DNA of 64,000 nucleotides from contig JAJFUB010000046.1 of assembly GCA_021372615.1 (NCBI GenBank), positions 1 through 64,000 of the forward strand. The letters are read 5' to 3'. Within the stretch, counting starts at the first letter, position 1; each line of letters starts with the position of its first letter. Source of the stretch: a bacterium. Its GTDB lineage: Bacteria > Armatimonadota > Zipacnadia > Zipacnadales > UBA11051. The position numbers were made by a program, and so were the translations under genes. Of the stretch, positions 1 to 64,000 are shown one piece after another. The notes below the pieces were generated by a model. It had not been told where the DNA came from. It ran no database searches and saw only the letters and a list, made by a program, of their open reading frames with translations.

Positions 1-594
1 CACATGAAGGCCTTCATGTCCCACCCGCTCAGCGTCATGCGCCACTTCTGCGGCGAGGCGACCCATGTGCAGGCCTTCATGAACCGGCCCGGCTTCCGCC
101 GCAGCGCCGGCGACTCGCTGCTGTCCACCTGCAGCATCCACCTGCGCTATGCCAATGACGCCGTCGGCTACCTGCTGAGCCAGCGCGGCGACTGCACCTA
201 TGGCCTGGGCGGCTGGTGGAGCTGCGAAGTCGCGGGCACCAAGGGCACGTTCTGCATCGAGAACTGCGTCGAGAAGGTCACCTACTGGAAGGCCCCCGAC
301 GGCCGCGGCCCGGGCAAGCCGGGCACCATCGCCCCCGGCGAAGAGGGCGGCCCGGAAGTCTTCGAGTCCGGCACGCACAATTTCGGCGAGACGTTCCCGA
401 ACCGCATCCACGCCTTCCTAGAGGACGTGAGCAACAACGTGCCGCGGCACGAGTTCCGCGCCTCGGGCCGGGACGCGCTGGCGGTGCTGGAGATCACCTT
501 CGCGGCGATGGACAGCTACGAGCAGGGCGGCGCACTGGTACGCCCGCACCCGCTCCCGCCGCTGGAAGTGAAGCCGGAGGAGTTGCTGGGGTAG
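1..594 (+). CDS. Gfo/Idh/MocA-family oxidoreductase, C-terminal part (5' end outside window)
   Basis: The reading frame is open from the first base, so this is the C-terminal ~197 residues of a longer protein. What is visible is the alpha/beta substrate-binding domain of a Gfo/Idh/MocA dehydrogenase: a beta-rich stretch ending in a Gly/Trp-rich GLGGWW segment, then the segment NFGETFPNRIHAFLEDV and a final helix GRDALAVLEITFAAMDS. That helix is the usual closing element of sugar or inositol dehydrogenases of this family. The NAD(P)-binding Rossmann domain and the catalytic Lys of the EKP motif lie upstream and cannot be checked. Two complete relatives are encoded at 25021-26019 and 27680-28879. 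The substrate cannot be inferred. A strong hairpin follows 21 bases after the stop. Confidence 0.8.
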   Translation, partial: HMKAFMSHPLSVMRHFCGEATHVQAFMNRPGFRRSAGDSLLSTCSIHLRYANDAVGYLLSQRGDCTYGLGGWWSCEVAGTKGTFCIENCVEKVTYWKAPDGRGPGKPGTIAPGEEGGPEVFESGTHNFGETFPNRIHAFLEDVSNNVPRHEFRASGRDALAVLEITFAAMDSYEQGGALVRPHPLPPLEVKPEELLG

Positions 595-615
595 TCACGC
601 GTGCAAGCTGGTACC

Positions 616-648
616 GAGCGGCCGCGGCCCATTGGGCCGCGGCTGCTC
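616..648 (+). terminator. Strong hairpin after the oxidoreductase gene
   Basis: A ten-base perfect stem (GCCGCGGCCC / GGGCCGCGGC, loop ATT) is extended by GAGC/GCTC with one G-T wobble, 21 bases after the stop at 594. There is no T tract, so it is either a factor-assisted terminator or a palindromic repeat. It separates the oxidoreductase from the E1 gene. Confidence 0.45.
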
Positions 649-664
649 GCTGTGCGCTGACTGA

Positions 665-694
665 TTCGACAAACCGCCCCTCTTGTGGCATACT
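665..694 (+). promoter_or_regulatory. Candidate sigma-70-type promoter for the E1 fusion gene
   Basis: TTCGAC (665-670) and CATACT (689-694) are separated by 18 bases and lie 134 bases upstream of the E1 start. Each hexamer matches four of six consensus positions. This is the best candidate in the 595-827 gap but is weak, and the leader would be unusually long. Confidence 0.3.
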
Positions 695-827
695 ACCCCA
701 ACAAGTCCAGCCGCCACCGTACGGGCCAGTGGTGCCCGTGCGGCTCTTGTGTTGCCTGCCGTACGGTCGCTCGGCCCAACCCCAATACCAACCACCGCAA
801 TCGCGTGTGCGTGAGGAGTTCTTTTCT

Positions 828-3113
828 ATGCCCAAAGATGGTGACGTGTATCCCGATTTCACTCCCGGCCAGATCACCTTCGACCCCATCCCCCTGTTCA
901 CGTACCACGGCGACATCCAGGAGGCCATCGCCGAGGGGCTGAGCAAGGACGAGGCCCTGAAGCTGCTCGATCACATGCTGCACATTCGCTTCTTCGAGGA
1001 GATGATCGTCAGGCTCAAGGGCAAGAAGTTCAAGCCCCTGGTGGACTATAAGTTCATCGGCGCCACCCACCTGTCCATCGGCCAGGAAGCCGTCGCCGTC
1101 GGCGCCATCGGAGCCATCAACGCCGACGACTACATCACCTCTACCCACCGCGGCCACGGCCACTCCATCGCCAAGGGCGCCTTTGCCCTGGAGAAGCGCG
1201 ACGTGGCGCAGCTCGCCGAGTTCATCGGTGAGGACGCCGCGAACTACGACATGTCCGACCGCAAGGGCGTGCTCGACTGCGCCATGCAGGAGCACCTCAA
1301 CCGCACCATGGCCGAGCTGTTTGGCAAGGAAGAGGGCTACTGCCGGGGGCGTGGCGGTGGCATGCACATCGCCGACTTCCACGCCGGCCACCTGGGCGCC
1401 AATGCCATCGTCGGCGGCTCCTTCGCCATCGGCGCCGGCGCCGCCATGGCCGCCTCAATGCTCCAGGACGGCAAGGTCTGCCTGTGCATCGTCGGCGATG
1501 GCGCGACCAACAACGGCATCGCCCATGAGGCCATGAACTGGGCCGCTCAGGACCAGTTCGCAGAGGGTTGCCCGGTCATCTTCCTGGTCGAGAACAACCA
1601 GTACGGCATGACCGGCCAGCAGAAGGGCGAGGTCACGGGCATTGACTGGCTGGCCCAGCGCGGCGCCGGGTACAGCCGCGAGAACATGCACGCCGAGGTT
1701 GTCAACGGCATGAGCGTCCTGGCCGTGCGCGATGCCGTCACCCGCGCGGCGAAGCTGTGCCGCGAGGGCCAGGGCCCGGTGCTGCTCGAGTGCATCACCT
1801 ACCGCTACATGGGCCACTCGCTGTCCGACGACCGCACCACCTACCGCAGCAAGAACGAGGAGAAGGCCTGGCAGGACATTGACCCCGTCGAGACCTACCA
1901 GAAGGCGCTGATCGAGAGTGGCATCGCCACGCAGGACCTGATTGACATCCACCGCAAGATCGCGCAGGAGCGCATTGACCGCGCCACGCTCTTTGCCTCC
2001 GAGGCGACCGATCCCGATCCCGCCACGATCTACGAGGGCCTCTCCGCCGAGACCACCTCGGACGACATAGACCCCAAGTGGGCCACGCCGCAGGAGGCGC
2101 TGCTGGCGGAGTACAAGCCCCAGCGGCGCGACTCGACCGGCAGCATCCTGGCCCGCCATGCCGTCATCGAGGCCCTCATCGAGGAGATGCTGCGCGACCA
2201 GCGCGTCGTCCTCTATGGCGAGGATGTGGCCGACTACGGCGGCGCTTTCCAGGCCACACGCGGCATCTTCGAGATCTTCGGCCGCCAGCGGTGCTTCAAT
2301 GCCCCGATCTCCGAGTCGGCCATCATCGGCACCGCGGCCGGCGCGGCCATGGCCGGGATGCGGCCCGTGTGCGAGCTGATGTACATTGACTTCATCCTCA
2401 TGACGATGGACCAGACCGGCAACCAGGCCGCCAAGAACCGCTACATGTTCGGCGGCAAGGCCAAGCTCCCGATGGTCATCCGCACGACCATCGGCGGCGG
2501 CAAGGGCTACGCCGGCCAGCACAGCCAGAGCCTCGAGGCCGTGGCGACGATGTTCCCGGGGCTCAAGGTGGTCGCGCCCTCGACAGCCTATGACCTCAAG
2601 GGCCTGCTGAAGGCCGCTATCCGCGACGACAACCCGGTCGTCTTCATCGAGCACCAGAACCTCTACCTGGTGAAGGACCCCGTGCCCGAGGAGGACTACA
2701 CGGTGCCGCTGGGCGTGGGCAAGGTCGTCCGCGAGGGCACGGACATCACGGTCGTGGCGTACTCGTGGATGATGCAGCGGGCGCTCGAGGCGGCCGACAA
2801 GGCCGCCGAGGAGGGCATCTCGGTCGAGATCGTGGACCCGCGCACGCTCGTGCCGCTGGATGAGGACCTCATCAACGCCTCGGTGAGCAAGACCGGCCGG
2901 CTGCTGTGCGTGCAGCAGGCGCCGGAGATCGGCTGCTACGCCGAGCACATCGCGTACAAGGCGCAGGAGGCGTGCTTCGCCAGCCTGAAGGCCCCCGTGA
3001 AGATCGTAGCGGCCCACAACACGCCGCCGCCGATGGCCGCGACGCTGGAAGCGGAGTTCCTGCCCAGCGTGGACAAGATCCTGAAGGGCATCCAGCAGAC
3101 TGTGGGGCGGTAG
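828..3113 (+). CDS. 2-oxoacid dehydrogenase E1 component, alpha and beta subunits fused
   Basis: This is a 761-residue thiamine-diphosphate enzyme predicted to decarboxylate pyruvate, acetoin or a branched 2-oxoacid and pass the acyl group to an E2. Residues ~50-410 are the alpha part, with the ThDP-binding motif GDG...NN at 223-229 and the phosphorylation-loop-like GHSLSDDRTTYRSK. Residues ~435-761 are the beta part (YGEDVADYGG with Glu465, then PISESAIIGTAAGAAMAG). In most bacteria these are two genes. Here one chain joins them through a short ~20-residue linker. The start at 828 is chosen because GAGGAG lies 9 bases upstream; the frame stays open further upstream but is not homologous. No E2 or E3 gene is in the window, so the 2-oxoacid cannot be fixed by context. 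The E1 identity is secure. Confidence 0.93.
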   Translation: MPKDGDVYPDFTPGQITFDPIPLFTYHGDIQEAIAEGLSKDEALKLLDHMLHIRFFEEMIVRLKGKKFKPLVDYKFIGATHLSIGQEAVAVGAIGAINADDYITSTHRGHGHSIAKGAFALEKRDVAQLAEFIGEDAANYDMSDRKGVLDCAMQEHLNRTMAELFGKEEGYCRGRGGGMHIADFHAGHLGANAIVGGSFAIGAGAAMAASMLQDGKVCLCIVGDGATNNGIAHEAMNWAAQDQFAEGCPVIFLVENNQYGMTGQQKGEVTGIDWLAQRGAGYSRENMHAEVVNGMSVLAVRDAVTRAAKLCREGQGPVLLECITYRYMGHSLSDDRTTYRSKNEEKAWQDIDPVETYQKALIESGIATQDLIDIHRKIAQERIDRATLFASEATDPDPATIYEGLSAETTSDDIDPKWATPQEALLAEYKPQRRDSTGSILARHAVIEALIEEMLRDQRVVLYGEDVADYGGAFQATRGIFEIFGRQRCFNAPISESAIIGTAAGAAMAGMRPVCELMYIDFILMTMDQTGNQAAKNRYMFGGKAKLPMVIRTTIGGGKGYAGQHSQSLEAVATMFPGLKVVAPSTAYDLKGLLKAAIRDDNPVVFIEHQNLYLVKDPVPEEDYTVPLGVGKVVREGTDITVVAYSWMMQRALEAADKAAEEGISVEIVDPRTLVPLDEDLINASVSKTGRLLCVQQAPEIGCYAEHIAYKAQEACFASLKAPVKIVAAHNTPPPMAATLEAEFLPSVDKILKGIQQTVGR

Positions 3114-3147
3114 ACGCCCGATGGTCCACCCGCTAAGGAGACCACTA

Positions 3148-3188
3148 CGGCCCGCAGCGACCACCCACGGTCGTCTGCGGGCCGTTTC
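3148..3188 (+). terminator. Rho-independent-like terminator after the E1 gene
   Basis: An outer stem CGGCCCGCAG (3148-3157) / CTGCGGGCCG (3175-3184) encloses an inner stem CGACC/GGTCG, giving about 15 paired bases, followed by TTTCGT. It lies between the E1 stop and the next start, implying separate transcription of the two genes. Confidence 0.55.
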
Positions 3189-3200
3189 GTGACACGAGCC

Positions 3201-4196
3201 ATGCCACGGATTCCTCTGTCGCTGTCCGTCTACGAACACGCCGCCTCCTTCTTGGGCCTCACGCCCTGGGAGGTGTGCCGCTCTGCCGAGCTGGTCTACC
3301 GCGCCCATCGCGAGGCGTACCTGGCCTACCGTCACTTCCCCCTGGTCGTCGGCATCGACATCTACAACCTGGAGGCGGAGGCCTATGGCGCGGAGCTGGT
3401 GCGCCCGGCCGGCGCGGGCATTCCCGCCATCACGCAGCCCATCATGACGCTCGCCGATGATCCGCGCCGCCGCGCTTTCGACCCGGCGACGGCCGGACGC
3501 ATCCCGCTGATGATCGAGGCGGCGCAGCGCCTGCAGGCCGACTTCCCGGAGGCCGACGTCCGCCTGCCGGTGAGCGGCCCCTTCTCGGTCGCCCAAAGCC
3601 TGCTCGGCCTCGAGCCCCTGGCCATGGCCGCCGCGCTCGAACCCAGCCGGGTCCGGGACTTCCTCCTGGCCCTCGTCCCGGGGCAGGTGCGCACCTGCGA
3701 GGCCATCCTGGCCGCCGGTCTCGGCATCGCCTTCTTCGAGTCCGCCGCCGCGCCGCCCCTGTTGTCGCCAAGGCAGTTCCGCGAGATCGAGCTGCCGGCG
3801 CTCCAGTGCGCCATGCAGGAGGTGTCGGCCGTCATCCAGGCGGCGGGTGCCGCGACGGGTGCGGCGGGCCCCGCCGCGCTGCCCTGCATCATCGGCGGCG
3901 ACACAGCGCCCATCGTCGAGGACTTGCTGAGCACCGGCACCGACTTCCTGATCTGCCCGGCCGAGACCGACCGCGACGCCTTCCTCGCCCGGACGGCGGC
4001 CCGCCCGGAGGTGCGTGTGCGGGTCAACCTCGACCCGGCCGTCTACACGTCCGGCACCCCCGCGGCGATGCAGGTGGCGGTGGATGAGGTGGTGAAGCTA
4101 GCCGCCAGGCGCCCCAACCTGCTGCTGGGCACGGGCGCGATTCCGTACGAGACGCCGCACCAGAACATCCAGGCGCTCATCGCCATGTGCGCTTGA
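3201..4196 (+). CDS. Uroporphyrinogen decarboxylase-family (methyltransferase-like) protein lacking metal ligands
   Basis: The 331-residue protein has the UroD/MtaA/CmuA TIM-barrel pattern: an N-terminal YEHAASFLGL helix, VSGPFSVAQSLLGLEPL around residues 124-140, and the typical C-terminal GTGAIPYETPHQNI (~310-323). Members of the methyltransferase branch (MtaA type) bind zinc through one His and two Cys. Here the H-x-C-G position is IGGDT (231-235) and the C-terminal Cys is replaced by Ala (AIPYETP), so zinc-dependent methyl transfer is unlikely as usually understood. The haem-pathway UroD signature is also absent. ATG 3201 is preferred, but GTG 3189 in the same frame is possible because neither has a clear ribosome site. 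The function is unknown. Two other family members occur at 12004-13119 and 40942-41973. Confidence 0.75.
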   Translation: MPRIPLSLSVYEHAASFLGLTPWEVCRSAELVYRAHREAYLAYRHFPLVVGIDIYNLEAEAYGAELVRPAGAGIPAITQPIMTLADDPRRRAFDPATAGRIPLMIEAAQRLQADFPEADVRLPVSGPFSVAQSLLGLEPLAMAAALEPSRVRDFLLALVPGQVRTCEAILAAGLGIAFFESAAAPPLLSPRQFREIELPALQCAMQEVSAVIQAAGAATGAAGPAALPCIIGGDTAPIVEDLLSTGTDFLICPAETDRDAFLARTAARPEVRVRVNLDPAVYTSGTPAAMQVAVDEVVKLAARRPNLLLGTGAIPYETPHQNIQALIAMCA

Positions 4197-4219
4197 CCCT
4201 CGGACCGTGGAGCGTGACC

Positions 4220-5857
4220 ATGAGAGCCATCGCGGCATGTGTCGGTGCGCTGTTTGTCCTGCAACTCCCCCTCCTGGCCCAGACCCCCGACTGGACCCTC
4301 AGCTTCGACATGGACCAGGCGCCCAACACTGGCGGCTGGCAGAGCACCGTCACCCGACACGAAGTCAAGGACGGGGTCCTGCGCATCGTCGATGACAGCA
4401 CCGAGCGTGGCTCGGGCCACTGCTTCCAGGTGAGCTGGCAGGCCGACCCCGCGCAGGAGGCCGTGGTCGAGGCGCGGATGAAGGTCGTGTCCAGCGAGGG
4501 CGACGCGGGGGTCTGCCTCTGGGTGTCCAACGGGGTCAACGAGGAGGGCGTGCAGTTCCGCACCGACGGGATTGACCTGGCCTTCGCGAAGCTGAAGTAC
4601 GCGCTGGACACGACGAAGGACTTCCACGTCTACCGCCTCACGCTCAAGGGGCAGGACCTGAAGCTGTATGTGGATGACAAGCTGGCGATTGACGCCACCG
4701 GCAAGGCGACCGCGCCGGCGCACCAGGGACGCAACCAGCTCACCTTCGGCAGCGCCTCCAGCGCCGCCAAGGGCGAGTCGCTGTGGGACTACGTGAGGTT
4801 CAAGTCACCCATGGAACTGCAGCAGGCTATCGTGCCGCCGCAACTGGAGCAGGTCACGATCTTCCGCGAGCCCGATACGTACGCCGTCTTCCCCGGCCTG
4901 CGCATGGACGAGGCCACCGGCCGTCTGGCGACCAGCTTCCGGGCCGGGGGGCCGAAGTCGCACATTGACGCCAAGGGCGCCGGGTCGGTCTCCATGGTCA
5001 GCGACGACGGCGGCAAGACCTGGCAGAAGGGGCCGATGCTCCCCGGCAAGCCCTTCGTGGGCCCGAACGGGCGGCAAGTGCGGGTCTGGTGCAAGTGGTG
5101 GCAGGAGCACCCGGCCGAGAAGCGCGAGGAGTTGCAGAAGCAGGGCTATCTCGTGCGCGACGTACGCCCCGGCACCGTCGCCTTCTGCGCCGGGGCCATG
5201 TGCGGCCTCTCCAAAGACGACGGCAAGACGTGGGAGAACCGCGAGATCCAGTACCCCTTCATGGCCTGCCTGGCCTCGGGCATGAACTCCCTGCAGCTTG
5301 CCGATGGCACCATCCTCTTCCCCGTCTACGGCTCCCAGAAGCCGGATGACAAGGACTCCTCGTGGCTGCTGCGCTCGACTGACTACGGCGAGACCTGGCA
5401 GTTCATCCAGGTTGGCCTGAAGCCGGAGATCAGCCTGAACGAGCCCGAGATCATCGAGTGCAAGAGCGGGCGGCTGCTCATGGTCATGCGCACGGGCGAG
5501 GGCAACGATCACCTCTGGCAGGCGACCTCCGACGACAAGGGCGCCACGTGGCATGGCCTCAAAGACACCGGCGTGCAGGGCCATCCGCCGGACCTGCTGC
5601 GCCTGCAGGATGGCCGCATCCTGCTGAGCTATGGCTTCCGTCATCCGACGCCCGGCATTCGCGCGGTCGTCAGCAACGACGAGGGGGAAAGCTGGGACCT
5701 GCAGCACATCTACGAGTTGCGCGGCGGCGGCGGCGGCTTCGACCTGGGCTATCCGCACTCGGTGCAGCTCCGGGACGGCACGGTCGTGACGGTGTACTAC
5801 TTCTTCGAGCCCGGCGGGATGCAGTACGTCGCGGCGACGCGGTGGAAGGTGCCGTAG
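4220..5857 (+). CDS. Secreted sialidase-like (BNR/Asp-box) protein with N-terminal lectin-like domain
   Basis: The 545-residue precursor starts with a signal peptide (MRAIAACVGALFVLQLPLLA). Residues ~25-190 look like a concanavalin/LamG-type beta sandwich. The rest is a six-bladed propeller of the sialidase superfamily, with five Asp-box motifs: SDDGGKTW (~260), SKDDGKTW (~331), STDYGETW (~388), SDDKGATW (~437) and SNDEGESW (~485). Known relatives are exo-sialidases and other glycosidases acting on terminal sugars. The catalytic Arg triad and Tyr/Glu pair cannot be assigned with certainty by eye, so the substrate is open. ATG 4220 is chosen for its GGAG site 7 bases upstream and the signal peptide; an in-frame GTG at 4187 would overlap the preceding gene. 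Confidence 0.82.
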   Translation: MRAIAACVGALFVLQLPLLAQTPDWTLSFDMDQAPNTGGWQSTVTRHEVKDGVLRIVDDSTERGSGHCFQVSWQADPAQEAVVEARMKVVSSEGDAGVCLWVSNGVNEEGVQFRTDGIDLAFAKLKYALDTTKDFHVYRLTLKGQDLKLYVDDKLAIDATGKATAPAHQGRNQLTFGSASSAAKGESLWDYVRFKSPMELQQAIVPPQLEQVTIFREPDTYAVFPGLRMDEATGRLATSFRAGGPKSHIDAKGAGSVSMVSDDGGKTWQKGPMLPGKPFVGPNGRQVRVWCKWWQEHPAEKREELQKQGYLVRDVRPGTVAFCAGAMCGLSKDDGKTWENREIQYPFMACLASGMNSLQLADGTILFPVYGSQKPDDKDSSWLLRSTDYGETWQFIQVGLKPEISLNEPEIIECKSGRLLMVMRTGEGNDHLWQATSDDKGATWHGLKDTGVQGHPPDLLRLQDGRILLSYGFRHPTPGIRAVVSNDEGESWDLQHIYELRGGGGGFDLGYPHSVQLRDGTVVTVYYFFEPGGMQYVAATRWKVP

Positions 5858-5926
5858 CCGTAGGACCGCCGGCTTCCAGCCGGCACGCAGTTGGTCTGTG
5901 GGGCGCGTGCGGCTCTGGAGAGCCGC
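5857..5926. repeat. Two palindromic repeats (family B copy and GCGGCTCT hairpin)
   Basis: 5857-5884 is a family-B copy: GCCGTAGGA, then the hairpin GCCGGCT-TCC-AGCCGGC. Two more copies lie at 31410-31437 and (inverted) 31466-31493. 5909-5926 is a second hairpin, GCGGCTCT-GG-AGAGCCGC. Together they fill the gap between the sialidase-like gene and the AMMECR1 gene. Confidence 0.75.
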
Positions 5927-6000
5927 GGTCCAACCGCCCACCACGCTCCGGTCCTCTGCGCGCCGGGAAGGAAAGGCCGCCCAACCTGCACCAAGGGACG

Positions 6001-6669
6001 ATGGCGCGTTTCAGCCATGTTGGGAGCGTGCGCGTGCTTCGTCTGCTGATGCCTCTATTGCCGTTCCTCCTGCTCGGGCCGCTCTCCCCGGCCCCCGCGC
6101 AGGTTGCCGCCCGCTTTCGCCACGACCCCGCCGCCGGCGCAGCGGCTCTGCGCCTGGCACGTCAGGCTCTCGACGAGTACTGTCTCCACCGCAATCGCCT
6201 GCCTGTGCCTGAGGACCTGCCGGCGCTGCTGTACGAGCACGCCGGTGTCTTTGTCTCCGCCCAGGTGAACGGCGCGCCGCGCTGCTGCATGGGGACGCTG
6301 CGGCCGCAAGGGCCGAGCCTGGCCGCGGACCTCATCGAGGCGGCCGTGCGGGCCGCCGCCCATGACACGCGTTTCCCCCCGCTGAGGCCCGCCGAGCTAC
6401 CCGGCCTGCGGGTCATCGTGTCCATTCTGGATCCCCCGCAGGCCACGGTCGAGCCCTTCGCGCTCGACCCCGTCAGCGACGGGCTGGCAGTCCGCTCAGC
6501 GCTGCGCACGGGCGTGGTGCTGCCCGGGGAGACCGGGCGCCCCGACCGCTTCGTGTCGTGGGCGCTGACGCGGGCCGGGGCACGCCATGGGGAACAGGTC
6601 GAGTACTTCCGCCTCACGGCGGTTCGGTTCATGGAGCACCCCACAGGTGCGAGTCAGTCTGGGAGGTAG
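6001..6669 (+). CDS. Exported AMMECR1-domain protein
   Basis: The protein has 222 residues. After a hydrophobic leader (LRLLMPLLPFLLLGPLSPAPAQ) follows a single AMMECR1 domain: ARQALDEYCLHRNRLP, GVFVSAQVNGAPRCCMGTLRP, then DTRFPPLRPAELPGLRVIVSIL. The family core LRGCIG reads PRCCMG here, so the Cys is kept but the preceding Gly is also Cys. AMMECR1 proteins are usually cytosolic and of unknown biochemical role, so the apparent signal peptide is unusual. The start is uncertain: ATG 6001 has a purine run only a few bases away, whereas GTG 6034 has GGGAG 7 bases upstream and would give a cleaner signal peptide. The stop lies inside the GGGAGG ribosome site of the alpha-2-macroglobulin gene, so the two are probably co-translated. 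Confidence 0.75.
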   Translation: MARFSHVGSVRVLRLLMPLLPFLLLGPLSPAPAQVAARFRHDPAAGAAALRLARQALDEYCLHRNRLPVPEDLPALLYEHAGVFVSAQVNGAPRCCMGTLRPQGPSLAADLIEAAVRAAAHDTRFPPLRPAELPGLRVIVSILDPPQATVEPFALDPVSDGLAVRSALRTGVVLPGETGRPDRFVSWALTRAGARHGEQVEYFRLTAVRFMEHPTGASQSGR

Positions 6670-6673
6670 GAAC

Positions 6674-9600
6674 ATGTCACACTCCATCCGCTGGATGCTC
6701 ATCGGCGCCCTCGTCGGCCTCTGCGCTTCAGTTGTCACGGCGCAGCCCCCGATGCCGCCGCCACCTGGGTCGCCCCCGCTGCCGCCTCCGCCGCCGGGCC
6801 GGGGCGTTCAGACCCGCCAGCCCAGCGCCAAGGCGCCTAACCTACAGGTCAGCGCGAGCCAGCGCACCTTTGCCGTGGGCAAGAAGGTGCTGCTGTCGCT
6901 GTCCACCTACAACCTCAAGCAGGCCAACCTGGCCGTGTATCGGGTCGCCCTGGAGGCCCTGGCGCCCAGCGCCGCGGCTGCCGCCGAGGATGACGCGAAG
7001 GTGCCCGGCAGCCTGCCCTACCGGCTTAAGAACCTCAAGCTCCGCGGCCAGCGTCCGGCCAAGACGCTCACCGTGAAGACGGCGTACTCGCTGGACTCGT
7101 GGGAGGAGAAGACGGTGCCCGTGATGGGCCTGGCGCCGGGGGTCTATGTGGTCTCAGCGACCGCCTATGGCATCGAGAAGCGCACGTGGCTGGCGGTGTC
7201 AGGCCGGGCCATGTTGGCCAAGCGCTCGCCGCACGAGGTCCTCGCCTGGGTCGTCAACGCCACCACCGGCCAGCCGGCGGTGGGCGTACCCGTGGCGCTG
7301 TATGGCGAGAAGGGGAAGGTGCAGACGAAGGCGACGACGGGCGATGGCCTCGTGAAGTTCGATGCGCCGCCGCTGAGCACCCCGGCGTGGCTGGCGACGC
7401 AAGCCGGCGACCCCGCCTTCGCCCAGGGCCTCTCCCCCGCCGTCGTTGACCCCTACGTGGCGACCCTCTACACCGACCGCCCGGTCTACCGCCCCGGCCA
7501 GAACATCAAGTTCCGCGGCACGATCCGCGAGTTCGCGAGCGGTCAGTACTCGCTGCCCGCGGCGAGCACCGAGACTGTGCGTGCGCGCATCAAGACCGAC
7601 GGCGGCAGCGTCGTCTACGACGAGCAGCTCCCGCTCAACGCATGGGGCACCTTCAATGGCGAGTTCCAGCTTGCCCCCGAGCCGCCGCTGGGGGACTACG
7701 AACTCAACGTCACCGTCGGCAAGGGCGCCAAGGAGACGATCTTCTTCCACAGCTTCCGCGTCGAGGCGTACCGCAAGCCCGAGTTCACCGTGGATGTGAA
7801 GATTGACAAGCCCCTGTACAAGAGCGGCGACGATGTCTACTTCACCATCTCCGCCAAGTACTTCTTCGGCAGCCCGGTGTCGGGCGGCAAGGTCAGCTAC
7901 AACATCCGCTTCAATGAGGCCAGCGAGGCGCCGCCGGCGCACATCGTCTCCGCCGCCGGCCTGGGCACGGCCGCCATCGGGCAGATCGAGGACAGCTTCG
8001 AGGGCGCCGGACGCCTGGACAAGGACGGCAAGCTGCGCCTCTACCTGAAGACCAAGCATCTGCCGTATGACCGCAGCCTGAGCATCTCGGCCGAGGTGAG
8101 CGAGACGGCGCTGCGCCCGCGCTCCGGCAGCGACAGCACGCTCATCGCCGGCGCAGGCATCAACCTCGACATCAGCCCCAACGCCTACCAGTACCAGGTC
8201 GGCGAGACCGCGACCGTCACGGTGCGCACGACCGACCGCGAGGGCAAGCCCGTCTCCACTGCCGTCAACCTCTCGTTCGTTGAGAACCTGGAGGACCGCG
8301 AGGGGCGCTCGTACGAGGAGACCACCAAGAAGGTCGTCGAGACGAGTAGCGAGGGTCGGGCGGAGGTGTCGTTCCCCCTGAAGCGTCTGGGCTACCACCA
8401 CTTCGAGGCCTGGGCCAAGGACCAGGACGGCAACCCCGTCTATGACTCCGAGAGCATTGACGTGGTCAAGAAGAAGGAACTGCGGCGCTGGCCCTCGCTG
8501 GAGATGAGCGCTGACGCCAGCTCCTACAAACCGGGCGACACCGCTGTCATCAAGGGTGAGACCGATCAGCTCGGGGCCTGGATGCTCGTGACCGTCGAGG
8601 GCGAGCACCTCTTCTCCTCGAAGGTCGTCCGGCTGCAGGCCAACCAGTTCAGCTTCAAGGTGCCGATCACCGAGGACTTCCGGCCGAACGTCGAGGTGCG
8701 CGCGGCGATCATCCGCAAGGGCGAGTTCACCGGCGCGAACGATGACCTGTCCGTCCCGTTCGCCGACAAGCAGCTCACGGTGACGATCACCCCGAACAAG
8801 GACAAGTACCAGCCGGCCGAGACCGCGAGCTATGCCATCACCACCCGCGATGCGAGCGGGGCGGCGGTGCCGGCGGAGGTGGGCCTTGGCGTCGTGGACG
8901 CCAGCGTCTACGAGATCCGGTCGGACACCACGCCCAACCCGTTCGATGCGTTCTGGGGCGAGCGGGAGAACCGTGTCGAGACGCAGTTCTCGCTCGAGAA
9001 CATGTACCCGGGCGGGGCCTATCAGATGATGCCGGCAGCCGCACCGATGATGGAGCGAGCTGAGATGCCCCGCGACGGCTCCAGCAAGGCTGGCGATGCT
9101 GCCCCGCGCGTCCGGCGCTTCTTCACCGACACCGCCTACTGGGGCCCGTCGGTCGTGACCGACGCCAACGGCACGGCGGAAGTGAAGTTCACCGTCCCCG
9201 ACAACCTCACGACCTGGCGAGCCACCGCACGTGGCGTCACGAAAGCTACGCAGGCCGGCGAGAACCGCAAGGACGTCGTCGTCACCATGCCGCTGCTGGT
9301 GCGCTTCACCCTCCCGCGCTTCTATGTGCAGGGCGATGAGGCCACCGCCGCCGCGACGGTGCACAACTACACCGGCACCGAGCGCAATGTGAAGGTCACG
9401 CTGACGGCCGAGGGCGCCGAAATCCTCGGCGCGGCCGAGCAGAGCATCAAGTTGGAGAATGACGGGCTCAAGCGCCTGACCTGGAAGATCAAGGTCACCG
9501 GCAAGGACAATGCGCGGTTCCTCGTCAGCGCCGACGGCGGCCCTGGGGGCAAGGACGCCACCGAGGCCACGTTGCCGATCAAGCCGGACGGCGCCCCGGA

Positions 9601-11242
9601 TGTCGTGGCCGCCGCCGGCATGACCTCCGACGCGGCCACCGTCTCCCTGGACCTCCCGGCCAACGCCGTCGCGGGCAGTGGCCTGGTGCAGGTCGCCCTG
9701 TCGCCCTCGCTGGCCGGGCCGCTGTTTGAGGCCCTCGACTATCTCACCACCTATCCCTATGGCTGCGCCGAGCAGACCATGGACGGCTTTCTGCCCAACA
9801 TGATCGTCGTCAAGGCGCTCAAGGACCTCGGCTCGCAACGGCCGCGCCCCAAGATGCTCGACCGCTACATCAGCTTCGGTCTGCAGAAGCTCCTGCGCTT
9901 CCAGCACTCTGACGGCGGGTGGCACTGGTGGGAGTTCGACGACAGCGACCCATACATCAGCGCCTACATCGTCTACGGCCTGAAGCTGGCTGACATGAAC
10001 GGCTACGTGGCGGCGCACAACGCCATGGTGCGCGGGACGGCGTACCTGCGCGAGGCGCTCACCGAGGAGAACTACCGCGATGCCCAGGCGTATCTCCTGT
10101 GGTCCCTGGCGTTCGCCGATGTCTGGCCCAAGCCGGAGGACCTCCAGCAGGCCACCAACATCGCCGGGCAACTCGCCGCGCAGCGCGCCAAGCTCGACAT
10201 GTTCAGCCAGGCCAGCCTGGCCCTGTCGCTCCACGCCCTGTCGCAGGCCACCGGGCAGGACCCGGCCGTGGCGCCGAAGCTGGCCGAGATGGCCCGGACC
10301 ATCGCCGGCGAGCTCGAGCAGCAGGGCAAACCGCTCGGCCAGGCGCTCTACTGGCCCGCCGACGGCCGCTACAAGTACTCCTGGCTGGACAACAACGTCG
10401 AGGTCACCTCGCAGGTGCTGTCGCTGCTGCTGACCGTCAAGCCCGACAGCTCGGCCATCGTTCCGGCGGTGCGCTGGACCATGGCCGCCCGCAGTGGCAA
10501 GGCCTGGACCTCCACCAAGGACACCGCGGCGGCGGTCCTGGTCCTGACAAGGTACATGGCCCAGAGCAAGGAACTCGGCCAGGCCTTCACTGCGAAGGTC
10601 TTCAGCGGCGACAAGCTCGTCAAGGAGATCGCCTTCAAGCCCGAGGACGCCCTGAAGGACCCGGTCACGTTCGCCATCCCGGCCACGGACCTGCAGACCG
10701 GGGCGAACAAGCTGCGCTTCGCCCTCACCCCTGCCCCTCTCCCAGGGGGAGAGGGGAGCAAGGGTCGCTGCAGCCTGTACTACAGCGCCCGGCTGAGCTA
10801 CCTGCTGCCCAGCAAGGACGTCGTGCCGGTTGCCAAGGGCATCACCATCGAGCGCAAGTACCGCATCCCGGCCGTGGACCCCTCCGGCGCCGACGTGCTC
10901 GACCCGGGCGAGGTCGTGTTCGTGGATGTGACGATCCGCACGAAGGACAACCTCCGCTACGCCCTGCTGCAAGAGCCGATCCCGGCGGGCTGTGAGGTGG
11001 TCGAGGGTGAGGAGGACCGCATCCCGAGCATCGGTTGCGAGCGGCGCGAAGTGTGGGACAACAAGCTGGTCCTGTACTTTGACTACCTGTGGCGCGGGGA
11101 GCGCACCTTCACCTACGTGCTGCGCACCGAGGCCCCGGGCAGCTTCCGCATCCTGCCCAGCACCGCCGAGCTCATGTACTTCCCCGAGGTGCGCGGCAAC
11201 AGCAAGCCGGTGCGGATGAAGATCGCGGATGTGAAGGAGTAG
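6674..11242 (+). CDS. Alpha-2-macroglobulin family protein with thioester motif
   Basis: This is a 1522-residue secreted or periplasmic protein. It has a signal peptide, then a Pro-rich segment (~26-55), successive MG domains including the hallmark YTDRPVYRPGQ, the A2M central segment (AYWGPSVVTDANGTAEV...PDNLTTWRATARG) and the thioester motif YGCAEQ with Cys at 1031. An alpha/alpha helical complement-like domain (HSDGGWHWWEFDDSDPYISAYIVYGL) and a C-terminal receptor-binding-like domain follow. Bacterial relatives are thought to trap proteases by thioester coupling and are often paired with penicillin-binding protein 1C, which is absent here. The ribosome site GGGAGG (6661-6666) contains the previous gene's stop. 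Residues ~1350-1361 (APLPGGEG) are encoded by a palindromic repeat found elsewhere in the window. Confidence 0.93.
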   Translation: MSHSIRWMLIGALVGLCASVVTAQPPMPPPPGSPPLPPPPPGRGVQTRQPSAKAPNLQVSASQRTFAVGKKVLLSLSTYNLKQANLAVYRVALEALAPSAAAAAEDDAKVPGSLPYRLKNLKLRGQRPAKTLTVKTAYSLDSWEEKTVPVMGLAPGVYVVSATAYGIEKRTWLAVSGRAMLAKRSPHEVLAWVVNATTGQPAVGVPVALYGEKGKVQTKATTGDGLVKFDAPPLSTPAWLATQAGDPAFAQGLSPAVVDPYVATLYTDRPVYRPGQNIKFRGTIREFASGQYSLPAASTETVRARIKTDGGSVVYDEQLPLNAWGTFNGEFQLAPEPPLGDYELNVTVGKGAKETIFFHSFRVEAYRKPEFTVDVKIDKPLYKSGDDVYFTISAKYFFGSPVSGGKVSYNIRFNEASEAPPAHIVSAAGLGTAAIGQIEDSFEGAGRLDKDGKLRLYLKTKHLPYDRSLSISAEVSETALRPRSGSDSTLIAGAGINLDISPNAYQYQVGETATVTVRTTDREGKPVSTAVNLSFVENLEDREGRSYEETTKKVVETSSEGRAEVSFPLKRLGYHHFEAWAKDQDGNPVYDSESIDVVKKKELRRWPSLEMSADASSYKPGDTAVIKGETDQLGAWMLVTVEGEHLFSSKVVRLQANQFSFKVPITEDFRPNVEVRAAIIRKGEFTGANDDLSVPFADKQLTVTITPNKDKYQPAETASYAITTRDASGAAVPAEVGLGVVDASVYEIRSDTTPNPFDAFWGERENRVETQFSLENMYPGGAYQMMPAAAPMMERAEMPRDGSSKAGDAAPRVRRFFTDTAYWGPSVVTDANGTAEVKFTVPDNLTTWRATARGVTKATQAGENRKDVVVTMPLLVRFTLPRFYVQGDEATAAATVHNYTGTERNVKVTLTAEGAEILGAAEQSIKLENDGLKRLTWKIKVTGKDNARFLVSADGGPGGKDATEATLPIKPDGAPDVVAAAGMTSDAATVSLDLPANAVAGSGLVQVALSPSLAGPLFEALDYLTTYPYGCAEQTMDGFLPNMIVVKALKDLGSQRPRPKMLDRYISFGLQKLLRFQHSDGGWHWWEFDDSDPYISAYIVYGLKLADMNGYVAAHNAMVRGTAYLREALTEENYRDAQAYLLWSLAFADVWPKPEDLQQATNIAGQLAAQRAKLDMFSQASLALSLHALSQATGQDPAVAPKLAEMARTIAGELEQQGKPLGQALYWPADGRYKYSWLDNNVEVTSQVLSLLLTVKPDSSAIVPAVRWTMAARSGKAWTSTKDTAAAVLVLTRYMAQSKELGQAFTAKVFSGDKLVKEIAFKPEDALKDPVTFAIPATDLQTGANKLRFALTPAPLPGGEGSKGRCSLYYSARLSYLLPSKDVVPVAKGITIERKYRIPAVDPSGADVLDPGEVVFVDVTIRTKDNLRYALLQEPIPAGCEVVEGEEDRIPSIGCERREVWDNKLVLYFDYLWRGERTFTYVLRTEAPGSFRILPSTAELMYFPEVRGNSKPVRMKIADVKE
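10723..10756. repeat. In-frame palindromic repeat inside the alpha-2-macroglobulin gene (family F)
   Basis: A CCTCACCCCTG flank is followed by the hairpin CCCCTCTCCC-AGG-GGGAGAGGGG (10734-10756). The first 21 bases (10723-10743) are identical to the reverse complement of 61388-61408 in an intergenic composite repeat. The copy is read through in frame and adds about 12 residues. Confidence 0.8.
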
Positions 11243-11261
11243 CGCGATGGGGCCGCCGGAG

Positions 11262-11348
11262 GGGCCGGATATCATCCGGCCCGCCGTCACTGGCGCACGG
11301 TGCAAGGCAATGGGAGACCCTCACGACGGGCCGGCTGGTAGCCGGCCC
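11262..11348. repeat. Paired palindromes at the start of the TlpA-like gene (family I)
   Basis: There are two related 21-base hairpins: GGGCCGGAT-ATC-ATCCGGCCC (11262-11282) and GGGCCGGCT-GGT-AGCCGGCCC (11328-11348). They share the outer GGGCCGG/CCGGCCC stem and differ by a compensatory pair next to the loop. The second copy lies inside the likely coding sequence of the thioredoxin-like protein. Confidence 0.75.
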
Positions 11349-11852
11349 CTCCCTGCCCTGCCCTTACTGCTGGCGGCTTCCCTGCTCATTGCGTCGCTGG
11401 CGTCCGCCGACGACACCCGGCCTGCCCCGCAGCCGGGACTGACCATGCCGGCCTTCGCCCTGTTCGATCGGGACGGGCGCCTGCATCGCCTGCCCGACTA
11501 CACCGAGTCCGTGCTGGTCGTCAACTTCTTCGCCTACTGGTGCGACACGTGGGTCAAGCAGTTGCCCCAGCTCAAGGAGCTGTCGCGCCAGCAGGCGGAC
11601 CTGCACTTCCGCCTGATCGGCATCAGCGTGGACGGCCAGTGGTCCGACGCCCGGCGCAAGGTCCTGCGCGACCAGAAGCTCCTCTTCCCGGTGCTGCTGG
11701 ATGGCCGGTCGGAGCTGGCGCGCCAGATCGGCCTGCGCCGCGTGCCGACGGTGCTGGTCCTCGACCGGCAGCGCCGGGTCACATACGTACACGAGGCTTA
11801 CCCCGGCAACCCGCCGGTGCTGGCGGCGGTGCGGAAGGCGTTGTCGCGGTAG
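11310..11852 (+). CDS. TlpA/thioredoxin-like exported protein with a single active-site cysteine
   Basis: The protein has 180 residues, counting from ATG 11310. A hydrophobic segment (LPALPLLLAASLLIASLASA) is followed by a thioredoxin fold: MPAFALFDRDGRLHRLPDY, VLVVNFFAYWCDTW, FRLIGISVDGQW and the cis-Pro strand LRRVPTVLVLDRQRRV. TlpA/ResA proteins normally carry WCxxC. Here the motif is W-C78-D-T-W81, so the resolving Cys is Trp and a classical dithiol-disulfide cycle is impossible. It may be a monothiol reductase, a one-Cys peroxiredoxin-like protein or a structural homologue. The frame extends to ATG 11247, but that longer start runs through two palindromic repeats. Even the 11310 start puts a repeat (residues 7-13, GPAGSRP) in front of the signal sequence. 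No convincing ribosome site is visible. Confidence 0.72.
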   Translation: MGDPHDGPAGSRPLPALPLLLAASLLIASLASADDTRPAPQPGLTMPAFALFDRDGRLHRLPDYTESVLVVNFFAYWCDTWVKQLPQLKELSRQQADLHFRLIGISVDGQWSDARRKVLRDQKLLFPVLLDGRSELARQIGLRRVPTVLVLDRQRRVTYVHEAYPGNPPVLAAVRKALSR

Positions 11853-11865
11853 ACCGACGCCAGCC

Positions 11866-11965
11866 GGTACGCCCGACACTCCTGTCGGGCATTGTGCCGC
11901 ATCGTGGTACGCCCGACACTCCTGTCGGGCATGTTCCGTCGCCCGACAGGAGTGTCGGGCGTACC
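11866..11965. repeat. Three copies of palindromic repeat family A
   Basis: The 25-base unit begins GGTAC and continues as the hairpin GCCCGACA-CTCC-TGTCGGGC. Copies lie at 11866-11890, 11906-11930 and, inverted, 11941-11965. Identical copies occur at 44354-44378 and 55872-55896. Gaps between copies are 15 and 10 bases, and the unit is palindromic, so this is not a CRISPR array. Confidence 0.9.
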
Positions 11966-12003
11966 TGTGTCCTTGCCCCCCAACCTCACCATCGGAGACA
12001 GCG

Positions 12004-13119
12004 ATGACCCCCAAACAGCGCGTCGCCACCGCCCTGCAGCACCGCGAGCCCGATCGCGTCCCGATCATGGAGTTCGCCATTGACTACACCATCGTCGAGG
12101 ACATCCTCGGCCACCCGACCTTCTGGCGCGGCCACTTCAAGGAGATCCAGGCGTACTGGGACGGGCGGCGCGATGAGATCGTGGAGAGCCAGAAGCGTGA
12201 TATCGTCCAGTTCGTGCGCGAGACGGGGCAGGACGGCGTGGCGGTCAATATGGTCCCGCCCAAGGGCTTCCAGCCCGAGCGCCTCCAGCAAGTAGATGAC
12301 GAGACCTGGCGCGACTGGAAGGGCAACCTGTATCGCTACAGCGAGCTGACCCACGACCTGGGGCTGATGAAGGAGAACGCCTTTGAGCCTCAGCCCGCCC
12401 CTGACCTGTGGGAGCCGCCGGCCGAGATAGACGAGTCGGAGTGGGAGCTGATTGACTACGTTCTGGCCGAACTGGGTGACACGCACTACATCATGATCCG
12501 CCCCGGGCGCCGGGCCGCCCTGGGCTACGTGTCGGCCCTGGGTTGGCAGCCGATGATGATGCGCCTGGCCGAAGACCCCGAGGGCGTGCGCGCCAGCCGC
12601 ATCAGGGGCGCCGAGGCCACGGACTGGAGCATGTACCTGGAGCGCGGCGCCGACAACGTCGCCATCGGCGAGGACTTCGGCCACAACCACGGGCCCTTCA
12701 TGTCGCCCGCCACCTTCGAGCATGTCTATGTCCCCGGCATCCGCATCCAGTGCGACAAGCTCCACCAGCGCGGCCTGCCGGTGCTCTGGCACGCCTGCGG
12801 CGACAACCGCCTGATCCTGGACCAGATGATTGACGCGGGGATTGATGTCTACCAGGCCATCCAGCCTGAGGAGGACATTGTAGGCCTCCGTCGAACGTGG
12901 GGCCACCGGATCGCGCTGTGGGGCGGCATCTCCACGCACACCCTCGTCATGGGCACAGCCGAGGAGATCAGGCGGCAGGTGCGCGAGGCCGTGGCGGGCT
13001 GTGGGCCGGGCGGCGGGTACGTGGCCGGAGCCTCGCATTCGGTCTGCGTATCCAGCAAGGCTGAGAACTACCTCGCGGCGATTGACGAGTTGCAGAAGGT
13101 GGGACAGTACCCGCTGTAG
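12004..13119 (+). CDS. Uroporphyrinogen decarboxylase-family protein with H-x-C motif
   Basis: The 371-residue UroD-family TIM-barrel protein opens with the family's characteristic start, TPKQRVATALQHREPDRVPI. It carries H263-A-C265-G-D-N in the position where methyltransferase-type members (MtaA, CmuA) bind zinc. The C-terminal segment reads AGASHSVCVSSKAENY, a variant of the usual final Cys-containing loop. Such proteins transfer methyl groups between cobamide proteins and thiols, or remain uncharacterised. No corrinoid protein or reactivase is nearby, so the substrate is unknown. GGAG lies 6 bases before ATG 12004; the open frame further upstream is only palindromic repeat. The gene is followed 34 bases later by a secreted GH-like gene, perhaps in the same transcript. 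Confidence 0.85.
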   Translation: MTPKQRVATALQHREPDRVPIMEFAIDYTIVEDILGHPTFWRGHFKEIQAYWDGRRDEIVESQKRDIVQFVRETGQDGVAVNMVPPKGFQPERLQQVDDETWRDWKGNLYRYSELTHDLGLMKENAFEPQPAPDLWEPPAEIDESEWELIDYVLAELGDTHYIMIRPGRRAALGYVSALGWQPMMMRLAEDPEGVRASRIRGAEATDWSMYLERGADNVAIGEDFGHNHGPFMSPATFEHVYVPGIRIQCDKLHQRGLPVLWHACGDNRLILDQMIDAGIDVYQAIQPEEDIVGLRRTWGHRIALWGGISTHTLVMGTAEEIRRQVREAVAGCGPGGGYVAGASHSVCVSSKAENYLAAIDELQKVGQYPL

Positions 13120-13153
13120 CGGACGATCCAACTCCGGCTGGCGGAGGTCGCGC

Positions 13154-15511
13154 ATGAATACGAGGAGGCGCCCGGCGCTGCTCATCGCGATGATGGCGGC
13201 GCCGCTGCTTTGTGGCATGGTCGTGGCGGGCCCGGCCAACGTCTGGCTCTACGACATGGGGCAGCCCGACTCGCCTGTCTGGCCCGGCTTTACCCGCCTC
13301 ACCCCCGATAGCGCCTATGCCGCCGACAAGGGCGTGGGGTGGCTCAACCCAGCCGCCGAGCTGCGTGCCTACCGCGCCGAGAACCTCGACGCCCTGGCCG
13401 TGGACAGCGTGCGGGGCACGCGCTCGAACAAGCTCAACCTCCGTCTGGACCTCCCCAATGGCGACTACACGGTGTGGGTCCTGACCGGCGAGATGGGCAA
13501 CATCTGGCAGTTGCGCTACCTGCGCGAGCCCCACGACCTGCTCCTGCAGGGCCAGGTCGTGCAGACCATCGCCCCGCCGGAGGCGGAGCTGTTCCGCCTG
13601 GCCAACTACGACTGGCGCGCGGGTGACGATATCTTCGCGCAGTTCATCGCCCCCCGCTTCACGTGGCTGCGCCATGAGGTCACCGTCACCGACGGCAAGC
13701 TGCTCGTCGGCTTCAGCCCGGCACTCAGCTTCCCGGTCAACGCCGTGGTCGTGGCGGAGCGCGCGGTGGCCACGCGCGTGGCGGACCAACTCCAGGCTCT
13801 CGACGCTGAGCGCCGCGCCGCCTTCAACCAGTTCTGGCGGGAGGTCGAGCCCCCGCCCGACCCCGCCGCTCCCGTGTCCGACACCGAGCGCCAGCGCGGC
13901 TATGTCCTGGCCGAGACGTGCTGCTCGGAGGACCTGCACCCCTGGTCGCAGCCCAGGCCGGCCGATAGCCGCACAGAGATGGCCCTGGTCGCCACTGCAG
14001 GCGAGCAGGAGCAGGCTTCGTTCGCGGTGTACGCCTCGCGCGATCTGCGCGACGTGACGTTCCAGTTGACCGACCTCAAGAGCGAGACTGGGAAGCTCCT
14101 GCCGGCCACGGCCCTGCGCCCTGGCTTGGTGCAGTTCCTGCCCTGGGAGTGCGGGGCCCAGCAATACTCGCTCCAGGAGTGCCTCATCCTCCCCTTGCGG
14201 CCCACCTTCATCGGCAGCGGCACCTGCAGGCGCTTCTGGATCAGCCTGACGACCCCGGAAGCCGCCGCGCCGGGCATCTACACCGGCCGCCTCCAGGTGA
14301 CCGCGGCGAATGCGCCCCCGGCGTCGCTGCAACTGCGTGTGCGGGTCGTGCCGGTGAAGCTGAAGACTCCGCCGGTGGAACGCTTCATGTACTTCGGCAC
14401 GATGTACTACCTGGCGAAGGCCTACTTGCCGCAGTTCGACCCACAGAAGTACTGGGACGCCATCCGGGCCGAGGTCCGCTTCATGCGCGACAACCAGTAC
14501 TGCCGGGCCGAGTGTATCATCAACCCCGATGAGATCAAGATGGACGGCGACAAGATCGCTGACATCACCATGGCCGACACGACGAAGCTGATGCAGATCA
14601 TCCGCGAGGAGAACGCCTGGCCGCGCGACAACACGATGATCTGCCGGGCCGACTTCCTAGTCCTCAAGCTCGGCGGGCGCTACCCGCGCGGGGACCGCGA
14701 CATCCGCTTCGTGCCCACCCCCCAGGCGCGCCAGGAGTTCATCCGTGGCGTGCGGATGATCAACGAGAAGGCCAAGGCCGCCGGCTGGCCGGAGGTGGCC
14801 TTCGAGGCGCTCGGGGAGTACACCAACTTCGGCGAAGCCGGCGCGCAATTCGGCCTCGCGGTGCATGACGCTTTCCGCGAGGCGAAGGTCAGTAACACCC
14901 TCCGGGGCAACGGCGCCTCGGACATGGCTCCGATCCTCAAGGGCTTGGTCATGTACCCCGAACCCAACTCCGCCATGATGAAGACCGAGTGGCTGGACTT
15001 CATGAAGCAGCACGGCAAGCGCCTGTGGGCCTACAACTTCACCCGCAGCCGTTTCTCAGTGGGCTGGTTCTGCTTCAAGCATGGCATCACGCGCGCCAGC
15101 TATGAATCCGGCGTCTATGCCAACGGGCAGCCCGGCAATGTCTTCGAGATCAGCGGCATGTTCCCCATGGGCCTGCCCACGAGCATGACGAGCATCGAGC
15201 CCACGGTGTGGCTCAAGCGCCTGGTCCAGGGCGCAGTGGACTACGAGTACCTGTGGAACCTGGATCAGCGCATCAAGGCCGCCCAGGCTTCCGGCAAGCC
15301 TGCGGCGGTGAAGGCGGCGGCCCAGGCGCGCGCCTGGCTGGATGGGAAGCTCAGCGAGCTGCCCAACGCCATAGACACCGTGTACTGGGACCCGAAGATG
15401 GAGCACGACGTGCAGGGCAAGGAGTGGCCCGTGCGCGACCTGGACAAGTTCCGCTGGCAGATGGCCGACTACATGATGAAGCTCGACCAGGTCCTGGGAG
15501 GGAAGCCATGA
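13154..15511 (+). CDS. Secreted DUF4091-type glycoside-hydrolase-like protein
   Basis: The 785-residue precursor has a signal peptide (RRPALLIAMMAAPLLCGMVVAG). It is followed by an N-terminal domain (NVWLYDMGQPDSPVWPGF...) resembling the beta-sandwich that precedes rhamnogalacturonan-type enzymes. A second sandwich lies around 280-400. A TIM-barrel-like region starts near 410 (ERFMYFGTMYYLAKAYLPQF), and a DUF4091-like end covers ~600-710 (WAYNFTRSRFSVGWFCFKHG, VQGAVDYEYLWNLDQRI). DUF4091 proteins are predicted glycosidases without a settled substrate, and I cannot name the catalytic acids. GGAGGT lies 5 bases before ATG 13154. The stop overlaps the next start as ATGA, so both proteins are probably made together and exported together. 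Confidence 0.78.
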   Translation: MNTRRRPALLIAMMAAPLLCGMVVAGPANVWLYDMGQPDSPVWPGFTRLTPDSAYAADKGVGWLNPAAELRAYRAENLDALAVDSVRGTRSNKLNLRLDLPNGDYTVWVLTGEMGNIWQLRYLREPHDLLLQGQVVQTIAPPEAELFRLANYDWRAGDDIFAQFIAPRFTWLRHEVTVTDGKLLVGFSPALSFPVNAVVVAERAVATRVADQLQALDAERRAAFNQFWREVEPPPDPAAPVSDTERQRGYVLAETCCSEDLHPWSQPRPADSRTEMALVATAGEQEQASFAVYASRDLRDVTFQLTDLKSETGKLLPATALRPGLVQFLPWECGAQQYSLQECLILPLRPTFIGSGTCRRFWISLTTPEAAAPGIYTGRLQVTAANAPPASLQLRVRVVPVKLKTPPVERFMYFGTMYYLAKAYLPQFDPQKYWDAIRAEVRFMRDNQYCRAECIINPDEIKMDGDKIADITMADTTKLMQIIREENAWPRDNTMICRADFLVLKLGGRYPRGDRDIRFVPTPQARQEFIRGVRMINEKAKAAGWPEVAFEALGEYTNFGEAGAQFGLAVHDAFREAKVSNTLRGNGASDMAPILKGLVMYPEPNSAMMKTEWLDFMKQHGKRLWAYNFTRSRFSVGWFCFKHGITRASYESGVYANGQPGNVFEISGMFPMGLPTSMTSIEPTVWLKRLVQGAVDYEYLWNLDQRIKAAQASGKPAAVKAAAQARAWLDGKLSELPNAIDTVYWDPKMEHDVQGKEWPVRDLDKFRWQMADYMMKLDQVLGGKP

Positions 15512-17775
15512 GACGGCTGCGCGCGCTGCTGCCTGTCGCCCTGCTGTTGGCCCTCCCCTGGCCGTCGTCGGCGGCCGAGGCCTGGACCGTTCCCGAAGCC
15601 GACTGGCGCCTGCCGCTGCGGCTCGTCGGCGACCTGTACGCCCGCGGCGACGCCACGGCCACGGTCGTACTCGACTTCAACCGGCTGCTGGAGCCCGGCC
15701 GAGTACTGGCCGCCGGGTCGCTCGTCCTGTGCGACGCGGCGAGCGGCGAGCGGCTGCAGGTGACGGTGGCACAGGAGGCCCAGCTCCGCTATGCCTCGGG
15801 CAACCCCATCCTGCGGCTGCAGTGGCCTCTCCCCCGCCTCGCCCCCTTCGAAGCGCACCTGTGCCACCTGTACTTCCGCACCGTCGCGCCCGGCGACGCG
15901 CAGGCCTGGCAGCCCCTGGCCGCCACGTTCGTCCCCGGGGCCGAGACCGGCGGTCTCGTCACCAGCTTCGAGGAGCCCGACCCGGCCCACGCGGACTGGC
16001 CGCTGCACTTCGTCGCCGGCGGGTGGGACCAGCCCGGTGAGAAGAGCGAGCGCGTCTGGTCGGACCAGGCGGCCCGCACCGGGCAGCGCTCGCTGAAGAT
16101 CGCCCGTGTCTTCGAGAACGGCCCTCCGGCGAACACGAACCGCCCGTTCTGGTGGGCCTGGCCGCCCCCGATCGAGGTGCGCGAGGGCCAGTCGCTGCGC
16201 CTGGAAGCCTGGCTCAAGGCCGTCCGCCTCAAGAACCGCGCGGCGGCGTTCCTGTCCCTGCAGTTCACCGATGGCAAGAACCAGCGCCTCAACGAGGGAC
16301 GTCTGCAGCTACACGGCGCCAGCCTGCCCCACGACTGGACGTATGTCAGCGGCGTAGCGACCGCACCCGCAGGGGCGCGCAAGGCCACGGTGTCCTTCAA
16401 CCTCACCAGCGACGAGGGCGAGGTCTACTGCGACGACCTGCGGGTCTCGCTCGTGCCCGGCAGCAGCTTGCCGCCGCTGTCGGTGACGCCGGAAGCCATG
16501 GAGCCCAGGCCTGCGGCCGCCGTCGAGACCGCCGCCGACAAGGTGCTGCACGTGAGCGCCGCAGCCCGCCCCCCAACCGTGGACGGCGCCCTCGACGATC
16601 CCTGCTGGGCCACCGCCGGCCGCAGCAGCGCGTTCGAGGTCCACTCCAGAAACCCCGACACGCCCCCGGTGCAGACGACCGTCCTGGCCTGCGCCGACCG
16701 CGAGGCGCTCTACTTTGGGTTCATCTGCCAGGAGCCATCAACGGAGCATCTGCTCGCCGGCGCGACCGAGCGCGACGGCCCCCTCTGGAAGGACGACTCG
16801 GTGGAGCTGTTCCTGGACACGAGCCTCGACCGGCACACCTACTACCAGATCATCGTCAACTCGCGCGGCGTGCTCTTCGATCAGGACACCGGCGCGCCCG
16901 GCCTGGCAGGCGACAAGTGGAACGGCCCTATCGTGGCCGCCGCGCAGGTCGCCCCCGACCGCTGGACCGCCGAGATCAGGCTGCAGTTCGTCGGCTTGCG
17001 CCTGGCGGAGGCCGCGGGCAGCCAGTGGGGCGCGAACTTCGCCCGCTCCAGCTTCCGCGGCAACCGCGCCCTGTACACGTGGGTGAAGGTCGGCGCCAAC
17101 TTCGGCGAGCCGGCGCGCTTCGGCCGGCTGGTGCTGCCCTTCGACCCCGCCGCTGATGTCATCAGCGGACGGCCCCTGCTGTCCGAGCGGCTCTTCTTCG
17201 GCCAGGGCGGGGTGCCGCTGGAGATCACCAGCCGGCGCGACCAGCCGGCGCAGGTCCGCGCGGCCCTCGCCGTAGACGGCGAGAGCCGCCGCCTCGGTGA
17301 GACGACAGTGACCGTGCCCCCACGCGGCCAGGTAGTCGCCCGTATCCCGTGTGTCTTCAGCCAGCCGGGCCCCATCACGCTGCGCTACGACCTCACCGAG
17401 GAGCCGGGCGGTCGACTGCTGTACACGACCGCTGTGACGCACACCGTGCCACCGCCCCTGGCGCTCACGCCCGATGCCCGCGTCGTCTACGGCGAGGACT
17501 CCTGCCTGACGGGACGCTGGGCCGTTGCCCTCGATCCAGCCGCGGCGTCTGCCACGACGCTGGAGATCTCTGCCATGGCAGCAGGCGCCGCGCAGCCCCT
17601 GGTGACGCGGACCTGGACCGCCCCGGCGGCGGAGGACGCCTACGCGCTGCCGCTGGCGAAGCTGCCGCCGGGTCGCTACGCGGTGCGGGCCCGCCTGCAG
17701 CAGACGGGACAAGTCATCGGGGAGGCGAGCTACCCCTGCGAGATCATCGCCGGGCCGTTTGCAGCGGCGCGGTGA
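15508..17775 (+). CDS. Secreted multidomain protein with CBM9-like carbohydrate-binding domain
   Basis: The 755-residue precursor has a signal peptide (MRRLRALLPVALLLALPW...). Residues ~30-160 form a beta-rich domain. Residues ~155-310 look like a galactose-binding-type sandwich (TSFEEPD...VYCDDLRVS). Residues ~350-540 are a CBM9-like domain: VDGALDDPCWATA, ALYFGFIC, DDSVELFLDT, TYYQIIVNSRGVLFD, WTAEIRL. C-terminal Ig-like sandwiches follow. No catalytic domain is evident, so it probably binds a polysaccharide or partners the DUF4091 protein, with which it overlaps by four bases. CBM9 domains bind sugar chain ends. The enzyme activity, if any, is unknown. Confidence 0.75.
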   Translation: MRRLRALLPVALLLALPWPSSAAEAWTVPEADWRLPLRLVGDLYARGDATATVVLDFNRLLEPGRVLAAGSLVLCDAASGERLQVTVAQEAQLRYASGNPILRLQWPLPRLAPFEAHLCHLYFRTVAPGDAQAWQPLAATFVPGAETGGLVTSFEEPDPAHADWPLHFVAGGWDQPGEKSERVWSDQAARTGQRSLKIARVFENGPPANTNRPFWWAWPPPIEVREGQSLRLEAWLKAVRLKNRAAAFLSLQFTDGKNQRLNEGRLQLHGASLPHDWTYVSGVATAPAGARKATVSFNLTSDEGEVYCDDLRVSLVPGSSLPPLSVTPEAMEPRPAAAVETAADKVLHVSAAARPPTVDGALDDPCWATAGRSSAFEVHSRNPDTPPVQTTVLACADREALYFGFICQEPSTEHLLAGATERDGPLWKDDSVELFLDTSLDRHTYYQIIVNSRGVLFDQDTGAPGLAGDKWNGPIVAAAQVAPDRWTAEIRLQFVGLRLAEAAGSQWGANFARSSFRGNRALYTWVKVGANFGEPARFGRLVLPFDPAADVISGRPLLSERLFFGQGGVPLEITSRRDQPAQVRAALAVDGESRRLGETTVTVPPRGQVVARIPCVFSQPGPITLRYDLTEEPGGRLLYTTAVTHTVPPPLALTPDARVVYGEDSCLTGRWAVALDPAAASATTLEISAMAAGAAQPLVTRTWTAPAAEDAYALPLAKLPPGRYAVRARLQQTGQVIGEASYPCEIIAGPFAAAR

Positions 17776-17824
17776 GACGGGCCGAGGAGGAGATTGCGCC
17801 CGCGAGGCCGAACGCGCTGGTGTC

Positions 17825-19459
17825 ATGACTGCATCGCACGCCCCCGTCTCCCCGTCCCCCGCGCGGTCGCCGCTGCTGCTGGTGCTGTGCCTCCTGTTCG
17901 TCTTCGTCTTTGTGTGCCTCCTCTTCGTCCCCTTCACCAGCGACGACGCCTACATCACGATGCGCTATGCCCGCCACGCCGCCGCCGGGCAGGGCCTGTG
18001 CTTCAACCCCGGCGAGCGCGTCGAGGGCTACAGCAACCCCCTGTGGCTGGGGCTGCTGGTGGCGGCAAGGCGGGCGGGACTGGACTTCGTGGTGGCGGCG
18101 AAGGTGCTGGGGATCGTGGCCGGGCTGGGGGCGCTGCTGTTCGCGCTGGCGATTGTGGTGCGGCTGACGGAACGCTATGACTGGCTGGCGGCGCTCGGTC
18201 TCCTGCCGCTGACGACATGCGCGCCGCTGGCGGTCTACGCCGTCTCCGGCCTGGAGACCGTCTTGTACGCGTGCTTCCTCACGGCCATCGTCTACTGCTG
18301 GCTCGTGCCCGGAGGGCGGGCGTGGTGGGCCGTGGTGCTGTGTGCGCTGGCAGCGGCCTTCACACGGCCCGAGGGGATGGTCGTCCTCGCTGCCTTCCTC
18401 CTCTGGCGCGGCCTGACGGTGACCGCCCTCCAACCCCGGCGCGATGGGGCGCGCCCCTACTGGCTCTCCGTGCCCTTCGCCCTCGGTGTGATGGCGCTCT
18501 TTCTGCTGGTCCGTCACACGGTCTTCGGCGCCTGGCTGCCCAACACGTTCTACGCCAAACCCCCCGGCGCGTTCGGCACCATGTCGCTCCTGTCGCCGCT
18601 GGTGTACTTGCGAGACTACCTGCTCGACGGCGGCGTGTGGCTGTGGCTGACTTTGACGGCGGGGGCACTGTGGACCGCGGGCTTTCCAGCCCGCGGCGAT
18701 GCCCGCGGGCTGGAAAGCCCGCGGTCCGCAGCCGTGGCCGCACTGTTGCTTGTGGCCGTCCAAGCCGCCCTCGTCATCCACGCCCGGGGCGACTGGATGG
18801 CCCTGCATCGCTTCCTGCTGCCGCTGACGCCACTGCTGGTGGGCGTGGGCTACGCGGGCCTCGTCCGCCTGTTGCCCCACCGCCCGACCGTCGTGGCTGT
18901 GCTCGCGCTGGTGACCGTCCTCAACGTCATCCAGGTGGCGCAGGTGCGCGGGGAGTTCGTCGCCGGGCGCTATCCCTATAGCGTCATGGCCGGCCAACCC
19001 CAGGAGCAGGCCGGTCGGTGGCTGCGCCAGCACTTCCCGCCGACGACGGTGCTGGCATGCAAGCGCATCGGGGGCGTGGGGTACTTCTCGGGGATGCCCC
19101 TGGTGGACACGCTGGGGCTGGTGGACCGCCGCATCGCCCTGATCCGCCACGGCAGCGCGCGGCGCGGCGACGAGGAGAACGAGGCCATTGCCCGCGAGGT
19201 CTTCAGCCGCCGGCCCGACCTGATCCTCCTGGCCGTCGCGGCCCGGTGGGATGACGTCCCGCTCGACCAACCAGCCCCCGATGTCGCCCACAACCTGCGC
19301 GACGTGGACGAGGCCCTCTACCGGGGTCTGGAGGCCCACGGCTACGGCTTCATCTACCGCCTGCCGCAGGGCGGCGACGGCGAGTTCGTCATCTACGCCC
19401 GGCCCGGCGTCACCCTCCCACCGGCACTGCATCTTCCCGCTTCGGAATCCGCCCCATGA
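17825..19459 (+). CDS. GT-C-type polytopic membrane glycosyltransferase
   Basis: The 544-residue membrane protein has about ten hydrophobic helices. The first helix is followed by SDDAYITMRYARHAAAGQG and NPGERVEGYSNPLW (~39-75). This acidic-pair motif and loop is typical of GT-C enzymes (PMT, ArnT and arabinofuranosyltransferase type) that use polyprenyl-phosphate sugars on the outer side of the membrane. The C-terminal ~120 residues are soluble. Residues 283-301, between two hydrophobic segments, are encoded by a 56-base palindrome and are probably an insertion. No strong ribosome site precedes ATG 17825, and a longer TTG start is possible. The stop overlaps the next start as ATGA. The acceptor is unknown. 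Confidence 0.8.
   Translation: MTASHAPVSPSPARSPLLLVLCLLFVFVFVCLLFVPFTSDDAYITMRYARHAAAGQGLCFNPGERVEGYSNPLWLGLLVAARRAGLDFVVAAKVLGIVAGLGALLFALAIVVRLTERYDWLAALGLLPLTTCAPLAVYAVSGLETVLYACFLTAIVYCWLVPGGRAWWAVVLCALAAAFTRPEGMVVLAAFLLWRGLTVTALQPRRDGARPYWLSVPFALGVMALFLLVRHTVFGAWLPNTFYAKPPGAFGTMSLLSPLVYLRDYLLDGGVWLWLTLTAGALWTAGFPARGDARGLESPRSAAVAALLLVAVQAALVIHARGDWMALHRFLLPLTPLLVGVGYAGLVRLLPHRPTVVAVLALVTVLNVIQVAQVRGEFVAGRYPYSVMAGQPQEQAGRWLRQHFPPTTVLACKRIGGVGYFSGMPLVDTLGLVDRRIALIRHGSARRGDEENEAIAREVFSRRPDLILLAVAARWDDVPLDQPAPDVAHNLRDVDEALYRGLEAHGYGFIYRLPQGGDGEFVIYARPGVTLPPALHLPASESAP
18672..18727. repeat. 56-base palindrome inside the glycosyltransferase gene (family G)
   Basis: The arms 18672-18695 and 18704-18727 are perfect 24-base inverted copies (25 with the flanking G-C pair) around a short loop. 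Each arm itself contains the smaller hairpin GCGGGCT-TTCC-AGCCCGC. The element is in frame and encodes about 19 residues (TAGFPARGDARGLESPRSA). Confidence 0.85.
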
Positions 19460-20286
19460 TTGCCCTGGCTCTCGCCGTCCTGTGCACCTCGTGCTTCAGC
19501 CTCATCGTCCGGCATAGCCAGCGCGCCGGCCAGAGCCAACTGGCCGTGATGGGCTTGAACTATGTGGCCGCCTCGGTGGCGGCCTTCGCGCTGTCCCACT
19601 CGGGCCATGTGTCGCCGCCGACGTGGCAGATCGGCGTGATCGGCGGCGTCATCTACGCGACGACCTACCTGATCCTCATTCAGTCCCTGGACCTCAAGGG
19701 CGTGGCCATCGCCAACGCCATCACGCGACTGTCGGTGCTCATCCCGGTGCTGGGGTCCATCTTCATCTTCGGCGAGCAGCCCCGGCCCATCGAGTCCGCC
19801 GGGGCCCTGCTGGCCATCGGTGCCATGCCGCTGCTGAGCCTCGACCGCGGCGTGGGCGGCGCGCGCCTGACGCACCGGCAAGTCCCGTTGCTCCTGGCGC
19901 TCTTTGTGGCCAACGGCTCGTGTCTGCTGACCAACAAGTGGTTTCACGCCACCGGGCTGATTGCCGAGCGGCCGGCGTTCCTGGGCATCCTGTTCGGTAC
20001 GGCGGCCCTGGTCTCGCTGGTGGCGTGGTTGCTGCGGTGCCGCCGTCTCGGGTGGCGCGAGGTGGCAACCGGCATGCCGCTGGGGGTCATCAACTTCGGC
20101 ACGAGCTATATGATCATCGCCGCCCTGGACAGCCTGCCGGGGGCGGTCGTCTTCCCGGTGACGGCGGCGCTGGGGCTCGTGTTCACGACGGGCGGGGCGG
20201 CCTGGTTGTGGCGCGAAGTCCCCGGCCGCCTCGGACGCGCCGGACTGGCCGTGGCCCTCGCGGCCGTCGTGCTCATCAACCTGTAG
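19456..20286 (+). CDS. EamA/DMT-family membrane transporter
   Basis: The 276-residue, all-hydrophobic protein has about ten transmembrane helices arranged as two EamA-like halves of five. The half ends carry the family pattern, for example GVAIANAITRLSVLIPVLGSIFIFGEQPRP in the first half. DMT/EamA proteins export or import small metabolites and nucleotide sugars; the substrate is not predictable here. Translation is probably coupled to the glycosyltransferase through the ATGA overlap at 19456-19459, so a role in moving a glycan precursor or lipid-linked sugar is plausible but inferred. The gene ends 6 bases from the convergent heparinase-like gene. Confidence 0.8.
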   Translation: MIALALAVLCTSCFSLIVRHSQRAGQSQLAVMGLNYVAASVAAFALSHSGHVSPPTWQIGVIGGVIYATTYLILIQSLDLKGVAIANAITRLSVLIPVLGSIFIFGEQPRPIESAGALLAIGAMPLLSLDRGVGGARLTHRQVPLLLALFVANGSCLLTNKWFHATGLIAERPAFLGILFGTAALVSLVAWLLRCRRLGWREVATGMPLGVINFGTSYMIIAALDSLPGAVVFPVTAALGLVFTTGGAAWLWREVPGRLGRAGLAVALAAVVLINL

Positions 20287-20292
20287 TAGGCC

Positions 20293-23200
20293 TCACCGCT
20301 CCCGCCAGAACCACTGGTCGGTCAACGCCTGCCGCGTCACGCCCGGCCCCTCGACCTCCACCTTCAATTCGTTCCTCGAGTTGCGCATGAACTGGATCTC
20401 GATCATGTGCAGCCCGGCCTGCAGCGCCGCGCTGCCGCTGTCCTGGCTGCCCCACCACCCGACCGTCGCCAGCACCGGCAGTTGCAGGTCGCGCTCCGGG
20501 TTCTGGATGAAGAGCGCGGCCGTCTCCGGGCTATCGAGGAAGAAGTGGTAGACGCCGTCCCGCGGTACCCGGACATAGCCCCGCCACTTCACACCGCAGA
20601 ACCGCACCGGCTCGGAGAGGCTCATGTCCAGCCCCGCGCACACTCCCGACCGCTCCGGCCTGCGCAGCATCAGGTCGTAGATGCGGATGCTGGACTGGTG
20701 GACGAAGAAGTCATACTTCAGCCCCGGCTCGAGCCCCTGCGTCTCCTGGCGGTCTGCGGTGCGCAGCGGCCACGGCCAGGGCCGGACGTCGCGTGTGGCT
20801 ACCAGGGGCAGCGGCCGCTTGCCCGCGAAGAAGCGCGCCTTCACCGTACCCGGCTGCTTGAGCGCCACCGGCGCCTCGTACAGCGTGGACCCGACATCCG
20901 GGTCGCGGCCGTCGGTCGTGTAGCGCACCTGGAGCCCCTCACGCAGGTTCGCGACCGTCACCGGGTCGGCGTCCTCGATCTTCAGGAATGGCCGCGGGGG
21001 CACAAGGTCCGGCACGACAGGGGCCTCGATGGGCGTGAAGACCGGTTGGCCGTCCGGCGGCGCGACATACTCGTAGTCCTCGCTCGGCGGCGTGTAGTCT
21101 CGGCCATTGACACTCAGCTTCTGCGAGCCGAAGGCGACGCCCCATGTCTCCCGCCCCTGCTCGCACGCCAGGATCGCCCGCGACCCCATGGGAGCCCCTG
21201 CAGGTGTGGTGCCCTCCGCCGGCGTGCTGCGATACCACAGCCACTGCCCATCGCGCAGCTTGATCTTCAGGTCGTGTGCGTCGCCGGCCGCGTCCTCGGT
21301 CGGCTCGACGACGGGCGACGCCTCGCCCGTGTCCAGCGGCACGATCAGCGTCAGCAGCGTGTCGCTGTCGCTGCTTTGCCAGGCCACGTGCACATCCACC
21401 TTCGGCCGCGCATCGCCGATGCCGAAGGCGTACCATCCGAGCCACGGGTCGCGGTTCCCGCAGTACTTGCGGTACTGTATGGACGGCCCGAAGTGCACCA
21501 GCTCGACGTTCGGCCCGCCCGGGTCGGTCGTGCGGAAGCGCTTGGCCTGAGGCTGCAGGTCGAACTGGTCCGCCCTGAAGCCCCAGACGCAGCGGTCGGC
21601 CCGTGCGTCCTCGGCGTAGGGCAGGAAGTTCCACACCTGTGAGTATTCGTGCGGCTTGTCGCCGGTGTTGACCATGCGGTCCTCGACCAACCACAGCTTC
21701 AGCGGCCTGACGAAGATCACCCGCCGGTAGTGCTGGACCGACTTGTCCACGTTGGTGTCGCGGTTGCTCTGGAAATCCCCGTAGCCCAGGTCGTACAGGC
21801 CGTCCACGACATCACAGCGCGGCGACGTATGCCAGCGGGAGGCGATCGGGGTGCGGCACGCACGGCTGGCGTGCGGCCCGGCCTTTGACTGCGATCGCCC
21901 GTCCACGAGCACCGTGTTGTTCTTGAGGCTCGAGGCCTCGCTGAGGTAGAAGTCCGCGCCCTTGGCCTCCGGGGTGCGGAACACGCCATAGGTCGGGTCG
22001 CCCCCGCAGACGAGCAGTTGCCGCCCGTACGCCGTGACCTGGATCGCGTTGTTGTCGCGCATCGAGTGCCCCGACTGCGGCCGCCCATTCATGAAGAACA
22101 AGTACAGGCCCTTCAGACCCCACCCGCTGCGCATCGCGGTGAAGCCGCTGTAGGGCAGGGCAATGGACGTGTAGCGCTGCGGCCGCACCTTGCCGTGGTT
22201 CAGCTCCCACTGCCTGGCGATGGCCGCCTCGCCCTGCCACACCGGCTGTCCGGGATGGTCGAGCGAGTTCCCTACCTGCGGCAAGCTCCCCAGCGGCGTC
22301 TGTAGCGCGTCATCCACGGCGCGTCGCGCCGCTACCCGCGCCTCGATCTGGTCGGCGAAGCGCGGCCGTCTGTCGCCGTAGAACCGCAGGACCTCCTCGA
22401 GGCCCTCCTTGTCCTGCCCGTTGTAGTTGAAGGACTGCTCCAGGCTCCCGCCGTCGGGCGCGAAGTTGCTCGTCAGGAAGTTGTCGTAGGCGCGTTCGAG
22501 GTACTCGCCGACCTGCGGCGTCGTCTTGAACTCCGGGAAGATGGCGGCGTAGAAGGCGAGGGCCTTCATGCCTTCGGCTCGCTGGTTCGGTACCGCCCCG
22601 TCGCGTACGACGAACCAGAGGATCTTGCTCACATGGTCGCGCTCCAGGCTCAATGCGATCTCAGCCAACTCCGGCGCACTGATCCGGTCGAGCTGCTCCC
22701 GGGTCAGCGGCGCCGGCGTCGGCCCCAGCACGTTCTTCCATGCCTTGGGCTTGTCCGGGCCGAGGCACTTGCTCAGCCCGGCCAGGACCTTCAGGAAGTT
22801 CTTCATCCGCCAGCCGATCTGCAGGGCATTGGTGTTCAGGCGCCAGTCCACCCCGAGCTTCTCCCCGATGAACCTGTCCGACAGCCCCTGGTTGGCGAAG
22901 TAGATCTCCCAGAAGCCCCGCGCGTGGTTGCGCGAGAAGTCCGCGAACAACTCCAGCGCCTTCTGCAGGTAGACGTCCTTCCCGGTCTGCCAGTAGCGCC
23001 CGGTGAAGGACTTGGCGAACGCGAAGGTGCCGAAATCAGTGCGCTCAGCCTTCACGCTCCGGTCCCACGCGGCGATCTCCGGCGCGCCCCAGTCCTGCAC
23101 GTCATCCACGCTGACGTACCAGTTCACGAGCTTGCCCTGGCCCGGGGGCCCGGCCAAACCGCGGATGTCCAGCAGGCCGTACATGTTGGTCTTCAGGTAC

Positions 23201-23550
23201 TCGTCGAAGCTCAGCACGCCGGTGACATAGTCTACGGAGTTGGTGCTGCGGGGGTGCAGGGCGTAGTCGTGCCAGCCGAACTCGCCGAAGTCGTGCGCGC
23301 GCAGGCGGGCGACGACGCGGTCGCGCCAGAGGGACAGCGCCGCCGTGGCCTGCTCCTTCTGGAGCAGGCCGGCGAGGTCCCGGTTCTCCGGCCGCGTGAG
23401 GTCGAGACGAGTGCCGAGGGCCGCCGCGACCTCCGCCGCAGACGGCGTGGGCCGAGACGCGGCCGCGGGCGGGATGGCGTACTGCTTCTCCTCGGCACTG
23501 CAGACGGGCACGGCGAGCATCAGCAGCAAACAGCACAGCGCGCGAGCCAT
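20293..23550 (-). CDS. Secreted heparinase II/III-like polysaccharide lyase with CHB_HEX and PA14 domains
   Basis: The 1085-residue precursor has a signal peptide (MARALCCLLLMLAVPVCSA). Residues ~60-450 form the alpha/alpha toroid. Residues ~470-800 form the heparinase II/III beta-sandwich, recognisable by GHSMRDNNAIQVTAYG (~495). A chitobiase/FN3-associated domain (~845-925, RYTTDGRDPD) and a C-terminal PA14 domain (~940-1085, VRVPRDGVYHFFLDSPETAALFI) follow. Family members cleave uronate-containing polysaccharides by beta-elimination and use His, Tyr and Asn in the cleft; I cannot fix these residues by eye. GGAGG lies 5 bases before the start. The upstream open frame belongs to the antisense of the dehydrogenase gene. 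Residues encoded around 21856-21874 (GPHASRACR) may be a small palindromic insertion. Confidence 0.82.
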   Translation of the reverse strand: MARALCCLLLMLAVPVCSAEEKQYAIPPAAASRPTPSAAEVAAALGTRLDLTRPENRDLAGLLQKEQATAALSLWRDRVVARLRAHDFGEFGWHDYALHPRSTNSVDYVTGVLSFDEYLKTNMYGLLDIRGLAGPPGQGKLVNWYVSVDDVQDWGAPEIAAWDRSVKAERTDFGTFAFAKSFTGRYWQTGKDVYLQKALELFADFSRNHARGFWEIYFANQGLSDRFIGEKLGVDWRLNTNALQIGWRMKNFLKVLAGLSKCLGPDKPKAWKNVLGPTPAPLTREQLDRISAPELAEIALSLERDHVSKILWFVVRDGAVPNQRAEGMKALAFYAAIFPEFKTTPQVGEYLERAYDNFLTSNFAPDGGSLEQSFNYNGQDKEGLEEVLRFYGDRRPRFADQIEARVAARRAVDDALQTPLGSLPQVGNSLDHPGQPVWQGEAAIARQWELNHGKVRPQRYTSIALPYSGFTAMRSGWGLKGLYLFFMNGRPQSGHSMRDNNAIQVTAYGRQLLVCGGDPTYGVFRTPEAKGADFYLSEASSLKNNTVLVDGRSQSKAGPHASRACRTPIASRWHTSPRCDVVDGLYDLGYGDFQSNRDTNVDKSVQHYRRVIFVRPLKLWLVEDRMVNTGDKPHEYSQVWNFLPYAEDARADRCVWGFRADQFDLQPQAKRFRTTDPGGPNVELVHFGPSIQYRKYCGNRDPWLGWYAFGIGDARPKVDVHVAWQSSDSDTLLTLIVPLDTGEASPVVEPTEDAAGDAHDLKIKLRDGQWLWYRSTPAEGTTPAGAPMGSRAILACEQGRETWGVAFGSQKLSVNGRDYTPPSEDYEYVAPPDGQPVFTPIEAPVVPDLVPPRPFLKIEDADPVTVANLREGLQVRYTTDGRDPDVGSTLYEAPVALKQPGTVKARFFAGKRPLPLVATRDVRPWPWPLRTADRQETQGLEPGLKYDFFVHQSSIRIYDLMLRRPERSGVCAGLDMSLSEPVRFCGVKWRGYVRVPRDGVYHFFLDSPETAALFIQNPERDLQLPVLATVGWWGSQDSGSAALQAGLHMIEIQFMRNSRNELKVEVEGPGVTRQALTDQWFWRER

Positions 23551-23625
23551 GGCGTCCTCCGGGGACAGGCAGTACCGGGAGGATTTGACCCCGGGGGCGA
23601 CAGGTCCTCCCTCCGGGGCAGCGCA

Positions 23626-23655
23626 ACAGCCGCCGGGGACTCCTCCGGCGGCTGT
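23626..23655 (-). terminator. Terminator-like hairpin after glutamate dehydrogenase
   Basis: A perfect 11-base stem (ACAGCCGCCGG / CCGGCGGCTGT) with an 8-base loop lies 35 bases past the gdhA stop on the minus strand, in the 140-base gap before the heparinase-like gene. No T tract is present. Confidence 0.5.
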
Positions 23656-23690
23656 GCGTAGACATCTCTGCGGGTGCTGCAGAACGGCGG

Positions 23691-24938
<1,248 letters not shown>

Positions 24939-25020
24939 GGACTGCCTCCTTCAGGGGGCTCGATCGGGTGGTGCTACGGCGGTGCTCTGGCTGCGGCTGT
25001 CGGACGACCGGTGCTTGGGA

Positions 25021-26019
25021 TCAGTCGCCGGTTCGGCGCCCCCTCGCCAGGATGCCGATTTGCATCTCCTCATTGTGCAACCCCTCGGCCAGCGTCGCCA
25101 GCGGCTGCTCGGTCTGCCCGGTCACGGCCAACAGCATCTGCCGCATGGACAGGTACATGAAGTCATCACTCATCTGTTCGGCGTCGTCCAGCTTCAGATA
25201 CGTGCGGAAGACCCCGGCCGCGTCGTTGCGCCCCTCGTAGTCGGCGATGACGCCGTTGATGCCGAAGCGCCGGGTCAGCGGCCCCTCCAGCACCGTGCCG
25301 ACCACGATCTCCGCCTCACAGCGCGCCCCGTCGGCGCAGACGTACACGAACTGTGCCCGGTCCTGCCGCTCGCCCAGCACCAGGTCCACCGTGTCGAAGT
25401 CCACCTGGCCCGGCCCGCAGAAGGCCGCCAGCACGCTCAGGCAGTGGGGCGACAATTCCCGCCAGATGATCTCATACACATTCCGCTCGCGGCGCGAGTC
25501 CATGTGCATGAAGAACGTGCGCGGCCGCTCGCGCGGCAGTCCCAGCGCCTGCAGCAGCGCGTCGTACGCCAGCGGCACGGCCGTATACTGCAGGTTGACC
25601 GCCGTGACCCGGTCCGGGCGGGTGGTGGCCGCGACCATCTCCCGCGCCTCGGCCAAGAGCTGCTCGCCCGGCTTGGCGTCATCCCAGGTCAGCGGCTTCT
25701 CGCACAGCAGGTGGCAGCGGTGTGAGGCCAGGGCCATCACATGGCCATGGTGCAGGTGCGGGGGCGTGCAGACATGCACGAGATCGGGGGCTTCGGCGGT
25801 GAGCATGGCCGCGAGGTCGTGGTAGGGCCGGGGGCTGATCTGCAGTTGGTCCTGCAGCGCCCGCGCGGTCGCGGCGGCGGTCTCGGCCGAGGAGCCGACG
25901 ATGGCGGCCACTTCCCCGCCCAGCGCCGCCACCCACTTGGCGTGGTGCTTGCCGATGCCGGAGGCGCCGACGATGGCGGCACGCAGGGGCGTGCGCACGA
26001 CCGGCTCGATGCTGCTCAT
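25021..26019 (-). CDS. Gfo/Idh/MocA-family oxidoreductase
   Basis: The 332-residue protein has an N-terminal Rossmann fold (RAAIVGASGIGKHHAKWV, a G-x-G-x-x-G variant) and the VHVCTPPHLHHGHVMAL strand. CEKPLTWD carries the catalytic Lys of the family. A C-terminal substrate domain follows, ending in a helix with NEEMQIGILARGRR. These enzymes oxidise or reduce sugars, inositols or pseudo-sugars with NAD(P). AGGAGAAG precedes the start by about 5 bases. The frame remains open upstream, but that part is the antisense of the lipoprotein gene. The substrate is unknown. Confidence 0.88.
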   Translation of the reverse strand: MSSIEPVVRTPLRAAIVGASGIGKHHAKWVAALGGEVAAIVGSSAETAAATARALQDQLQISPRPYHDLAAMLTAEAPDLVHVCTPPHLHHGHVMALASHRCHLLCEKPLTWDDAKPGEQLLAEAREMVAATTRPDRVTAVNLQYTAVPLAYDALLQALGLPRERPRTFFMHMDSRRERNVYEIIWRELSPHCLSVLAAFCGPGQVDFDTVDLVLGERQDRAQFVYVCADGARCEAEIVVGTVLEGPLTRRFGINGVIADYEGRNDAAGVFRTYLKLDDAEQMSDDFMYLSMRQMLLAVTGQTEQPLATLAEGLHNEEMQIGILARGRRTGD

Positions 26020-26071
26020 GTCGCTTCTCCTCGTCCGTCGCGGCGTGCCGGGAACGGTGGTCTGTAGCGGC

Positions 26072-26443
26072 TCACGGCGCCTTGGGTTCGCGCACCTGGA
26101 CATCCACGCTGTTGACCCGCCCGTGGCTCGTGACGTCCACCGCGAACAGGCGCTTCTCCAGGGGCTGGATGCCCGACAGGATGGTGCTGTTCTCACCCCG
26201 GCTGCTGCCGGACTTCGAGAGCAGCGTGACCTGCACCTCGACCTGCCGGAAGCGGGCTCGCCCCGTGTTCTCGAGCCGCCCGTAGACGTGGACCATGTCG
26301 CGCGTCTCGTCAATCACGTAGCGCTGGTTGCTGATGAACAGGTCGGTGATCTTCCCCCTGCCGCCGCGCGCGCATCCGCCGCACAGAAGCAGAAGCGCGG
26401 CCGCTGCCAGGAGGGCCGGATGAAGGGGCCTTCTCAGGGGCAT
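26072..26443 (-). CDS. Small putative lipoprotein with FxLYD-like domain
   Basis: The 123-residue protein has a charged start, a hydrophobic core and LLLLCGGC, a plausible lipobox with Cys near residue 24. The mature part is a single beta sandwich with VHVYGRLENTGRARFRQVEVQVTL. This resembles FxLYD-type domains found in secreted bacterial proteins of unknown function. It is expected to be anchored to a membrane on the periplasmic side. It lies 52 bases upstream of the oxidoreductase gene and may share its transcript. No function can be assigned. Confidence 0.6.
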   Translation of the reverse strand: MPLRRPLHPALLAAAALLLLCGGCARGGRGKITDLFISNQRYVIDETRDMVHVYGRLENTGRARFRQVEVQVTLLSKSGSSRGENSTILSGIQPLEKRLFAVDVTSHGRVNSVDVQVREPKAP

Positions 26444-26477
26444 AGTAGTGTCACGGTTCGCCGCCCGGGGGCGGATT

Positions 26478-26563
26478 CCTGCCTGCCAGGCGTCGGAGCG
26501 CGACTCTCCAGAGCCGCTGCCGTCGTCGTACCTGCCTGCCAGGCGTCGGAGCGCGGCTCTCCA
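26478..26563. repeat. 33-base direct repeat between corA and the lipoprotein gene
   Basis: Two copies, 26478-26510 and 26531-26563, differ by one base (A or G in GCG-R-CTCTCC) and are 20 bases apart. Each contains the small palindrome GCCTGCCAGGC and ends in CTCTCCA. The first continues into AGAGCCGC, which forms a hairpin similar to 5909-5926. Confidence 0.75.
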
Positions 26564-26572
26564 ACGGCAGCG

Positions 26573-27655
26573 CTAGATCATGTCCACGCGGTCGCGGTGG
26601 CGGCGGCGCGGCGGGGTCGGGCACGGCTCCTCGTCCTCGACGCACGGCACATCCGGGCGCCCGATCCAGCCCCGCCGCCGGAAGTACGCGAGCATGACGA
26701 TGACGCACAGGACCATGACAACCCACACGAAGGGATAGCCGTAGCGCCACGTCAGCTCCGGCATGTTCCAGCGCGATACGTCCGTCCGGAAGTTCATGCC
26801 GTATAGCCCAACGAGGAACGTCAGCGGCATGAACAGGGTCGCGATGATGGTCAACACCTTCATGATGGAGTTCATACGGTTGGAGATGGCCGACAGGTAC
26901 GCATCCATCAGGTCGGCCGCCACCTCGCGGTAGACCTCCACCATGTCCATGAGCTGGATCACATGGTCGTAGCAGTCGCGCAGGAAGTGCCGCACCGGCT
27001 GTGACACCGTGTTGTTGTCATCGCGCATGAGCACATTGAGCACATCGCGCAGTGGCCATAGCACCCGGCGCACCTGCCGCAGCTCGCGCTTGGCGCCCTG
27101 GATGGTCTGGACCGTGTCCCCGCGGTCGTGCCACAGCGCCTGCTCCTGGACCTCGTCCAGGTACTCGCCCATGTCTTCCAGGATCGGGAAGTAGCTGTCC
27201 ACGATGGTGTCCAGCAGGGCGTACATGAGGTGGTCCACGCCGTGGTGGCGGATCAGGCCGCGCGCCGTCCGCAGGCGCTGGCGCACCGGCTCGGCGACGG
27301 CATCGGGGCCGGTCTGGAAGCTCAGCACGTAGTTCTCGCCCACGAACATCGAGAACTTGCGGAACACGAACTGGTGGTCCAGCGCCTCGATGGTGTGGGC
27401 GATGATGAAGTCCTGCTCCTCATACTCCTCGGCCTTGGGGCGTTGTGGCTCGTTCGCCACGTCCTCCACTGCCAGGGGGTGCAGGTGCAGCAGGTCCGCG
27501 AAACGACGCAACTGCTCGGGCGCCACTTCCCCTTGCACATGCAGCCACAGCACGCCCGGCTGGCTCAGGGCCGAAATGAACTCCTCCGGCGCTGACAGCT
27601 CGCGCTCCTCGAGCTGGTCGGCGTCGTACCGCAGCAACATCATCGTGGTGGGCAT
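26573..27655 (-). CDS. corA: CorA-family magnesium/divalent cation transporter
   Basis: The protein has 360 residues. An N-terminal cytoplasmic alpha/beta domain carries LWLHVQG and HPLAVEDV. It is followed by the long stalk helix and two C-terminal transmembrane helices. The signature YGMNF (~305) sits at the end of the first helix, as in pentameric CorA channels that import magnesium or cobalt. The Arg-rich tail (PPRRRHRDRV) is cytoplasmic. ATG 27655 follows a GAGGG site; a TTG 9 bases further upstream is the alternative. It is separated from the lipoprotein gene by a palindromic direct repeat. Confidence 0.93.
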   Translation of the reverse strand: MPTTMMLLRYDADQLEERELSAPEEFISALSQPGVLWLHVQGEVAPEQLRRFADLLHLHPLAVEDVANEPQRPKAEEYEEQDFIIAHTIEALDHQFVFRKFSMFVGENYVLSFQTGPDAVAEPVRQRLRTARGLIRHHGVDHLMYALLDTIVDSYFPILEDMGEYLDEVQEQALWHDRGDTVQTIQGAKRELRQVRRVLWPLRDVLNVLMRDDNNTVSQPVRHFLRDCYDHVIQLMDMVEVYREVAADLMDAYLSAISNRMNSIMKVLTIIATLFMPLTFLVGLYGMNFRTDVSRWNMPELTWRYGYPFVWVVMVLCVIVMLAYFRRRGWIGRPDVPCVEDEEPCPTPPRRRHRDRVDMI

Positions 27656-27679
27656 GGCCCTCAACCCCTGCTGTGAGTG

Positions 27680-28879
27680 CTAGAACTCGACCACCTCAGA
27701 CGGGCAGTCGCCGTGATCGGGGATCGGCATCAACTCGCCGCCCCGCACGGCCGACTCGTGCGCGGTCAGGCCGGGCAACACGTAGCGCGCCGCCGCCCAA
27801 GCGTTGCACGGCGGCTGCACACGCTCCACGCACGCCCGCACGAAGTCATCCACCAGGAACTGGTGCGACCCCAGATGGCCGTTGGGCAGGTTCATGAACT
27901 GAACCGGCAGCCGGTTCACGTCATGAACCCGCGCCACGCCGGCATGGGTCTGCGCGTCCTTGAGCACCGCCATCTCCCCCTCCACCTTCCGCGGCGCGCC
28001 GACCGGCGCCAGCAGCTCCCGCAGGTCCTCCGTGGCGCCCCGCTGCTTGGTGACCCATGACTGCGCCCCGACCTGCTGCTCGTAGCAGCCCTCGGTGCCG
28101 TAGATGCTGATCGCCTCGGCCCCCGGGTGCCCCACCCGTCGGAACTCGTTGATGCGCATGATGCTGCCATCGGACATGTGGAACAGCCCGGTCTCGTCCG
28201 AGAACGTGTTGCCCCAGATGTTCACGTCCGCGCGGAACAGACCGTCGGGGTGATTGTCCACGAAGCCGAAGCACGAGACGCTGACGGCGTGGGCGTCAAT
28301 GACCGACACGACCTGCCCGGTCGAATGGGTCGGGTAGTGCATCGGCGGGCTGCCGGCGGTCTCGCGCCACCGTTCACCGCCCCGCCACCGCATCACGTCA
28401 TACAGCCCGTGGTCGTAGTCGTGGTAGTACTCGCCCTCGGAGTAGACTACCCGCCCGAAGTCGCCGTCGCGAAAGCGGCGGCGGCAGTAGATCGCTGCCG
28501 GGTAGTAGTAGCTGGTCTCGCCGATCATGTAGATGCGGCCGGTCTCCCGCGCCGCGCGGACCAACTCGTCAATCTCTTCGACGCTGATGCCCGCCGGTAC
28601 CGCCGAGTACACGTCCTTGCCCGCGCGCAGCGCCTGCACCGCCTGCGGGCCGTGCAGCCAGTTCTGGCTGAAGATAGCGATGGCGTCCACGTCCGTCTGG
28701 CATAGCTCGTCCAGCGAGGCGAAGGTCTGCGGCACTTCCCACTTCTCCGACTTCGCCCGCAGCTTCTCGGCGTTGACGTCCGCGAATACCACCTGCTCCA
28801 CCAGCGGGTGCGCCCTGAACAGGGGAATGAAGTTGTCGGCGAAGGCGCCGACGCCACAGAAACCGACCTTGAGACCCAT
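27680..28879 (-). CDS. Gfo/Idh/MocA-family oxidoreductase
   Basis: The 399-residue protein has a Rossmann start (LKVGFCGVGAFADNFIPLF), the strand DAIAIFSQNWLHGPQAVQAL, and SAVPAGIS where most members have the catalytic EKP. The Lys of that motif is therefore missing here. The second domain includes MIGETSYYYPAAIYCRRRFRDG and a His/Tyr-rich EYYHDYDHGLYD. These are features of the group acting on glycans or unknown sugar derivatives. The missing Lys may mean a different chemistry, as in NAD-dependent glycosidases. AGGTGAT precedes the start by about 6 bases. It is divergent from the TIR/NDT-like gene across a 130-base gap. Confidence 0.85.
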   Translation of the reverse strand: MGLKVGFCGVGAFADNFIPLFRAHPLVEQVVFADVNAEKLRAKSEKWEVPQTFASLDELCQTDVDAIAIFSQNWLHGPQAVQALRAGKDVYSAVPAGISVEEIDELVRAARETGRIYMIGETSYYYPAAIYCRRRFRDGDFGRVVYSEGEYYHDYDHGLYDVMRWRGGERWRETAGSPPMHYPTHSTGQVVSVIDAHAVSVSCFGFVDNHPDGLFRADVNIWGNTFSDETGLFHMSDGSIMRINEFRRVGHPGAEAISIYGTEGCYEQQVGAQSWVTKQRGATEDLRELLAPVGAPRKVEGEMAVLKDAQTHAGVARVHDVNRLPVQFMNLPNGHLGSHQFLVDDFVRACVERVQPPCNAWAAARYVLPGLTAHESAVRGGELMPIPDHGDCPSEVVEF

Positions 28880-29009
28880 GAGATCACCTGCGTGAGTGTA
28901 TGTTGCTCACCCTTTCCCTGCGGCGGGCCGCTCTCCTGCACCGCCGGGCAGGGATCAGGGCAGTGGCCCGCGAAATGGCGCGCACCCCCGAAGGCAAGAG
29001 GCTTCACCC

Positions 29010-29993
29010 ATGCGTCGCTGTTTCGTCATCAGCCCCATCGGCACGCGCGATTCCGAGATCCGCGAACATGCCGACGATGTGTACGACTACATCATCAAGC
29101 CCGCCATGGACGAATGCGAGATCGAGGCGGTGCGCTCGGACCACCTGCGGGAGGCCGGCAAGATCACGGAGCAGATGTTCCAGGAGATCTTTGCCGACGA
29201 CATGTGCATCGCGCTGCTGACCGGCCATAACCCCAACGTCTTCTACGAGCTGGCCGTGGCTCAGGCGGCGGCCAAGCCGGTCCTGATCCTCATTGACCGC
29301 AGCGAGGAACTGCCGTTCGACGTGCAGGACTTGCGCTGCATCATCTACGACCTCAAGCCCCGCGCGCTCTTCGACCGCACCTACGTGAGCGAGATCGTCC
29401 ACTACATCCGCGAGCTGGAGCGCCAGGAGTTCGCGCCGGTGTTCCCGTTCGGCGGCATGATCCCGCTGGGCGGGCCGGGCAGCGGCTTCTGCTTCATGGA
29501 TCGGTGCCAGGAGTTCGGCACCACCGACAACTGGCGGCAGTTGCTGGCCGACACCCGCGAGCGCTTCGACGTGATGGGCACGACGCTGCACATCTGGCGG
29601 CGCGGCAACTACTTCGCCAACCTGCTGGCCGAGAAGGCCGCTGGCGGCTGTCGCGCCCGCCTCATGATTCTCGACCCGGCTCATCCCGCCCTGCCCGCCT
29701 TCGCCAGTGCCTCCACGCCGGAGGAGCCCCTGGACAGCCTGGTGCGACGTCTGCAGGAGATGCAGGAGTACTTCGCCGCCGTGGCAGCGCAGGCCGACGG
29801 CATCGAGTTCCGGCAGATCAAGCGCGGCCTGCCTCACGGTGAGCTGACCGTCACCGACGAGTCCGCCGTCTACATCCAGTATCTCGCCGGAGAGCCGACC
29901 GTCAACAGCCCGCTCTGGCAGGCGCCGGCCAAGACCGCGCTGTACGCCAAGATGCGGCATGAGTTCGACACTCTGTGGGCGCTCAACGCCTGA
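29010..29993 (+). CDS. Two-domain protein: nucleoside-deoxyribosyltransferase/TIR-like domain plus PLD-like domain
   Basis: The protein has 327 residues. Residues 1-~135 form a Rossmann-like domain: CFVISPIGTRDSEIREHADDV, EAVRSDHL, GKITEQMFQEIFADDMCIALL, then TGHNPNVFYELAVAQA. Glu80 of NVFYEL occupies the place of the catalytic Glu in nucleoside 2-deoxyribosyltransferases and NAD-cleaving TIR proteins. Residues ~165-327 resemble the DUF5919/PLD-like fold seen in signalling and defence proteins: a repeated pattern MGTTLHIWRRGNYFANLLAEKAAGGCRARLMILDP, later SAVYIQYLAG and a final helix. Clear HxK motifs of active PLD enzymes are absent. GAGG lies about 8 bases upstream. Nucleotide binding or cleavage is inferred, not shown. 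The gene stands 11 bases before a ceramidase-like gene. Confidence 0.7.
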   Translation: MRRCFVISPIGTRDSEIREHADDVYDYIIKPAMDECEIEAVRSDHLREAGKITEQMFQEIFADDMCIALLTGHNPNVFYELAVAQAAAKPVLILIDRSEELPFDVQDLRCIIYDLKPRALFDRTYVSEIVHYIRELERQEFAPVFPFGGMIPLGGPGSGFCFMDRCQEFGTTDNWRQLLADTRERFDVMGTTLHIWRRGNYFANLLAEKAAGGCRARLMILDPAHPALPAFASASTPEEPLDSLVRRLQEMQEYFAAVAAQADGIEFRQIKRGLPHGELTVTDESAVYIQYLAGEPTVNSPLWQAPAKTALYAKMRHEFDTLWALNA

Positions 29994-30004
29994 GGTCCGA
30001 TCCC

Positions 30005-31384
30005 ATGACCCAGCCCCTCTGGATGGCCGGCGCCGCCCGCGCCGACATCACCCCCGTCGGCCCCGTCCACCTGGCCGGCGCGGTGGGTGTCCACCGCCCG
30101 GCCGAGGCCGTCCTGGAGCCGCTCTTCGCCCGTGCCCTCGTGCTGCAAGCCGGTGACCGGCGCGCCTGCCTGATCGTGCTCGATGTCACCATCGTGACGG
30201 CGGACTGTTCTGCCCCCCTGCGCCAGGCCGCCGCCGAGATCGTTGGCTGCACGCCGGAGCAAGTCATCGTCTGCGCCACCCAGACGCACTCGGCGCCCTC
30301 GCTGGGCCATCTCATGCTCGACCCGGACTTCCCCGCACTGCCGCCCGACTGTGAGTGGCTGCGCGGCGGGGACAGCGCCTACTCCGAGTTCGCGCTGGGC
30401 CGGGCCGTCGAGGCCGTGCGGGAAGCCTACGCCGGCCTGGAGCCGGTCGAGCTGGCCGCCGCCAGCGGCATCGAGGGCCGCCTGGCCTTCAACCGCCGGG
30501 CCGTCGGGCGCGATGGGCGGGTCTTCATGCCGGGTCGCACGTGGCCCGAGCCGCTCGGCCCCACGAACCTGCGCTACCTCGAGGGCCCGATGGACCCGGA
30601 GGTCGGCGTCATCGCCCTGCGCACCCCGGCAGGCCGAATGAAGGCCCTCCTGGCGCACTATACCTGCCACCCGGTGCACGTCTTCCCCAGGCGGATCGTG
30701 TCACCCGACTGGCCCGGCGCCCTGTGCGCGGAGCTGGCGCAGGCCTATCCCGGCGCCGTCCCCCTGGTCCTCAACGGCGCGTGTGGCAACATCAACCCCT
30801 GGCCGCCGTTCGAGCCCGACTACCCTGACGATCACGTGCTGATGGGACGGCAACTGGCCGACATGGTGGGCAGGGCCATCGGGACGATGGAGTTCGCGCC
30901 GCCCACGCGGCTCGATTGCCGCTCGAAACTCGTGCCCCTGCCCTTCCGCCCGCTGTCGGCTGAGGAGGTCGCGAAGTCTGAGGAGATGCTGCGCTGCCGC
31001 CTGACGCCCGAATGGCAGGACGAGGCGCACACGCAGGTGACGGGCGACTGGGTCACCACCGCCAGCATCGCCAGCGTGTATCTGCAGAGCCGTCGTGAGG
31101 GGAAGCTGGCCTACGAGGTGCAGGCCCTGCGCCTGGGGGACGCAGCGATCGTGGCCCTCCCCGGCGAGCCCTTCGTCGAGGGCCAACTGGCCCTGAAGAT
31201 CGCCTCGCCGCTCTACCCGACGTACGTGGCCCACTGCGCCACGCAGTACGTCGGCTACATCCCCACCGCCGCCGCCCTCGCCCGCGGCGGCCATGAGGTG
31301 AACACGCGCTACTGGGCCAAGCTCCAGCCCGAGGCTCTCGACCAGATCGTCGCCGGGGCGACGGAGCTGCTGCAGGCGATGTAG
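30005..31384 (+). CDS. Neutral/alkaline non-lysosomal ceramidase-like protein
   Basis: The 459-residue protein matches the N-terminal metal-binding domain of neutral ceramidases. AARADITPVGPVHLAG is the family start, then VIVCATQTHSAPS (metal-binding His), LLAHYTCHPVHVF (second His pair), and VLNGACGNINPW (catalytic-Ser-like loop). The end ALPGEPFVEGQLALKI plus YVGYIPTAAALARGGHEVN is also typical. True ceramidases hydrolyse the amide of ceramide; this shorter bacterial form lacks the C-terminal Ig domain and any signal peptide, so the substrate may be another N-acyl compound. ATG 30005 is preceded by TGAGGT, which overlaps the previous gene's stop, suggesting co-translation with the TIR/NDT-like protein. 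Confidence 0.82.
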   Translation: MTQPLWMAGAARADITPVGPVHLAGAVGVHRPAEAVLEPLFARALVLQAGDRRACLIVLDVTIVTADCSAPLRQAAAEIVGCTPEQVIVCATQTHSAPSLGHLMLDPDFPALPPDCEWLRGGDSAYSEFALGRAVEAVREAYAGLEPVELAAASGIEGRLAFNRRAVGRDGRVFMPGRTWPEPLGPTNLRYLEGPMDPEVGVIALRTPAGRMKALLAHYTCHPVHVFPRRIVSPDWPGALCAELAQAYPGAVPLVLNGACGNINPWPPFEPDYPDDHVLMGRQLADMVGRAIGTMEFAPPTRLDCRSKLVPLPFRPLSAEEVAKSEEMLRCRLTPEWQDEAHTQVTGDWVTTASIASVYLQSRREGKLAYEVQALRLGDAAIVALPGEPFVEGQLALKIASPLYPTYVAHCATQYVGYIPTAAALARGGHEVNTRYWAKLQPEALDQIVAGATELLQAM

Positions 31385-31393
31385 GCCCCTGGT

Positions 31394-31493
31394 GCCGTAG
31401 GAGCGTCGTGCCGTAGGAGCGCCAGCTTCCAGCTGGCAGCCGTGCGATGACCACGTGCCAGACGTGCCGGCTGGAAGCCGGCGCTCCTACGGC
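31394..31493. repeat. Palindromic repeat family B: two full inverted copies and a fragment
   Basis: The 28-base copies are 31410-31437 and, inverted, 31466-31493. A fragment (GCCGTAGGAGCG) starts at 31394. The hairpins are GCCAGCT-TCC-AGCTGGC and GCCGGCT-TCC-AGCCGGC, a compensatory difference. They lie between the convergent ceramidase-like and GH-like genes and may serve as a bidirectional terminator. Confidence 0.85.
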
Positions 31494-31497
31494 CCTC

Positions 31498-34400
31498 TCA
31501 CTTCACCGTCGCCATGAACAGCCACCGCCGCTCCCAGAACCGCTGCAGCTTCACCACCAGCTTGTTCTCGCCCGGCTGCAGCTTCAGCGGCGCAACGAGC
31601 TCCTCACGCAGCCCCTTCTCATTGGGCACAGACCCCAGCAGTCTGCCGTTGAGCCACAGCGTGGCCTGGCTCGTGGCGCCAAAGCACAGCTCCCTGCCAC
31701 CCTTGATGGTCGTCACCGCGTAGACCACATCGCCGACCTCGGCCTCGCGGTTCGTGCCGAGGTCAATGACAGGCAACCCCGCCCACGGGGACGGGTGCTC
31801 CTCACAGTTGGCGGTCAGCTTCGTCCAGCCCGCCAGCGGCAGGCTCCCCAGTCGCCCCTCGAGCGGTGTCGTCACGGTGCGCCACCATTCCGGGTTGGCA
31901 TAACGCGGGCTGACCTGCCAGTCGCGCAGCAAGGTCCAGGCGGGCAGGGGCATGGCTGGCGCCCGCGGGGGCGCGGCTTCCACAACCACCGCCGCCACGC
32001 CCCAGCCCGTCGCCCCGCCAAAGGTCAGGTCGAGATGTCCGTCTTGTGCCGTGGTCTCGAAGCTCCGCGCCGCGAGGCTGCTCTTGTCGAGCACCGCGTC
32101 CGGCAGCATCACCCGGCCGTGGCACGACACCATCCCCGACACGCGGAAGTTGTAGTTGGTCCACGAGGCGTTCACATTGGCGACGCGCACCCGATAGCCG
32201 CCCGGGGGCACGTCAATGCGGAACGTCCGCGCCGTGCCGGAGGACAGGCTCCACTGCAGCGGCTGCGGGACGGGCTCCTTGTACGGCCAGAAGGGCAGAC
32301 GGTGGGCGCTCGGATCCGGCCCGACGAAGTCCTTCCCATACCGCTGGGCGGAGTCGTAGTACACCTCATCCGGCAGCGGATCGCTGTCATCGGTCGCCGG
32401 TAGCCAGCCGCAGCCCGCGTCGGCGGTGTAGGCCATGTCACCCTTCACTGCCTTCCAGCCCGGGAAGTCCGCTGGCGCGCCGAAGGCGAAGGCCGCGACC
32501 GGCTTGTCGACGATGGCGGCGTGCTGGAGGGACCCTAGGTAGTCCGTGTCGCTCTGCCCCGCTGTGAACTGCAGCAATTCCTGCGCCTTCTCGGGCGTCT
32601 GCACACCGTGCTCGGACCTGGTGACATCGGCCAGGAGAGAGTCGGTCGAGGGTTTCGTGGCCACGGCCATCTTCGCGCGAGCGAGAAGCGCCTCGGTCTG
32701 CAGCCGCTCGCTCAAGCGCTGCTCCGCCCCGGCCGGCCCGATGACCAGGATGCCGTAGAGATGCACGCCCGGGATCAGGAATCCCGCCCGGCCGTCCTTG
32801 ATCTCCAGCGCCATGGGTTGCGGCGGCTTGCCCGGCACCAGCCACGTCGCCTCGGCCGCGTCCACGCCCTTTGGCGCCGCCAGCGTCACCCGCAGTGGCG
32901 TCGTATCCGTCACCTTACCGCTCTCGAAGTCCACGCCATAGTTGACGAAGTGCGCGCTCACGAACGCCGGGGCGGGGGCTCCTGCCTGCGGGGCGGGGGC
33001 CGTTCCCCCTCCCTTCAGGGAGGGGGTAGGGGGTAGGACGCCGTTCCCCGCCCCATGCACCCACGTCTTCACCCACAGCAGCCGCGGCAGCTCCCCCTGC
33101 ACGGTCGGGGTTCTGACTGCCTCCCGCAACGCCGCGATGGTCTCCTCCGTCTGCGCCTGCGTCGCCTCGCTCTCCGTCGCCCGCGGCGGCAGGAACGTCT
33201 TCCCCGGCCTGATCTCGACGACCCGTCCGGCCTGCTTCCACTGCGCCAGCGGTGGCGTGGCCCGCGGCACATTGTCCTCGTCGCGCGTCCCGCAGTCCCC
33301 GGTCACGGCCAGCGTCCCGCCCTGCTTCAGATACGCCGTCAGGACCGCGATCTGCGCCTCGCTCAGGCATTCGCCCGCCGGCAGCACCAGCACCGGGTAG
33401 CGCTTCAGCTCCTTGATGCCCCAGTGGTCGCGGTAGATCTCCGGGTGGTTCATGATGACCACATCGTACTGGATGTGTCCCTCCTGCATCGCCCGCGCGA
33501 TCCCCTCGAAGGCGCACAGCGGCTTGCTGACCGAGTACATGTAGTCGTGGTACATCAGGCTGGGGATCGAGTAGATCAGCCCCACGTCGGACAGCGGCTG
33601 CGTGTTCTGCGGCTGGTACAGCGCCCGGTGCGCGTGGCGGAAGCGGTAGTAGTCCGTCATGAGCTTCCGCAGCTCCGGCTCCTTCTCGAAGCTGTCCTGG
33701 TACGGGAACAACACCCCGCCTCCCGCGCAGCATTCGGCGATCTCGTGCTCGACGACGTCGGGCGTCGGCTTGTGGAACTTGAGCATGGACATGAAGGGCT
33801 TGGTACCGCGCGTCATGGCCCGCCCCATCGCATACCGCAGCGCCCCGTCGGCGTTGTTCCAGTGGTACCTGAACATGTCATAGGCCGAGATGCCCTGGCT
33901 CTCAAACCACACGGTGTCCACGAAGTCGCCCAGCGCGACCTGGTACGGGATCGCCCCGATGGCCGACCCGCCCTGATTGCCGTGCACGTCGAACTCCCGC
34001 CCCAGCCGCGCCGCCGTCAGCTTGCAGTCGCCGTAGTAGGCGACCCAGTTCGACAGGTGCGACAGGTACAGGAACTTCTGGTACTGGTTCATCACCGGCG
34101 GCTCGCACAGCTTCGCAATGACCTCCGCCTGCGGCGGGTCGAAGGTCCACTTCCCGAACGGCGGGAGTTGCTCGATGACGTCCATCTGCGTCGCCTGCAC
34201 GTGGTCGCGGATGGTCTTGTACTTCGCGCGGAAGTCGGGCAGACGCTTGGTCCGCGCCAGGTAGTCGAAGAACCGGCGGGAGCAGAAGTCGCAGTACCGG
34301 CCGTGGCTGCCGGCGCCGATGCGGCTGGTAGGCCCGCCGATGTTGTCCTGGCTGGTGGCATGGCCCAGCGCCGCGGCGCTGATGAGGTCATAGTCAATGA

Positions 34401-34914
34401 CCGCTGACCAGCGCGGGGCGTTGTTGCATACGATGTAGGCGTCCCACCCGACCCTCTCCTTCCACCACGCCTGGCTGTTGTTGTACTCGGGCGACAGCAC
34501 GCGCTCCCCGTTGAAGTCCTGCGCGAAGCCGTTGTCCCAAAAGAGCTTCTTCGCCCCGTCGAGCACGAAGTGGATCGTCTCCTGGTACTCGTTGTGGCCG
34601 TACACTTCGTACCAGATGCCGCGGTGGGACAGCCACTCGTTGCTGGTGAAATCAGAGGAGCGATCCAGGTAGTCCAGCAGCGGCCAGTTCTCAGCGGTCC
34701 AACCGCTGAGGCGCTCCGGCCCGCCGCGTCCCCCACCCCACCCGGCGTTGATGACATAGGGCCACCACGACACCGGTTGGGGCTGGAATTCGCGCACCTG
34801 CGTCACGTCGGGGAGGACAGGCTGTGCCGGCTCGGCAGCGCGGGGGAGCGGGGCGGCAACAGCAGCCGCCGCAACCAGCACCTGGAGCACCAGACCAACG
34901 ATCGTGCGTGCCAT
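31498..34914 (-). CDS. Large secreted beta-galactosidase-like (GH-A-type) protein
   Basis: The 1138-residue precursor has a signal peptide (MARTIVGLVLQVLVAAAAVAA). Residues ~60-430 look like a TIM-barrel glycosidase body (WLSHRGIWYEVYGHNEYQ, GAGSHGRYCDFCSRRFFDYL). Residues ~470-570 look like the glutamine-amidotransferase-like domain of GH42-type beta-galactosidases (YPVLVLPAGECLSEAQIAVLTAYLKQGG). Residues ~830-1000 form a malectin/galactose-binding-like domain, and the end (~1060-1138) is a jelly roll with TLWLNGRLLGSVPNEKG. The catalytic acids cannot be assigned. GGAGGG lies 6 bases before the start. Residues ~630-637 (TPSLKGGG) come from an in-frame palindrome. It faces the permease gene across a 243-base divergent gap. 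Confidence 0.75.
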   Translation of the reverse strand: MARTIVGLVLQVLVAAAAVAAPLPRAAEPAQPVLPDVTQVREFQPQPVSWWPYVINAGWGGGRGGPERLSGWTAENWPLLDYLDRSSDFTSNEWLSHRGIWYEVYGHNEYQETIHFVLDGAKKLFWDNGFAQDFNGERVLSPEYNNSQAWWKERVGWDAYIVCNNAPRWSAVIDYDLISAAALGHATSQDNIGGPTSRIGAGSHGRYCDFCSRRFFDYLARTKRLPDFRAKYKTIRDHVQATQMDVIEQLPPFGKWTFDPPQAEVIAKLCEPPVMNQYQKFLYLSHLSNWVAYYGDCKLTAARLGREFDVHGNQGGSAIGAIPYQVALGDFVDTVWFESQGISAYDMFRYHWNNADGALRYAMGRAMTRGTKPFMSMLKFHKPTPDVVEHEIAECCAGGGVLFPYQDSFEKEPELRKLMTDYYRFRHAHRALYQPQNTQPLSDVGLIYSIPSLMYHDYMYSVSKPLCAFEGIARAMQEGHIQYDVVIMNHPEIYRDHWGIKELKRYPVLVLPAGECLSEAQIAVLTAYLKQGGTLAVTGDCGTRDEDNVPRATPPLAQWKQAGRVVEIRPGKTFLPPRATESEATQAQTEETIAALREAVRTPTVQGELPRLLWVKTWVHGAGNGVLPPTPSLKGGGTAPAPQAGAPAPAFVSAHFVNYGVDFESGKVTDTTPLRVTLAAPKGVDAAEATWLVPGKPPQPMALEIKDGRAGFLIPGVHLYGILVIGPAGAEQRLSERLQTEALLARAKMAVATKPSTDSLLADVTRSEHGVQTPEKAQELLQFTAGQSDTDYLGSLQHAAIVDKPVAAFAFGAPADFPGWKAVKGDMAYTADAGCGWLPATDDSDPLPDEVYYDSAQRYGKDFVGPDPSAHRLPFWPYKEPVPQPLQWSLSSGTARTFRIDVPPGGYRVRVANVNASWTNYNFRVSGMVSCHGRVMLPDAVLDKSSLAARSFETTAQDGHLDLTFGGATGWGVAAVVVEAAPPRAPAMPLPAWTLLRDWQVSPRYANPEWWRTVTTPLEGRLGSLPLAGWTKLTANCEEHPSPWAGLPVIDLGTNREAEVGDVVYAVTTIKGGRELCFGATSQATLWLNGRLLGSVPNEKGLREELVAPLKLQPGENKLVVKLQRFWERRWLFMATVK
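33005..33026. repeat. In-frame palindrome inside the GH-like gene
   Basis: Perfect 10-base arms CCCCCTCCCT and AGGGAGGGGG surround a 2-base centre. The surrounding Pro/Gly/Ala-rich residues (VLPPTPSLKGGGTAPAP) look like a low-complexity linker made by the repeat. The pattern is close to family F at 10734 and 61245. Confidence 0.65.
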
Positions 34915-35157
34915 GGGCAACCCTCCGGTCCGTGGCGCTGACGTTCGTCTGGTCATGCGCCCGGACCTTCCGCTCCTGCTTGCCCGGGGGGGGCAAGGAT
35001 GCCATATTGACACACCCTTGACGCCTTCGCAGGACACCTATCGAGCATCTTGACGCCCTCTCGACGGATAATGCAGGGCACATACGGGGTGCACTACGGC
35101 CACCCGCAGGGGTGGCCATTTCTCCGTCTGCAGGCCCGACGCAAGGTGCGATGTACC
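34915..35157. other. Divergent intergenic region with permease leader
   Basis: This 243-base gap lies between the divergent GH-like and permease genes. Three -35-like TTGAC boxes occur at 35007, 35018 and 35050, and GATAAT occurs at 35067-35072, but no pair has standard 16-18 base spacing. A hairpin GGCCACCC-GCAG-GGGTGGCC (35098-35117) followed by ATTTCTCC precedes the permease start by 40 bases and could act as an attenuator. I see no ydaO-type c-di-AMP riboswitch. Confidence 0.4.
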
Positions 35158-37083
35158 ATGTCTGTTGATCTACGACGTCTGCTGTTCGGCCGTCCCATCC
35201 CGACAGACGCAGCGCTGCATCAGCGCCTGCCCAAGCTCCTGGCCCTGCCGGTCTTTGCCTCGGACGCGATGTCCTCCAGTTGCTACGCGACTGAGGAGAT
35301 CCTGATCGTCCTGGGCCGCTACTTGCTGCCGGTGGTCGGCGCGATGGCGTTCGGCTACTCGATCCCCATTGCGCTGGGCATTGTTGGGCTGCTGGTCATC
35401 GTCACGATCTCATACCGGCAGACCGTGATGGCGTATCCTGGCGGCGGCGGCGCATACATCGTCGCTCGGGACAACCTCGGGGAGGCGCCGGCCCAGATTG
35501 CTGGGGCGGCGCTCCTGACGGACTACGTGCTGACGGTGGCCGTCAGCATCGCCGCCGGGGTCGCGGCCATCACCTCGGCCTTCCCCGCGCTGTTCCCGCA
35601 CCGCGTGGCGCTCTGCGTGGTGGCCATCGCCCTGATGACGCTCGTGAACCTGCGAGGCGTGAGGGAATCTGGGTGGTTCGCGGCGACGCCGGCCTACACC
35701 TACGTGGCCATCATGCTGCTGATGCTGGGGATGGGCGCCTACCACCTGCTGTGTTCTGGGCTACCCGTCATTACCGAGCACCCGGCACCCGTCGCGTCGT
35801 CCAGCACGCCGCTATCCACCTTCGCCTTCGCCTTCATCATCATGCATGCCTTCGCCAACGGCTGCGCTGCCATTACGGGTACGGAGGCGATCAGCAACGG
35901 CGTGACCGCGTTCCGGCCACCCGAGGCGCGCAACGCCGCGACGACGATGGCCTGGATGTCGGGCCTGCTGACGACCTTTTTCCTGGGACTGACAGTGCTG
36001 GCTCACGTCTATCGCATCACGCCACTGGAGCACGAGACGGTCATCTCCCAGGTGGGCCGCATCGTGTATGCCGGCGGACCGCTCTACTACGTCCTGCAGG
36101 CGGCGACAGCCGGCATCCTCATCCTGGCGGCCAACACGGCGTTCGCCGACTTCCCGCGTCTGGCGAACCTCCATGCCACGGACGGGTTCCTGCCGCGTCA
36201 GCTCACTCAATTGGGCGACCGCTTGGTCTTCCACAACGGGATCGTGGTCCTCGGGGGAATGGCCGCGCTGCTGTGCGTCGTCTTCCACGGCACCGTGGAC
36301 CGGCTGATCCCGCTGTACGCCATCGGCGTGTTCCTGTCCTTCACCCTATCCCAGTCAGGCATGGTGCGGCGGTGGTTCCGCCTGCGCGAGCCGCGTTGGC
36401 AGGTCAAGGCCTTGGTGAACGGCCTGGGCGCTCTCTGCTGCGCCGTCGTGATGCTGGTCTTCGCCACGACCAAGTTCCTGGACGGGGCGTGGATCGTGGT
36501 GCTCATGGTGCCGGCGATGGTCTTTGTGTTCTTCCGCATCCACCGGCACTACCAGGGCGTGGCCCGCGCCCTCTCACTGAACGGCGTGGGCGTGCCGCCG
36601 GCGCTCTCACGCCACCGGACAGTTGTCCTGGTCTCAGGCGTTCACCGCGGCATACTGCCTGCCTTGGCCTATGCGCGGGCCACAAGCCGGGATCCTGAGG
36701 CCGTGTACGTCGAGATGCAGCCCGGGCAGGCCGAGCCGGTGCGGAAGCAATGGACGAAGTGGGGGCAGGGCTTGCGCTTGACCGTGTTGGAGTCGCCCGT
36801 CCGTCAGCTCAAGCAGCCGATCATCGAGTACATCAGCCGGCTGCTCCGGGAGGAGAAGCTGGACCTGCTCACGGTGGTGATCCCCGAGTTCGTGGTCTGC
36901 CACCCGATCCACAGCATCCTGCACAACCAGACGGGCTGGCGGCTCAAGCTAGCCTTGCTGTACCAGCGAAGAGTCGTGGTGGTGAATGTGCCCTACCATT
37001 TGGGCGGAGCGGCCGAGGAGTGGCCGCCTGCCGCAGCGCCCGAGGACGACGGCTCCGTGGCGGAGCCGCCTGAGGAACCATGA
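35158..37083 (+). CDS. APC-superfamily permease, KimA-like (probable potassium importer)
   Basis: The 641-residue protein has about twelve transmembrane helices and a cytoplasmic C-terminal region of ~170 residues. The opening (RRLLFGRPIPTDAALHQRLPKLLALPVFASDAMSSSCYATEEIL) and YPGGGGAYIVARDNLG are characteristic of the KimA/YdaO branch of the APC superfamily. KimA is a high-affinity, c-di-AMP-regulated potassium importer in Bacillus subtilis; other relatives are annotated as amino-acid permeases. The three following genes end with KdpD/KdpE-like regulators, which supports potassium. AAGGTG lies 9 bases before ATG 35158. The start of a small ORF overlaps the stop as ATGA. Confidence 0.85.
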   Translation: MSVDLRRLLFGRPIPTDAALHQRLPKLLALPVFASDAMSSSCYATEEILIVLGRYLLPVVGAMAFGYSIPIALGIVGLLVIVTISYRQTVMAYPGGGGAYIVARDNLGEAPAQIAGAALLTDYVLTVAVSIAAGVAAITSAFPALFPHRVALCVVAIALMTLVNLRGVRESGWFAATPAYTYVAIMLLMLGMGAYHLLCSGLPVITEHPAPVASSSTPLSTFAFAFIIMHAFANGCAAITGTEAISNGVTAFRPPEARNAATTMAWMSGLLTTFFLGLTVLAHVYRITPLEHETVISQVGRIVYAGGPLYYVLQAATAGILILAANTAFADFPRLANLHATDGFLPRQLTQLGDRLVFHNGIVVLGGMAALLCVVFHGTVDRLIPLYAIGVFLSFTLSQSGMVRRWFRLREPRWQVKALVNGLGALCCAVVMLVFATTKFLDGAWIVVLMVPAMVFVFFRIHRHYQGVARALSLNGVGVPPALSRHRTVVLVSGVHRGILPALAYARATSRDPEAVYVEMQPGQAEPVRKQWTKWGQGLRLTVLESPVRQLKQPIIEYISRLLREEKLDLLTVVIPEFVVCHPIHSILHNQTGWRLKLALLYQRRVVVVNVPYHLGGAAEEWPPAAAPEDDGSVAEPPEEP

Positions 37084-37295
37084 TCGTCACTATCGTCGGT
37101 GGAGTTTGCTGGATCCTGTTGGCGGTCTACTGGGCTAGCGGCGCCTGGAGCACGGGCCTCTCGTTCTGGTTCGCGATGGCGTCTGAACAATGGCCTGAGA
37201 TCAGTGAGGACGCCATAGCGGGCGGTGTGTGCCTCGCTGTCACGGAAGGCTGCCAGGCGACGATCGCCCCCGCGGTGGCCACAAATGACCTATGA
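37080..37295 (+). CDS. Small membrane-associated ORF between permease and sensor kinase
   Basis: The 71-residue ORF overlaps the permease stop by four bases (ATGA) and ends one base before the ATG of the kinase. A hydrophobic N-terminal segment (IVTIVGGVCWILLAVYWASG) could span the membrane. The rest (WPEISEDAIAGGVCLAVTEGCQ) resembles nothing I recognise. The tight packing argues for translation; the lack of a recognised family argues for caution. It could be a small permease-associated subunit like KdpF, or simply read-through coupling. Confidence 0.4.
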   Translation: MIVTIVGGVCWILLAVYWASGAWSTGLSFWFAMASEQWPEISEDAIAGGVCLAVTEGCQATIAPAVATNDL

Positions 37296-38444
37296 ATGTT
37301 GGGACCCGTCGACTACAATACCGCCATGGCGCCAGACCGACTGAGCGACCACCCACCCGATCGGGAGCGGCCATGTGGGTGCGATGGACTGCGCGGGTAC
37401 CTGTACGCGACCGCGCTGGTCGCCGCCGCCACCGCCCTAGGTCTTCCCATCCGCCGCCTGATCGAGCCTACGAACATCGTGATGCTCTACTTGGCGGGCG
37501 TCCTGATCGCGGGCCTGTACCTGGGACGGGGGGCCGCACTGCTGGCCTCCGTCCTTGGCACCCTCGCCTTCGACTTCTTCATGGTGCCGCCGTACTTGAC
37601 CTTGGCTGTGCACGCCACAGAGTACCTGGTCACCTTCGCCGGCCTGCTGATCACCAGCCTGGTGACCAGCTCCCTGGTGGCGCGTGTGCGCGAGCAGGCG
37701 GCGGTGGTCAAGCAAGTGGAGCTGCTCAGAGCCACCGATCAGTTGCAGACGGCGCTGCTGGATTCGCTGTCACACGACCTGCGAACCCCCCTGGCGACGA
37801 TCACGGGGGTGCTGAGCGGCCTGCGGCAGTGGGCCGAACGCCGCGACCAGATGCTCGCGGCGAGTGAGGCGGAGCTTCTGGACACGGCGCTGGAGGAAGC
37901 GCAGCGACTGAACCACCTGGTGGGCAACTTGCTGGACATGACGCGGCTGCGGGCAGGCGCGCTGCGCCTGCGCAGGGAGCCGACGGACACTCAGGATCTG
38001 ATCGGGGCGGCGCTCGCCCAGATGGGCCGGCGACTGGGCGACCGGCTGGTCGAGGTTAGCCTTGCGCCGGACTTGCCCCTCGTGCCTCTGGATTTCGTGC
38101 TCATGGTCCAGGTGCTGGTGAACCTGCTCGACAACGCAGTCCAGCACTCGCCGGCGGGGGCAGCCGTGGTCGTCGCCGCGCAGATCGTCCGCGAGGAGCT
38201 TGAGGTGACGGTGCGGGACCGCGGACCGGGCATTCCCGCTGCTGACCTGGAGCGGGTGTTCGAGAGGTTCCGCCGGCAGTCGGGGCCACAGCGTACGGGG
38301 GGCGTCGGGCTAGGGCTGGCCATTAGCCGCGGGATCGTCACCGCTCACGGTGGCACCATCCGCGCCGGCAACAGCCCTGCGGGGGGAGCCATCCTGACCA
38401 TCCGGCTGCCGCTGGCCGGCGGAGACGAGGCCCCCCATGAGTAA
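37296..38444 (+). CDS. KdpD-like sensor histidine kinase, short form
   Basis: The protein has 382 residues. Residues ~35-125 are the four-helix DUF4118 membrane domain of KdpD (NIVMLYLAGVLIAGLYLGRG...FDFFMVPPYLTL). This is followed by a HisKA helix with the phospho-acceptor His160 (SHDLRTPLATITG) and a HATPase domain (NLLDNAVQHSPAG, GPGIP, GVGLGLAISRGIV). Full KdpD is about 900 residues; the N-terminal KdpD/UspA sensor half and the GAF domain are missing. ATG 37296 directly follows the preceding stop (TGAATG); ATG 37326 is the alternative. It overlaps the response regulator by 8 bases. It probably senses turgor or potassium and phosphorylates the KdpE-like partner. Confidence 0.88.
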   Translation: MLGPVDYNTAMAPDRLSDHPPDRERPCGCDGLRGYLYATALVAAATALGLPIRRLIEPTNIVMLYLAGVLIAGLYLGRGAALLASVLGTLAFDFFMVPPYLTLAVHATEYLVTFAGLLITSLVTSSLVARVREQAAVVKQVELLRATDQLQTALLDSLSHDLRTPLATITGVLSGLRQWAERRDQMLAASEAELLDTALEEAQRLNHLVGNLLDMTRLRAGALRLRREPTDTQDLIGAALAQMGRRLGDRLVEVSLAPDLPLVPLDFVLMVQVLVNLLDNAVQHSPAGAAVVVAAQIVREELEVTVRDRGPGIPAADLERVFERFRRQSGPQRTGGVGLGLAISRGIVTAHGGTIRAGNSPAGGAILTIRLPLAGGDEAPHE

Positions 38445-39132
38445 GGCGGCCCCCCGCATTCTGGTCGTTGATGATGAGAAAGCCATTCGGCACTTCCTCA
38501 ACGCCACGTTAACGGCCGAAGGCTACCAGGTATACGAGGCGCCGAACGGGCACGAGGCCCTCGATGCCGTCCCGGCCGTGCGGCCGGACGCGGTCGTGCT
38601 AGACCTTGGGCTGCCGGATCTGGAGGGCCACGAGGTCATCACGCGCCTGCGTGAGTGGTCGGCGGTGCCGATCGTTGTCCTCTCGGTCAGGGAGCATGAA
38701 GGCGAGAAGATCAGGGCACTGGATGCGGGGGCGGATGACTACTTGACCAAGCCCTTCGGCGTCGGGGAGCTGCTGGCACGGCTGCGGGCCGCGATGCGTA
38801 GGGCGGCGCGGCCAGACGGGGAGCCGGTCTATGAGGTCGAGGGACTCCGCGTGGACCTTGAGCGCCGGCTCGTCTCCCTCGGAGGGCACGAACTGTCCCT
38901 GACGCCCACCGAGTACGAACTGCTGCGGGCCCTGGCCCTGCACGCCGGGAAGGTGCTGACCCACGGCCAACTCCTCAAGCAGGTCTGGGGGGCAAGCTAT
39001 GACCCCGAAGCCCACCTGCTGCGCGTCAACATCAGCAACCTGCGCCGCAAGCTGGAGCCGGACCCGACGCGCCCGCGGTACATCCTGACGGAGCCCGGCG
39101 TGGGGTACCGCCTGGCGGCGCCACCGGGGTAG
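38437..39132 (+). CDS. KdpE-like response regulator, OmpR family
   Basis: The 231-residue regulator has a receiver domain with acidic pocket Asp12-Asp13, phospho-acceptor Asp56 (VVLDLGLPD), and the conserved Lys in LTKPFG. A winged-helix OmpR/PhoB DNA-binding domain follows (LTPTEYELLRALALHAGKVLTHGQLL, ...HLLRVNISNLRRKLEPDP). The length and LTPTEYELL pattern fit KdpE. It overlaps the kinase gene by 8 bases, so the two are made together. The likely target is its own operon with the KimA-like permease, since no kdpFABC genes are in the window; this is inferred from context. Confidence 0.9.
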   Translation: MSKAAPRILVVDDEKAIRHFLNATLTAEGYQVYEAPNGHEALDAVPAVRPDAVVLDLGLPDLEGHEVITRLREWSAVPIVVLSVREHEGEKIRALDAGADDYLTKPFGVGELLARLRAAMRRAARPDGEPVYEVEGLRVDLERRLVSLGGHELSLTPTEYELLRALALHAGKVLTHGQLLKQVWGASYDPEAHLLRVNISNLRRKLEPDPTRPRYILTEPGVGYRLAAPPG

Positions 39133-39190
39133 CTGGGGCTTGAGCACGGAGCGGGGGCAGGTCCGCGTGGCCGCACCCCCCAGTAGCCGG

Positions 39191-40855
39191 TTAGGCCCGC
39201 CACACCTGCTTGCCACCCACGTAAGTCGCGACTACCTTCAGGTCGTGGAGACTGTTCTCGTTGGCCTGCCGCAGGTCGTTGTCCCACACCGCGAAGTCGG
39301 CGACCTTCCCCTGCGTGATGCTGCCCATGTCCCCCTCGTCGAACGCCGCGTACGCCGCGGTCAGGGTGTGGGCCTCCAGCGCCTCCATGAAGGTGAGCCG
39401 CTCCGACGGGTCGAGGCGGATGTTCCCGGGCGGGTCGCGGCGGACCGCCGGGATGATGCTGTCCATCGGCAGGTGCGTCGGCGAGGCGCACACATCAGCC
39501 CCGAAGCAGATCGCTACCCCCGCCTCGCGGAAGCTGCCCAGCGGTACCATCTTCGCCACCGGCTCGGGTCCCAGCTTGCGCACCAGGTCCGCCGCGCGCA
39601 TGTCGATCCACGCCGGCTGCGTGCACACGGGTACCCCCATGGCGGCCGTCCGGTCAATGCTCTCCTGCCGGTAGAACATGTAGTGCTCAATGCGGTGCCG
39701 ACGGTCGCGGACGGCCCGGCCCCCTCCGGCGGCCTTGCTGAACGCCTCAAGGGTCAGGTCCACCCCGCGATCCCCCGCGGCGTGGACATCCACCTGCCAG
39801 TCGCCCCGGTGGATGGTCGAGACGATGGCCTGGAACTGGTCCGCCGGGTGCATCGGCATGTTGATCTGCTGGTGCTGGGGCAGCACCTTGTACATCAGCG
39901 GGTAGCCGTCCACCGCCAGCTTGACCCCCTGCACCCGCACCAGCGGCCCCTCATAACGCTTCAGGCGTTGCACCATCTGCTGGCAGTGCTGCAGGTTGGC
40001 CACATACGGGTACAGCCGCAGGCGCAGCGGCAGCTCCCCCTGCCGCTCAGCGGTGACGTACGCGATGTTCGAGCGCTGGTTGGCGAAGTTGTCGTGGACG
40101 CACGTGACGCCCTGCTCGATGAACCGCTGCGCGCCCCACAGCACAGCCCGGTACTCCTCCTCGGGTGTCATCGTGGGCTGGTAGACGGCGTAGATGGCCG
40201 GGTAGTGCAGCAGGCGACCATCGGGTACGCCCTGGCGGTCCCGCAGGAACTTGCCGCCATAGGGGTCCTGGGCCTGGGGCGAGAAGAGGTCGGCCTCCTG
40301 GAGTGCCAGCGTGTTCGCCACACCGTACTGGCCGGTCCAGTGGATCAGCAAGGCGGGGTTGTTGGGGGTCGCGGGGTCAACCTCCCAGCGGCAGGGGAAG
40401 CGCTCCTCGTCGAACTCGTTGAACCCGCGGGCAACGATCCAGGCGCCGCGCGGCAGCTTCTCTGCGGCGGCCGCGAGCACGCGCCGCAGGCTGTCGAAGT
40501 CATGCACCTGCGGCGGCCGGATCTTGGCGAAGAACAGCTCCATGTGCCCGAAGGCGCTCAGGTGGCTGTGGGCGTCTATGAGGCCGGGCGTGAGTGTCCG
40601 CCCCCCGAGGTCAACCATCTGGGTCCCGCGGTCGCAGACCGCCTGCACCTGAGCCTGGCTGCCGACCAGGATGACCCGTCCGGCCCGCACGGCCACCGCC
40701 TCGGCGACTGGCTGGGCCGAGTCCATGGTGACGACCGGGCCGCCATAGAAGGCCAGATCAGCGTTCCGCCGGGCCTGTGCGGCAGCCTCGGGGGAGCGCG
40801 CGACCACTCCCCCCAGCGTCAGTGTGGATAGCCAGACGAAGTCTCGACGGTCCAT
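39191..40855 (-). CDS. Amidohydrolase family protein (YtcJ-type), Tat-like leader
   Basis: The 554-residue metal-dependent hydrolase has a start (MDRRDFVWLSTLTLGG) that resembles a twin-arginine leader, so it may be exported folded. Metal ligands are visible: DAHSHL (His96, His98), VHAAGDRG, RHRIEH and the late GADVC Asp. The C-terminal EALEAHTLTAAYAAFDEGDMGSITQGKVADFAVWD is the usual closing part of amidohydrolase_3 proteins. Relatives hydrolyse N-substituted formamides and other amides; the substrate is unknown. GGAGG lies about 8 bases upstream. It stands downstream of the third UroD-like gene. Confidence 0.88.
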   Translation of the reverse strand: MDRRDFVWLSTLTLGGVVARSPEAAAQARRNADLAFYGGPVVTMDSAQPVAEAVAVRAGRVILVGSQAQVQAVCDRGTQMVDLGGRTLTPGLIDAHSHLSAFGHMELFFAKIRPPQVHDFDSLRRVLAAAAEKLPRGAWIVARGFNEFDEERFPCRWEVDPATPNNPALLIHWTGQYGVANTLALQEADLFSPQAQDPYGGKFLRDRQGVPDGRLLHYPAIYAVYQPTMTPEEEYRAVLWGAQRFIEQGVTCVHDNFANQRSNIAYVTAERQGELPLRLRLYPYVANLQHCQQMVQRLKRYEGPLVRVQGVKLAVDGYPLMYKVLPQHQQINMPMHPADQFQAIVSTIHRGDWQVDVHAAGDRGVDLTLEAFSKAAGGGRAVRDRRHRIEHYMFYRQESIDRTAAMGVPVCTQPAWIDMRAADLVRKLGPEPVAKMVPLGSFREAGVAICFGADVCASPTHLPMDSIIPAVRRDPPGNIRLDPSERLTFMEALEAHTLTAAYAAFDEGDMGSITQGKVADFAVWDNDLRQANENSLHDLKVVATYVGGKQVWRA

Positions 40856-40941
40856 GGGGGCGCCTCCGTCCGCAACGCGATCTGGTCGGCACGGGCGACG
40901 GGTAAGGCCAGGATGAACCGGGGGAAACGGGAGCAGTCAGT

Positions 40942-41973
40942 CTAGCGCTGCTGGATGAGATCCCACACCTTGCGGGCCGAGTCGGCCATGGTGTGTAGGT
41001 TCGGGGCCTTGGCTTCGCGGGGGACGCACTCGCCGGAGTTCAGGATCATCCCCCCACGCCCCATGAGCCGCACCTGGCGGTCCGTCTCAGCCGCCACCTG
41101 TGAGGCCGACCCAAGCTGCAACAGGGCGATGGGGTCTACGTTGCCCAGGGTGCAGATCTTGCCGCCGAACTCGTCGGCCACGACCGCGCGGTCAATGCCG
41201 GGGCCCGTGCTCAGGGCGCTGGGCTCTGTCAGCGCCTGCAGGCGCAGGCCCGGGAGCTGCTCCTCGCTGTTGTGCAGGAACACGAAGGCTCCCGCCTGCT
41301 TGAGCGCCTCACAGACGCGCTTGCACGGTTCCAGGGCCCACTGCTCGAACTGCCCCGGCGAGATCAGGTGCATGGAGGCGTTGCAGTCCCCATACCAGAT
41401 GGCATGGGCTCCCGCCTTGACCTGCGCCAGCCCCCACGAGATGGCCTGCTCCTCGGCGAACTTCAGGGCGTCCCTGAAGAGCCGCGGGTTGTCCATCATC
41501 ACCAGGAACGACTCTTGCATCCCGAAGATGAGCGTCACCGCCGAGAAGGGCGCCGCCACCCGCCCGGTGATGCATGTCTGGTCGCCCCGGGCCTCGCGCA
41601 GCCCGGCAATCGCTTCCAGCAGCAGCGGCATGCGGGCAGAGGTCCGCGGGTTGGGGACCTTCAAGGCGTTCAATTGCTTGCGGGTGAAGGGGAGATAGTC
41701 GGCGGTGGCGGGGACGATGTTCTCCCCGGCGGCCACGCCGACGCCCAGTGGCTCGAACTCCAGCGTGTCGTCCAGGTGCAGCCAGCTCCAGTCCCAGCCG
41801 AACTTCCCGATGGCGTTCAGTTGGCACTGCACCACCGTCTCGGCGTCCTGGATGTACTGGCTGTACGTCAGACCGCTGTAACGAGCGTCAAACTCCTGGC
41901 TGAGGCAGAACACGGGAAGATTGTCAGGGACCTGCAACTCCACACAGGCACGGATGTTCTCGATCGTGGTCAT
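40942..41973 (-). CDS. Uroporphyrinogen decarboxylase-family methyltransferase-like protein
   Basis: The 343-residue UroD-superfamily barrel is closest to the MtaA/CmuA pattern: ITGRVAAPFSAVTLIFGMQ (~135-152), GAHAIWYGDCNASMHLISPGQFEQW, CTLGNVDPIALLQLGSASQVAAE and GGMILNSGECVPREAKAPNL. The metal site is partial: His234 is present but the next ligand is Ser (H-N-S236 in place of H-x-C), while the C-terminal Cys316 is kept. No cobamide-binding protein is nearby. The ribosome site is weak. A 155-base gap with palindromic repeats separates it from ddl. Its function is unknown. Confidence 0.82.
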   Translation of the reverse strand: MTTIENIRACVELQVPDNLPVFCLSQEFDARYSGLTYSQYIQDAETVVQCQLNAIGKFGWDWSWLHLDDTLEFEPLGVGVAAGENIVPATADYLPFTRKQLNALKVPNPRTSARMPLLLEAIAGLREARGDQTCITGRVAAPFSAVTLIFGMQESFLVMMDNPRLFRDALKFAEEQAISWGLAQVKAGAHAIWYGDCNASMHLISPGQFEQWALEPCKRVCEALKQAGAFVFLHNSEEQLPGLRLQALTEPSALSTGPGIDRAVVADEFGGKICTLGNVDPIALLQLGSASQVAAETDRQVRLMGRGGMILNSGECVPREAKAPNLHTMADSARKVWDLIQQR

Positions 41974-42045
41974 CAGGAGTTTCTCTTTCAGGAGTTGAAG
42001 GAGGTTTCGACAGGAACACCGGGATTCCTGCCTGGCGACAGCGCC

Positions 42046-42129
42046 TGTAGGGCCTAGAGATCGCTCGCGATCTCAGGGGCTCATACCCCGCCGGGCCGTC
42101 CGCGTGGGACCGGACATCCTGGACGGCCC
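42046..42129. repeat. Cluster of palindromes downstream of ddl
   Basis: The cluster contains GAGATCGC-TC-GCGATCTC (42057-42074), a degenerate family-D core GGGG-CTCATA-CCCC (42076-42089), and GGGCCGTCC (42093-42101) / GGACGGCCC (42121-42129). The last touches the ddl stop and may also help terminate ddl transcription. Confidence 0.65.
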
Positions 42130-43079
42130 TACCGCCGGCGCGCCAGGGCGCTCTGCAGGATCTCCAGCACCAACTCGTCGTACGTCATGCCGGCCGCGAA
42201 GGCCTCATGGGGGACATCGGAGGTCTCGGTCATCCCGGGGCAGCTATTCACTTCGTGGAACCACAGCTTGCCGGCTTCATCCAGGTGCATGTCGCAGCGG
42301 CTGATGCCGTGGCAGCACAGCTCGGTATGGGCCAGCAGTGCCAACTCTTGCGCGGCGGCAGCGGCTTCGAGCGAGATCCGCGCCGGGCAGACCAGGTCGG
42401 TCAGGCCCTTGGTGTACTTGGCCTCGTAGTCGTAGAACTCGTTGTGCGGCACGAGTTCGAGGACCGGCAGGGCCCGCAGCGTCTTCCCGCAGCCCAGTAC
42501 GCCCACCGTCAACTCCGTCCCCTCGACGTACCGGTCCACCAGCACATCGCCATACTGCCCCGCCAGGCTCTCCAACTCGCGCGCCACGGTGGCCTCCTCG
42601 CGGCAGATCGTGACCCCCAGGCTGCTACCGTCGTCATTGGGCTTGGTGACGCACGGCAGGCCGATCTCGGCAAGCACCCGCCCCAGCCACTCGGGGGCGA
42701 ACCGGCCGCGCAGGTACAGGAACGGTGGCGTGGCCACGCCCAGCGCCTGCATGATGCGCTTGGACTGGACCTTGTTCATCGTCAGCGCGCAGCCCAGCAT
42801 CCCGGAGCCGGTGTACGGCAGGCCCATCAGCTCCAGCGCCGCCTGGATCGTGCCGTCCTCGCCATCGCCGCCGTGGAGGGCGTTGAAGACCACCTCGGCG
42901 CCCGAGTCGCGCAGCGGATTGAACAGGCCCTCGGCGGGGTCGAGGAGGATCGCGCTGAAGCCCTGCCGCCCCAGGGCGTCGGCGATGCCCTGCCCGGTGC
43001 GTAGCGACACCTCCCGCTCGCCGGTCTTGCCGCCGGCCAGTACGGCTATGCGCTTGCTGCGAAGTTGTGCGAGGTCCAT
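42129..43079 (-). CDS. ddl: D-alanine--D-alanine ligase
   Basis: The 316-residue ATP-grasp ligase joins two D-alanines for peptidoglycan precursor synthesis in the cytoplasm. Visible motifs are IAVLAGGKTGEREVSLRTG (N-terminal), NALHGGDGEDGTIQ, the ATP-grasp PYTGSG and CVTKPNDDGSSLGV loops, and the C-terminal FHEVNSCPGMTETS, a variant of the usual NTxPGMT with Ser-Cys. The length is normal for the family. It starts 4 bases after the stop of the upstream secreted-protein gene, so it probably belongs to a transcript from the HD-GYP gene downwards. Confidence 0.95.
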   Translation of the reverse strand: MDLAQLRSKRIAVLAGGKTGEREVSLRTGQGIADALGRQGFSAILLDPAEGLFNPLRDSGAEVVFNALHGGDGEDGTIQAALELMGLPYTGSGMLGCALTMNKVQSKRIMQALGVATPPFLYLRGRFAPEWLGRVLAEIGLPCVTKPNDDGSSLGVTICREEATVARELESLAGQYGDVLVDRYVEGTELTVGVLGCGKTLRALPVLELVPHNEFYDYEAKYTKGLTDLVCPARISLEAAAAAQELALLAHTELCCHGISRCDMHLDEAGKLWFHEVNSCPGMTETSDVPHEAFAAGMTYDELVLEILQSALARRR

Positions 43080-43083
43080 GGGT

Positions 43084-44319
43084 TCACTGTCCTGGTTCGT
43101 TAGCCAGCGGCACAGGCCGCAGGTCCTTGTCTAGCTGCGCCGTCAGGGCGATGCTGACCGTGCGGATCTCGCCGGGGCGAAGCGCCACCGGCTGCGGGCC
43201 GTGGGCCAAGCGCAGGTTGCTCACGCCGTAGAACCCGATGCGGTCGCCCTCGGAGCGACTGCCGGGGGACGGCGCGGCCGCTTCAGCGCCTCTGACACTC
43301 ACGGCACTCAGATAGTATGCGCCGGCGCCCAGCGCCAGCGCGAAGTGGCCACCGGCGGTGGCGGCGGTGTCCACCAGCCCGGCGAAACGCGCGTCGGCGC
43401 AGGCGTTGACCACCACTCCCGACCCGGCGGGCACGTTGGCGACAGAGCCGATCAGCACCGCCGGGAGCGTCTCCAGCGCCACCTGCGGCCCGGTGGCCGT
43501 GTCGTCCAGGCTGCGCAAGAGCCCCGTGCCACTGACACGCCACTGCAGCGCCAGTGCCAGGTCGGCGACGTCATCGGCGATCTCGGTAGTCGGGAACTCC
43601 GCGCCCTGCTCGGGCCGGTAGCCATGGACGGCGAACAGGTCGCCCGGATCGAGCCCCTCCGTCTCGTTCGCATCCTCGGCGGCAAACACGTAGTACTTGC
43701 CGGCCGGGACGACGACGCTGAAACTGCCGTCGGCCCCCGGCAGCGCCGCCCGGGAGAAGCTGCCGTCGGCGGCGACCATGTAGCACACCCGCAGTCTGCC
43801 CGACCCGCCCGTGACCACGCCCGCCACCCGGCAGTTCTTGACCACGGGGGGCGCCTCCAGCGGCGGCAGCTTCACGCTTGTCGGCGCCAGCTTCCCCTCC
43901 GCCAGCATCGTCAGGGAGATCGCCATCCTGACCACGGCCGGCGGGGCCCCCTCCTTCACCTCCAGCGGCTCCGGCTGCTGGGTGTTGGGGTCCTCGACGC
44001 CATAGAAGCCCAGCCCGTCGCCGGCGTTGAGCTGGCCATCGTTGTTCAGGTCCACAATCGCCGTCAGGTAGTATGTGCCTGGCGCCAGGGCTACGACGAC
44101 TCTGCCCTCGGCCCCGGTGCTGGGGAACGCCTCGACGAGGTCGCGCCGCGTCTTGTCGCGGAAGACCCGCACCTGCGCACGGCCCAGGTCATGGTCCGGC
44201 CAGTACAGCCCCACCACGACCACGCACTGCGCCGGGGCGGCCGGCTGGCCCTGCGCCAGCATCGGCAGGGCACAGGCCAGGACAGAGAGTGGGAGGCAGA
44301 GTCGGGTAGCCATGTTCAT
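43084..44319 (-). CDS. Secreted repeat protein with EF-hand-like D-x-N-x-D-G modules
   Basis: The 411-residue precursor has a signal peptide (RLCLPLSVLACALPMLAQG). The mature protein contains repeated beta-sandwich units, each with a tyrosine-rich strand (TYYLTAIVD, KYYVFAAED, AYYLSAVSV) followed by a calcium-loop-like segment and GFYGV: DLNNDGQLNAGDGLGFYGV, DANETEGLDPGDLFAVHGY, and SRSEGDRIGFYGV. The first matches an EF-hand or dockerin-type D-x-N-x-D-G loop; the third is degenerate. The pattern is related to DUF2141/carboxypeptidase-regulatory-like domains. It is likely periplasmic or extracellular; its function is unknown. It sits between a transglutaminase-like gene and ddl. Confidence 0.6.
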   Translation of the reverse strand: MNMATRLCLPLSVLACALPMLAQGQPAAPAQCVVVVGLYWPDHDLGRAQVRVFRDKTRRDLVEAFPSTGAEGRVVVALAPGTYYLTAIVDLNNDGQLNAGDGLGFYGVEDPNTQQPEPLEVKEGAPPAVVRMAISLTMLAEGKLAPTSVKLPPLEAPPVVKNCRVAGVVTGGSGRLRVCYMVAADGSFSRAALPGADGSFSVVVPAGKYYVFAAEDANETEGLDPGDLFAVHGYRPEQGAEFPTTEIADDVADLALALQWRVSGTGLLRSLDDTATGPQVALETLPAVLIGSVANVPAGSGVVVNACADARFAGLVDTAATAGGHFALALGAGAYYLSAVSVRGAEAAAPSPGSRSEGDRIGFYGVSNLRLAHGPQPVALRPGEIRTVSIALTAQLDKDLRPVPLANEPGQ

Positions 44320-44353
44320 GCACAACCGCCTGTCGAAGCGGTCTGTAGAGCGG

Positions 44354-44378
44354 GGTACGCCCGACACTCCTGTCGGGC
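44354..44378. repeat. Palindromic repeat family A copy
   Basis: A 25-base copy identical to those at 11866, 11906, 11941 (inverted) and 55872. It lies just upstream of the start of the repeat-protein gene, in the gap after the transglutaminase gene. Confidence 0.9.
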
Positions 44379-44389
44379 CTCGCCTCCCG

Positions 44390-45856
44390 CTACGGCTGCG
44401 CGTCGAAGTCGAGGACCTTCAGCTTCAGCATGCCCATCGTCTTGCTGGAGGCGAGGCTCATGCGGGCGATGGCGGCACTGTCCAGCGCGCTCGCGGCGAC
44501 CTGCACGTGGCCCGCGTCCACGGTCTCTTCCCCCCACGTCGGGTCCATCTCCACCCACTGCCCGACATACAGCTCGTTCCAGGCATGGTAGTGGTACGCT
44601 CCGGCGTCGTACGCGAGCCCGGCCACCATGCGGGCAGGAATGCCCACGGCCTGCGCCAGCGCCGCCAGCAGCACCGCATGTTCGGTGCAATCGCCGCGCT
44701 TGGCTTGCAGGATCTCCAGGGCCGACAGGGGGCGCGGCTCGCTCCCCACCTTGGTCATCTGGCGGTTGACCCACCACATGAGCTGGCGCGCCGCCTGCCA
44801 GGCGTCGGTGGCGCTGCCGATGACCTCCCGCGCCTGCGCCACCAGCTTCGGATCGGCCGATTGCGCCGTCTCGCTGGGCTTCAGGTACGGCTGCAACTCC
44901 GGGGCGGTGAAGGGCAGTTGTCCGGGCGCCCCGGGCGCCGACCCGGCCACCACCGTCAGTACGGCCGTGTGGTCTCCCGGCGTAACGGTCTGGCGTGGGG
45001 TGGTCGGGAAGAGCGTGTCCGGCGCGCCGCCACCATCGGCAATCTCCAGGCTCACGCGCTGCAGCTTGCCGGGGCGCCCCATGTTCCGGTCCACCGGGAC
45101 GGAACTGGCCAGCAGGAACGGCTGCAGGTCGGCCAGCGCCTCCTCCTGGGTCACCAACTGCATCGTCATCTGCATCATCCCGGGCACTTCCTGCCGCAGG
45201 ATGACCCCCTCGTCGGTCACCCACGTCCGGCTCAGCACGCTCAGCAGCTTGCTCTGCGCCTGTAGCACCCACGCCGGCCGCGGCGTCTCGACCCGCTCGA
45301 CGGCGTTGATCGTGACCTCATCCACCTGCCCGAGGTCGCAGTCGAAGGTGCTGAAGACGGTCTTCCAGCCGGGGATAACCTGCTTGTCCAGCAACGCCTG
45401 CAGCACGCGCAGGTCCTGGCCGAACGTCTCGCCGATCGGCAGTTGCTGGCGTGTCTCGCCATCTGGGCTGGTGCGGGTGACCAGCAGCGTGCCGTCCTGG
45501 CGCCGAGCCGTCACGCGCACGCGCCGGCCGACCTGGTCGGCCTCGTTCTCCACCTCGACCAGTCGCAGGGCCTCGTCATAGCGGCGGGTCTCGGAACGGG
45601 CGGAGGTCAGGCCGCGCCCATCGAGGGCCACGCGCAGCACCGTCCGCTCCAGGCTCTCGTAGCCGTCGGGCGTGCGGCGCAGTGACTGTTCGGACCAGCC
45701 GCTGCGGGTGCCGAGGATGCTGATGGTGTACCAGTGGGTGCCGAGGGCGCCGTCCGGCAGCGCGACGGGCGCGGCGGTGGCAGCGCCGGCTCCGGCCATC
45801 AGGAACAGGACGCTCGCCCACCGCCTCACCGCGCGGTGCGCGTCACTCATGCTCAT
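44390..45856 (-). CDS. Exported transglutaminase-like protein
   Basis: The 488-residue precursor has a signal sequence (RRWASVLFLMAGAGAATA). A ~300-residue beta-rich N-terminal part is followed by a transglutaminase-like cysteine-protease fold. The triad is visible: Cys in RGDCTEHAVLLAALAQAVGIPARMV, His in YHYHAWNELYV, and Asp in EMDPTWGE. Bacterial members act as proteases or peptide hydrolases, often on cell-surface material; the substrate is unknown. The start overlaps the end of the HD-GYP gene. ATG 45856 is preferred, ATG 45850 and GTG 45886 are alternatives, and none has a strong ribosome site. Confidence 0.85.
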   Translation of the reverse strand: MSMSDAHRAVRRWASVLFLMAGAGAATAAPVALPDGALGTHWYTISILGTRSGWSEQSLRRTPDGYESLERTVLRVALDGRGLTSARSETRRYDEALRLVEVENEADQVGRRVRVTARRQDGTLLVTRTSPDGETRQQLPIGETFGQDLRVLQALLDKQVIPGWKTVFSTFDCDLGQVDEVTINAVERVETPRPAWVLQAQSKLLSVLSRTWVTDEGVILRQEVPGMMQMTMQLVTQEEALADLQPFLLASSVPVDRNMGRPGKLQRVSLEIADGGGAPDTLFPTTPRQTVTPGDHTAVLTVVAGSAPGAPGQLPFTAPELQPYLKPSETAQSADPKLVAQAREVIGSATDAWQAARQLMWWVNRQMTKVGSEPRPLSALEILQAKRGDCTEHAVLLAALAQAVGIPARMVAGLAYDAGAYHYHAWNELYVGQWVEMDPTWGEETVDAGHVQVAASALDSAAIARMSLASSKTMGMLKLKVLDFDAQP

Positions 45857-47282
45857 CCGCGTTCTCAGAGGGTTCGGGCTCGGCACGAGGCGCCCCGCTC
45901 TCCATGAGCTTCCGGAAGCTGGAGACCAGCCGGGGGTCGAAGATCGTGCCGGCGCCGGCGGTGATCTCCTCGATGGCCTCGCCGATGGACAGGGCCTGCT
46001 GGGCGAACCGCTGCGGGTTGCGCAGGCGCTCGTAGGCGTCCACTACGGCGCACAGCCGGGCATGGTAGGGGATGTTCTCCCCGCTCAGCCCCTCCGGGAA
46101 GCCCGAGCCATCCCAACACTCATGGTGGTATACGACGGTCGGCACCGCGTCGGCCAGGAAGCCGATGGGCTGCAGGATGCTGCGCCCGATCAGCGGGTGC
46201 ATGCGGTAGAAGATCAGCTCTCGGTCCTCCGGGTCGCGCGCCTCCATGGCGCTCTCTTCCACCCCGATCTTGCCGACGTCATGCAGGATGCAGCCGAAGC
46301 GCAGCGTCTCACGCTCGTCGGGGCCCATGCCCAGCGATGCCGCCAGCCGGTCCGCCAACTCCGTGACGCGCTCGGAGTGGTTGTACGTAGTTGGGTCGCG
46401 GGCCTCGATGGCCGTGGTCAGCGCCCGGATCGTCTCGTAGTAGTTCCGCCGGATGTCCTCGTACAGCTCGGCGTTCTCAATGGCCACCGCCGCTTGGTGC
46501 GCAAAGGCCGTGAGCAGGTCCACCTCGCGGTTGCGGAAGCGGCGCCGGCCCCGGGCGTACACGCGGATGACGCCCAGCGGCTCGTCCTTGCTGCGTAGCG
46601 GCACGCTGAGCACCGACCGCAGCCCCTCCGCATCGGCGGCGGCGCGGTACTGGAACTCGGGGTCGTTACGGACATCCAGCACCTGCACGGCCTCACCCGC
46701 CAGCACCCGCCGGTCGAGCGGACTGCCCTCGCGCGATACGGCGCCCTTCGCCAGGTACTCCTCGCTCAACCCGTGCATGACCACCGGGCGCAGTTCGCCG
46801 GTCTCCTTATCCAGCAGGCGGATGCCGCAGGCCCGGGCGCCCATCACGCGCTGGGCGCTGGTGGCGATCAGATCGAGCACCTGCCGCAGGCGCAGCGAGG
46901 TGGTGATGCTCCGCGCCACTTCGTACAGCAGCCGGGCCTCCACCGCCCGTCGCCGGATGGCCCGGGAGACGGTCGAAGCGAAGTAGCCCACCACGAAGAA
47001 CATGGCGAGCTGCAGGATGGGAGCCAGGTCCTCCAGGCTCAGATAGGTGCTGTACTCGAAGCTCGTCTGGGCGCCCTTGGTGGCGCTGAGGTAGGCGGCG
47101 AGCAAAGAGATGATCACGGCGCCGTAGATGCTGAAGTTGAACCCGGCGTAGATGATCGGCAGGTAGTAGAACTGGCGCGCGATCTCGACCGCCCGCTCGT
47201 TGTCAGCCACCCGCACCACGACGGTGATGCCGGCCATGGCCAGCAGCAGCATTATCATTGGGCCTAAGGGCCGTTTGGTCAC
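45843..47282 (-). CDS. Membrane-bound GAF/HD-GYP phosphodiesterase
   Basis: The protein has 479 residues. Three or four hydrophobic segments occupy ~5-120, followed by a GAF domain (~125-275, RLRQVLDLIATSAQRVMGARACGIRLLDKETGELRP) and an HD-GYP domain (~285-460). The HD motifs are intact (HSERVTELADRLA, HDVGKIG, HPLIG, VYHHECWDGSGFPEGLSGENIP), with GFP in place of GYP. HD-GYP proteins hydrolyse cyclic di-GMP, so this is a likely signal-controlled c-di-GMP phosphodiesterase. The GTG start has GAGGGA about 8 bases upstream. The tail is acidic. It overlaps the transglutaminase start, so the two are probably co-translated. Confidence 0.9.
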   Translation of the reverse strand: MTKRPLGPMIMLLLAMAGITVVVRVADNERAVEIARQFYYLPIIYAGFNFSIYGAVIISLLAAYLSATKGAQTSFEYSTYLSLEDLAPILQLAMFFVVGYFASTVSRAIRRRAVEARLLYEVARSITTSLRLRQVLDLIATSAQRVMGARACGIRLLDKETGELRPVVMHGLSEEYLAKGAVSREGSPLDRRVLAGEAVQVLDVRNDPEFQYRAAADAEGLRSVLSVPLRSKDEPLGVIRVYARGRRRFRNREVDLLTAFAHQAAVAIENAELYEDIRRNYYETIRALTTAIEARDPTTYNHSERVTELADRLAASLGMGPDERETLRFGCILHDVGKIGVEESAMEARDPEDRELIFYRMHPLIGRSILQPIGFLADAVPTVVYHHECWDGSGFPEGLSGENIPYHARLCAVVDAYERLRNPQRFAQQALSIGEAIEEITAGAGTIFDPRLVSSFRKLMESGAPRAEPEPSENADEHE

Positions 47283-47311
47283 GGGATCATCCCTCGGTCA
47301 GAATTGCGGCC

Positions 47312-47383
47312 GCGTGGGCGCGCATGTCCTCATGCGCACATCCGTCGCTTCCGTCGCGTGGGCGCGCGTGTCCTCACGCGCGC
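47312..47383. repeat. Palindromic repeat family C: two copies with compensatory change
   Basis: The 28-base copies 47312-47339 and 47356-47383 share GCGTGGGC followed by a hairpin: GCGCATG-TCCT-CATGCGC in the first and GCGCGTG-TCCT-CACGCGC in the second. The A-T pair is replaced by G-C on both arms. They fill the gap between the metG stop and the HD-GYP gene. Confidence 0.85.
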
Positions 47384-47402
47384 AACCCCGACCCCACGCG
47401 CC

Positions 47403-49349
47403 CTACCGCACCTTGGTCCCCACGGGCACGTCCGCGTCCACAGTCAGCAACGCCAGCGCCTGCTCCGCCCCGGCAGCCAGCAGCATCCCCCGGCTCTCGA
47501 CGCCGCGGATCTTGGCCGGCTCCAGGTTGGCGATCACGATGACCGCGCGCTCCAGCAACTCGCGCGGGTTGAACTCCTGCGCGATGCCGGCCACGATCTG
47601 CCGCGGCTCCGGCTCGCCGATGTCCACCAGCAGCTTCAGCAGCTTGTCCGCCCCCGGCACTCGTTCGGCCTCTAGTACCCTACCCACACGCAAGTCCATC
47701 TGCTTGAACTGGTCGAACGACACCACGGGTGCCTCCGGTTGCGGTGGTGCGAGGGCTGCTTGCTGCTGCTCGCGGCCCTGCAGCTTCTGCTCCAGCCGCT
47801 CCATGTCCATGCGCGGGAAGATCGGGTTGTCTCGCTCGATCTTCGTCCCCGGCGGCAGTTGCCCCGCCTCGACCCGCTCCCACTGCAGGGCCTCGTGGGC
47901 CGCCAGCCCGAGCTGCCGACAGATCTCCTCGGCCACCTCGGGCATGAAGGGGGCGATCATGATCGCCACCACCCGTACGCAGTCCAACGCATCATACAGG
48001 ACGGCTTCCAGCTCGACCTGCTTCCCGTCCTTGTGGAGCGTCCACGGCTCGCGCTCATGGAGGAACTTGTTGCCCTCGCCCAGCAGCTCCCAAATGGCCT
48101 CCAGCGCCCCGCGGAAGTCCGCCACCTCCAGGGCCTGCTCGACCGTCGCGCGCGTGCGGGTGATCGACTCTGCCAGGTTCCCGGCTCCCGGTCCCGGCGT
48201 CGGCACGACGCCATCCAGATAGCGCTCCACCAGCGGCAGCGAGCGGTTCAGCAGATTGCCCAGGTCGTTGGCCAGGTCCGCGTTGAAGCGGCCCACCAGC
48301 GCCCGGAAGCTGAAGCTGCCGTCCAGGCCGAAAGGCACTTCGCGCAGCACGAAGTACCGCAGCGCATCCACTGCCACCGCCGTGCGCGCCCCCGACTGCT
48401 CGGCCAGCTCCACCGCCGTCTCATACGGCAGGACGAAGTTGCCCTTGGACTTGCTCATCTTGTCGCCGCTGTCGGCCAGCCACCAACCGTGCGCGAAGAT
48501 CATCTCGGGCAGCGGCACCCCCAGGGCCATCAGCATCGCCGGCCAGATCGTCGCGTGGAAGCGCGGCAGGATGTCCTTGGCCATGACCTGCACCGACGGC
48601 GGCCACACCTGCGCGAACTTCGCCTCGTCCACCCCGTAGCCCGCCACCGTCAGGTAGTTGATGAGGGCATCAAACCAGACGTAGATGGACTGGCTGTCGT
48701 CGCCAGGCACCGGGATGTCCCAGTCCGTCCGGGCGCGCGAGATGCACGCATCCCGCAGGCCCTGCTTGATGAAGGCCAGGACCTCCTTGCACGCCCCTTC
48801 CGGCATGATGAACCGCTCGTTGTCCTCGATGTAGTCCAGCAGCCGGTCTGCGTACTTGCTGGTGCGCAGGAAGTACGCCGGCTCGGCCACGCGCTTGACT
48901 TCCCGCCCGCAGTCCGGGCACTTGCCGTCGGCGATGTCGGCCTCCAGCAGGTACGTCTCGCAGGGCACGCAGTACCAGCCCTCGTACTCGCCCAGGTAGA
49001 TGTCGTCGCTGGCGCGCAGCCGCGCGAACACGTCTTGCACGACGCGGACGTGCTCCTCTTCGCTGGTGCGGATGAAGCGGTCATACTTCACGTGCATCCG
49101 CTCCCAGGTTCCCTGGTACGCGCCCACCATCTGGGCGACGTACTCATCCACGGCCAGGCCGGCCTTGGCGGCCTCCAGCACGCTCTTGTTCCCGTGCTCA
49201 TCGGTGCCGGTGGCGAACACGACCAGCTCGCCCCGCAGGCGATGGTAGCGCGCCAGCACGTCGCACGCGATGGTGGTGTAGGCATTGCCCAGGTGGGGCT
49301 GCCCGCTGACGTAATAGATGGGTGTGGTGATGTAGAAGACTTCGGGCAT
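47403..49349 (-). CDS. metG: Methionyl-tRNA synthetase with C-terminal tRNA-binding domain
   Basis: The 648-residue enzyme charges tRNA-Met. The class I signature is PHLGNAY (18-24) in place of HIGH, and KMSKS lies near 295 (GDKMSKSKGNFV). The zinc-knuckle region CVPC...CPDC has a single four-Cys cluster. A ~110-residue C-terminal OB-fold tRNA-binding domain (from ~540, FDQFKQMDLRVGRVLEAERVPGADKLLKLLVDIG) completes it. The gene lies downstream of fmdB-like and ricT, an arrangement (ricT near metG) also seen in Firmicutes. A pair of 31-base inverted repeats separates it from the fmdB-like gene, so it may be transcribed separately. Confidence 0.97.
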   Translation of the reverse strand: MPEVFYITTPIYYVSGQPHLGNAYTTIACDVLARYHRLRGELVVFATGTDEHGNKSVLEAAKAGLAVDEYVAQMVGAYQGTWERMHVKYDRFIRTSEEEHVRVVQDVFARLRASDDIYLGEYEGWYCVPCETYLLEADIADGKCPDCGREVKRVAEPAYFLRTSKYADRLLDYIEDNERFIMPEGACKEVLAFIKQGLRDACISRARTDWDIPVPGDDSQSIYVWFDALINYLTVAGYGVDEAKFAQVWPPSVQVMAKDILPRFHATIWPAMLMALGVPLPEMIFAHGWWLADSGDKMSKSKGNFVLPYETAVELAEQSGARTAVAVDALRYFVLREVPFGLDGSFSFRALVGRFNADLANDLGNLLNRSLPLVERYLDGVVPTPGPGAGNLAESITRTRATVEQALEVADFRGALEAIWELLGEGNKFLHEREPWTLHKDGKQVELEAVLYDALDCVRVVAIMIAPFMPEVAEEICRQLGLAAHEALQWERVEAGQLPPGTKIERDNPIFPRMDMERLEQKLQGREQQQAALAPPQPEAPVVSFDQFKQMDLRVGRVLEAERVPGADKLLKLLVDIGEPEPRQIVAGIAQEFNPRELLERAVIVIANLEPAKIRGVESRGMLLAAGAEQALALLTVDADVPVGTKVR

Positions 49350-49376
49350 GTTCGTTTCCGCTGTTCAGGTGATGCT

Positions 49377-49462
49377 GCCCTGTAGGGCGGGGGCTCGTAC
49401 CCCGCCCCGCATGGCACAAAGTAGACAGACTGGGCGGGGTACGAGCCCCCGCCCTACAGGGC
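49377..49462. repeat. Two 31-base inverted copies of repeat family D
   Basis: The arms 49377-49407 and 49432-49462 are perfect inverted copies with a 24-base centre. Each arm contains its own hairpin GGGCGGGG-GCTCGTA-CCCCGCCC and the flank GTAGGGC. A degenerate relative is at 42046-42092. The element fills the metG upstream gap, so RNA from either strand could fold as one long stem or two small ones. Confidence 0.9.
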
Positions 49463-49464
49463 TG

Positions 49465-49686
49465 CTAGTGATGGCAGCCGGCGCAGCTACCCTTCGAGCA
49501 GCTACTGCAACTGCTGCCGCCGATGGAGCCCCCGCCGGAGCTGTGCCCGGCGAAGACCGACATGAGCCGCTGGCTGCGGGCGCAGTGGCACTCGGGGCAG
49601 GGCCCCGGCTTGTCCCGCTGCTCCCGCGACATCAGTTTCTCGAAGACATGCTCGCAGCGCTTGCACTTGTACTCATAGACAGGCAT
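49465..49686 (-). CDS. FmdB-family zinc-ribbon protein
   Basis: The 73-residue protein begins MPVYEYKCKRCEHVFEKL and has a second pair PCPECH, the four-Cys zinc ribbon of the FmdB/CxxC_CxxC_SSSS family (regulatory or putative nucleic-acid-binding role, not biochemically defined). The tail GGGSIGGSSCSSCSKGSCAGCHH is Ser/Cys/Gly-rich with two further Cys pairs, also common in the family. It begins 6 bases after the ricT stop, so it is translated in the same operon. Confidence 0.9.
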   Translation of the reverse strand: MPVYEYKCKRCEHVFEKLMSREQRDKPGPCPECHCARSQRLMSVFAGHSSGGGSIGGSSCSSCSKGSCAGCHH

Positions 49687-49692
49687 GGACGA

Positions 49693-51015
49693 TCATTCCT
49701 GTGGCGGTGTGGGCCCCTTGCGGCGCGGCCGCGTCCGTGGGCGGCGCCGACGCCGGGGCTGTTCCCCGGTGGCTGGCGCCTCGCCGGCAGTCGGGGCGGA
49801 CGGCGCCTGCGGCGCGGGGGCCGGCCTGGCCGGCGGGGCCGGGGCGGCCCCTTGCGGGGTCGCGCCCTCAGCCGGCTTGCGCCTGCGATCCGAGCGGCGA
49901 CGCCGGCGACGCCGCGACGACGGCCCTGCTTCCTCGCCGGCGGGCGCTTCCGCAGCAGCGTCCGGGGCCGTCGCCGGCGCCGGTTTGTCGGCGGCGGCGC
50001 GGCGTGGCGGCCGCGAGGTGGGCTCCCCGCGCGCCGGGCGCTCGCCTCGCGCCGGGCGTTCACCGCGTGACGGTCGCTCGGCCCGTGACGGGCGCATGCG
50101 GCTGCGCGGTTCCTCAACGGTCGCCTCGTCACCGGTCGGCAGCGGCGGGACGGCCTGTCGCGCTTCCCTGACGCACTCGGGTTCCGGTGCATCCAGCGCC
50201 CAGATGTAGTCGGCCTTCAGGTCCTCGGTCTCCTCATTGGGGTACTGGACCTGGACCCGCTCATGCATCAGGTTCACATGCTTGACGACGGCCTGCCCCT
50301 TGAGCGTGTTCACCGTCTGCCCGGCCTTGGGCAGCTTCCGCGCCAGTTCGCAGTACGTCTCGTGCTCGAACCGCAGGCAACACATCAGCCGGTCGCAGAT
50401 GCCGCTGATCTTGGCCGGGTTCAGGGACAGTCCCTGGTCCTTGGCCACGCGGATGCCGACCGGATCGAAGTTCCGCAAGAAGGCATTGCAGCACAGCGGG
50501 CGGCCGCACGGCCCCAGCCCGCCGATCATCTTGGCCTGGTCGCGCACCCCGACCTGGCGCAGCTCGATGCGCGTCTTGAACGTCTCGGCCAGATCGCGCA
50601 CCAGCGCGCGGAAGTCTACCCGGCCCTCGGCCGAGAAGAAGAACACGAGCCGCTGCCCGTCGAACGTGTAGTCGGCGGCGATGAGCCGCATGGGCAGGTT
50701 GTGAGCCGTGACCTTCTCTTCGCAGACGCGCCGGGCCTCGCGCTCCTTCTGCCGCAGCTCCTGTTCCCGGGCCAGGTCCTCCGGGGTGGCTCGGCGCAGC
50801 AGCGGCTTGAGCTGCCGCCCCTCGTCGGCGCCGGGCAGATCATACTTCACGAACACGACTTCGCCGATGTCCACGCCCTTCTCGGTCTCGGCCAGCACCT
50901 GGTCGCCCTGGCGCACGCGCAGACCATTCGGCGCAAAGTAGTATACCCTACCGCTCCGGCGAAAGGAAACACCGATCGCGGCAGGCTCGGCATACTCGAA
51001 GTACTCTTCGGTCAT
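49693..51015 (-). CDS. ricT: RicT/PSP1-family protein with long Arg/Pro-rich tail
   Basis: The protein has 440 residues. Residues 1-~270 are the PSP1/RicT domain, with the [4Fe-4S]-type Cys cluster CGRPLCC...CDRLMCCLRFEHETYC. RicT (YaaT) in Bacillus forms a complex with RicA and RicF that controls RNA processing and development. Residues ~285-440 are disordered, rich in Arg, Pro and Ala, with repeats of RPxRGER (near 305-325) and three Arg clusters, one of seven Arg in a row. No typical RicT has such a basic tail as far as I know; it could bind RNA or the ribosome. It lies downstream of mfd and upstream of fmdB-like and metG. Confidence 0.9.
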   Translation of the reverse strand: MTEEYFEYAEPAAIGVSFRRSGRVYYFAPNGLRVRQGDQVLAETEKGVDIGEVVFVKYDLPGADEGRQLKPLLRRATPEDLAREQELRQKEREARRVCEEKVTAHNLPMRLIAADYTFDGQRLVFFFSAEGRVDFRALVRDLAETFKTRIELRQVGVRDQAKMIGGLGPCGRPLCCNAFLRNFDPVGIRVAKDQGLSLNPAKISGICDRLMCCLRFEHETYCELARKLPKAGQTVNTLKGQAVVKHVNLMHERVQVQYPNEETEDLKADYIWALDAPEPECVREARQAVPPLPTGDEATVEEPRSRMRPSRAERPSRGERPARGERPARGEPTSRPPRRAAADKPAPATAPDAAAEAPAGEEAGPSSRRRRRRRSDRRRKPAEGATPQGAAPAPPARPAPAPQAPSAPTAGEAPATGEQPRRRRRPRTRPRRKGPTPPQE

Positions 51016-51047
51016 GGTTTCACGTTCTCGTGTTCTCCGCCCCGCCG

Positions 51048-54000
51048 CTACGCCGTAGCCACCATTTGCTGCCGGTCCCGGAGCCGCTTGAGCACCTCGG
51101 TCAGCCGCTTGATGAGTTCCGGCTGCTCGGCCTTGAAGTAGCCGAAGCTGAGCTGGTGCGAGGCGACCTGGAAGCGGGGCAGCAGCGGCTTGGCCCCGCT
51201 GCGTTGCTGCTTGAGTGTGGGCACATACAGCCCGCGCATCACCCGCTGCTCGCGGTCGCTGAACTGGTTGTCTTCGGTCATCGTCACCGTGACGCGCTGG
51301 TCGGCCACGGCGATGTCGGCCACCCCCACCTCCATCGCCAGCAGCTTGAGCTGCACGATGCGGCCCAGGTTCCTCACCGGCGACGGCAGCGGACCGTAGC
51401 GGTCCTTGGTCTCCTTGACGAGCGCCTGGAGCTGGTCGCGATCCTCGACCGCCGCCAGCCGCCGGTAGAGCGAGATGCGCTGGTTCTCGTTGGGCACGTA
51501 CTCGGCCGGGATGATCGCCTCCAGCGGCAGGTCCACGGTCGGGTGGCCCTCCGCCGAGCGCGTCTTCTCACCCTTGAGGGTCTTGACGGCGTCGGCCAGC
51601 ATCTGCGTGTACAGGTCCAGCCCGACGGCGGACATGTGCCCGCTCTGCTCGGCCCCCAGGATGTCCCCGGCCCCGCGGATCTCCAGGTCGCGCAGCGCGA
51701 TCTGGAACCCGCTGCCCAGCTTGCTGAATTCCTCGATGGCCTTGAGCCGCTCCTCGGCCTCCTGGGTCATCCGGTCCGGGTAGCGATAGAGCAGGTAGGC
51801 GAAGGCCTGGCGGCTGGACCGCCCGACCCGCCCGCGCAGCTGATAGAGTTGCGAGAGCCCCAGACGGTCCGCGTCATCTACCACAATAGTGTTGACGTTC
51901 GGGATGTCCAGGCCGTTCTCGATCAGCGTCGTGCAGACCAGGACATCAAAGTCCTCGGCGTAGAACGCCATCATGACGCGCTCGAGGTCGTGTTCCTCCA
52001 TCTGGCCGTGCGCCACGGCCACCCGCGCTTCGGGCACCAGGCGCTGCACGTGGGCCGCGACGTGGCCAATGGACTGGACGCGGTTGTGGACGAAGTACGC
52101 CTGCCCCCCGCGCGCCAGCTCGCGCCGCAGGACCTCGGCCATGAGCGCGTCATCGCGCTCGCGCACCTCGGTGTGGATCGCCAGGCGCCCCTGGGGCGGG
52201 TCATTGATGATCGATATCTCGCGAATGCCCGACAGGGCCATGTTGAGCGTCCGCGGGATCGGCGTGGCGGTCAGGGTGACGACATCCACCCCCTCGCGAA
52301 AGCGCTTCAGCTTCTCTTTCTGCCGCACCCCGAAGCGCTGCTCCTCGTCAATCACCAGCAGGCCCAGGTCGGCGAAGCTCACGTCCTCGCCCAGCAGCCG
52401 GTGGGTGCCGATGACAATGTCCACGGCCCCGGCCTTCAGACTGCTCACCAGGCGGCGCTGTTCCGTCGGCGTCTTGAAGCGGCTGAGCACCCCCACCTCG
52501 ACCGGGTAGCGTGACAGGCGCTCCCGAAAGGTGTTGAAGTGCTGCTGAGCCAGCACCGTTGTCGGCACCAGCACCGCCACCTGCTTGCCGCCCAGCACCG
52601 CCTTGAACGCCCCACGGATGGCGACCTCGGTCTTGCCGTAGCCGACATCCCCGCAGATGAGGCGATCCGCAGGAACAGGTTTCTCCATGTCCTGCTTCAC
52701 GTCCTCTATGGCACGGAGCTGGTCCGGCGTCTCCTCGAAGCGGAACGAGGCCTCCAGCTCCTTGAGCCACGGGGAGTCCGAGGCGAAGGCATGGCCCTGC
52801 GCCATCTCCCGGGCCGTGTACAGCCGCATCAGTTCTCGGGCCAGTAACTGCGCCGAGCGCTTGGCGCGTTTCTTGGTCAGGTCCCAGCGCCCGCGCTTCA
52901 GGCTCGTGATGACCGGTTTGGCCTGCTCGGCCCCGATGTACTTCTGCACCCGGTCAAGCTGCGTCACCGGCACGTACAGCTTCTCGTCCTCGGCATACTG
53001 CAGCAGCATGTAGTCGCGTTCGATGCCGCCGACCGTCTGCTTGGACAGCCCCTTGTAGATGGCCACCCCGTGGTTGATGTGCACCACGTAGTCGCCCTCG
53101 TTCAAGTCGCGCAGCGACAGGAGCTGGAAACCCCGGGCGTAGACCGGCTCATCGGGCCGGCGCAGCTTCCGCCAGCCGAAGATCTCCCGCCCCGTCAGCA
53201 GCACCAGCTTGGCCTCAGGCAGCCGGAAGCCGCTGTCGAGGTCCAGGGGGGACACCGTGATCTGCCCGGCCTTCAGCTCCGCCTCCGGCCGCGCCACCAC
53301 ATCCCGCAGCCCCCGCGACTGCAGCACCTCCGCCGTCCCGTCCATGTCGCGCGAGCACACCAGCATGTGCTGGCCCTCGCGCTGCCACTCGCCCAGCCCG
53401 TCCGCCAGCAGCTCGAAGCGCCCGCCGAAGCTGTCCACGGGCGGGGTCGCCAGGTGCACCAGCGGCGCCTTCGGCGCCCACGGCACCTGCCGCTGCAGCA
53501 TGCTCAGGTACACGATCGGCCGTCCGCGCGTCAGGTGCAGGGCCGCCAGCTTGTCAAAGTGCATCACCGACGTGTCGGGCAGCCGCAAGTGCTGCCCCAG
53601 GCGCAGGCCTCGCCGGTAGGCGTCGTGGACATCCTCCTCGAACTGCTGCGCTCCGCTCTGTACCCGCACCGGCTCATCCACGAAGAAGATGGCGTCCGGC
53701 GGCAGGTATGAGCACAGGCTTTCGGGCTCGGGATAGATGTACGGTAGATAGTGCACGAGGCGCGGCATGGGCCGGAGCTGCTCCAGCAGTTCCAGGTCCT
53801 CGCTCAGGCGCTCCTTGAGCACCGACGCCTCGCGGTGCTTGCCTTCCTCGTTCAGCCGGTCCAGCTCGCGCCGGTAGGCCCCCTTGATGATCGGCAGGGC
53901 CCGGTTGACGGCCCGCTCGGTCAGCAGGATCTCTCCCGCCGGCCCCAGGCCGATCCGCTGGATCGTGTCCACCGACCGCTGGGTCAGCGGGTCGAAATGC

Positions 54001-54725
54001 CGGATCGTCTCGACCTCGTCGCCGAACAGCTCGATGCGCGCCGGGAGCGTGCTAGTCGGCGGCGAGACGTCCACAATGCCCCCGCGCACCGAGAACTGCC
54101 CAACATCATCTACCAGGTCCACCGACTCATAGCCCAGGTTGTACAGTGCCCGGGCCAGATCATCGCGGTCAATCTCGTCCCCCACGGCCACCTCGCGCCG
54201 TGCCGCCACCAGGTCCGCGCTCGGCATCGTCAGGGTCGTGATGGCGCGGATGCTCGCCACGACGATCACGGGCTCGCCAGCGCACAGGCGCTCCAGCACC
54301 GTCAGCCGCTCAGCCACGGTCGCCCGCTCGGGGGTCACGCCGTCATACAGGGCAGAAGCGACGGAGGGATAGATGAGCACCTGCCGCTGGGCGGCGGGTG
54401 TCGCGTCGTGTGCGACGGGCCCCGCCGCTGCCGTCCTGCCTACAACCCGGGCGGGGTCCCCGTCGGGCCGTTGGCCCGACACCCCGCCCTGCAGGAGGGC
54501 CCGCAGGTCCGACGCGAGCTGCGTCGCCCGCTCGTCATTGAAGGTCAGGACCAGGGCGCTCCGACGGGCGTCCGCCAGGAGTGCAGCCATGAAGAAGGAC
54601 TTGCCGCCCCCGCTGATCCCCTCGACGCACACCTGCTGTCCCTGCCGGACGGCGGCGGCAATCTCCTGGTATGGCGGCGTCCCCTCGATGATCCACTTCA
54701 GGTTGTTGATGGCAGCGTTCGACAC
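51048..54725 (-). CDS. mfd: Transcription-repair coupling factor Mfd
   Basis: This 1225-residue SF2 translocase removes stalled RNA polymerase and recruits UvrAB. Visible parts are the UvrB-like N-terminus with the degenerate Walker loop GGGKSFF (39-45), the RNA-polymerase-interacting segment VVHINHGVAIYKGL, and the helicase core with GDVGYGKTEVAIRGAF. The DEEQRFGV box, TLTATPIPRTLNMALSGIRE and the Q-x-x-x-R-G-R-V-G-R motif (QLRGRVGRSSRQAF) are also present. Length is usual. Residues ~79-93 (QGGVSGQRPDGDPAR) are encoded by a palindromic repeat, an in-frame insertion in a surface loop. The start is GTG with no evident ribosome site. Confidence 0.97.
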   Translation of the reverse strand: MSNAAINNLKWIIEGTPPYQEIAAAVRQGQQVCVEGISGGGKSFFMAALLADARRSALVLTFNDERATQLASDLRALLQGGVSGQRPDGDPARVVGRTAAAGPVAHDATPAAQRQVLIYPSVASALYDGVTPERATVAERLTVLERLCAGEPVIVVASIRAITTLTMPSADLVAARREVAVGDEIDRDDLARALYNLGYESVDLVDDVGQFSVRGGIVDVSPPTSTLPARIELFGDEVETIRHFDPLTQRSVDTIQRIGLGPAGEILLTERAVNRALPIIKGAYRRELDRLNEEGKHREASVLKERLSEDLELLEQLRPMPRLVHYLPYIYPEPESLCSYLPPDAIFFVDEPVRVQSGAQQFEEDVHDAYRRGLRLGQHLRLPDTSVMHFDKLAALHLTRGRPIVYLSMLQRQVPWAPKAPLVHLATPPVDSFGGRFELLADGLGEWQREGQHMLVCSRDMDGTAEVLQSRGLRDVVARPEAELKAGQITVSPLDLDSGFRLPEAKLVLLTGREIFGWRKLRRPDEPVYARGFQLLSLRDLNEGDYVVHINHGVAIYKGLSKQTVGGIERDYMLLQYAEDEKLYVPVTQLDRVQKYIGAEQAKPVITSLKRGRWDLTKKRAKRSAQLLARELMRLYTAREMAQGHAFASDSPWLKELEASFRFEETPDQLRAIEDVKQDMEKPVPADRLICGDVGYGKTEVAIRGAFKAVLGGKQVAVLVPTTVLAQQHFNTFRERLSRYPVEVGVLSRFKTPTEQRRLVSSLKAGAVDIVIGTHRLLGEDVSFADLGLLVIDEEQRFGVRQKEKLKRFREGVDVVTLTATPIPRTLNMALSGIREISIINDPPQGRLAIHTEVRERDDALMAEVLRRELARGGQAYFVHNRVQSIGHVAAHVQRLVPEARVAVAHGQMEEHDLERVMMAFYAEDFDVLVCTTLIENGLDIPNVNTIVVDDADRLGLSQLYQLRGRVGRSSRQAFAYLLYRYPDRMTQEAEERLKAIEEFSKLGSGFQIALRDLEIRGAGDILGAEQSGHMSAVGLDLYTQMLADAVKTLKGEKTRSAEGHPTVDLPLEAIIPAEYVPNENQRISLYRRLAAVEDRDQLQALVKETKDRYGPLPSPVRNLGRIVQLKLLAMEVGVADIAVADQRVTVTMTEDNQFSDREQRVMRGLYVPTLKQQRSGAKPLLPRFQVASHQLSFGYFKAEQPELIKRLTEVLKRLRDRQQMVATA
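54449..54489. repeat. In-frame palindromic repeat inside mfd (family E)
   Basis: GGGCGGGGT and GTCGGGCC on the left pair with GGCCCGAC and ACCCCGCCC on the right; an extra CCCC forms a bulge on one arm. The same arms occur twice in the intergenic element at 57314-57437. Confidence 0.8.
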
Positions 54726-54739
54726 GATGGATGATCGCT

Positions 54740-54770
54740 GGGGGGTCTGCCCCCCGAGGGGTCTGTCCCC
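54740..54770. repeat. Two short hairpins in the mfd-ROK gap
   Basis: GGGGGG-TCTG-CCCCCC (54740-54755) and GGGG-TCTGT-CCCC (54758-54770) lie next to each other directly upstream of the mfd start. The rest of the gap (54771-54847) is GC-rich with no gene. Confidence 0.6.
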
Positions 54771-54847
54771 GGAGGAGCGGCGTCAGCCGGTCCGCAGGGG
54801 GCTGACCCCGTCTATGTCAGTGCCATGGGCCCGGCGGGGTCGGTCCC

Positions 54848-55816
54848 CTACGCCAGGTGCTCCCACACCAGCGAAGCGGCCCCGACCATTCCGGCCCGGT
54901 TGCCCAGCTCCGCCGGCACGATGTTCGCCGGATCGAAGCGGCTGATCCGCCCGGCGTGGCGTACCGTGCGGCGGATCGAGCCGAACAGCACCTCCCCCGC
55001 CGCGGCGATCCCGCCGCCCAGGATGACCTTGTCCGGATCGCACAGGACGATGATGTTGCAGATCGCCAGACCCAGGTAGTGCCCGACCTCGTCCATGACT
55101 TCCGCGCACAGCGCATCGCCGTCGCGCGCCTGGTCGGCGATGAGCCGCGGGTCAATCTGCTCGTGCTCGGCCCCCACGATGTCGCCCAGGCGACTGGGAC
55201 GGCCCTCCTGCAGCTTGCGGACGGCCAGGTCCACGATGGCTTGCCGGCCCGTCAGGGCCTCCAGGCAGCCATGGCTGCCGCAGCCACACTTCGGCCCGCC
55301 CGGCTGGATGATGAGATGCCCCACCTCGCCCAGGATCTGCCGCGGGCCGCGCAGCACCTTGTTCTCGATGGCGATGCCGCCGCCCACGCCGGTGCCGAGC
55401 GTCAGCAGGGCCATGTAGCGGCAGCCCCGCCCGGCGCCGTGGCGCAGTTCGGCCAGCGTGGCGCTGTAGGCGTCATTGGAGATGACGACCTGCAGGCCGG
55501 TGACGCGCTGCAGCACCCGGGCGGCGTTCACCCCGTCCAGGACGTGCAGGTTCGGGCACTGCCTGATCAGGCCGGTATGGGGGTCCACCGGCCCGGGGAT
55601 ACCGATGCCCAGACCGGCAATGCCGCGCTCGGGGGCGGTGTCGCGGGCCAGCCGCTGGGCCGCCCGGCCCAGCTCTTCCAGGACTTCGTCGGGGTTCGAG
55701 CTCTGGGGGGTCTGGTGGCTGGTCTCGGCCAGCAGCCGCCCCTCACGGTCCAGTACGCCAACCGAGAAGGTCGTCCCACCCAGGTCAATGCCCAGTGCCA
55801 GGTCCGCATCCGGCAT
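54848..55816 (-). CDS. ROK-family glucokinase-like sugar kinase
   Basis: The 322-residue kinase phosphorylates a hexose (glucose, N-acetylglucosamine or similar) with ATP. Motifs are ALGIDLGGTTFSVGVLD (phosphate 1), ISNDAYSATLAE (catalytic Asp), LLTLGTGVGGGI (phosphate 2) and the ROK signature GEVGHLIIQ followed by the zinc motif CGCGSHGCLEALTG. All zinc ligands are present. ATG 55816 is preferred; GTG 55825 nine bases upstream is an alternative, with AGGAG close by. It is separated from mfd by short hairpins and from ssb by a family-A repeat. The specific sugar cannot be told. Confidence 0.93.
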   Translation of the reverse strand: MPDADLALGIDLGGTTFSVGVLDREGRLLAETSHQTPQSSNPDEVLEELGRAAQRLARDTAPERGIAGLGIGIPGPVDPHTGLIRQCPNLHVLDGVNAARVLQRVTGLQVVISNDAYSATLAELRHGAGRGCRYMALLTLGTGVGGGIAIENKVLRGPRQILGEVGHLIIQPGGPKCGCGSHGCLEALTGRQAIVDLAVRKLQEGRPSRLGDIVGAEHEQIDPRLIADQARDGDALCAEVMDEVGHYLGLAICNIIVLCDPDKVILGGGIAAAGEVLFGSIRRTVRHAGRISRFDPANIVPAELGNRAGMVGAASLVWEHLA

Positions 55817-55871
55817 GGAACTCACTCACTCCTGCAACGGTTGGGCCGCGTGTCGGGGCTGTAGCGGGAGA

Positions 55872-55896
55872 GGTACGCCCGACACTCCTGTCGGGC
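55872..55896. repeat. Palindromic repeat family A copy
   Basis: A 25-base copy identical to those at 11866 and 44354. It lies between ssb and the ROK kinase gene. Confidence 0.9.
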
Positions 55897-55941
55897 GTCG
55901 CCAGGCGGAGCATCGGCCCCACAGACAGCCCCTACGCCGGC

Positions 55942-56427
55942 CTACTGATCGCCAAAGGGGTCCTCATTCTCGCCGACGGGGCCGTAGTCATCCGGCGGTG
56001 TCGGGGGCGGGCCCTGCGGCGGGGCCTGCGGCGCCGACGGACGCGGAGCCTGGTTGGCCCCGGGCGGTCCCGACTGCCCGCGAGCGGCGCGGCGCCGCTC
56101 GGCTTCGGCGCGGCTCTCGAGGAAGCGCACGTTGTTGGCCACGATCTCGACCGCATACTGCCGCTTGCCGTCCTGCCCCTCCCACGAGCGCGACTGGATG
56201 CGGCCCTCGACGCCGACCAGGGAGCCCTTGTCCAGGTACTGGGCGACCAGCTCGGCGGTCTTCTGGAAGGCCACGATGTTCAGCCAGTCGGTCTGGTCCT
56301 CGCCGCTCTCACTCTTGCGGCCGCGGTCCACCGCCAGGCGGAAGTTCGCAATGGGCATGCCGCTGGGCGTATAGCGCATCTCCGGATCGTTCGCCAGACG
56401 ACCGACCAGCACAACGCTGTTGATCAT
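55942..56427 (-). CDS. ssb: Single-stranded DNA-binding protein
   Basis: The protein has 161 residues. Residues 1-~105 form the OB fold (MINSVVLVGRLANDPEMRYTPSG, NIVAFQKTAELVAQYLDKGSLVGVEGRIQSRSW). A Pro/Ala/Gln-rich flexible linker follows and the acidic tip is EDPFGDQ. The tip ends in DQ after DPFG instead of the canonical DDDIPF, so contacts with partners such as RecQ or PriA may differ. It lies downstream of rpsF across 137 bases, whereas the common order rpsF-ssb-rpsR-rplI is broken: rpsR and rplI are absent. Confidence 0.95.
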   Translation of the reverse strand: MINSVVLVGRLANDPEMRYTPSGMPIANFRLAVDRGRKSESGEDQTDWLNIVAFQKTAELVAQYLDKGSLVGVEGRIQSRSWEGQDGKRQYAVEIVANNVRFLESRAEAERRRAARGQSGPPGANQAPRPSAPQAPPQGPPPTPPDDYGPVGENEDPFGDQ

Positions 56428-56472
56428 GTTGATCCCTCCGGCCCGGCTGGAATGGGGTGGTTCTCAAGGCGA

Positions 56473-56502
56473 AGCAGCGGAGGACAAGCGCCCTCCGCTG
56501 CT
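56473..56502 (-). terminator. Hairpin between rpsF and ssb
   Basis: AGCAGCGGAGG and CCTCCGCTGCT form a perfect 11-base stem with an 8-base loop. On the minus strand it follows the rpsF stop by 62 bases and precedes the ssb start by 45. Without a T tract it may only attenuate. Confidence 0.45.
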
Positions 56503-56564
56503 GTGCAGTTCGCTGCGATGCAGTTCGCCGCTGAGGCTCGGCCATATGGCCCGCCGTCAGCGCT

Positions 56565-57110
56565 TCAGGCTTCTTCCGCAGGAGCTTCGTCAGCCGCCGG
56601 AGCCTCACCTGCATCAGCCTCGGGCGCGGCCTCCGCCTCGGCTTCGGGGGCGGTCTCAGGCGCCTCGGCCTCCGGCTCAGCGGCGGCTTCAGCAGCGGGA
56701 GCTTCGGCAGCCGGAGCCTCGGCGGCCGGAGCTTCAGCCGCGGGGGCCTCAGCCGGCGCAGCTTCCGGCTCGGCGGCCTTGGCCTGCGGGTCGAAGATCG
56801 CCTTGGGGTTGGCCACGACGACAATGCCGCGCACGATGCCCTCGATCAGGTGCATCTCGTGCTTGACCTCGTCCACCACGTCCCCGAAGCTCTTGAAGTA
56901 CGTGATCATGTAGGTGCCGGCGGTGTGGCCGTCAATCTCGAAGGCCAACCGGCGGCGGCCGAACTCGCGGGTGGCGACCAGCTCGCCGCCCATGTTCTGC
57001 ACATGCTGCTCCAACGTGCTGACAATGCCCTCCAACGCGGCCTCGTCCAGCGCGGAATCTACGATGTACATCGCCTCATAGAGCACAGGCTGTTTGGGCA
57101 ACCCGTTCAC
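56565..57110 (-). CDS. rpsF: Ribosomal protein bS6 with long acidic Ala/Glu tail
   Basis: The protein has 181 residues. Residues ~10-105 are bS6 (VLYEAMYIVDSALDEAALEGIVSTLEQHV, FGRRRLAFEIDGHTAGTYMITYF), which binds 16S rRNA together with bS18 in the small-subunit platform. From ~112 to the end the protein is a low-complexity tail built of Ala, Glu and Pro, with AEAPA units repeated at least five times, strongly acidic. GTG 57110 is chosen because AAGGGA lies 5 bases upstream; a longer frame upstream encodes palindromic leader sequence. A strong promoter lies 105 bases upstream. The next gene is ssb. Confidence 0.9.
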   Translation of the reverse strand: MNGLPKQPVLYEAMYIVDSALDEAALEGIVSTLEQHVQNMGGELVATREFGRRRLAFEIDGHTAGTYMITYFKSFGDVVDEVKHEMHLIEGIVRGIVVVANPKAIFDPQAKAAEPEAAPAEAPAAEAPAAEAPAAEAPAAEAAAEPEAEAPETAPEAEAEAAPEADAGEAPAADEAPAEEA

Positions 57111-57226
57111 ATCCTTCCCTTGGCCAAGAGGCTCTGCCGCGTGCGCGGCGGAGCAGGAAGAAGCGCTGATCCCGCTCAAGCGGGATCAGCGTCCTAACAC
57201 TGGCGCGAATAGTGGACAAGTAGTAT
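57111..57226 (-). promoter_or_regulatory. rpsF leader with two hairpins
   Basis: The minus-strand leader between the promoter and rpsF contains GCTGATCCCGCT / AGCGGGATCAGC (57165-57190), then GCTC-CG-CCGC / GCGG-CA-GAGC (57131-57154). bS6:bS18 binds autoregulatory leader structures in many bacteria. The second hairpin has internal CCG-like bulges compatible with that type of element, but I cannot confirm it by eye. Confidence 0.4.
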
Positions 57227-57250
57227 AGCACAACCCCGTCGGCAGAGCAA
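57222..57250 (-). promoter_or_regulatory. Promoter of rpsF (extended -10)
   Basis: On the minus strand TTGCTC (57245-57250) and TATACT (57222-57227) are separated by 17 bases, and TG occurs one base before the -10 box (TGCTATACT), an extended -10. Transcription should start near 57215, giving a leader of about 105 bases to the GTG at 57110. Confidence 0.65.
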
Positions 57251-57464
57251 CACCCGGGCTGTCCGCTCTCCGCTGGGTGTAGCCCACGTTCGCCGGTGGG
57301 CTACCAGCAGCGACCAGGGCGGGGTGTCGGCGTCAGACTGCGCAGCAGTCTGGGCCGACGGGGACCCCGCTGCGGGGAGCCACCGGGACAGCGTTCGGGG
57401 CGGGGTCCCTGTCGGCTTCGCCGACACCCCGCCCTGGCCCTGGCGCGACACCGACTGCGCCCCC
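57251..57464. other. Gap upstream of the rpsF promoter
   Basis: This 214-base stretch contains no gene. Its left part has small hairpins (AGCCCAC...GTGGGCT at 57281-57304). Most of the rest is the composite element of family E at 57314-57437. The alpha/beta hydrolase ends at 57465. Confidence 0.6.
57314..57437. repeat. Composite nested palindrome of family E
   Basis: Outer arms 57314-57330 and 57421-57437 are perfect 17-base inverted copies (CCAGGGCGGGGTGTCGG). Inside are CAGACTGC-GCA-GCAGTCTG (57334-57352) and a GGCGGGGTCCCTGTCGG / CCGACACCCCGCC hairpin. The arms match the in-frame insertion in mfd, and the CAGACTGC core recurs at 61225-61243. Confidence 0.85.
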
Positions 57465-58427
57465 TCATCTCCCGTCGGGCAACCCCTCCAGGAAGCCCTC
57501 AATCGACTCCGCCGTCTCCTCGGGGTACTCCTCGGGCAGGAAGTGCCCGCAGCGGTCGAACACCTGGATCTCACAGCCCAGCTGCCGGGCCAGCTTCCGC
57601 CCGGCCCACAGCGGCACCACCGGATCGTCCGCGCCCCATAGCACCAGCGCCGGGCAGGAGACACTCCGCGCCAGCCCCCGCACGTCGCGTAGCGGCGGCG
57701 CCTGGCCCAGCGACCGCCAGCAGGCCGCATGGCCCTGTACCCGCAGCGGACGCAGCAGCGCCTCCTGCAGCGCCGGTGTCAGTTCGTGGTTCGGGGTGAT
57801 GATCTGCCGGGCCAGGCGCTGCAGAGGCCGCGGGCCGGCGCGGAACTTGCCCAGCACCCACGGCAGCGCCGGGCTGTGCGCCAGCAGCCAGACGATCACG
57901 TAGCCGTGCGGCGCCTGGCCCCAGTCCGCATCGGCCAGCACGACACCGGCCACCCGCTCGGGATGCGCCCGGGCGGCCATCAGCGAGGCCCTGCCCCCGA
58001 GCGAGTGCCCGACGAGCACCGCCCGCCCCAGGCCCAGCTCGTCCATGAGCCCCACCACTTCGTCCACCCAGTCCGCGGGCTGCGCGTGCGGGGGCCGGGC
58101 CGAGGCGGCAAAGCCCCACAGGTCCAGCGCCACGGTGCGGTGGCGCCGGGCAAGCCGCTCCTGGACGGGGCGCCAGGTGTCCAGGTGCTCGGCGAACCCG
58201 TGCAGGAGCAGGACGGCTGGCTCCCCCTCGCCCATGTCACGGAAGGCCACCGGTTCCCCCTGGATGCTGACATGCCGCGCCCCCGGGGGCAGCACATCCG
58301 CCAGTGTGAGGTCTTCAGGTGGCGCGGGAGTCCGGTCCGCCAGGACCGAAGCCACCCAGCTCAGCCCCCCCAGACCGGTGAAGCCCTGCAAAGTCCCCAG
58401 CCAATGCGGCCCCCTGAGCGAATCCAT
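57465..58427 (-). CDS. Alpha/beta hydrolase
   Basis: The 320-residue alpha/beta hydrolase has oxyanion strand VLLLHGFAEHLDTW, nucleophile elbow VGHSLGG, late acid Asp in VLWGADDPVVP and His in DRCGHFLPEEYPEE. The pattern is that of the epoxide-hydrolase/haloalkane-dehalogenase/lipase-like group; the substrate is open. It starts immediately after the stop of the small carbonic-anhydrase-like gene (TAGATG), so the two are translated together. An N-terminal stretch of ~50 residues before the fold is Gly/Leu-rich and may be a membrane-associating extension. Confidence 0.88.
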   Translation of the reverse strand: MDSLRGPHWLGTLQGFTGLGGLSWVASVLADRTPAPPEDLTLADVLPPGARHVSIQGEPVAFRDMGEGEPAVLLLHGFAEHLDTWRPVQERLARRHRTVALDLWGFAASARPPHAQPADWVDEVVGLMDELGLGRAVLVGHSLGGRASLMAARAHPERVAGVVLADADWGQAPHGYVIVWLLAHSPALPWVLGKFRAGPRPLQRLARQIITPNHELTPALQEALLRPLRVQGHAACWRSLGQAPPLRDVRGLARSVSCPALVLWGADDPVVPLWAGRKLARQLGCEIQVFDRCGHFLPEEYPEETAESIEGFLEGLPDGR

Positions 58428-58877
58428 CTAGTCTGCGACCTCCCGAATGGTCTCCCAGTCCTGGTACAGCAGCACGACCTCGATGCGCGGGTAGGCTTCC
58501 TTCACCACCTGCCGGGCGAGCTGCAGTTGCTCGACGTGGAAGGCCTCTTCCGCCGGCGGGCTGCCCAGCCGCTCGCTCCCGCCGTAGGCGCGGCAGTCCA
58601 CGTGGTTGGCGATGACGAGGCGGTTGGCCTCCAGCGCCGCGATGGCCGTCTCCAGGGCTTCGAGCACGACCGGCCGCGACACCGGGTCCAGCAGGGCCCG
58701 GGCCGCCCCGGGCAGGGCCATCGAGGCGAAGCCGCCCGAGCCACTCCACTGCGTCAGCCACGGTGGCAAGGCGCCCTCCAGCGCGGCATGGAAGCGAGGA
58801 TCAATGCAGCGCAACAGCACATTCGGGCAATACGTCCCCCGGTAACGAAACGGGTTGCTGTAGGTTACCTGCCGCAT
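58428..58877 (-). CDS. Small beta-carbonic-anhydrase-like protein
   Basis: The 149-residue protein carries Cys24-Ile-Asp26-Pro-Arg28 near the start (NVLLRCIDPRF), the C-x-D-x-R zinc/dyad motif of beta-carbonic anhydrases. His92-Val-Asp-Cys95 (IANHVDCRAYGG) is the H-x-x-C pair. All zinc ligands and the Asp/Arg dyad are therefore present, but the protein is about two thirds of the usual ~200 residues and lacks the N-terminal arm. It may hydrate CO2 or bind another small substrate. It is immediately upstream of the alpha/beta hydrolase gene. Confidence 0.7.
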   Translation of the reverse strand: MRQVTYSNPFRYRGTYCPNVLLRCIDPRFHAALEGALPPWLTQWSGSGGFASMALPGAARALLDPVSRPVVLEALETAIAALEANRLVIANHVDCRAYGGSERLGSPPAEEAFHVEQLQLARQVVKEAYPRIEVVLLYQDWETIREVAD

Positions 58878-58880
58878 GGG

Positions 58881-61166
58881 TCATCCCTCCCTGATCAGGA
58901 AGATGCGGTCCGTGTACACCGCCTCCACTTGCTCGGGGTTGTTCATCGGCGCGATCCAGAAGTACATGCCGCCCTTCAGGTCCTGCACTCCCAGGTCATA
59001 AGTGTGGTACTCGCCGTCCCCGGCCTGCTCCAACTGGGCCTTGAGCCCTACCACACCCTTGCGCGCGGTCGCGTCATACAGTCCCATCTCGAACGCCGGC
59101 CCGGCCTTGGTCTTCGCGTCACAGCGGGCGACGAGATAGCAGTGCCATTTGCCCAGGGCGGTCAGGTCGCCGGGGATCGGGTACTGAGTGGCCCACTGCG
59201 GATGCGTGGCGGGCATGCGCGCCGCCATCCCGTCGGAGGCCTTCGGGTCGTCCACGACGGTCACCCAGTTGCCCAGGCCATGCAGCGTGAACTCGGCCTG
59301 CTGCACATCCATCCACTGGTCGGGCTTGAGGCCCGCGGCCTCGGCCGGCGTCTTCGCCTCCTTGCCCGGCGGCGGGAACATGCCGCGCAGGATAGGCTCG
59401 TAGGTGGCAAAGGCTGCGCCCTCGCGGAAGTTCCCGACATTGAAGCTCCGGGCAGCCGCGATGAGGTCCTCCACGGCCGCGCGGGGCTCGGGCGGGCCCA
59501 GGAACCGGCCGCCCGTCATCGCCGCATAGCGCTTGAACGCCCGGTAGCGCTGCAGCCACGTGTGGTCCAGCGGCATCCGCGCCCGGCGCACGCGCGTGGT
59601 CAGCACCAGGTCACCCTCTACCCGCCGGAAGGCCTCGTCGAGCAGTTCGGTAGCCTTGTTCGCCGTCTCCAGGTCCATCCACGGCGAGGTGTCCTTCATG
59701 TAGCACGGCAGGTAGGCCCCGGACTTGGTCAGCGCGTCCTGCAGCAGTGTGATGTACTGCCCCAGCGGCTCGGCCGCCGCGCCGTAGTAGCCCTTGAGGA
59801 ACTCGGCGATCAGTGCCTGTTCGTCGCGCGACGGGTCCCACATCACGTGCGCCAGCAGCCACGCCCGCAACTCGGGGAAATCGCTGCACGAGCAGCCCGC
59901 ATCGCCCTGCTCGAACAGGCCGATGGCCTTGTGCTTGATGAAGAAGCGGACATCGGACGCCAGCACGCGCAGGTTCGGGTGGGGGATGATGTAGTTGGCG
60001 AAGTCGGTGACGTAGTTCCAGATGTAGAGCTGTGGGGCGATGGCGCTCCAGCCCTCGATGTCGGCGCGGAACTTCTCGTTTTGGGCGCCCTCGGCCAGCG
60101 GCTGGGCCGACGAGGCCTCAATCGAACACAGCCGCACGATCACGTTGCTGGCTGGCTTGACCAGCTTCGGGGGCTGGCGGGTGTATGTGTACGCCAGCGT
60201 CTCCACCAGCGTGCCCGGGAACTCCTTCTCGATGTCCGCGGCGACGGCATTGACGAAGCGGAGCAGGTTGCCCGCCTCCGTCCCCTCCTCCTCCAGCACG
60301 GCCTTGCACTTGGCGCACTGGCACGCTCCGTGGCAGTCGTTCTGGGCGATGGAGATCATCCCCGCCGTCGGGTCCTTGCGTAGCCACGCCAGCGCCTGCC
60401 TGGTCAGCTCTGCCCGCATCTCGTCATTAGTCAGGCAGAGCTGCGCCCCCTCGGCCACGCGCTTGCCGTTGATCTCGCTGTACCACTCGGAGTGGGCCTG
60501 GAAGTACTTCGCGGGCGGCAGGAGCTGGCTGAAGGTGTGGCACCAGCCCAGGATGCGGTAGTGGCCGCCATACTCCGCCGGCACGCGCTCGAAGTGCCCG
60601 TTGCACTTGGAGCGTGCGGCGTAGACCCCGTCGAACGCGCCCCGGTAGAAGGCCTCTCGGTACTGCAGCGCCGGGACGTACCGGGTGTTCAACTCGGGGA
60701 TCGTCAGCGTCGGCTTGTGGGGGATGAACGTCTCATCGGGCCGCGAGCCCCACCACCGCACGCCCACGACGTCCTCGAGGAACGTGTACACGGCATAGAG
60801 CGTCCCGCGCGGCGGCCCGCCGAGCAGATAGAGCCGATCCCCGGCGGTCCGCAGGATGGTCCCGTCATGCTTCAGGGAGACGATGTCTTCCGCGGGGAAC
60901 GCGGCCTTGAAGGCGGCGGTCTGCCCGACGACGATGAGCTTCTTCCCCGCCGGCGCCGCCCCTTCGGCGCAGATCGGCAGCTCGGCTCCCGTCGCCAGCT
61001 TCAGATGGGCCTGCAGCTCCTGCGCCGCCGTCTGCTCGGGCGCGATGGCGTCCCTGGCGGTCACGATGGCGTAGTCCGAAGCGCCGTCCTTCACGAGCGT
61101 GAGCGCCATGGCGTTCACCCCCGACATGAGTATCCCAGCAAGCGCCAGTCCCACGAGTCGCATCAT
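58881..61166 (-). CDS. Secreted DUF4838 protein with GH67-type N-terminal domain
   Basis: The 761-residue precursor has a signal peptide (MMRLVGLALAGILMSGVNAMA). Residues ~25-150 resemble the alpha-glucuronidase-type N-terminal domain (YAIVTARDAIAPEQTAAQELQAHL, LIVVGQTAAFKAAF, GTLYAVYTFLEDVVGVRWW). Residues ~200-490 contain the DUF4838 core (CHTFSQLLPPAKYF, NGKRVAEGAQLCLTNDEMR, ISIAQNDCHGACQCAKC). The C-terminal ~200 residues are a beta sandwich. DUF4838 proteins are predicted glycosidases of polysaccharide-degrading bacteria. The catalytic residues are not certain. GGGAG lies 7 bases before the first of two adjacent ATGs. It is followed by the carbonic-anhydrase-like gene with a 3-base gap. 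Confidence 0.8.
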   Translation of the reverse strand: MMRLVGLALAGILMSGVNAMALTLVKDGASDYAIVTARDAIAPEQTAAQELQAHLKLATGAELPICAEGAAPAGKKLIVVGQTAAFKAAFPAEDIVSLKHDGTILRTAGDRLYLLGGPPRGTLYAVYTFLEDVVGVRWWGSRPDETFIPHKPTLTIPELNTRYVPALQYREAFYRGAFDGVYAARSKCNGHFERVPAEYGGHYRILGWCHTFSQLLPPAKYFQAHSEWYSEINGKRVAEGAQLCLTNDEMRAELTRQALAWLRKDPTAGMISIAQNDCHGACQCAKCKAVLEEEGTEAGNLLRFVNAVAADIEKEFPGTLVETLAYTYTRQPPKLVKPASNVIVRLCSIEASSAQPLAEGAQNEKFRADIEGWSAIAPQLYIWNYVTDFANYIIPHPNLRVLASDVRFFIKHKAIGLFEQGDAGCSCSDFPELRAWLLAHVMWDPSRDEQALIAEFLKGYYGAAAEPLGQYITLLQDALTKSGAYLPCYMKDTSPWMDLETANKATELLDEAFRRVEGDLVLTTRVRRARMPLDHTWLQRYRAFKRYAAMTGGRFLGPPEPRAAVEDLIAAARSFNVGNFREGAAFATYEPILRGMFPPPGKEAKTPAEAAGLKPDQWMDVQQAEFTLHGLGNWVTVVDDPKASDGMAARMPATHPQWATQYPIPGDLTALGKWHCYLVARCDAKTKAGPAFEMGLYDATARKGVVGLKAQLEQAGDGEYHTYDLGVQDLKGGMYFWIAPMNNPEQVEAVYTDRIFLIREG

Positions 61167-61206
61167 ACCAGCACTCCCTCTAGATAGGCGACCGCCGGGC
61201 AAGGGA

Positions 61207-61416
61207 AACGGCGTCCTCACCCCGCAGACTGCTGCGCAGTCTGAGCCCCTCTCCCTCGCCCGTCTTCGCCCTGCGGGCTACGGCGGACTCCGGAGAGGGG
61301 AGAACGGCCTGGGGACGACGCTCTGTGGCTTCGAGACCACAGAGTGATCGGATGGTCCCCTCTCCGGAGCGGAACGAAGTGGAGCGAGGGAGAGGGGCAG
61401 GGGTGAGGACGCCGTT
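61207..61416. repeat. 210-base nested composite palindrome (family F)
   Basis: Four shells of inverted arms: 61207-61223 / 61400-61416 (17 bases), 61245-61259 / 61384-61398 (15), 61288-61300 / 61357-61369 (13), and a core hairpin CTCTGTGG / CCACAGAG (61321-61344). A side hairpin CAGACTGC-TGC-GCAGTCTG (61225-61243) lies between the first two shells. It occupies most of the gap between the two last genes. Confidence 0.9.
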
Positions 61417-61431
61417 GCCGTCCCGGCCCCC

Positions 61432-64000
61432 CTACTCCACCACCTTGAACACCCGCAGATCCTCCGCCCCCAGCGTTTCCGTCACCGTCGTCTTCCCCGC
61501 CAGGCCCCCGTCCCCAATCAGGACCGCAACGCCCTTCATCCCCTTGAGCCCGAGCCCCTTCGCATCCACCGTCAGCGTGTACGCCTGCGGCTGGTCGCTG
61601 CTGTTGAACACCGTGAAGTACACGTCCTTGCCCTTGCCCCAGCGCTCGATGTAGACCTTCGGGTTGCCGGTCGTCGCGCAGGTCAGCGGCTCCCAGCCCG
61701 CCGCCGCAATCGCCTGCGCCACGGGCAGGTACTGCTTGAACAGGTGGCGGTCGCGGTTGTAGATCTCCGGCCGCGTCCAGTACGTCGCGTCGGCGGCGTT
61801 GTGGGAGAAGAAGCTGGGCATCATGCCGTAGAAGATCGCGCGCTTCATGTACCGCTCGACCATCTCGACCGGGAAATCCTCGAACACGGTGTTCTGCAGC
61901 AGCAGGTAGGGCCGCTGGTAACACAGCGCCCGCTTGAAGTTGCAGTCCGCATCGCGCATCGGCGTCCACTTCCCGCCGTAGTGCCAGTTCGTCTCGGTTC
62001 CCATCAAGTCCAGCACGGCCGCGGGCTGGGCGAAACGGTGCAGCGCGGAGTTGGCAAAGATCATGCGCTGCTGGGCGTGCATCTGCTCGCTGACATCCTT
62101 GATGAACTCGTACGTGGCGAACATCAGCATCTCGGTCGGCAGGCCCTCGTCGGTGGTGTAGACCAACGGCACGTCGGCGGCCCGCCAGTGCTTCCGGTCG
62201 AAGTCCAACTGACTCGCGCCCATCTCCAGCGAGTCGATGTACGTGCCATCCACCCGCGCCGTGCTGACCTTCCCCGGCTCCAGTCCCCCGTTGCGCGCCA
62301 GGTTCGCGTCCTGGCCGCCCACTGTCACGGACACATCATCGAACCACACCTTCCCCGTGTGCCCGCCCCGGAACAGCAGCCACAGCGATATGCCGGTGAC
62401 GGGCTTGTCCAGATTGATCGTGACGGTCTTCTGCTCCCAGTCGTGGGTGCCCACGGAGAAGCTGGCCGCATGGCCCCAGCTTGCCGACCCGTCGGCCAGC
62501 CTCAGGTCGCAGTACAGGGAGAAGTCCTTGTCTGCTGCGCCGGTCACGCCCTCGGTCTTGCACCAGGCGCTGACGCTGATCTGGCCGGGCTGCTTCTGGC
62601 CGACGGGGACGGACTGCCCCAGGCCCCGGGCTGGACCGCCGGCCGGGCGACTGACGAGCGCGGCCTGGCTCCCGCCCCGGCCCCGCCCCGGGGCGGCGTC
62701 ATAGCCCTCCTCCCAGTTGCGCCACCCGCTGATGCCGCCGGCCTTCGCCCCCTCGCCCAGGCCGCTCCGGATGGAGCGCCACAGAATGTCGCCCTGGTTG
62801 ATGGGGTGCTCGGGGGTGGTGGGCAGGTCCGGGTCGGGGTTGTTGATGAACAGCGCGCCATCGCACCACGGCGCGTCCTCGATGCTCATCTGCGTCGAGC
62901 CGTCGGCATGTTGCAGCGCCGAGGTCATCACTGCCGAGGCATGGGAGTTCTTGTCGGCGGCCTGCCTGGCCAGCAGGTCCATGGCCGCCTGTGGCGTGCG
63001 CGGCATGTCCTTGGGCATCGCCATCCAGTAGCTCGCCGGCTCCACGTACGTGTATGTCAGGACCCCGTGCGCCTCGTCGTAGTCGGCGTTGTTGGTGCCT
63101 TCCTTGAACGCGAAGTGGAAGTCCTCGGCGCCCTGCACGCCGGCGATGTCATCGAAGGCCATCCAGTTGCCCTCGATGGTGTTGCGCTTGGTGAACCACT
63201 GCGGGAAGGCCCGGTAGTAGCTGTCCAGCGCCCCCCGAAAGCCCGGCGCCAGCGGGCGGTACAGGATGAACGAGAAGCTCGCCTGCTGCGGGGTCTTGCT
63301 GTCCTTCGTCAGGCCGAGGTCCTCGACGGCGAACAGCTCCTGGCTCGTGGCGTCATAGCCGAAGCGGTACAGGTGGGGCGGGTCGAGCGGCGCGCCCAGC
63401 ACAGTCGTGGCCTGTCCCGCTGACACGCACCCGAACGGATACAGCGACATCTTGCCGTTCGCCCCGCAGCCGACCGAGGTGCAGAAGCTATAGCTCTGCC
63501 CGGCCTCGATCGCGCGGCTGGTGCGCATGTCTTCATGCCACGTGTCGGCGTCCAGGGGCAGGCTGCAGTAGACGCTGACCCCGCGGTCCTGGCCGGTGAG
63601 GTCCGCCAGGACCCCCGTCACCCGCAGGCCCACCGTGGACCCGATCCTCAGGGGCGAGTAGTCGGCACTGATCCTCAGGCCCAACGCCTCATCGGTGGCC
63701 TCGAAGTGGGCGCCGGTCGGCGTGCGCTTCACTTCGCCCAGCGGCTGCCGGAAGTCGCTCTTGGTGCGGGCGTCGCACACGAAGAGCCCGCCGTTGCGCC
63801 TGCCGACCAGCCAGGTGCCCCACTTGGCGTCCAGCCGCAACGGCACGCTGCCGGTCAGGGCCACCGTCAGCCCGGTGCTGGACACGGGCACCACGCCGTC
63901 GCGCGGCGTCTTCGCCACCGGGATGCCGTCGAACGTCCCCGCGCCCGCCGGCAGGTCCAGCACGGAGAAGGCGAAGTCATCGAACCACGCTGTGCCGGTG
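61432..64000 (-). CDS. Large secreted glycan-active-type protein (5' end outside window)
   Basis: The frame runs to the window edge without a stop, so the first ~844 codons counted from the GTG at 63963 are only part of the protein. The codons beyond it read GTAWFDDFAFSVLDLP, typical of the C-terminal strand of a carbohydrate-binding jelly roll. Another such domain ends at GKVWFDDVSVTVGG in the middle of the chain. Between them are a GH-like segment (GFRGALDSYYRAFPQWFTKR) and a C-terminal barrel-like part (RQRPYLLLQ-type strands, VYIERWGKGKDVYFTVFN). I cannot name the family or catalytic residues. It precedes the DUF4838 gene and is separated from it by the composite palindrome. Confidence 0.65.
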   Translation of the reverse strand, partial: TGTAWFDDFAFSVLDLPAGAGTFDGIPVAKTPRDGVVPVSSTGLTVALTGSVPLRLDAKWGTWLVGRRNGGLFVCDARTKSDFRQPLGEVKRTPTGAHFEATDEALGLRISADYSPLRIGSTVGLRVTGVLADLTGQDRGVSVYCSLPLDADTWHEDMRTSRAIEAGQSYSFCTSVGCGANGKMSLYPFGCVSAGQATTVLGAPLDPPHLYRFGYDATSQELFAVEDLGLTKDSKTPQQASFSFILYRPLAPGFRGALDSYYRAFPQWFTKRNTIEGNWMAFDDIAGVQGAEDFHFAFKEGTNNADYDEAHGVLTYTYVEPASYWMAMPKDMPRTPQAAMDLLARQAADKNSHASAVMTSALQHADGSTQMSIEDAPWCDGALFINNPDPDLPTTPEHPINQGDILWRSIRSGLGEGAKAGGISGWRNWEEGYDAAPGRGRGGSQAALVSRPAGGPARGLGQSVPVGQKQPGQISVSAWCKTEGVTGAADKDFSLYCDLRLADGSASWGHAASFSVGTHDWEQKTVTINLDKPVTGISLWLLFRGGHTGKVWFDDVSVTVGGQDANLARNGGLEPGKVSTARVDGTYIDSLEMGASQLDFDRKHWRAADVPLVYTTDEGLPTEMLMFATYEFIKDVSEQMHAQQRMIFANSALHRFAQPAAVLDLMGTETNWHYGGKWTPMRDADCNFKRALCYQRPYLLLQNTVFEDFPVEMVERYMKRAIFYGMMPSFFSHNAADATYWTRPEIYNRDRHLFKQYLPVAQAIAAAGWEPLTCATTGNPKVYIERWGKGKDVYFTVFNSSDQPQAYTLTVDAKGLGLKGMKGVAVLIGDGGLAGKTTVTETLGAEDLRVFKVVE

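Follow-up and report, generated by a model that had tools for sequence, protein, structure and literature searches.

A palindrome in the reading frame of a GT-C glycosyltransferase gene as a probable REPIN insertion in an Armatimonadota genome

How can a gene for a membrane protein stay open across a long palindrome, and what is the palindrome doing there? The question was raised by a window of 64,000 nt (contig JAJFUB010000046.1, positions 1 to 64,000) from the genome of a bacterium of the Armatimonadota, where such a structure is located inside a predicted glycosyltransferase gene. The best explanation, to which we assign a probability of about 0.88, is that the palindrome is a non-autonomous mobile element of palindromic structure, a REPIN, which landed in frame in this gene. 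REPINs have been described as doublets of REP sequences that form a hairpin (Bertels and Rainey 2011, PMC3116915). The features of the locus are the following:

17825 to 19459, plus strand: host gene, coding for a 544-residue polytopic GT-C glycosyltransferase (AftB/ArnT-like fold), as judged from a weak family match and the predicted fold
18668 to 18731, no strand assigned: probable REPIN, an inverted pair of REP hairpins, with 29-nt arms 97% complementary and a 6-nt loop
18672 to 18696, plus strand: first REP arm, GGACCGCGGGCTTTCCAGCCCGCGG, itself a hairpin (stem CGCGGGCT / AGCCCGCG, loop TTCC)
18697 to 18702, plus strand: loop CGATGC separating the perfect arms; this spacer is variable among copies
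18703 to 18727, minus strand: second REP arm, an inverted copy of the first

The arms of the longer repeat (18668 to 18731) match at 28 of 29 positions, that is, with one mismatch per 29-nt arm pair, and such an inverted repeat (28/29, loop of up to 60 nt) is expected by chance about 4e-8 times per window. The first-pass annotation described the 56 bases of the core (18672 to 18727) as a perfect palindrome. This description holds for the arms, which are perfect over 25 nt each, while the whole core is self-complementary at 52 of its 56 bases. The smaller hairpin, which had been noticed within each arm, was also found, as CGCGGGCT-TTCC-AGCCCGCG.

The host protein showed a weak profile match to the LA_3751/LA_3752 putative glycosyltransferase family. 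The Pfam search of the gene gave no family, and neither did the Rfam search of the window. The predicted structure of the protein had a pLDDT of 81.7, with coil at residues 287-294, and the fold search pointed to the GT-C class, with AftB (9dlf) as the best match (E 4e-9). These predictions match a GT-C (AftB-like) glycosyltransferase as the product of the gene. The REPIN corresponds to residues 283-301 (WTAGFPARGDARGLESPRS), which are placed in a loop joining two membrane helices, in agreement with the earlier proposal that the palindrome lies between membrane segments. The reading frame is uninterrupted through the palindrome, and coding-type codon usage continues in the same frame on either side, so the gene indeed remains open. 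The earlier proposal that about 19 residues are added in frame is correct as to what the element encodes, while the net gain over the closest homologues is about 12 residues. These homologues are distant (at most 42% identity), which makes the empty site less precise than in larA, mutS, and an enolase-superfamily gene described below; a search through 46 genomes of the class gave no empty site closer than that of the first set of relatives. The first-pass annotation had suggested an alignment with homologues, and had named as the refuting outcome the presence of the same residues encoded by unrelated codons. The alignment returned homologues without the insert, and the refuting pattern was looked for and not found.

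The same annotation had also suggested a search for the arms elsewhere in the genome, and they were found to recur. The search of the organism's own genome (6.4 Mb in 171 contigs) gave 87 alignments, which placed the arms at about 40 sites, and the best copies were 86-91% identical across the whole focal element. The copies have unrelated flanks and variable spacers, and they occur both as doublets and as single REPs. There are 22 doublets, most of them with a spacer of about 9-13 nt between 23-nt arm cores. The copies are GC-rich, their doublets consist of 24-nt hairpins that have GGA(C/G) at the ends, and the consensus arm is GGA(C/G)CGCGGGCTTTCCAGCCCGC. The bases preceding GGA(C/G) are weakly biased to G-T-T with no clean GTAG tag, and a CGTC tag is absent from the arms of the aligned genomic copies. 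When the aligned copies were inspected by eye, no consistent target-site duplication was seen, and neither a target-site rule nor the precise ends of the element could be fixed. In the searched genomes of other genera of the same taxonomic family the element was missing, except for one weak single-arm match, as expected for species-specific REP families; some more distant relatives carry different but similar families. The fragmented state of this metagenomic genome could raise the suspicion of an assembly or amplification artefact. However, fold-back chimeras would explain neither the recurrence of one 24-nt arm at about 40 loci that differ in spacer and flanks, nor the intact reading frames, and we give this explanation practically no weight.

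Two copies carried paired changes within one arm, which were G10A/C19T in C87 and T12C/A17G in C114. These changes keep the hairpin of the arm and break the pairing between the arms. Judged from these two sequences, what is being kept seems to be the hairpin of the single REP. This observation bears on the proposal that the palindrome is a gene-specific RNA device, in which the mRNA hairpin would pause ribosomes between membrane segments, or would serve as an RNase site that sets expression. The mRNA fold is very stable, at -73.8 kcal/mol versus -41.8 +/- 3.3 kcal/mol for dinucleotide shuffles (z = -9.7), and its position between two membrane helices would suit such a role. On the other hand, the same element is present in unrelated soluble enzymes and at many intergenic sites, the host-gene homologues are without it, nothing ties it to the host gene, and the two copies above keep the single-arm hairpin at the expense of the long one. 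Since the element occurs freely in unrelated genes and between genes, there is no reason to suspect that it regulates its host gene, and we consider an RNA device very improbable.

Most of the focal copies are intergenic, and at least 11 of about 40 are clearly within genes, with a same-frame coding signal on both sides, as defined with our own simple codon-usage caller, used in place of a standard annotator. The 11 hosts are recD2, the window gene, hisS, larA, hypF, an enolase-superfamily gene, the genes of a DUF2334 protein, a methyltransferase and a squalene-cyclase-like protein, and two others. The names hisS, hypF, larA, methyltransferase, and recD2 come from database matches, enolase-superfamily and DUF2334 from Pfam, and "squalene-cyclase-like" is our reading of the sequence; a PDB sequence search with the enolase-superfamily protein gave no match. 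Three further copies are located at N-termini and are ambiguous as in-gene cases. The copies are strongly depleted in genes (11 of about 40, versus 89% coding in a genome sample; binomial P ~3e-19), which is expected if most insertions into genes get lost. The flanking genes of 12 intergenic copies, which were read individually, look like separate complete genes, and no gene broken by a copy was seen at these 12 sites.

Within genes, two peptides each were seen for the forward arm (ERGLSSP and AGFPAR) and for the reverse arm (RAGKPAL and GLESPRS). The third frame is absent among the 18 arms of the clear in-gene cases, with a chance probability of about 7e-4 if the arms are taken as independent, which is not quite so; this frame may be used by L024, an ambiguous copy at an N-terminus. 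The arms are free of stop codons in all six frames. The doublet cores of 55-90 nt fall into all three length classes modulo 3, which makes length phasing uninformative. These reading frames also bear on whether the palindrome could be a conserved protein segment with codons that are palindromic by accident. The open frame and the normal codon usage on both sides would fit such a segment, but the homologues are without these residues, and the same DNA is read in differing frames, as four different peptides, from gene to gene, which makes this explanation hardly credible.

To see how the insertions changed the proteins, the in-gene hosts were compared with relatives, most of them 50-73% identical. 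On these alignments, the relatives of six hosts, including the window gene, are without the insert, which is not the pattern of protein-level conservation. The larA product has exactly 8 extra residues, or 24 nt, corresponding to one REP. The enolase-superfamily protein has 12 extra residues when compared with 11 of 11 relatives, the recD2 product 12-13 when compared with nearly all of them, the hisS product 4, and the hypF product about 8, in a variable loop. The net gains at larA (24 nt) and at one site in mutS (60 nt), which carries REPs of another family, are clean. Three doublets, however, have a net gain of about 36 nt from an element of 55-58 nt, and some 21 nt of the native loop are missing there. 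As the net gain is below the size of the element, a simple insertion does not fully account for these sites. In the closest relative, the enolase-superfamily site already has GGAGCGCGGACT, which is similar to the outer REP arm (12 of 16 bases). On the evidence of this one site, the missing sequence would be explained by an insertion guided by microhomology, with part of the native sequence replaced locally.

Besides the focal repeat, the genome contains further REP families, among them sister families with a GTAG tag. One of these sister families is represented in the window:

31410 to 31493, no strand assigned: sister-family REPIN (GTAGGAGCGCCAGCTTCCAGCTGGC); the same family flanks a RAYT gene at L035

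This family and the focal arm have the GGAGCGC lead and the TTCCAGC centre in common. The mutS gene (L114 1847-4696, minus strand) contains two separate in-frame insertions of the non-focal GTGGGAGCGGTCACCGACC type, which add exactly 20 residues at one site and about 40 at the second when compared with 9 of 9 relatives. An in-frame palindromic doublet of a non-focal REP family was also found in an rluD-like pseudouridine synthase gene (L129 3872-4924, minus strand). When nested doublets of all families were counted in 0.68 Mb not chosen by repeat, namely the window and the starts of contigs 1-40, 7 of 26 were inside genes. Several further repeats were noted separately. In-frame palindromic doublets are present in a DUF6785 protein gene (L115 1067-3055, minus strand) and a GH123-like protein gene (L095 602-3250, minus strand; at least two). 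The window has a REPIN-like doublet with GTAGGGCGGGGGCTCGTACCCCGCCC arms and a 24-nt spacer at 49374-49465, and nested inverted repeats at 11258-11352 and 11866-11965, with GGAGGGGCCGGAT... arms and a threefold GGTACGCCCGACACTCCTGTCGGGC set, which recurs at L110 6373-6435. Short CCGTAG/GCCGTA hexamer arrays (e.g. GCCGTAGCCGTT) were seen in REP flanks at L010, L068, L074, L075, L077, and L085.

The genome encodes seven Y1_Tnp genes. Two of them (L034 and L035) are above the cut-off of the NCBIfam model NF047646 for REP-associated tyrosine transposases, two others (L031 and L033) come close to it, and L029 and L030 are closer to the NCBIfam IS200/IS605 transposases. The RAYT-type gene at L035 (1-2095) has GTAGGAGCGCCAGCTTCCAGCTGGC REPs on both sides (a REPtron), and the Y1_Tnp gene at L029 is flanked by GTAGCCRYGGGC REPs. 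Separately, the Y1_Tnp gene at L030 (1240-2410) is surrounded by several GGTGACGGGGGCTTCCGCCCCCG copies. REP-flanked genes of this kind resemble the described RAYT / TnpA-REP REPtrons (Nunvar 2010, PMC2817692; PMC8266576), with the difference that among the Y1_Tnp genes of this genome none was found to adjoin an exact focal-family copy. By analogy with the biochemistry of TnpA-REP (PMC8266576), we infer that the focal family may be mobilised by a RAYT.

With its dispersed arms, unrelated flanks, and variable spacers, and with a GTAG sister family linked to a RAYT, the anatomy of the palindrome is, at the level of sequence, that of the REP/REPIN class. Similarly to REPINs (PMC3116915), the focal element consists of two inverted REP hairpins and a spacer, which together form one long hairpin, its many dispersed copies are mostly extragenic, and RAYT genes are present in the genome. 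It is different in its shorter spacer, its weak tag, and the more than one quarter of copies located in genes. Di Nocera et al. (2013, PMC3733652) previously observed REPs and their dimers in frame within ORFs, where 20-30 residues are often gained. The targets of these intragenic GTAG/CGTC REPs, which include DNA repair, tRNA synthetase, and pseudouridine synthase genes, are similar to the mutS, recD2, hisS, and rluD-like genes found here, while the focal arm starts with GGA(C/G) and not with GTAG. That study has 24 GTAG families, and we class the focal repeat as a probable new family within this known type.

The first-pass annotation also drew a parallel to Rickettsia palindromic elements (RPEs). 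As regards behaviour this parallel stands, because RPEs are also palindromic, open in several frames, and inserted in frame in unrelated genes in a way compatible with protein function (PMC10969869, PMC3733652). This likeness could suggest that the palindrome is a true member of the group. However, RPEs are about 150 bp long and form several families, of which the short RPE-4 and RPE-6 belong to the CGTC-tagged class (PMC3733652), and for CGTC REPs no dedicated transposase is known (PMC10969869, PMC3733652). The focal arms are without the CGTC tag and resemble instead the GTAG-tagged sister family tied to a RAYT, which places the element in the REP/REPIN class. Membership among the RPEs is refuted by the absent tag, and we regard it as most unlikely.

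Taken together as a REPIN insertion, these data suggest how the locus may have arisen. The REPIN would have landed in a stretch of the glycosyltransferase gene that codes for a loop, and the insertion could have survived by virtue of a net change that is a multiple of three, arms free of stop codons, and extra residues confined to an inter-helix loop. The REP hairpins would be recognition structures for a RAYT-type Y1 tyrosine transposase that acts on single-stranded DNA, while the mRNA hairpin and the extra peptide would be tolerated by-products, the peptide being presumably neutral. A more far-reaching proposal is that REPINs in this lineage are recurrent builders of loops, with several families placing in-frame peptides in dozens of enzymes, partly replacing the native loop at REP-end-like sites through microhomology, and using two of the three arm frames in genes; we consider this doubtful. 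Intragenic REPs in frame are thereby recorded in one more lineage, and several families contribute to them in the same genome. They also carry a warning that a hairpin of this kind within a gene need not be regulatory. With empty sites available in relatives, the way in which small palindromic mobile elements lengthen conserved enzymes such as HisRS, MutS, and RecD2 can be studied directly.
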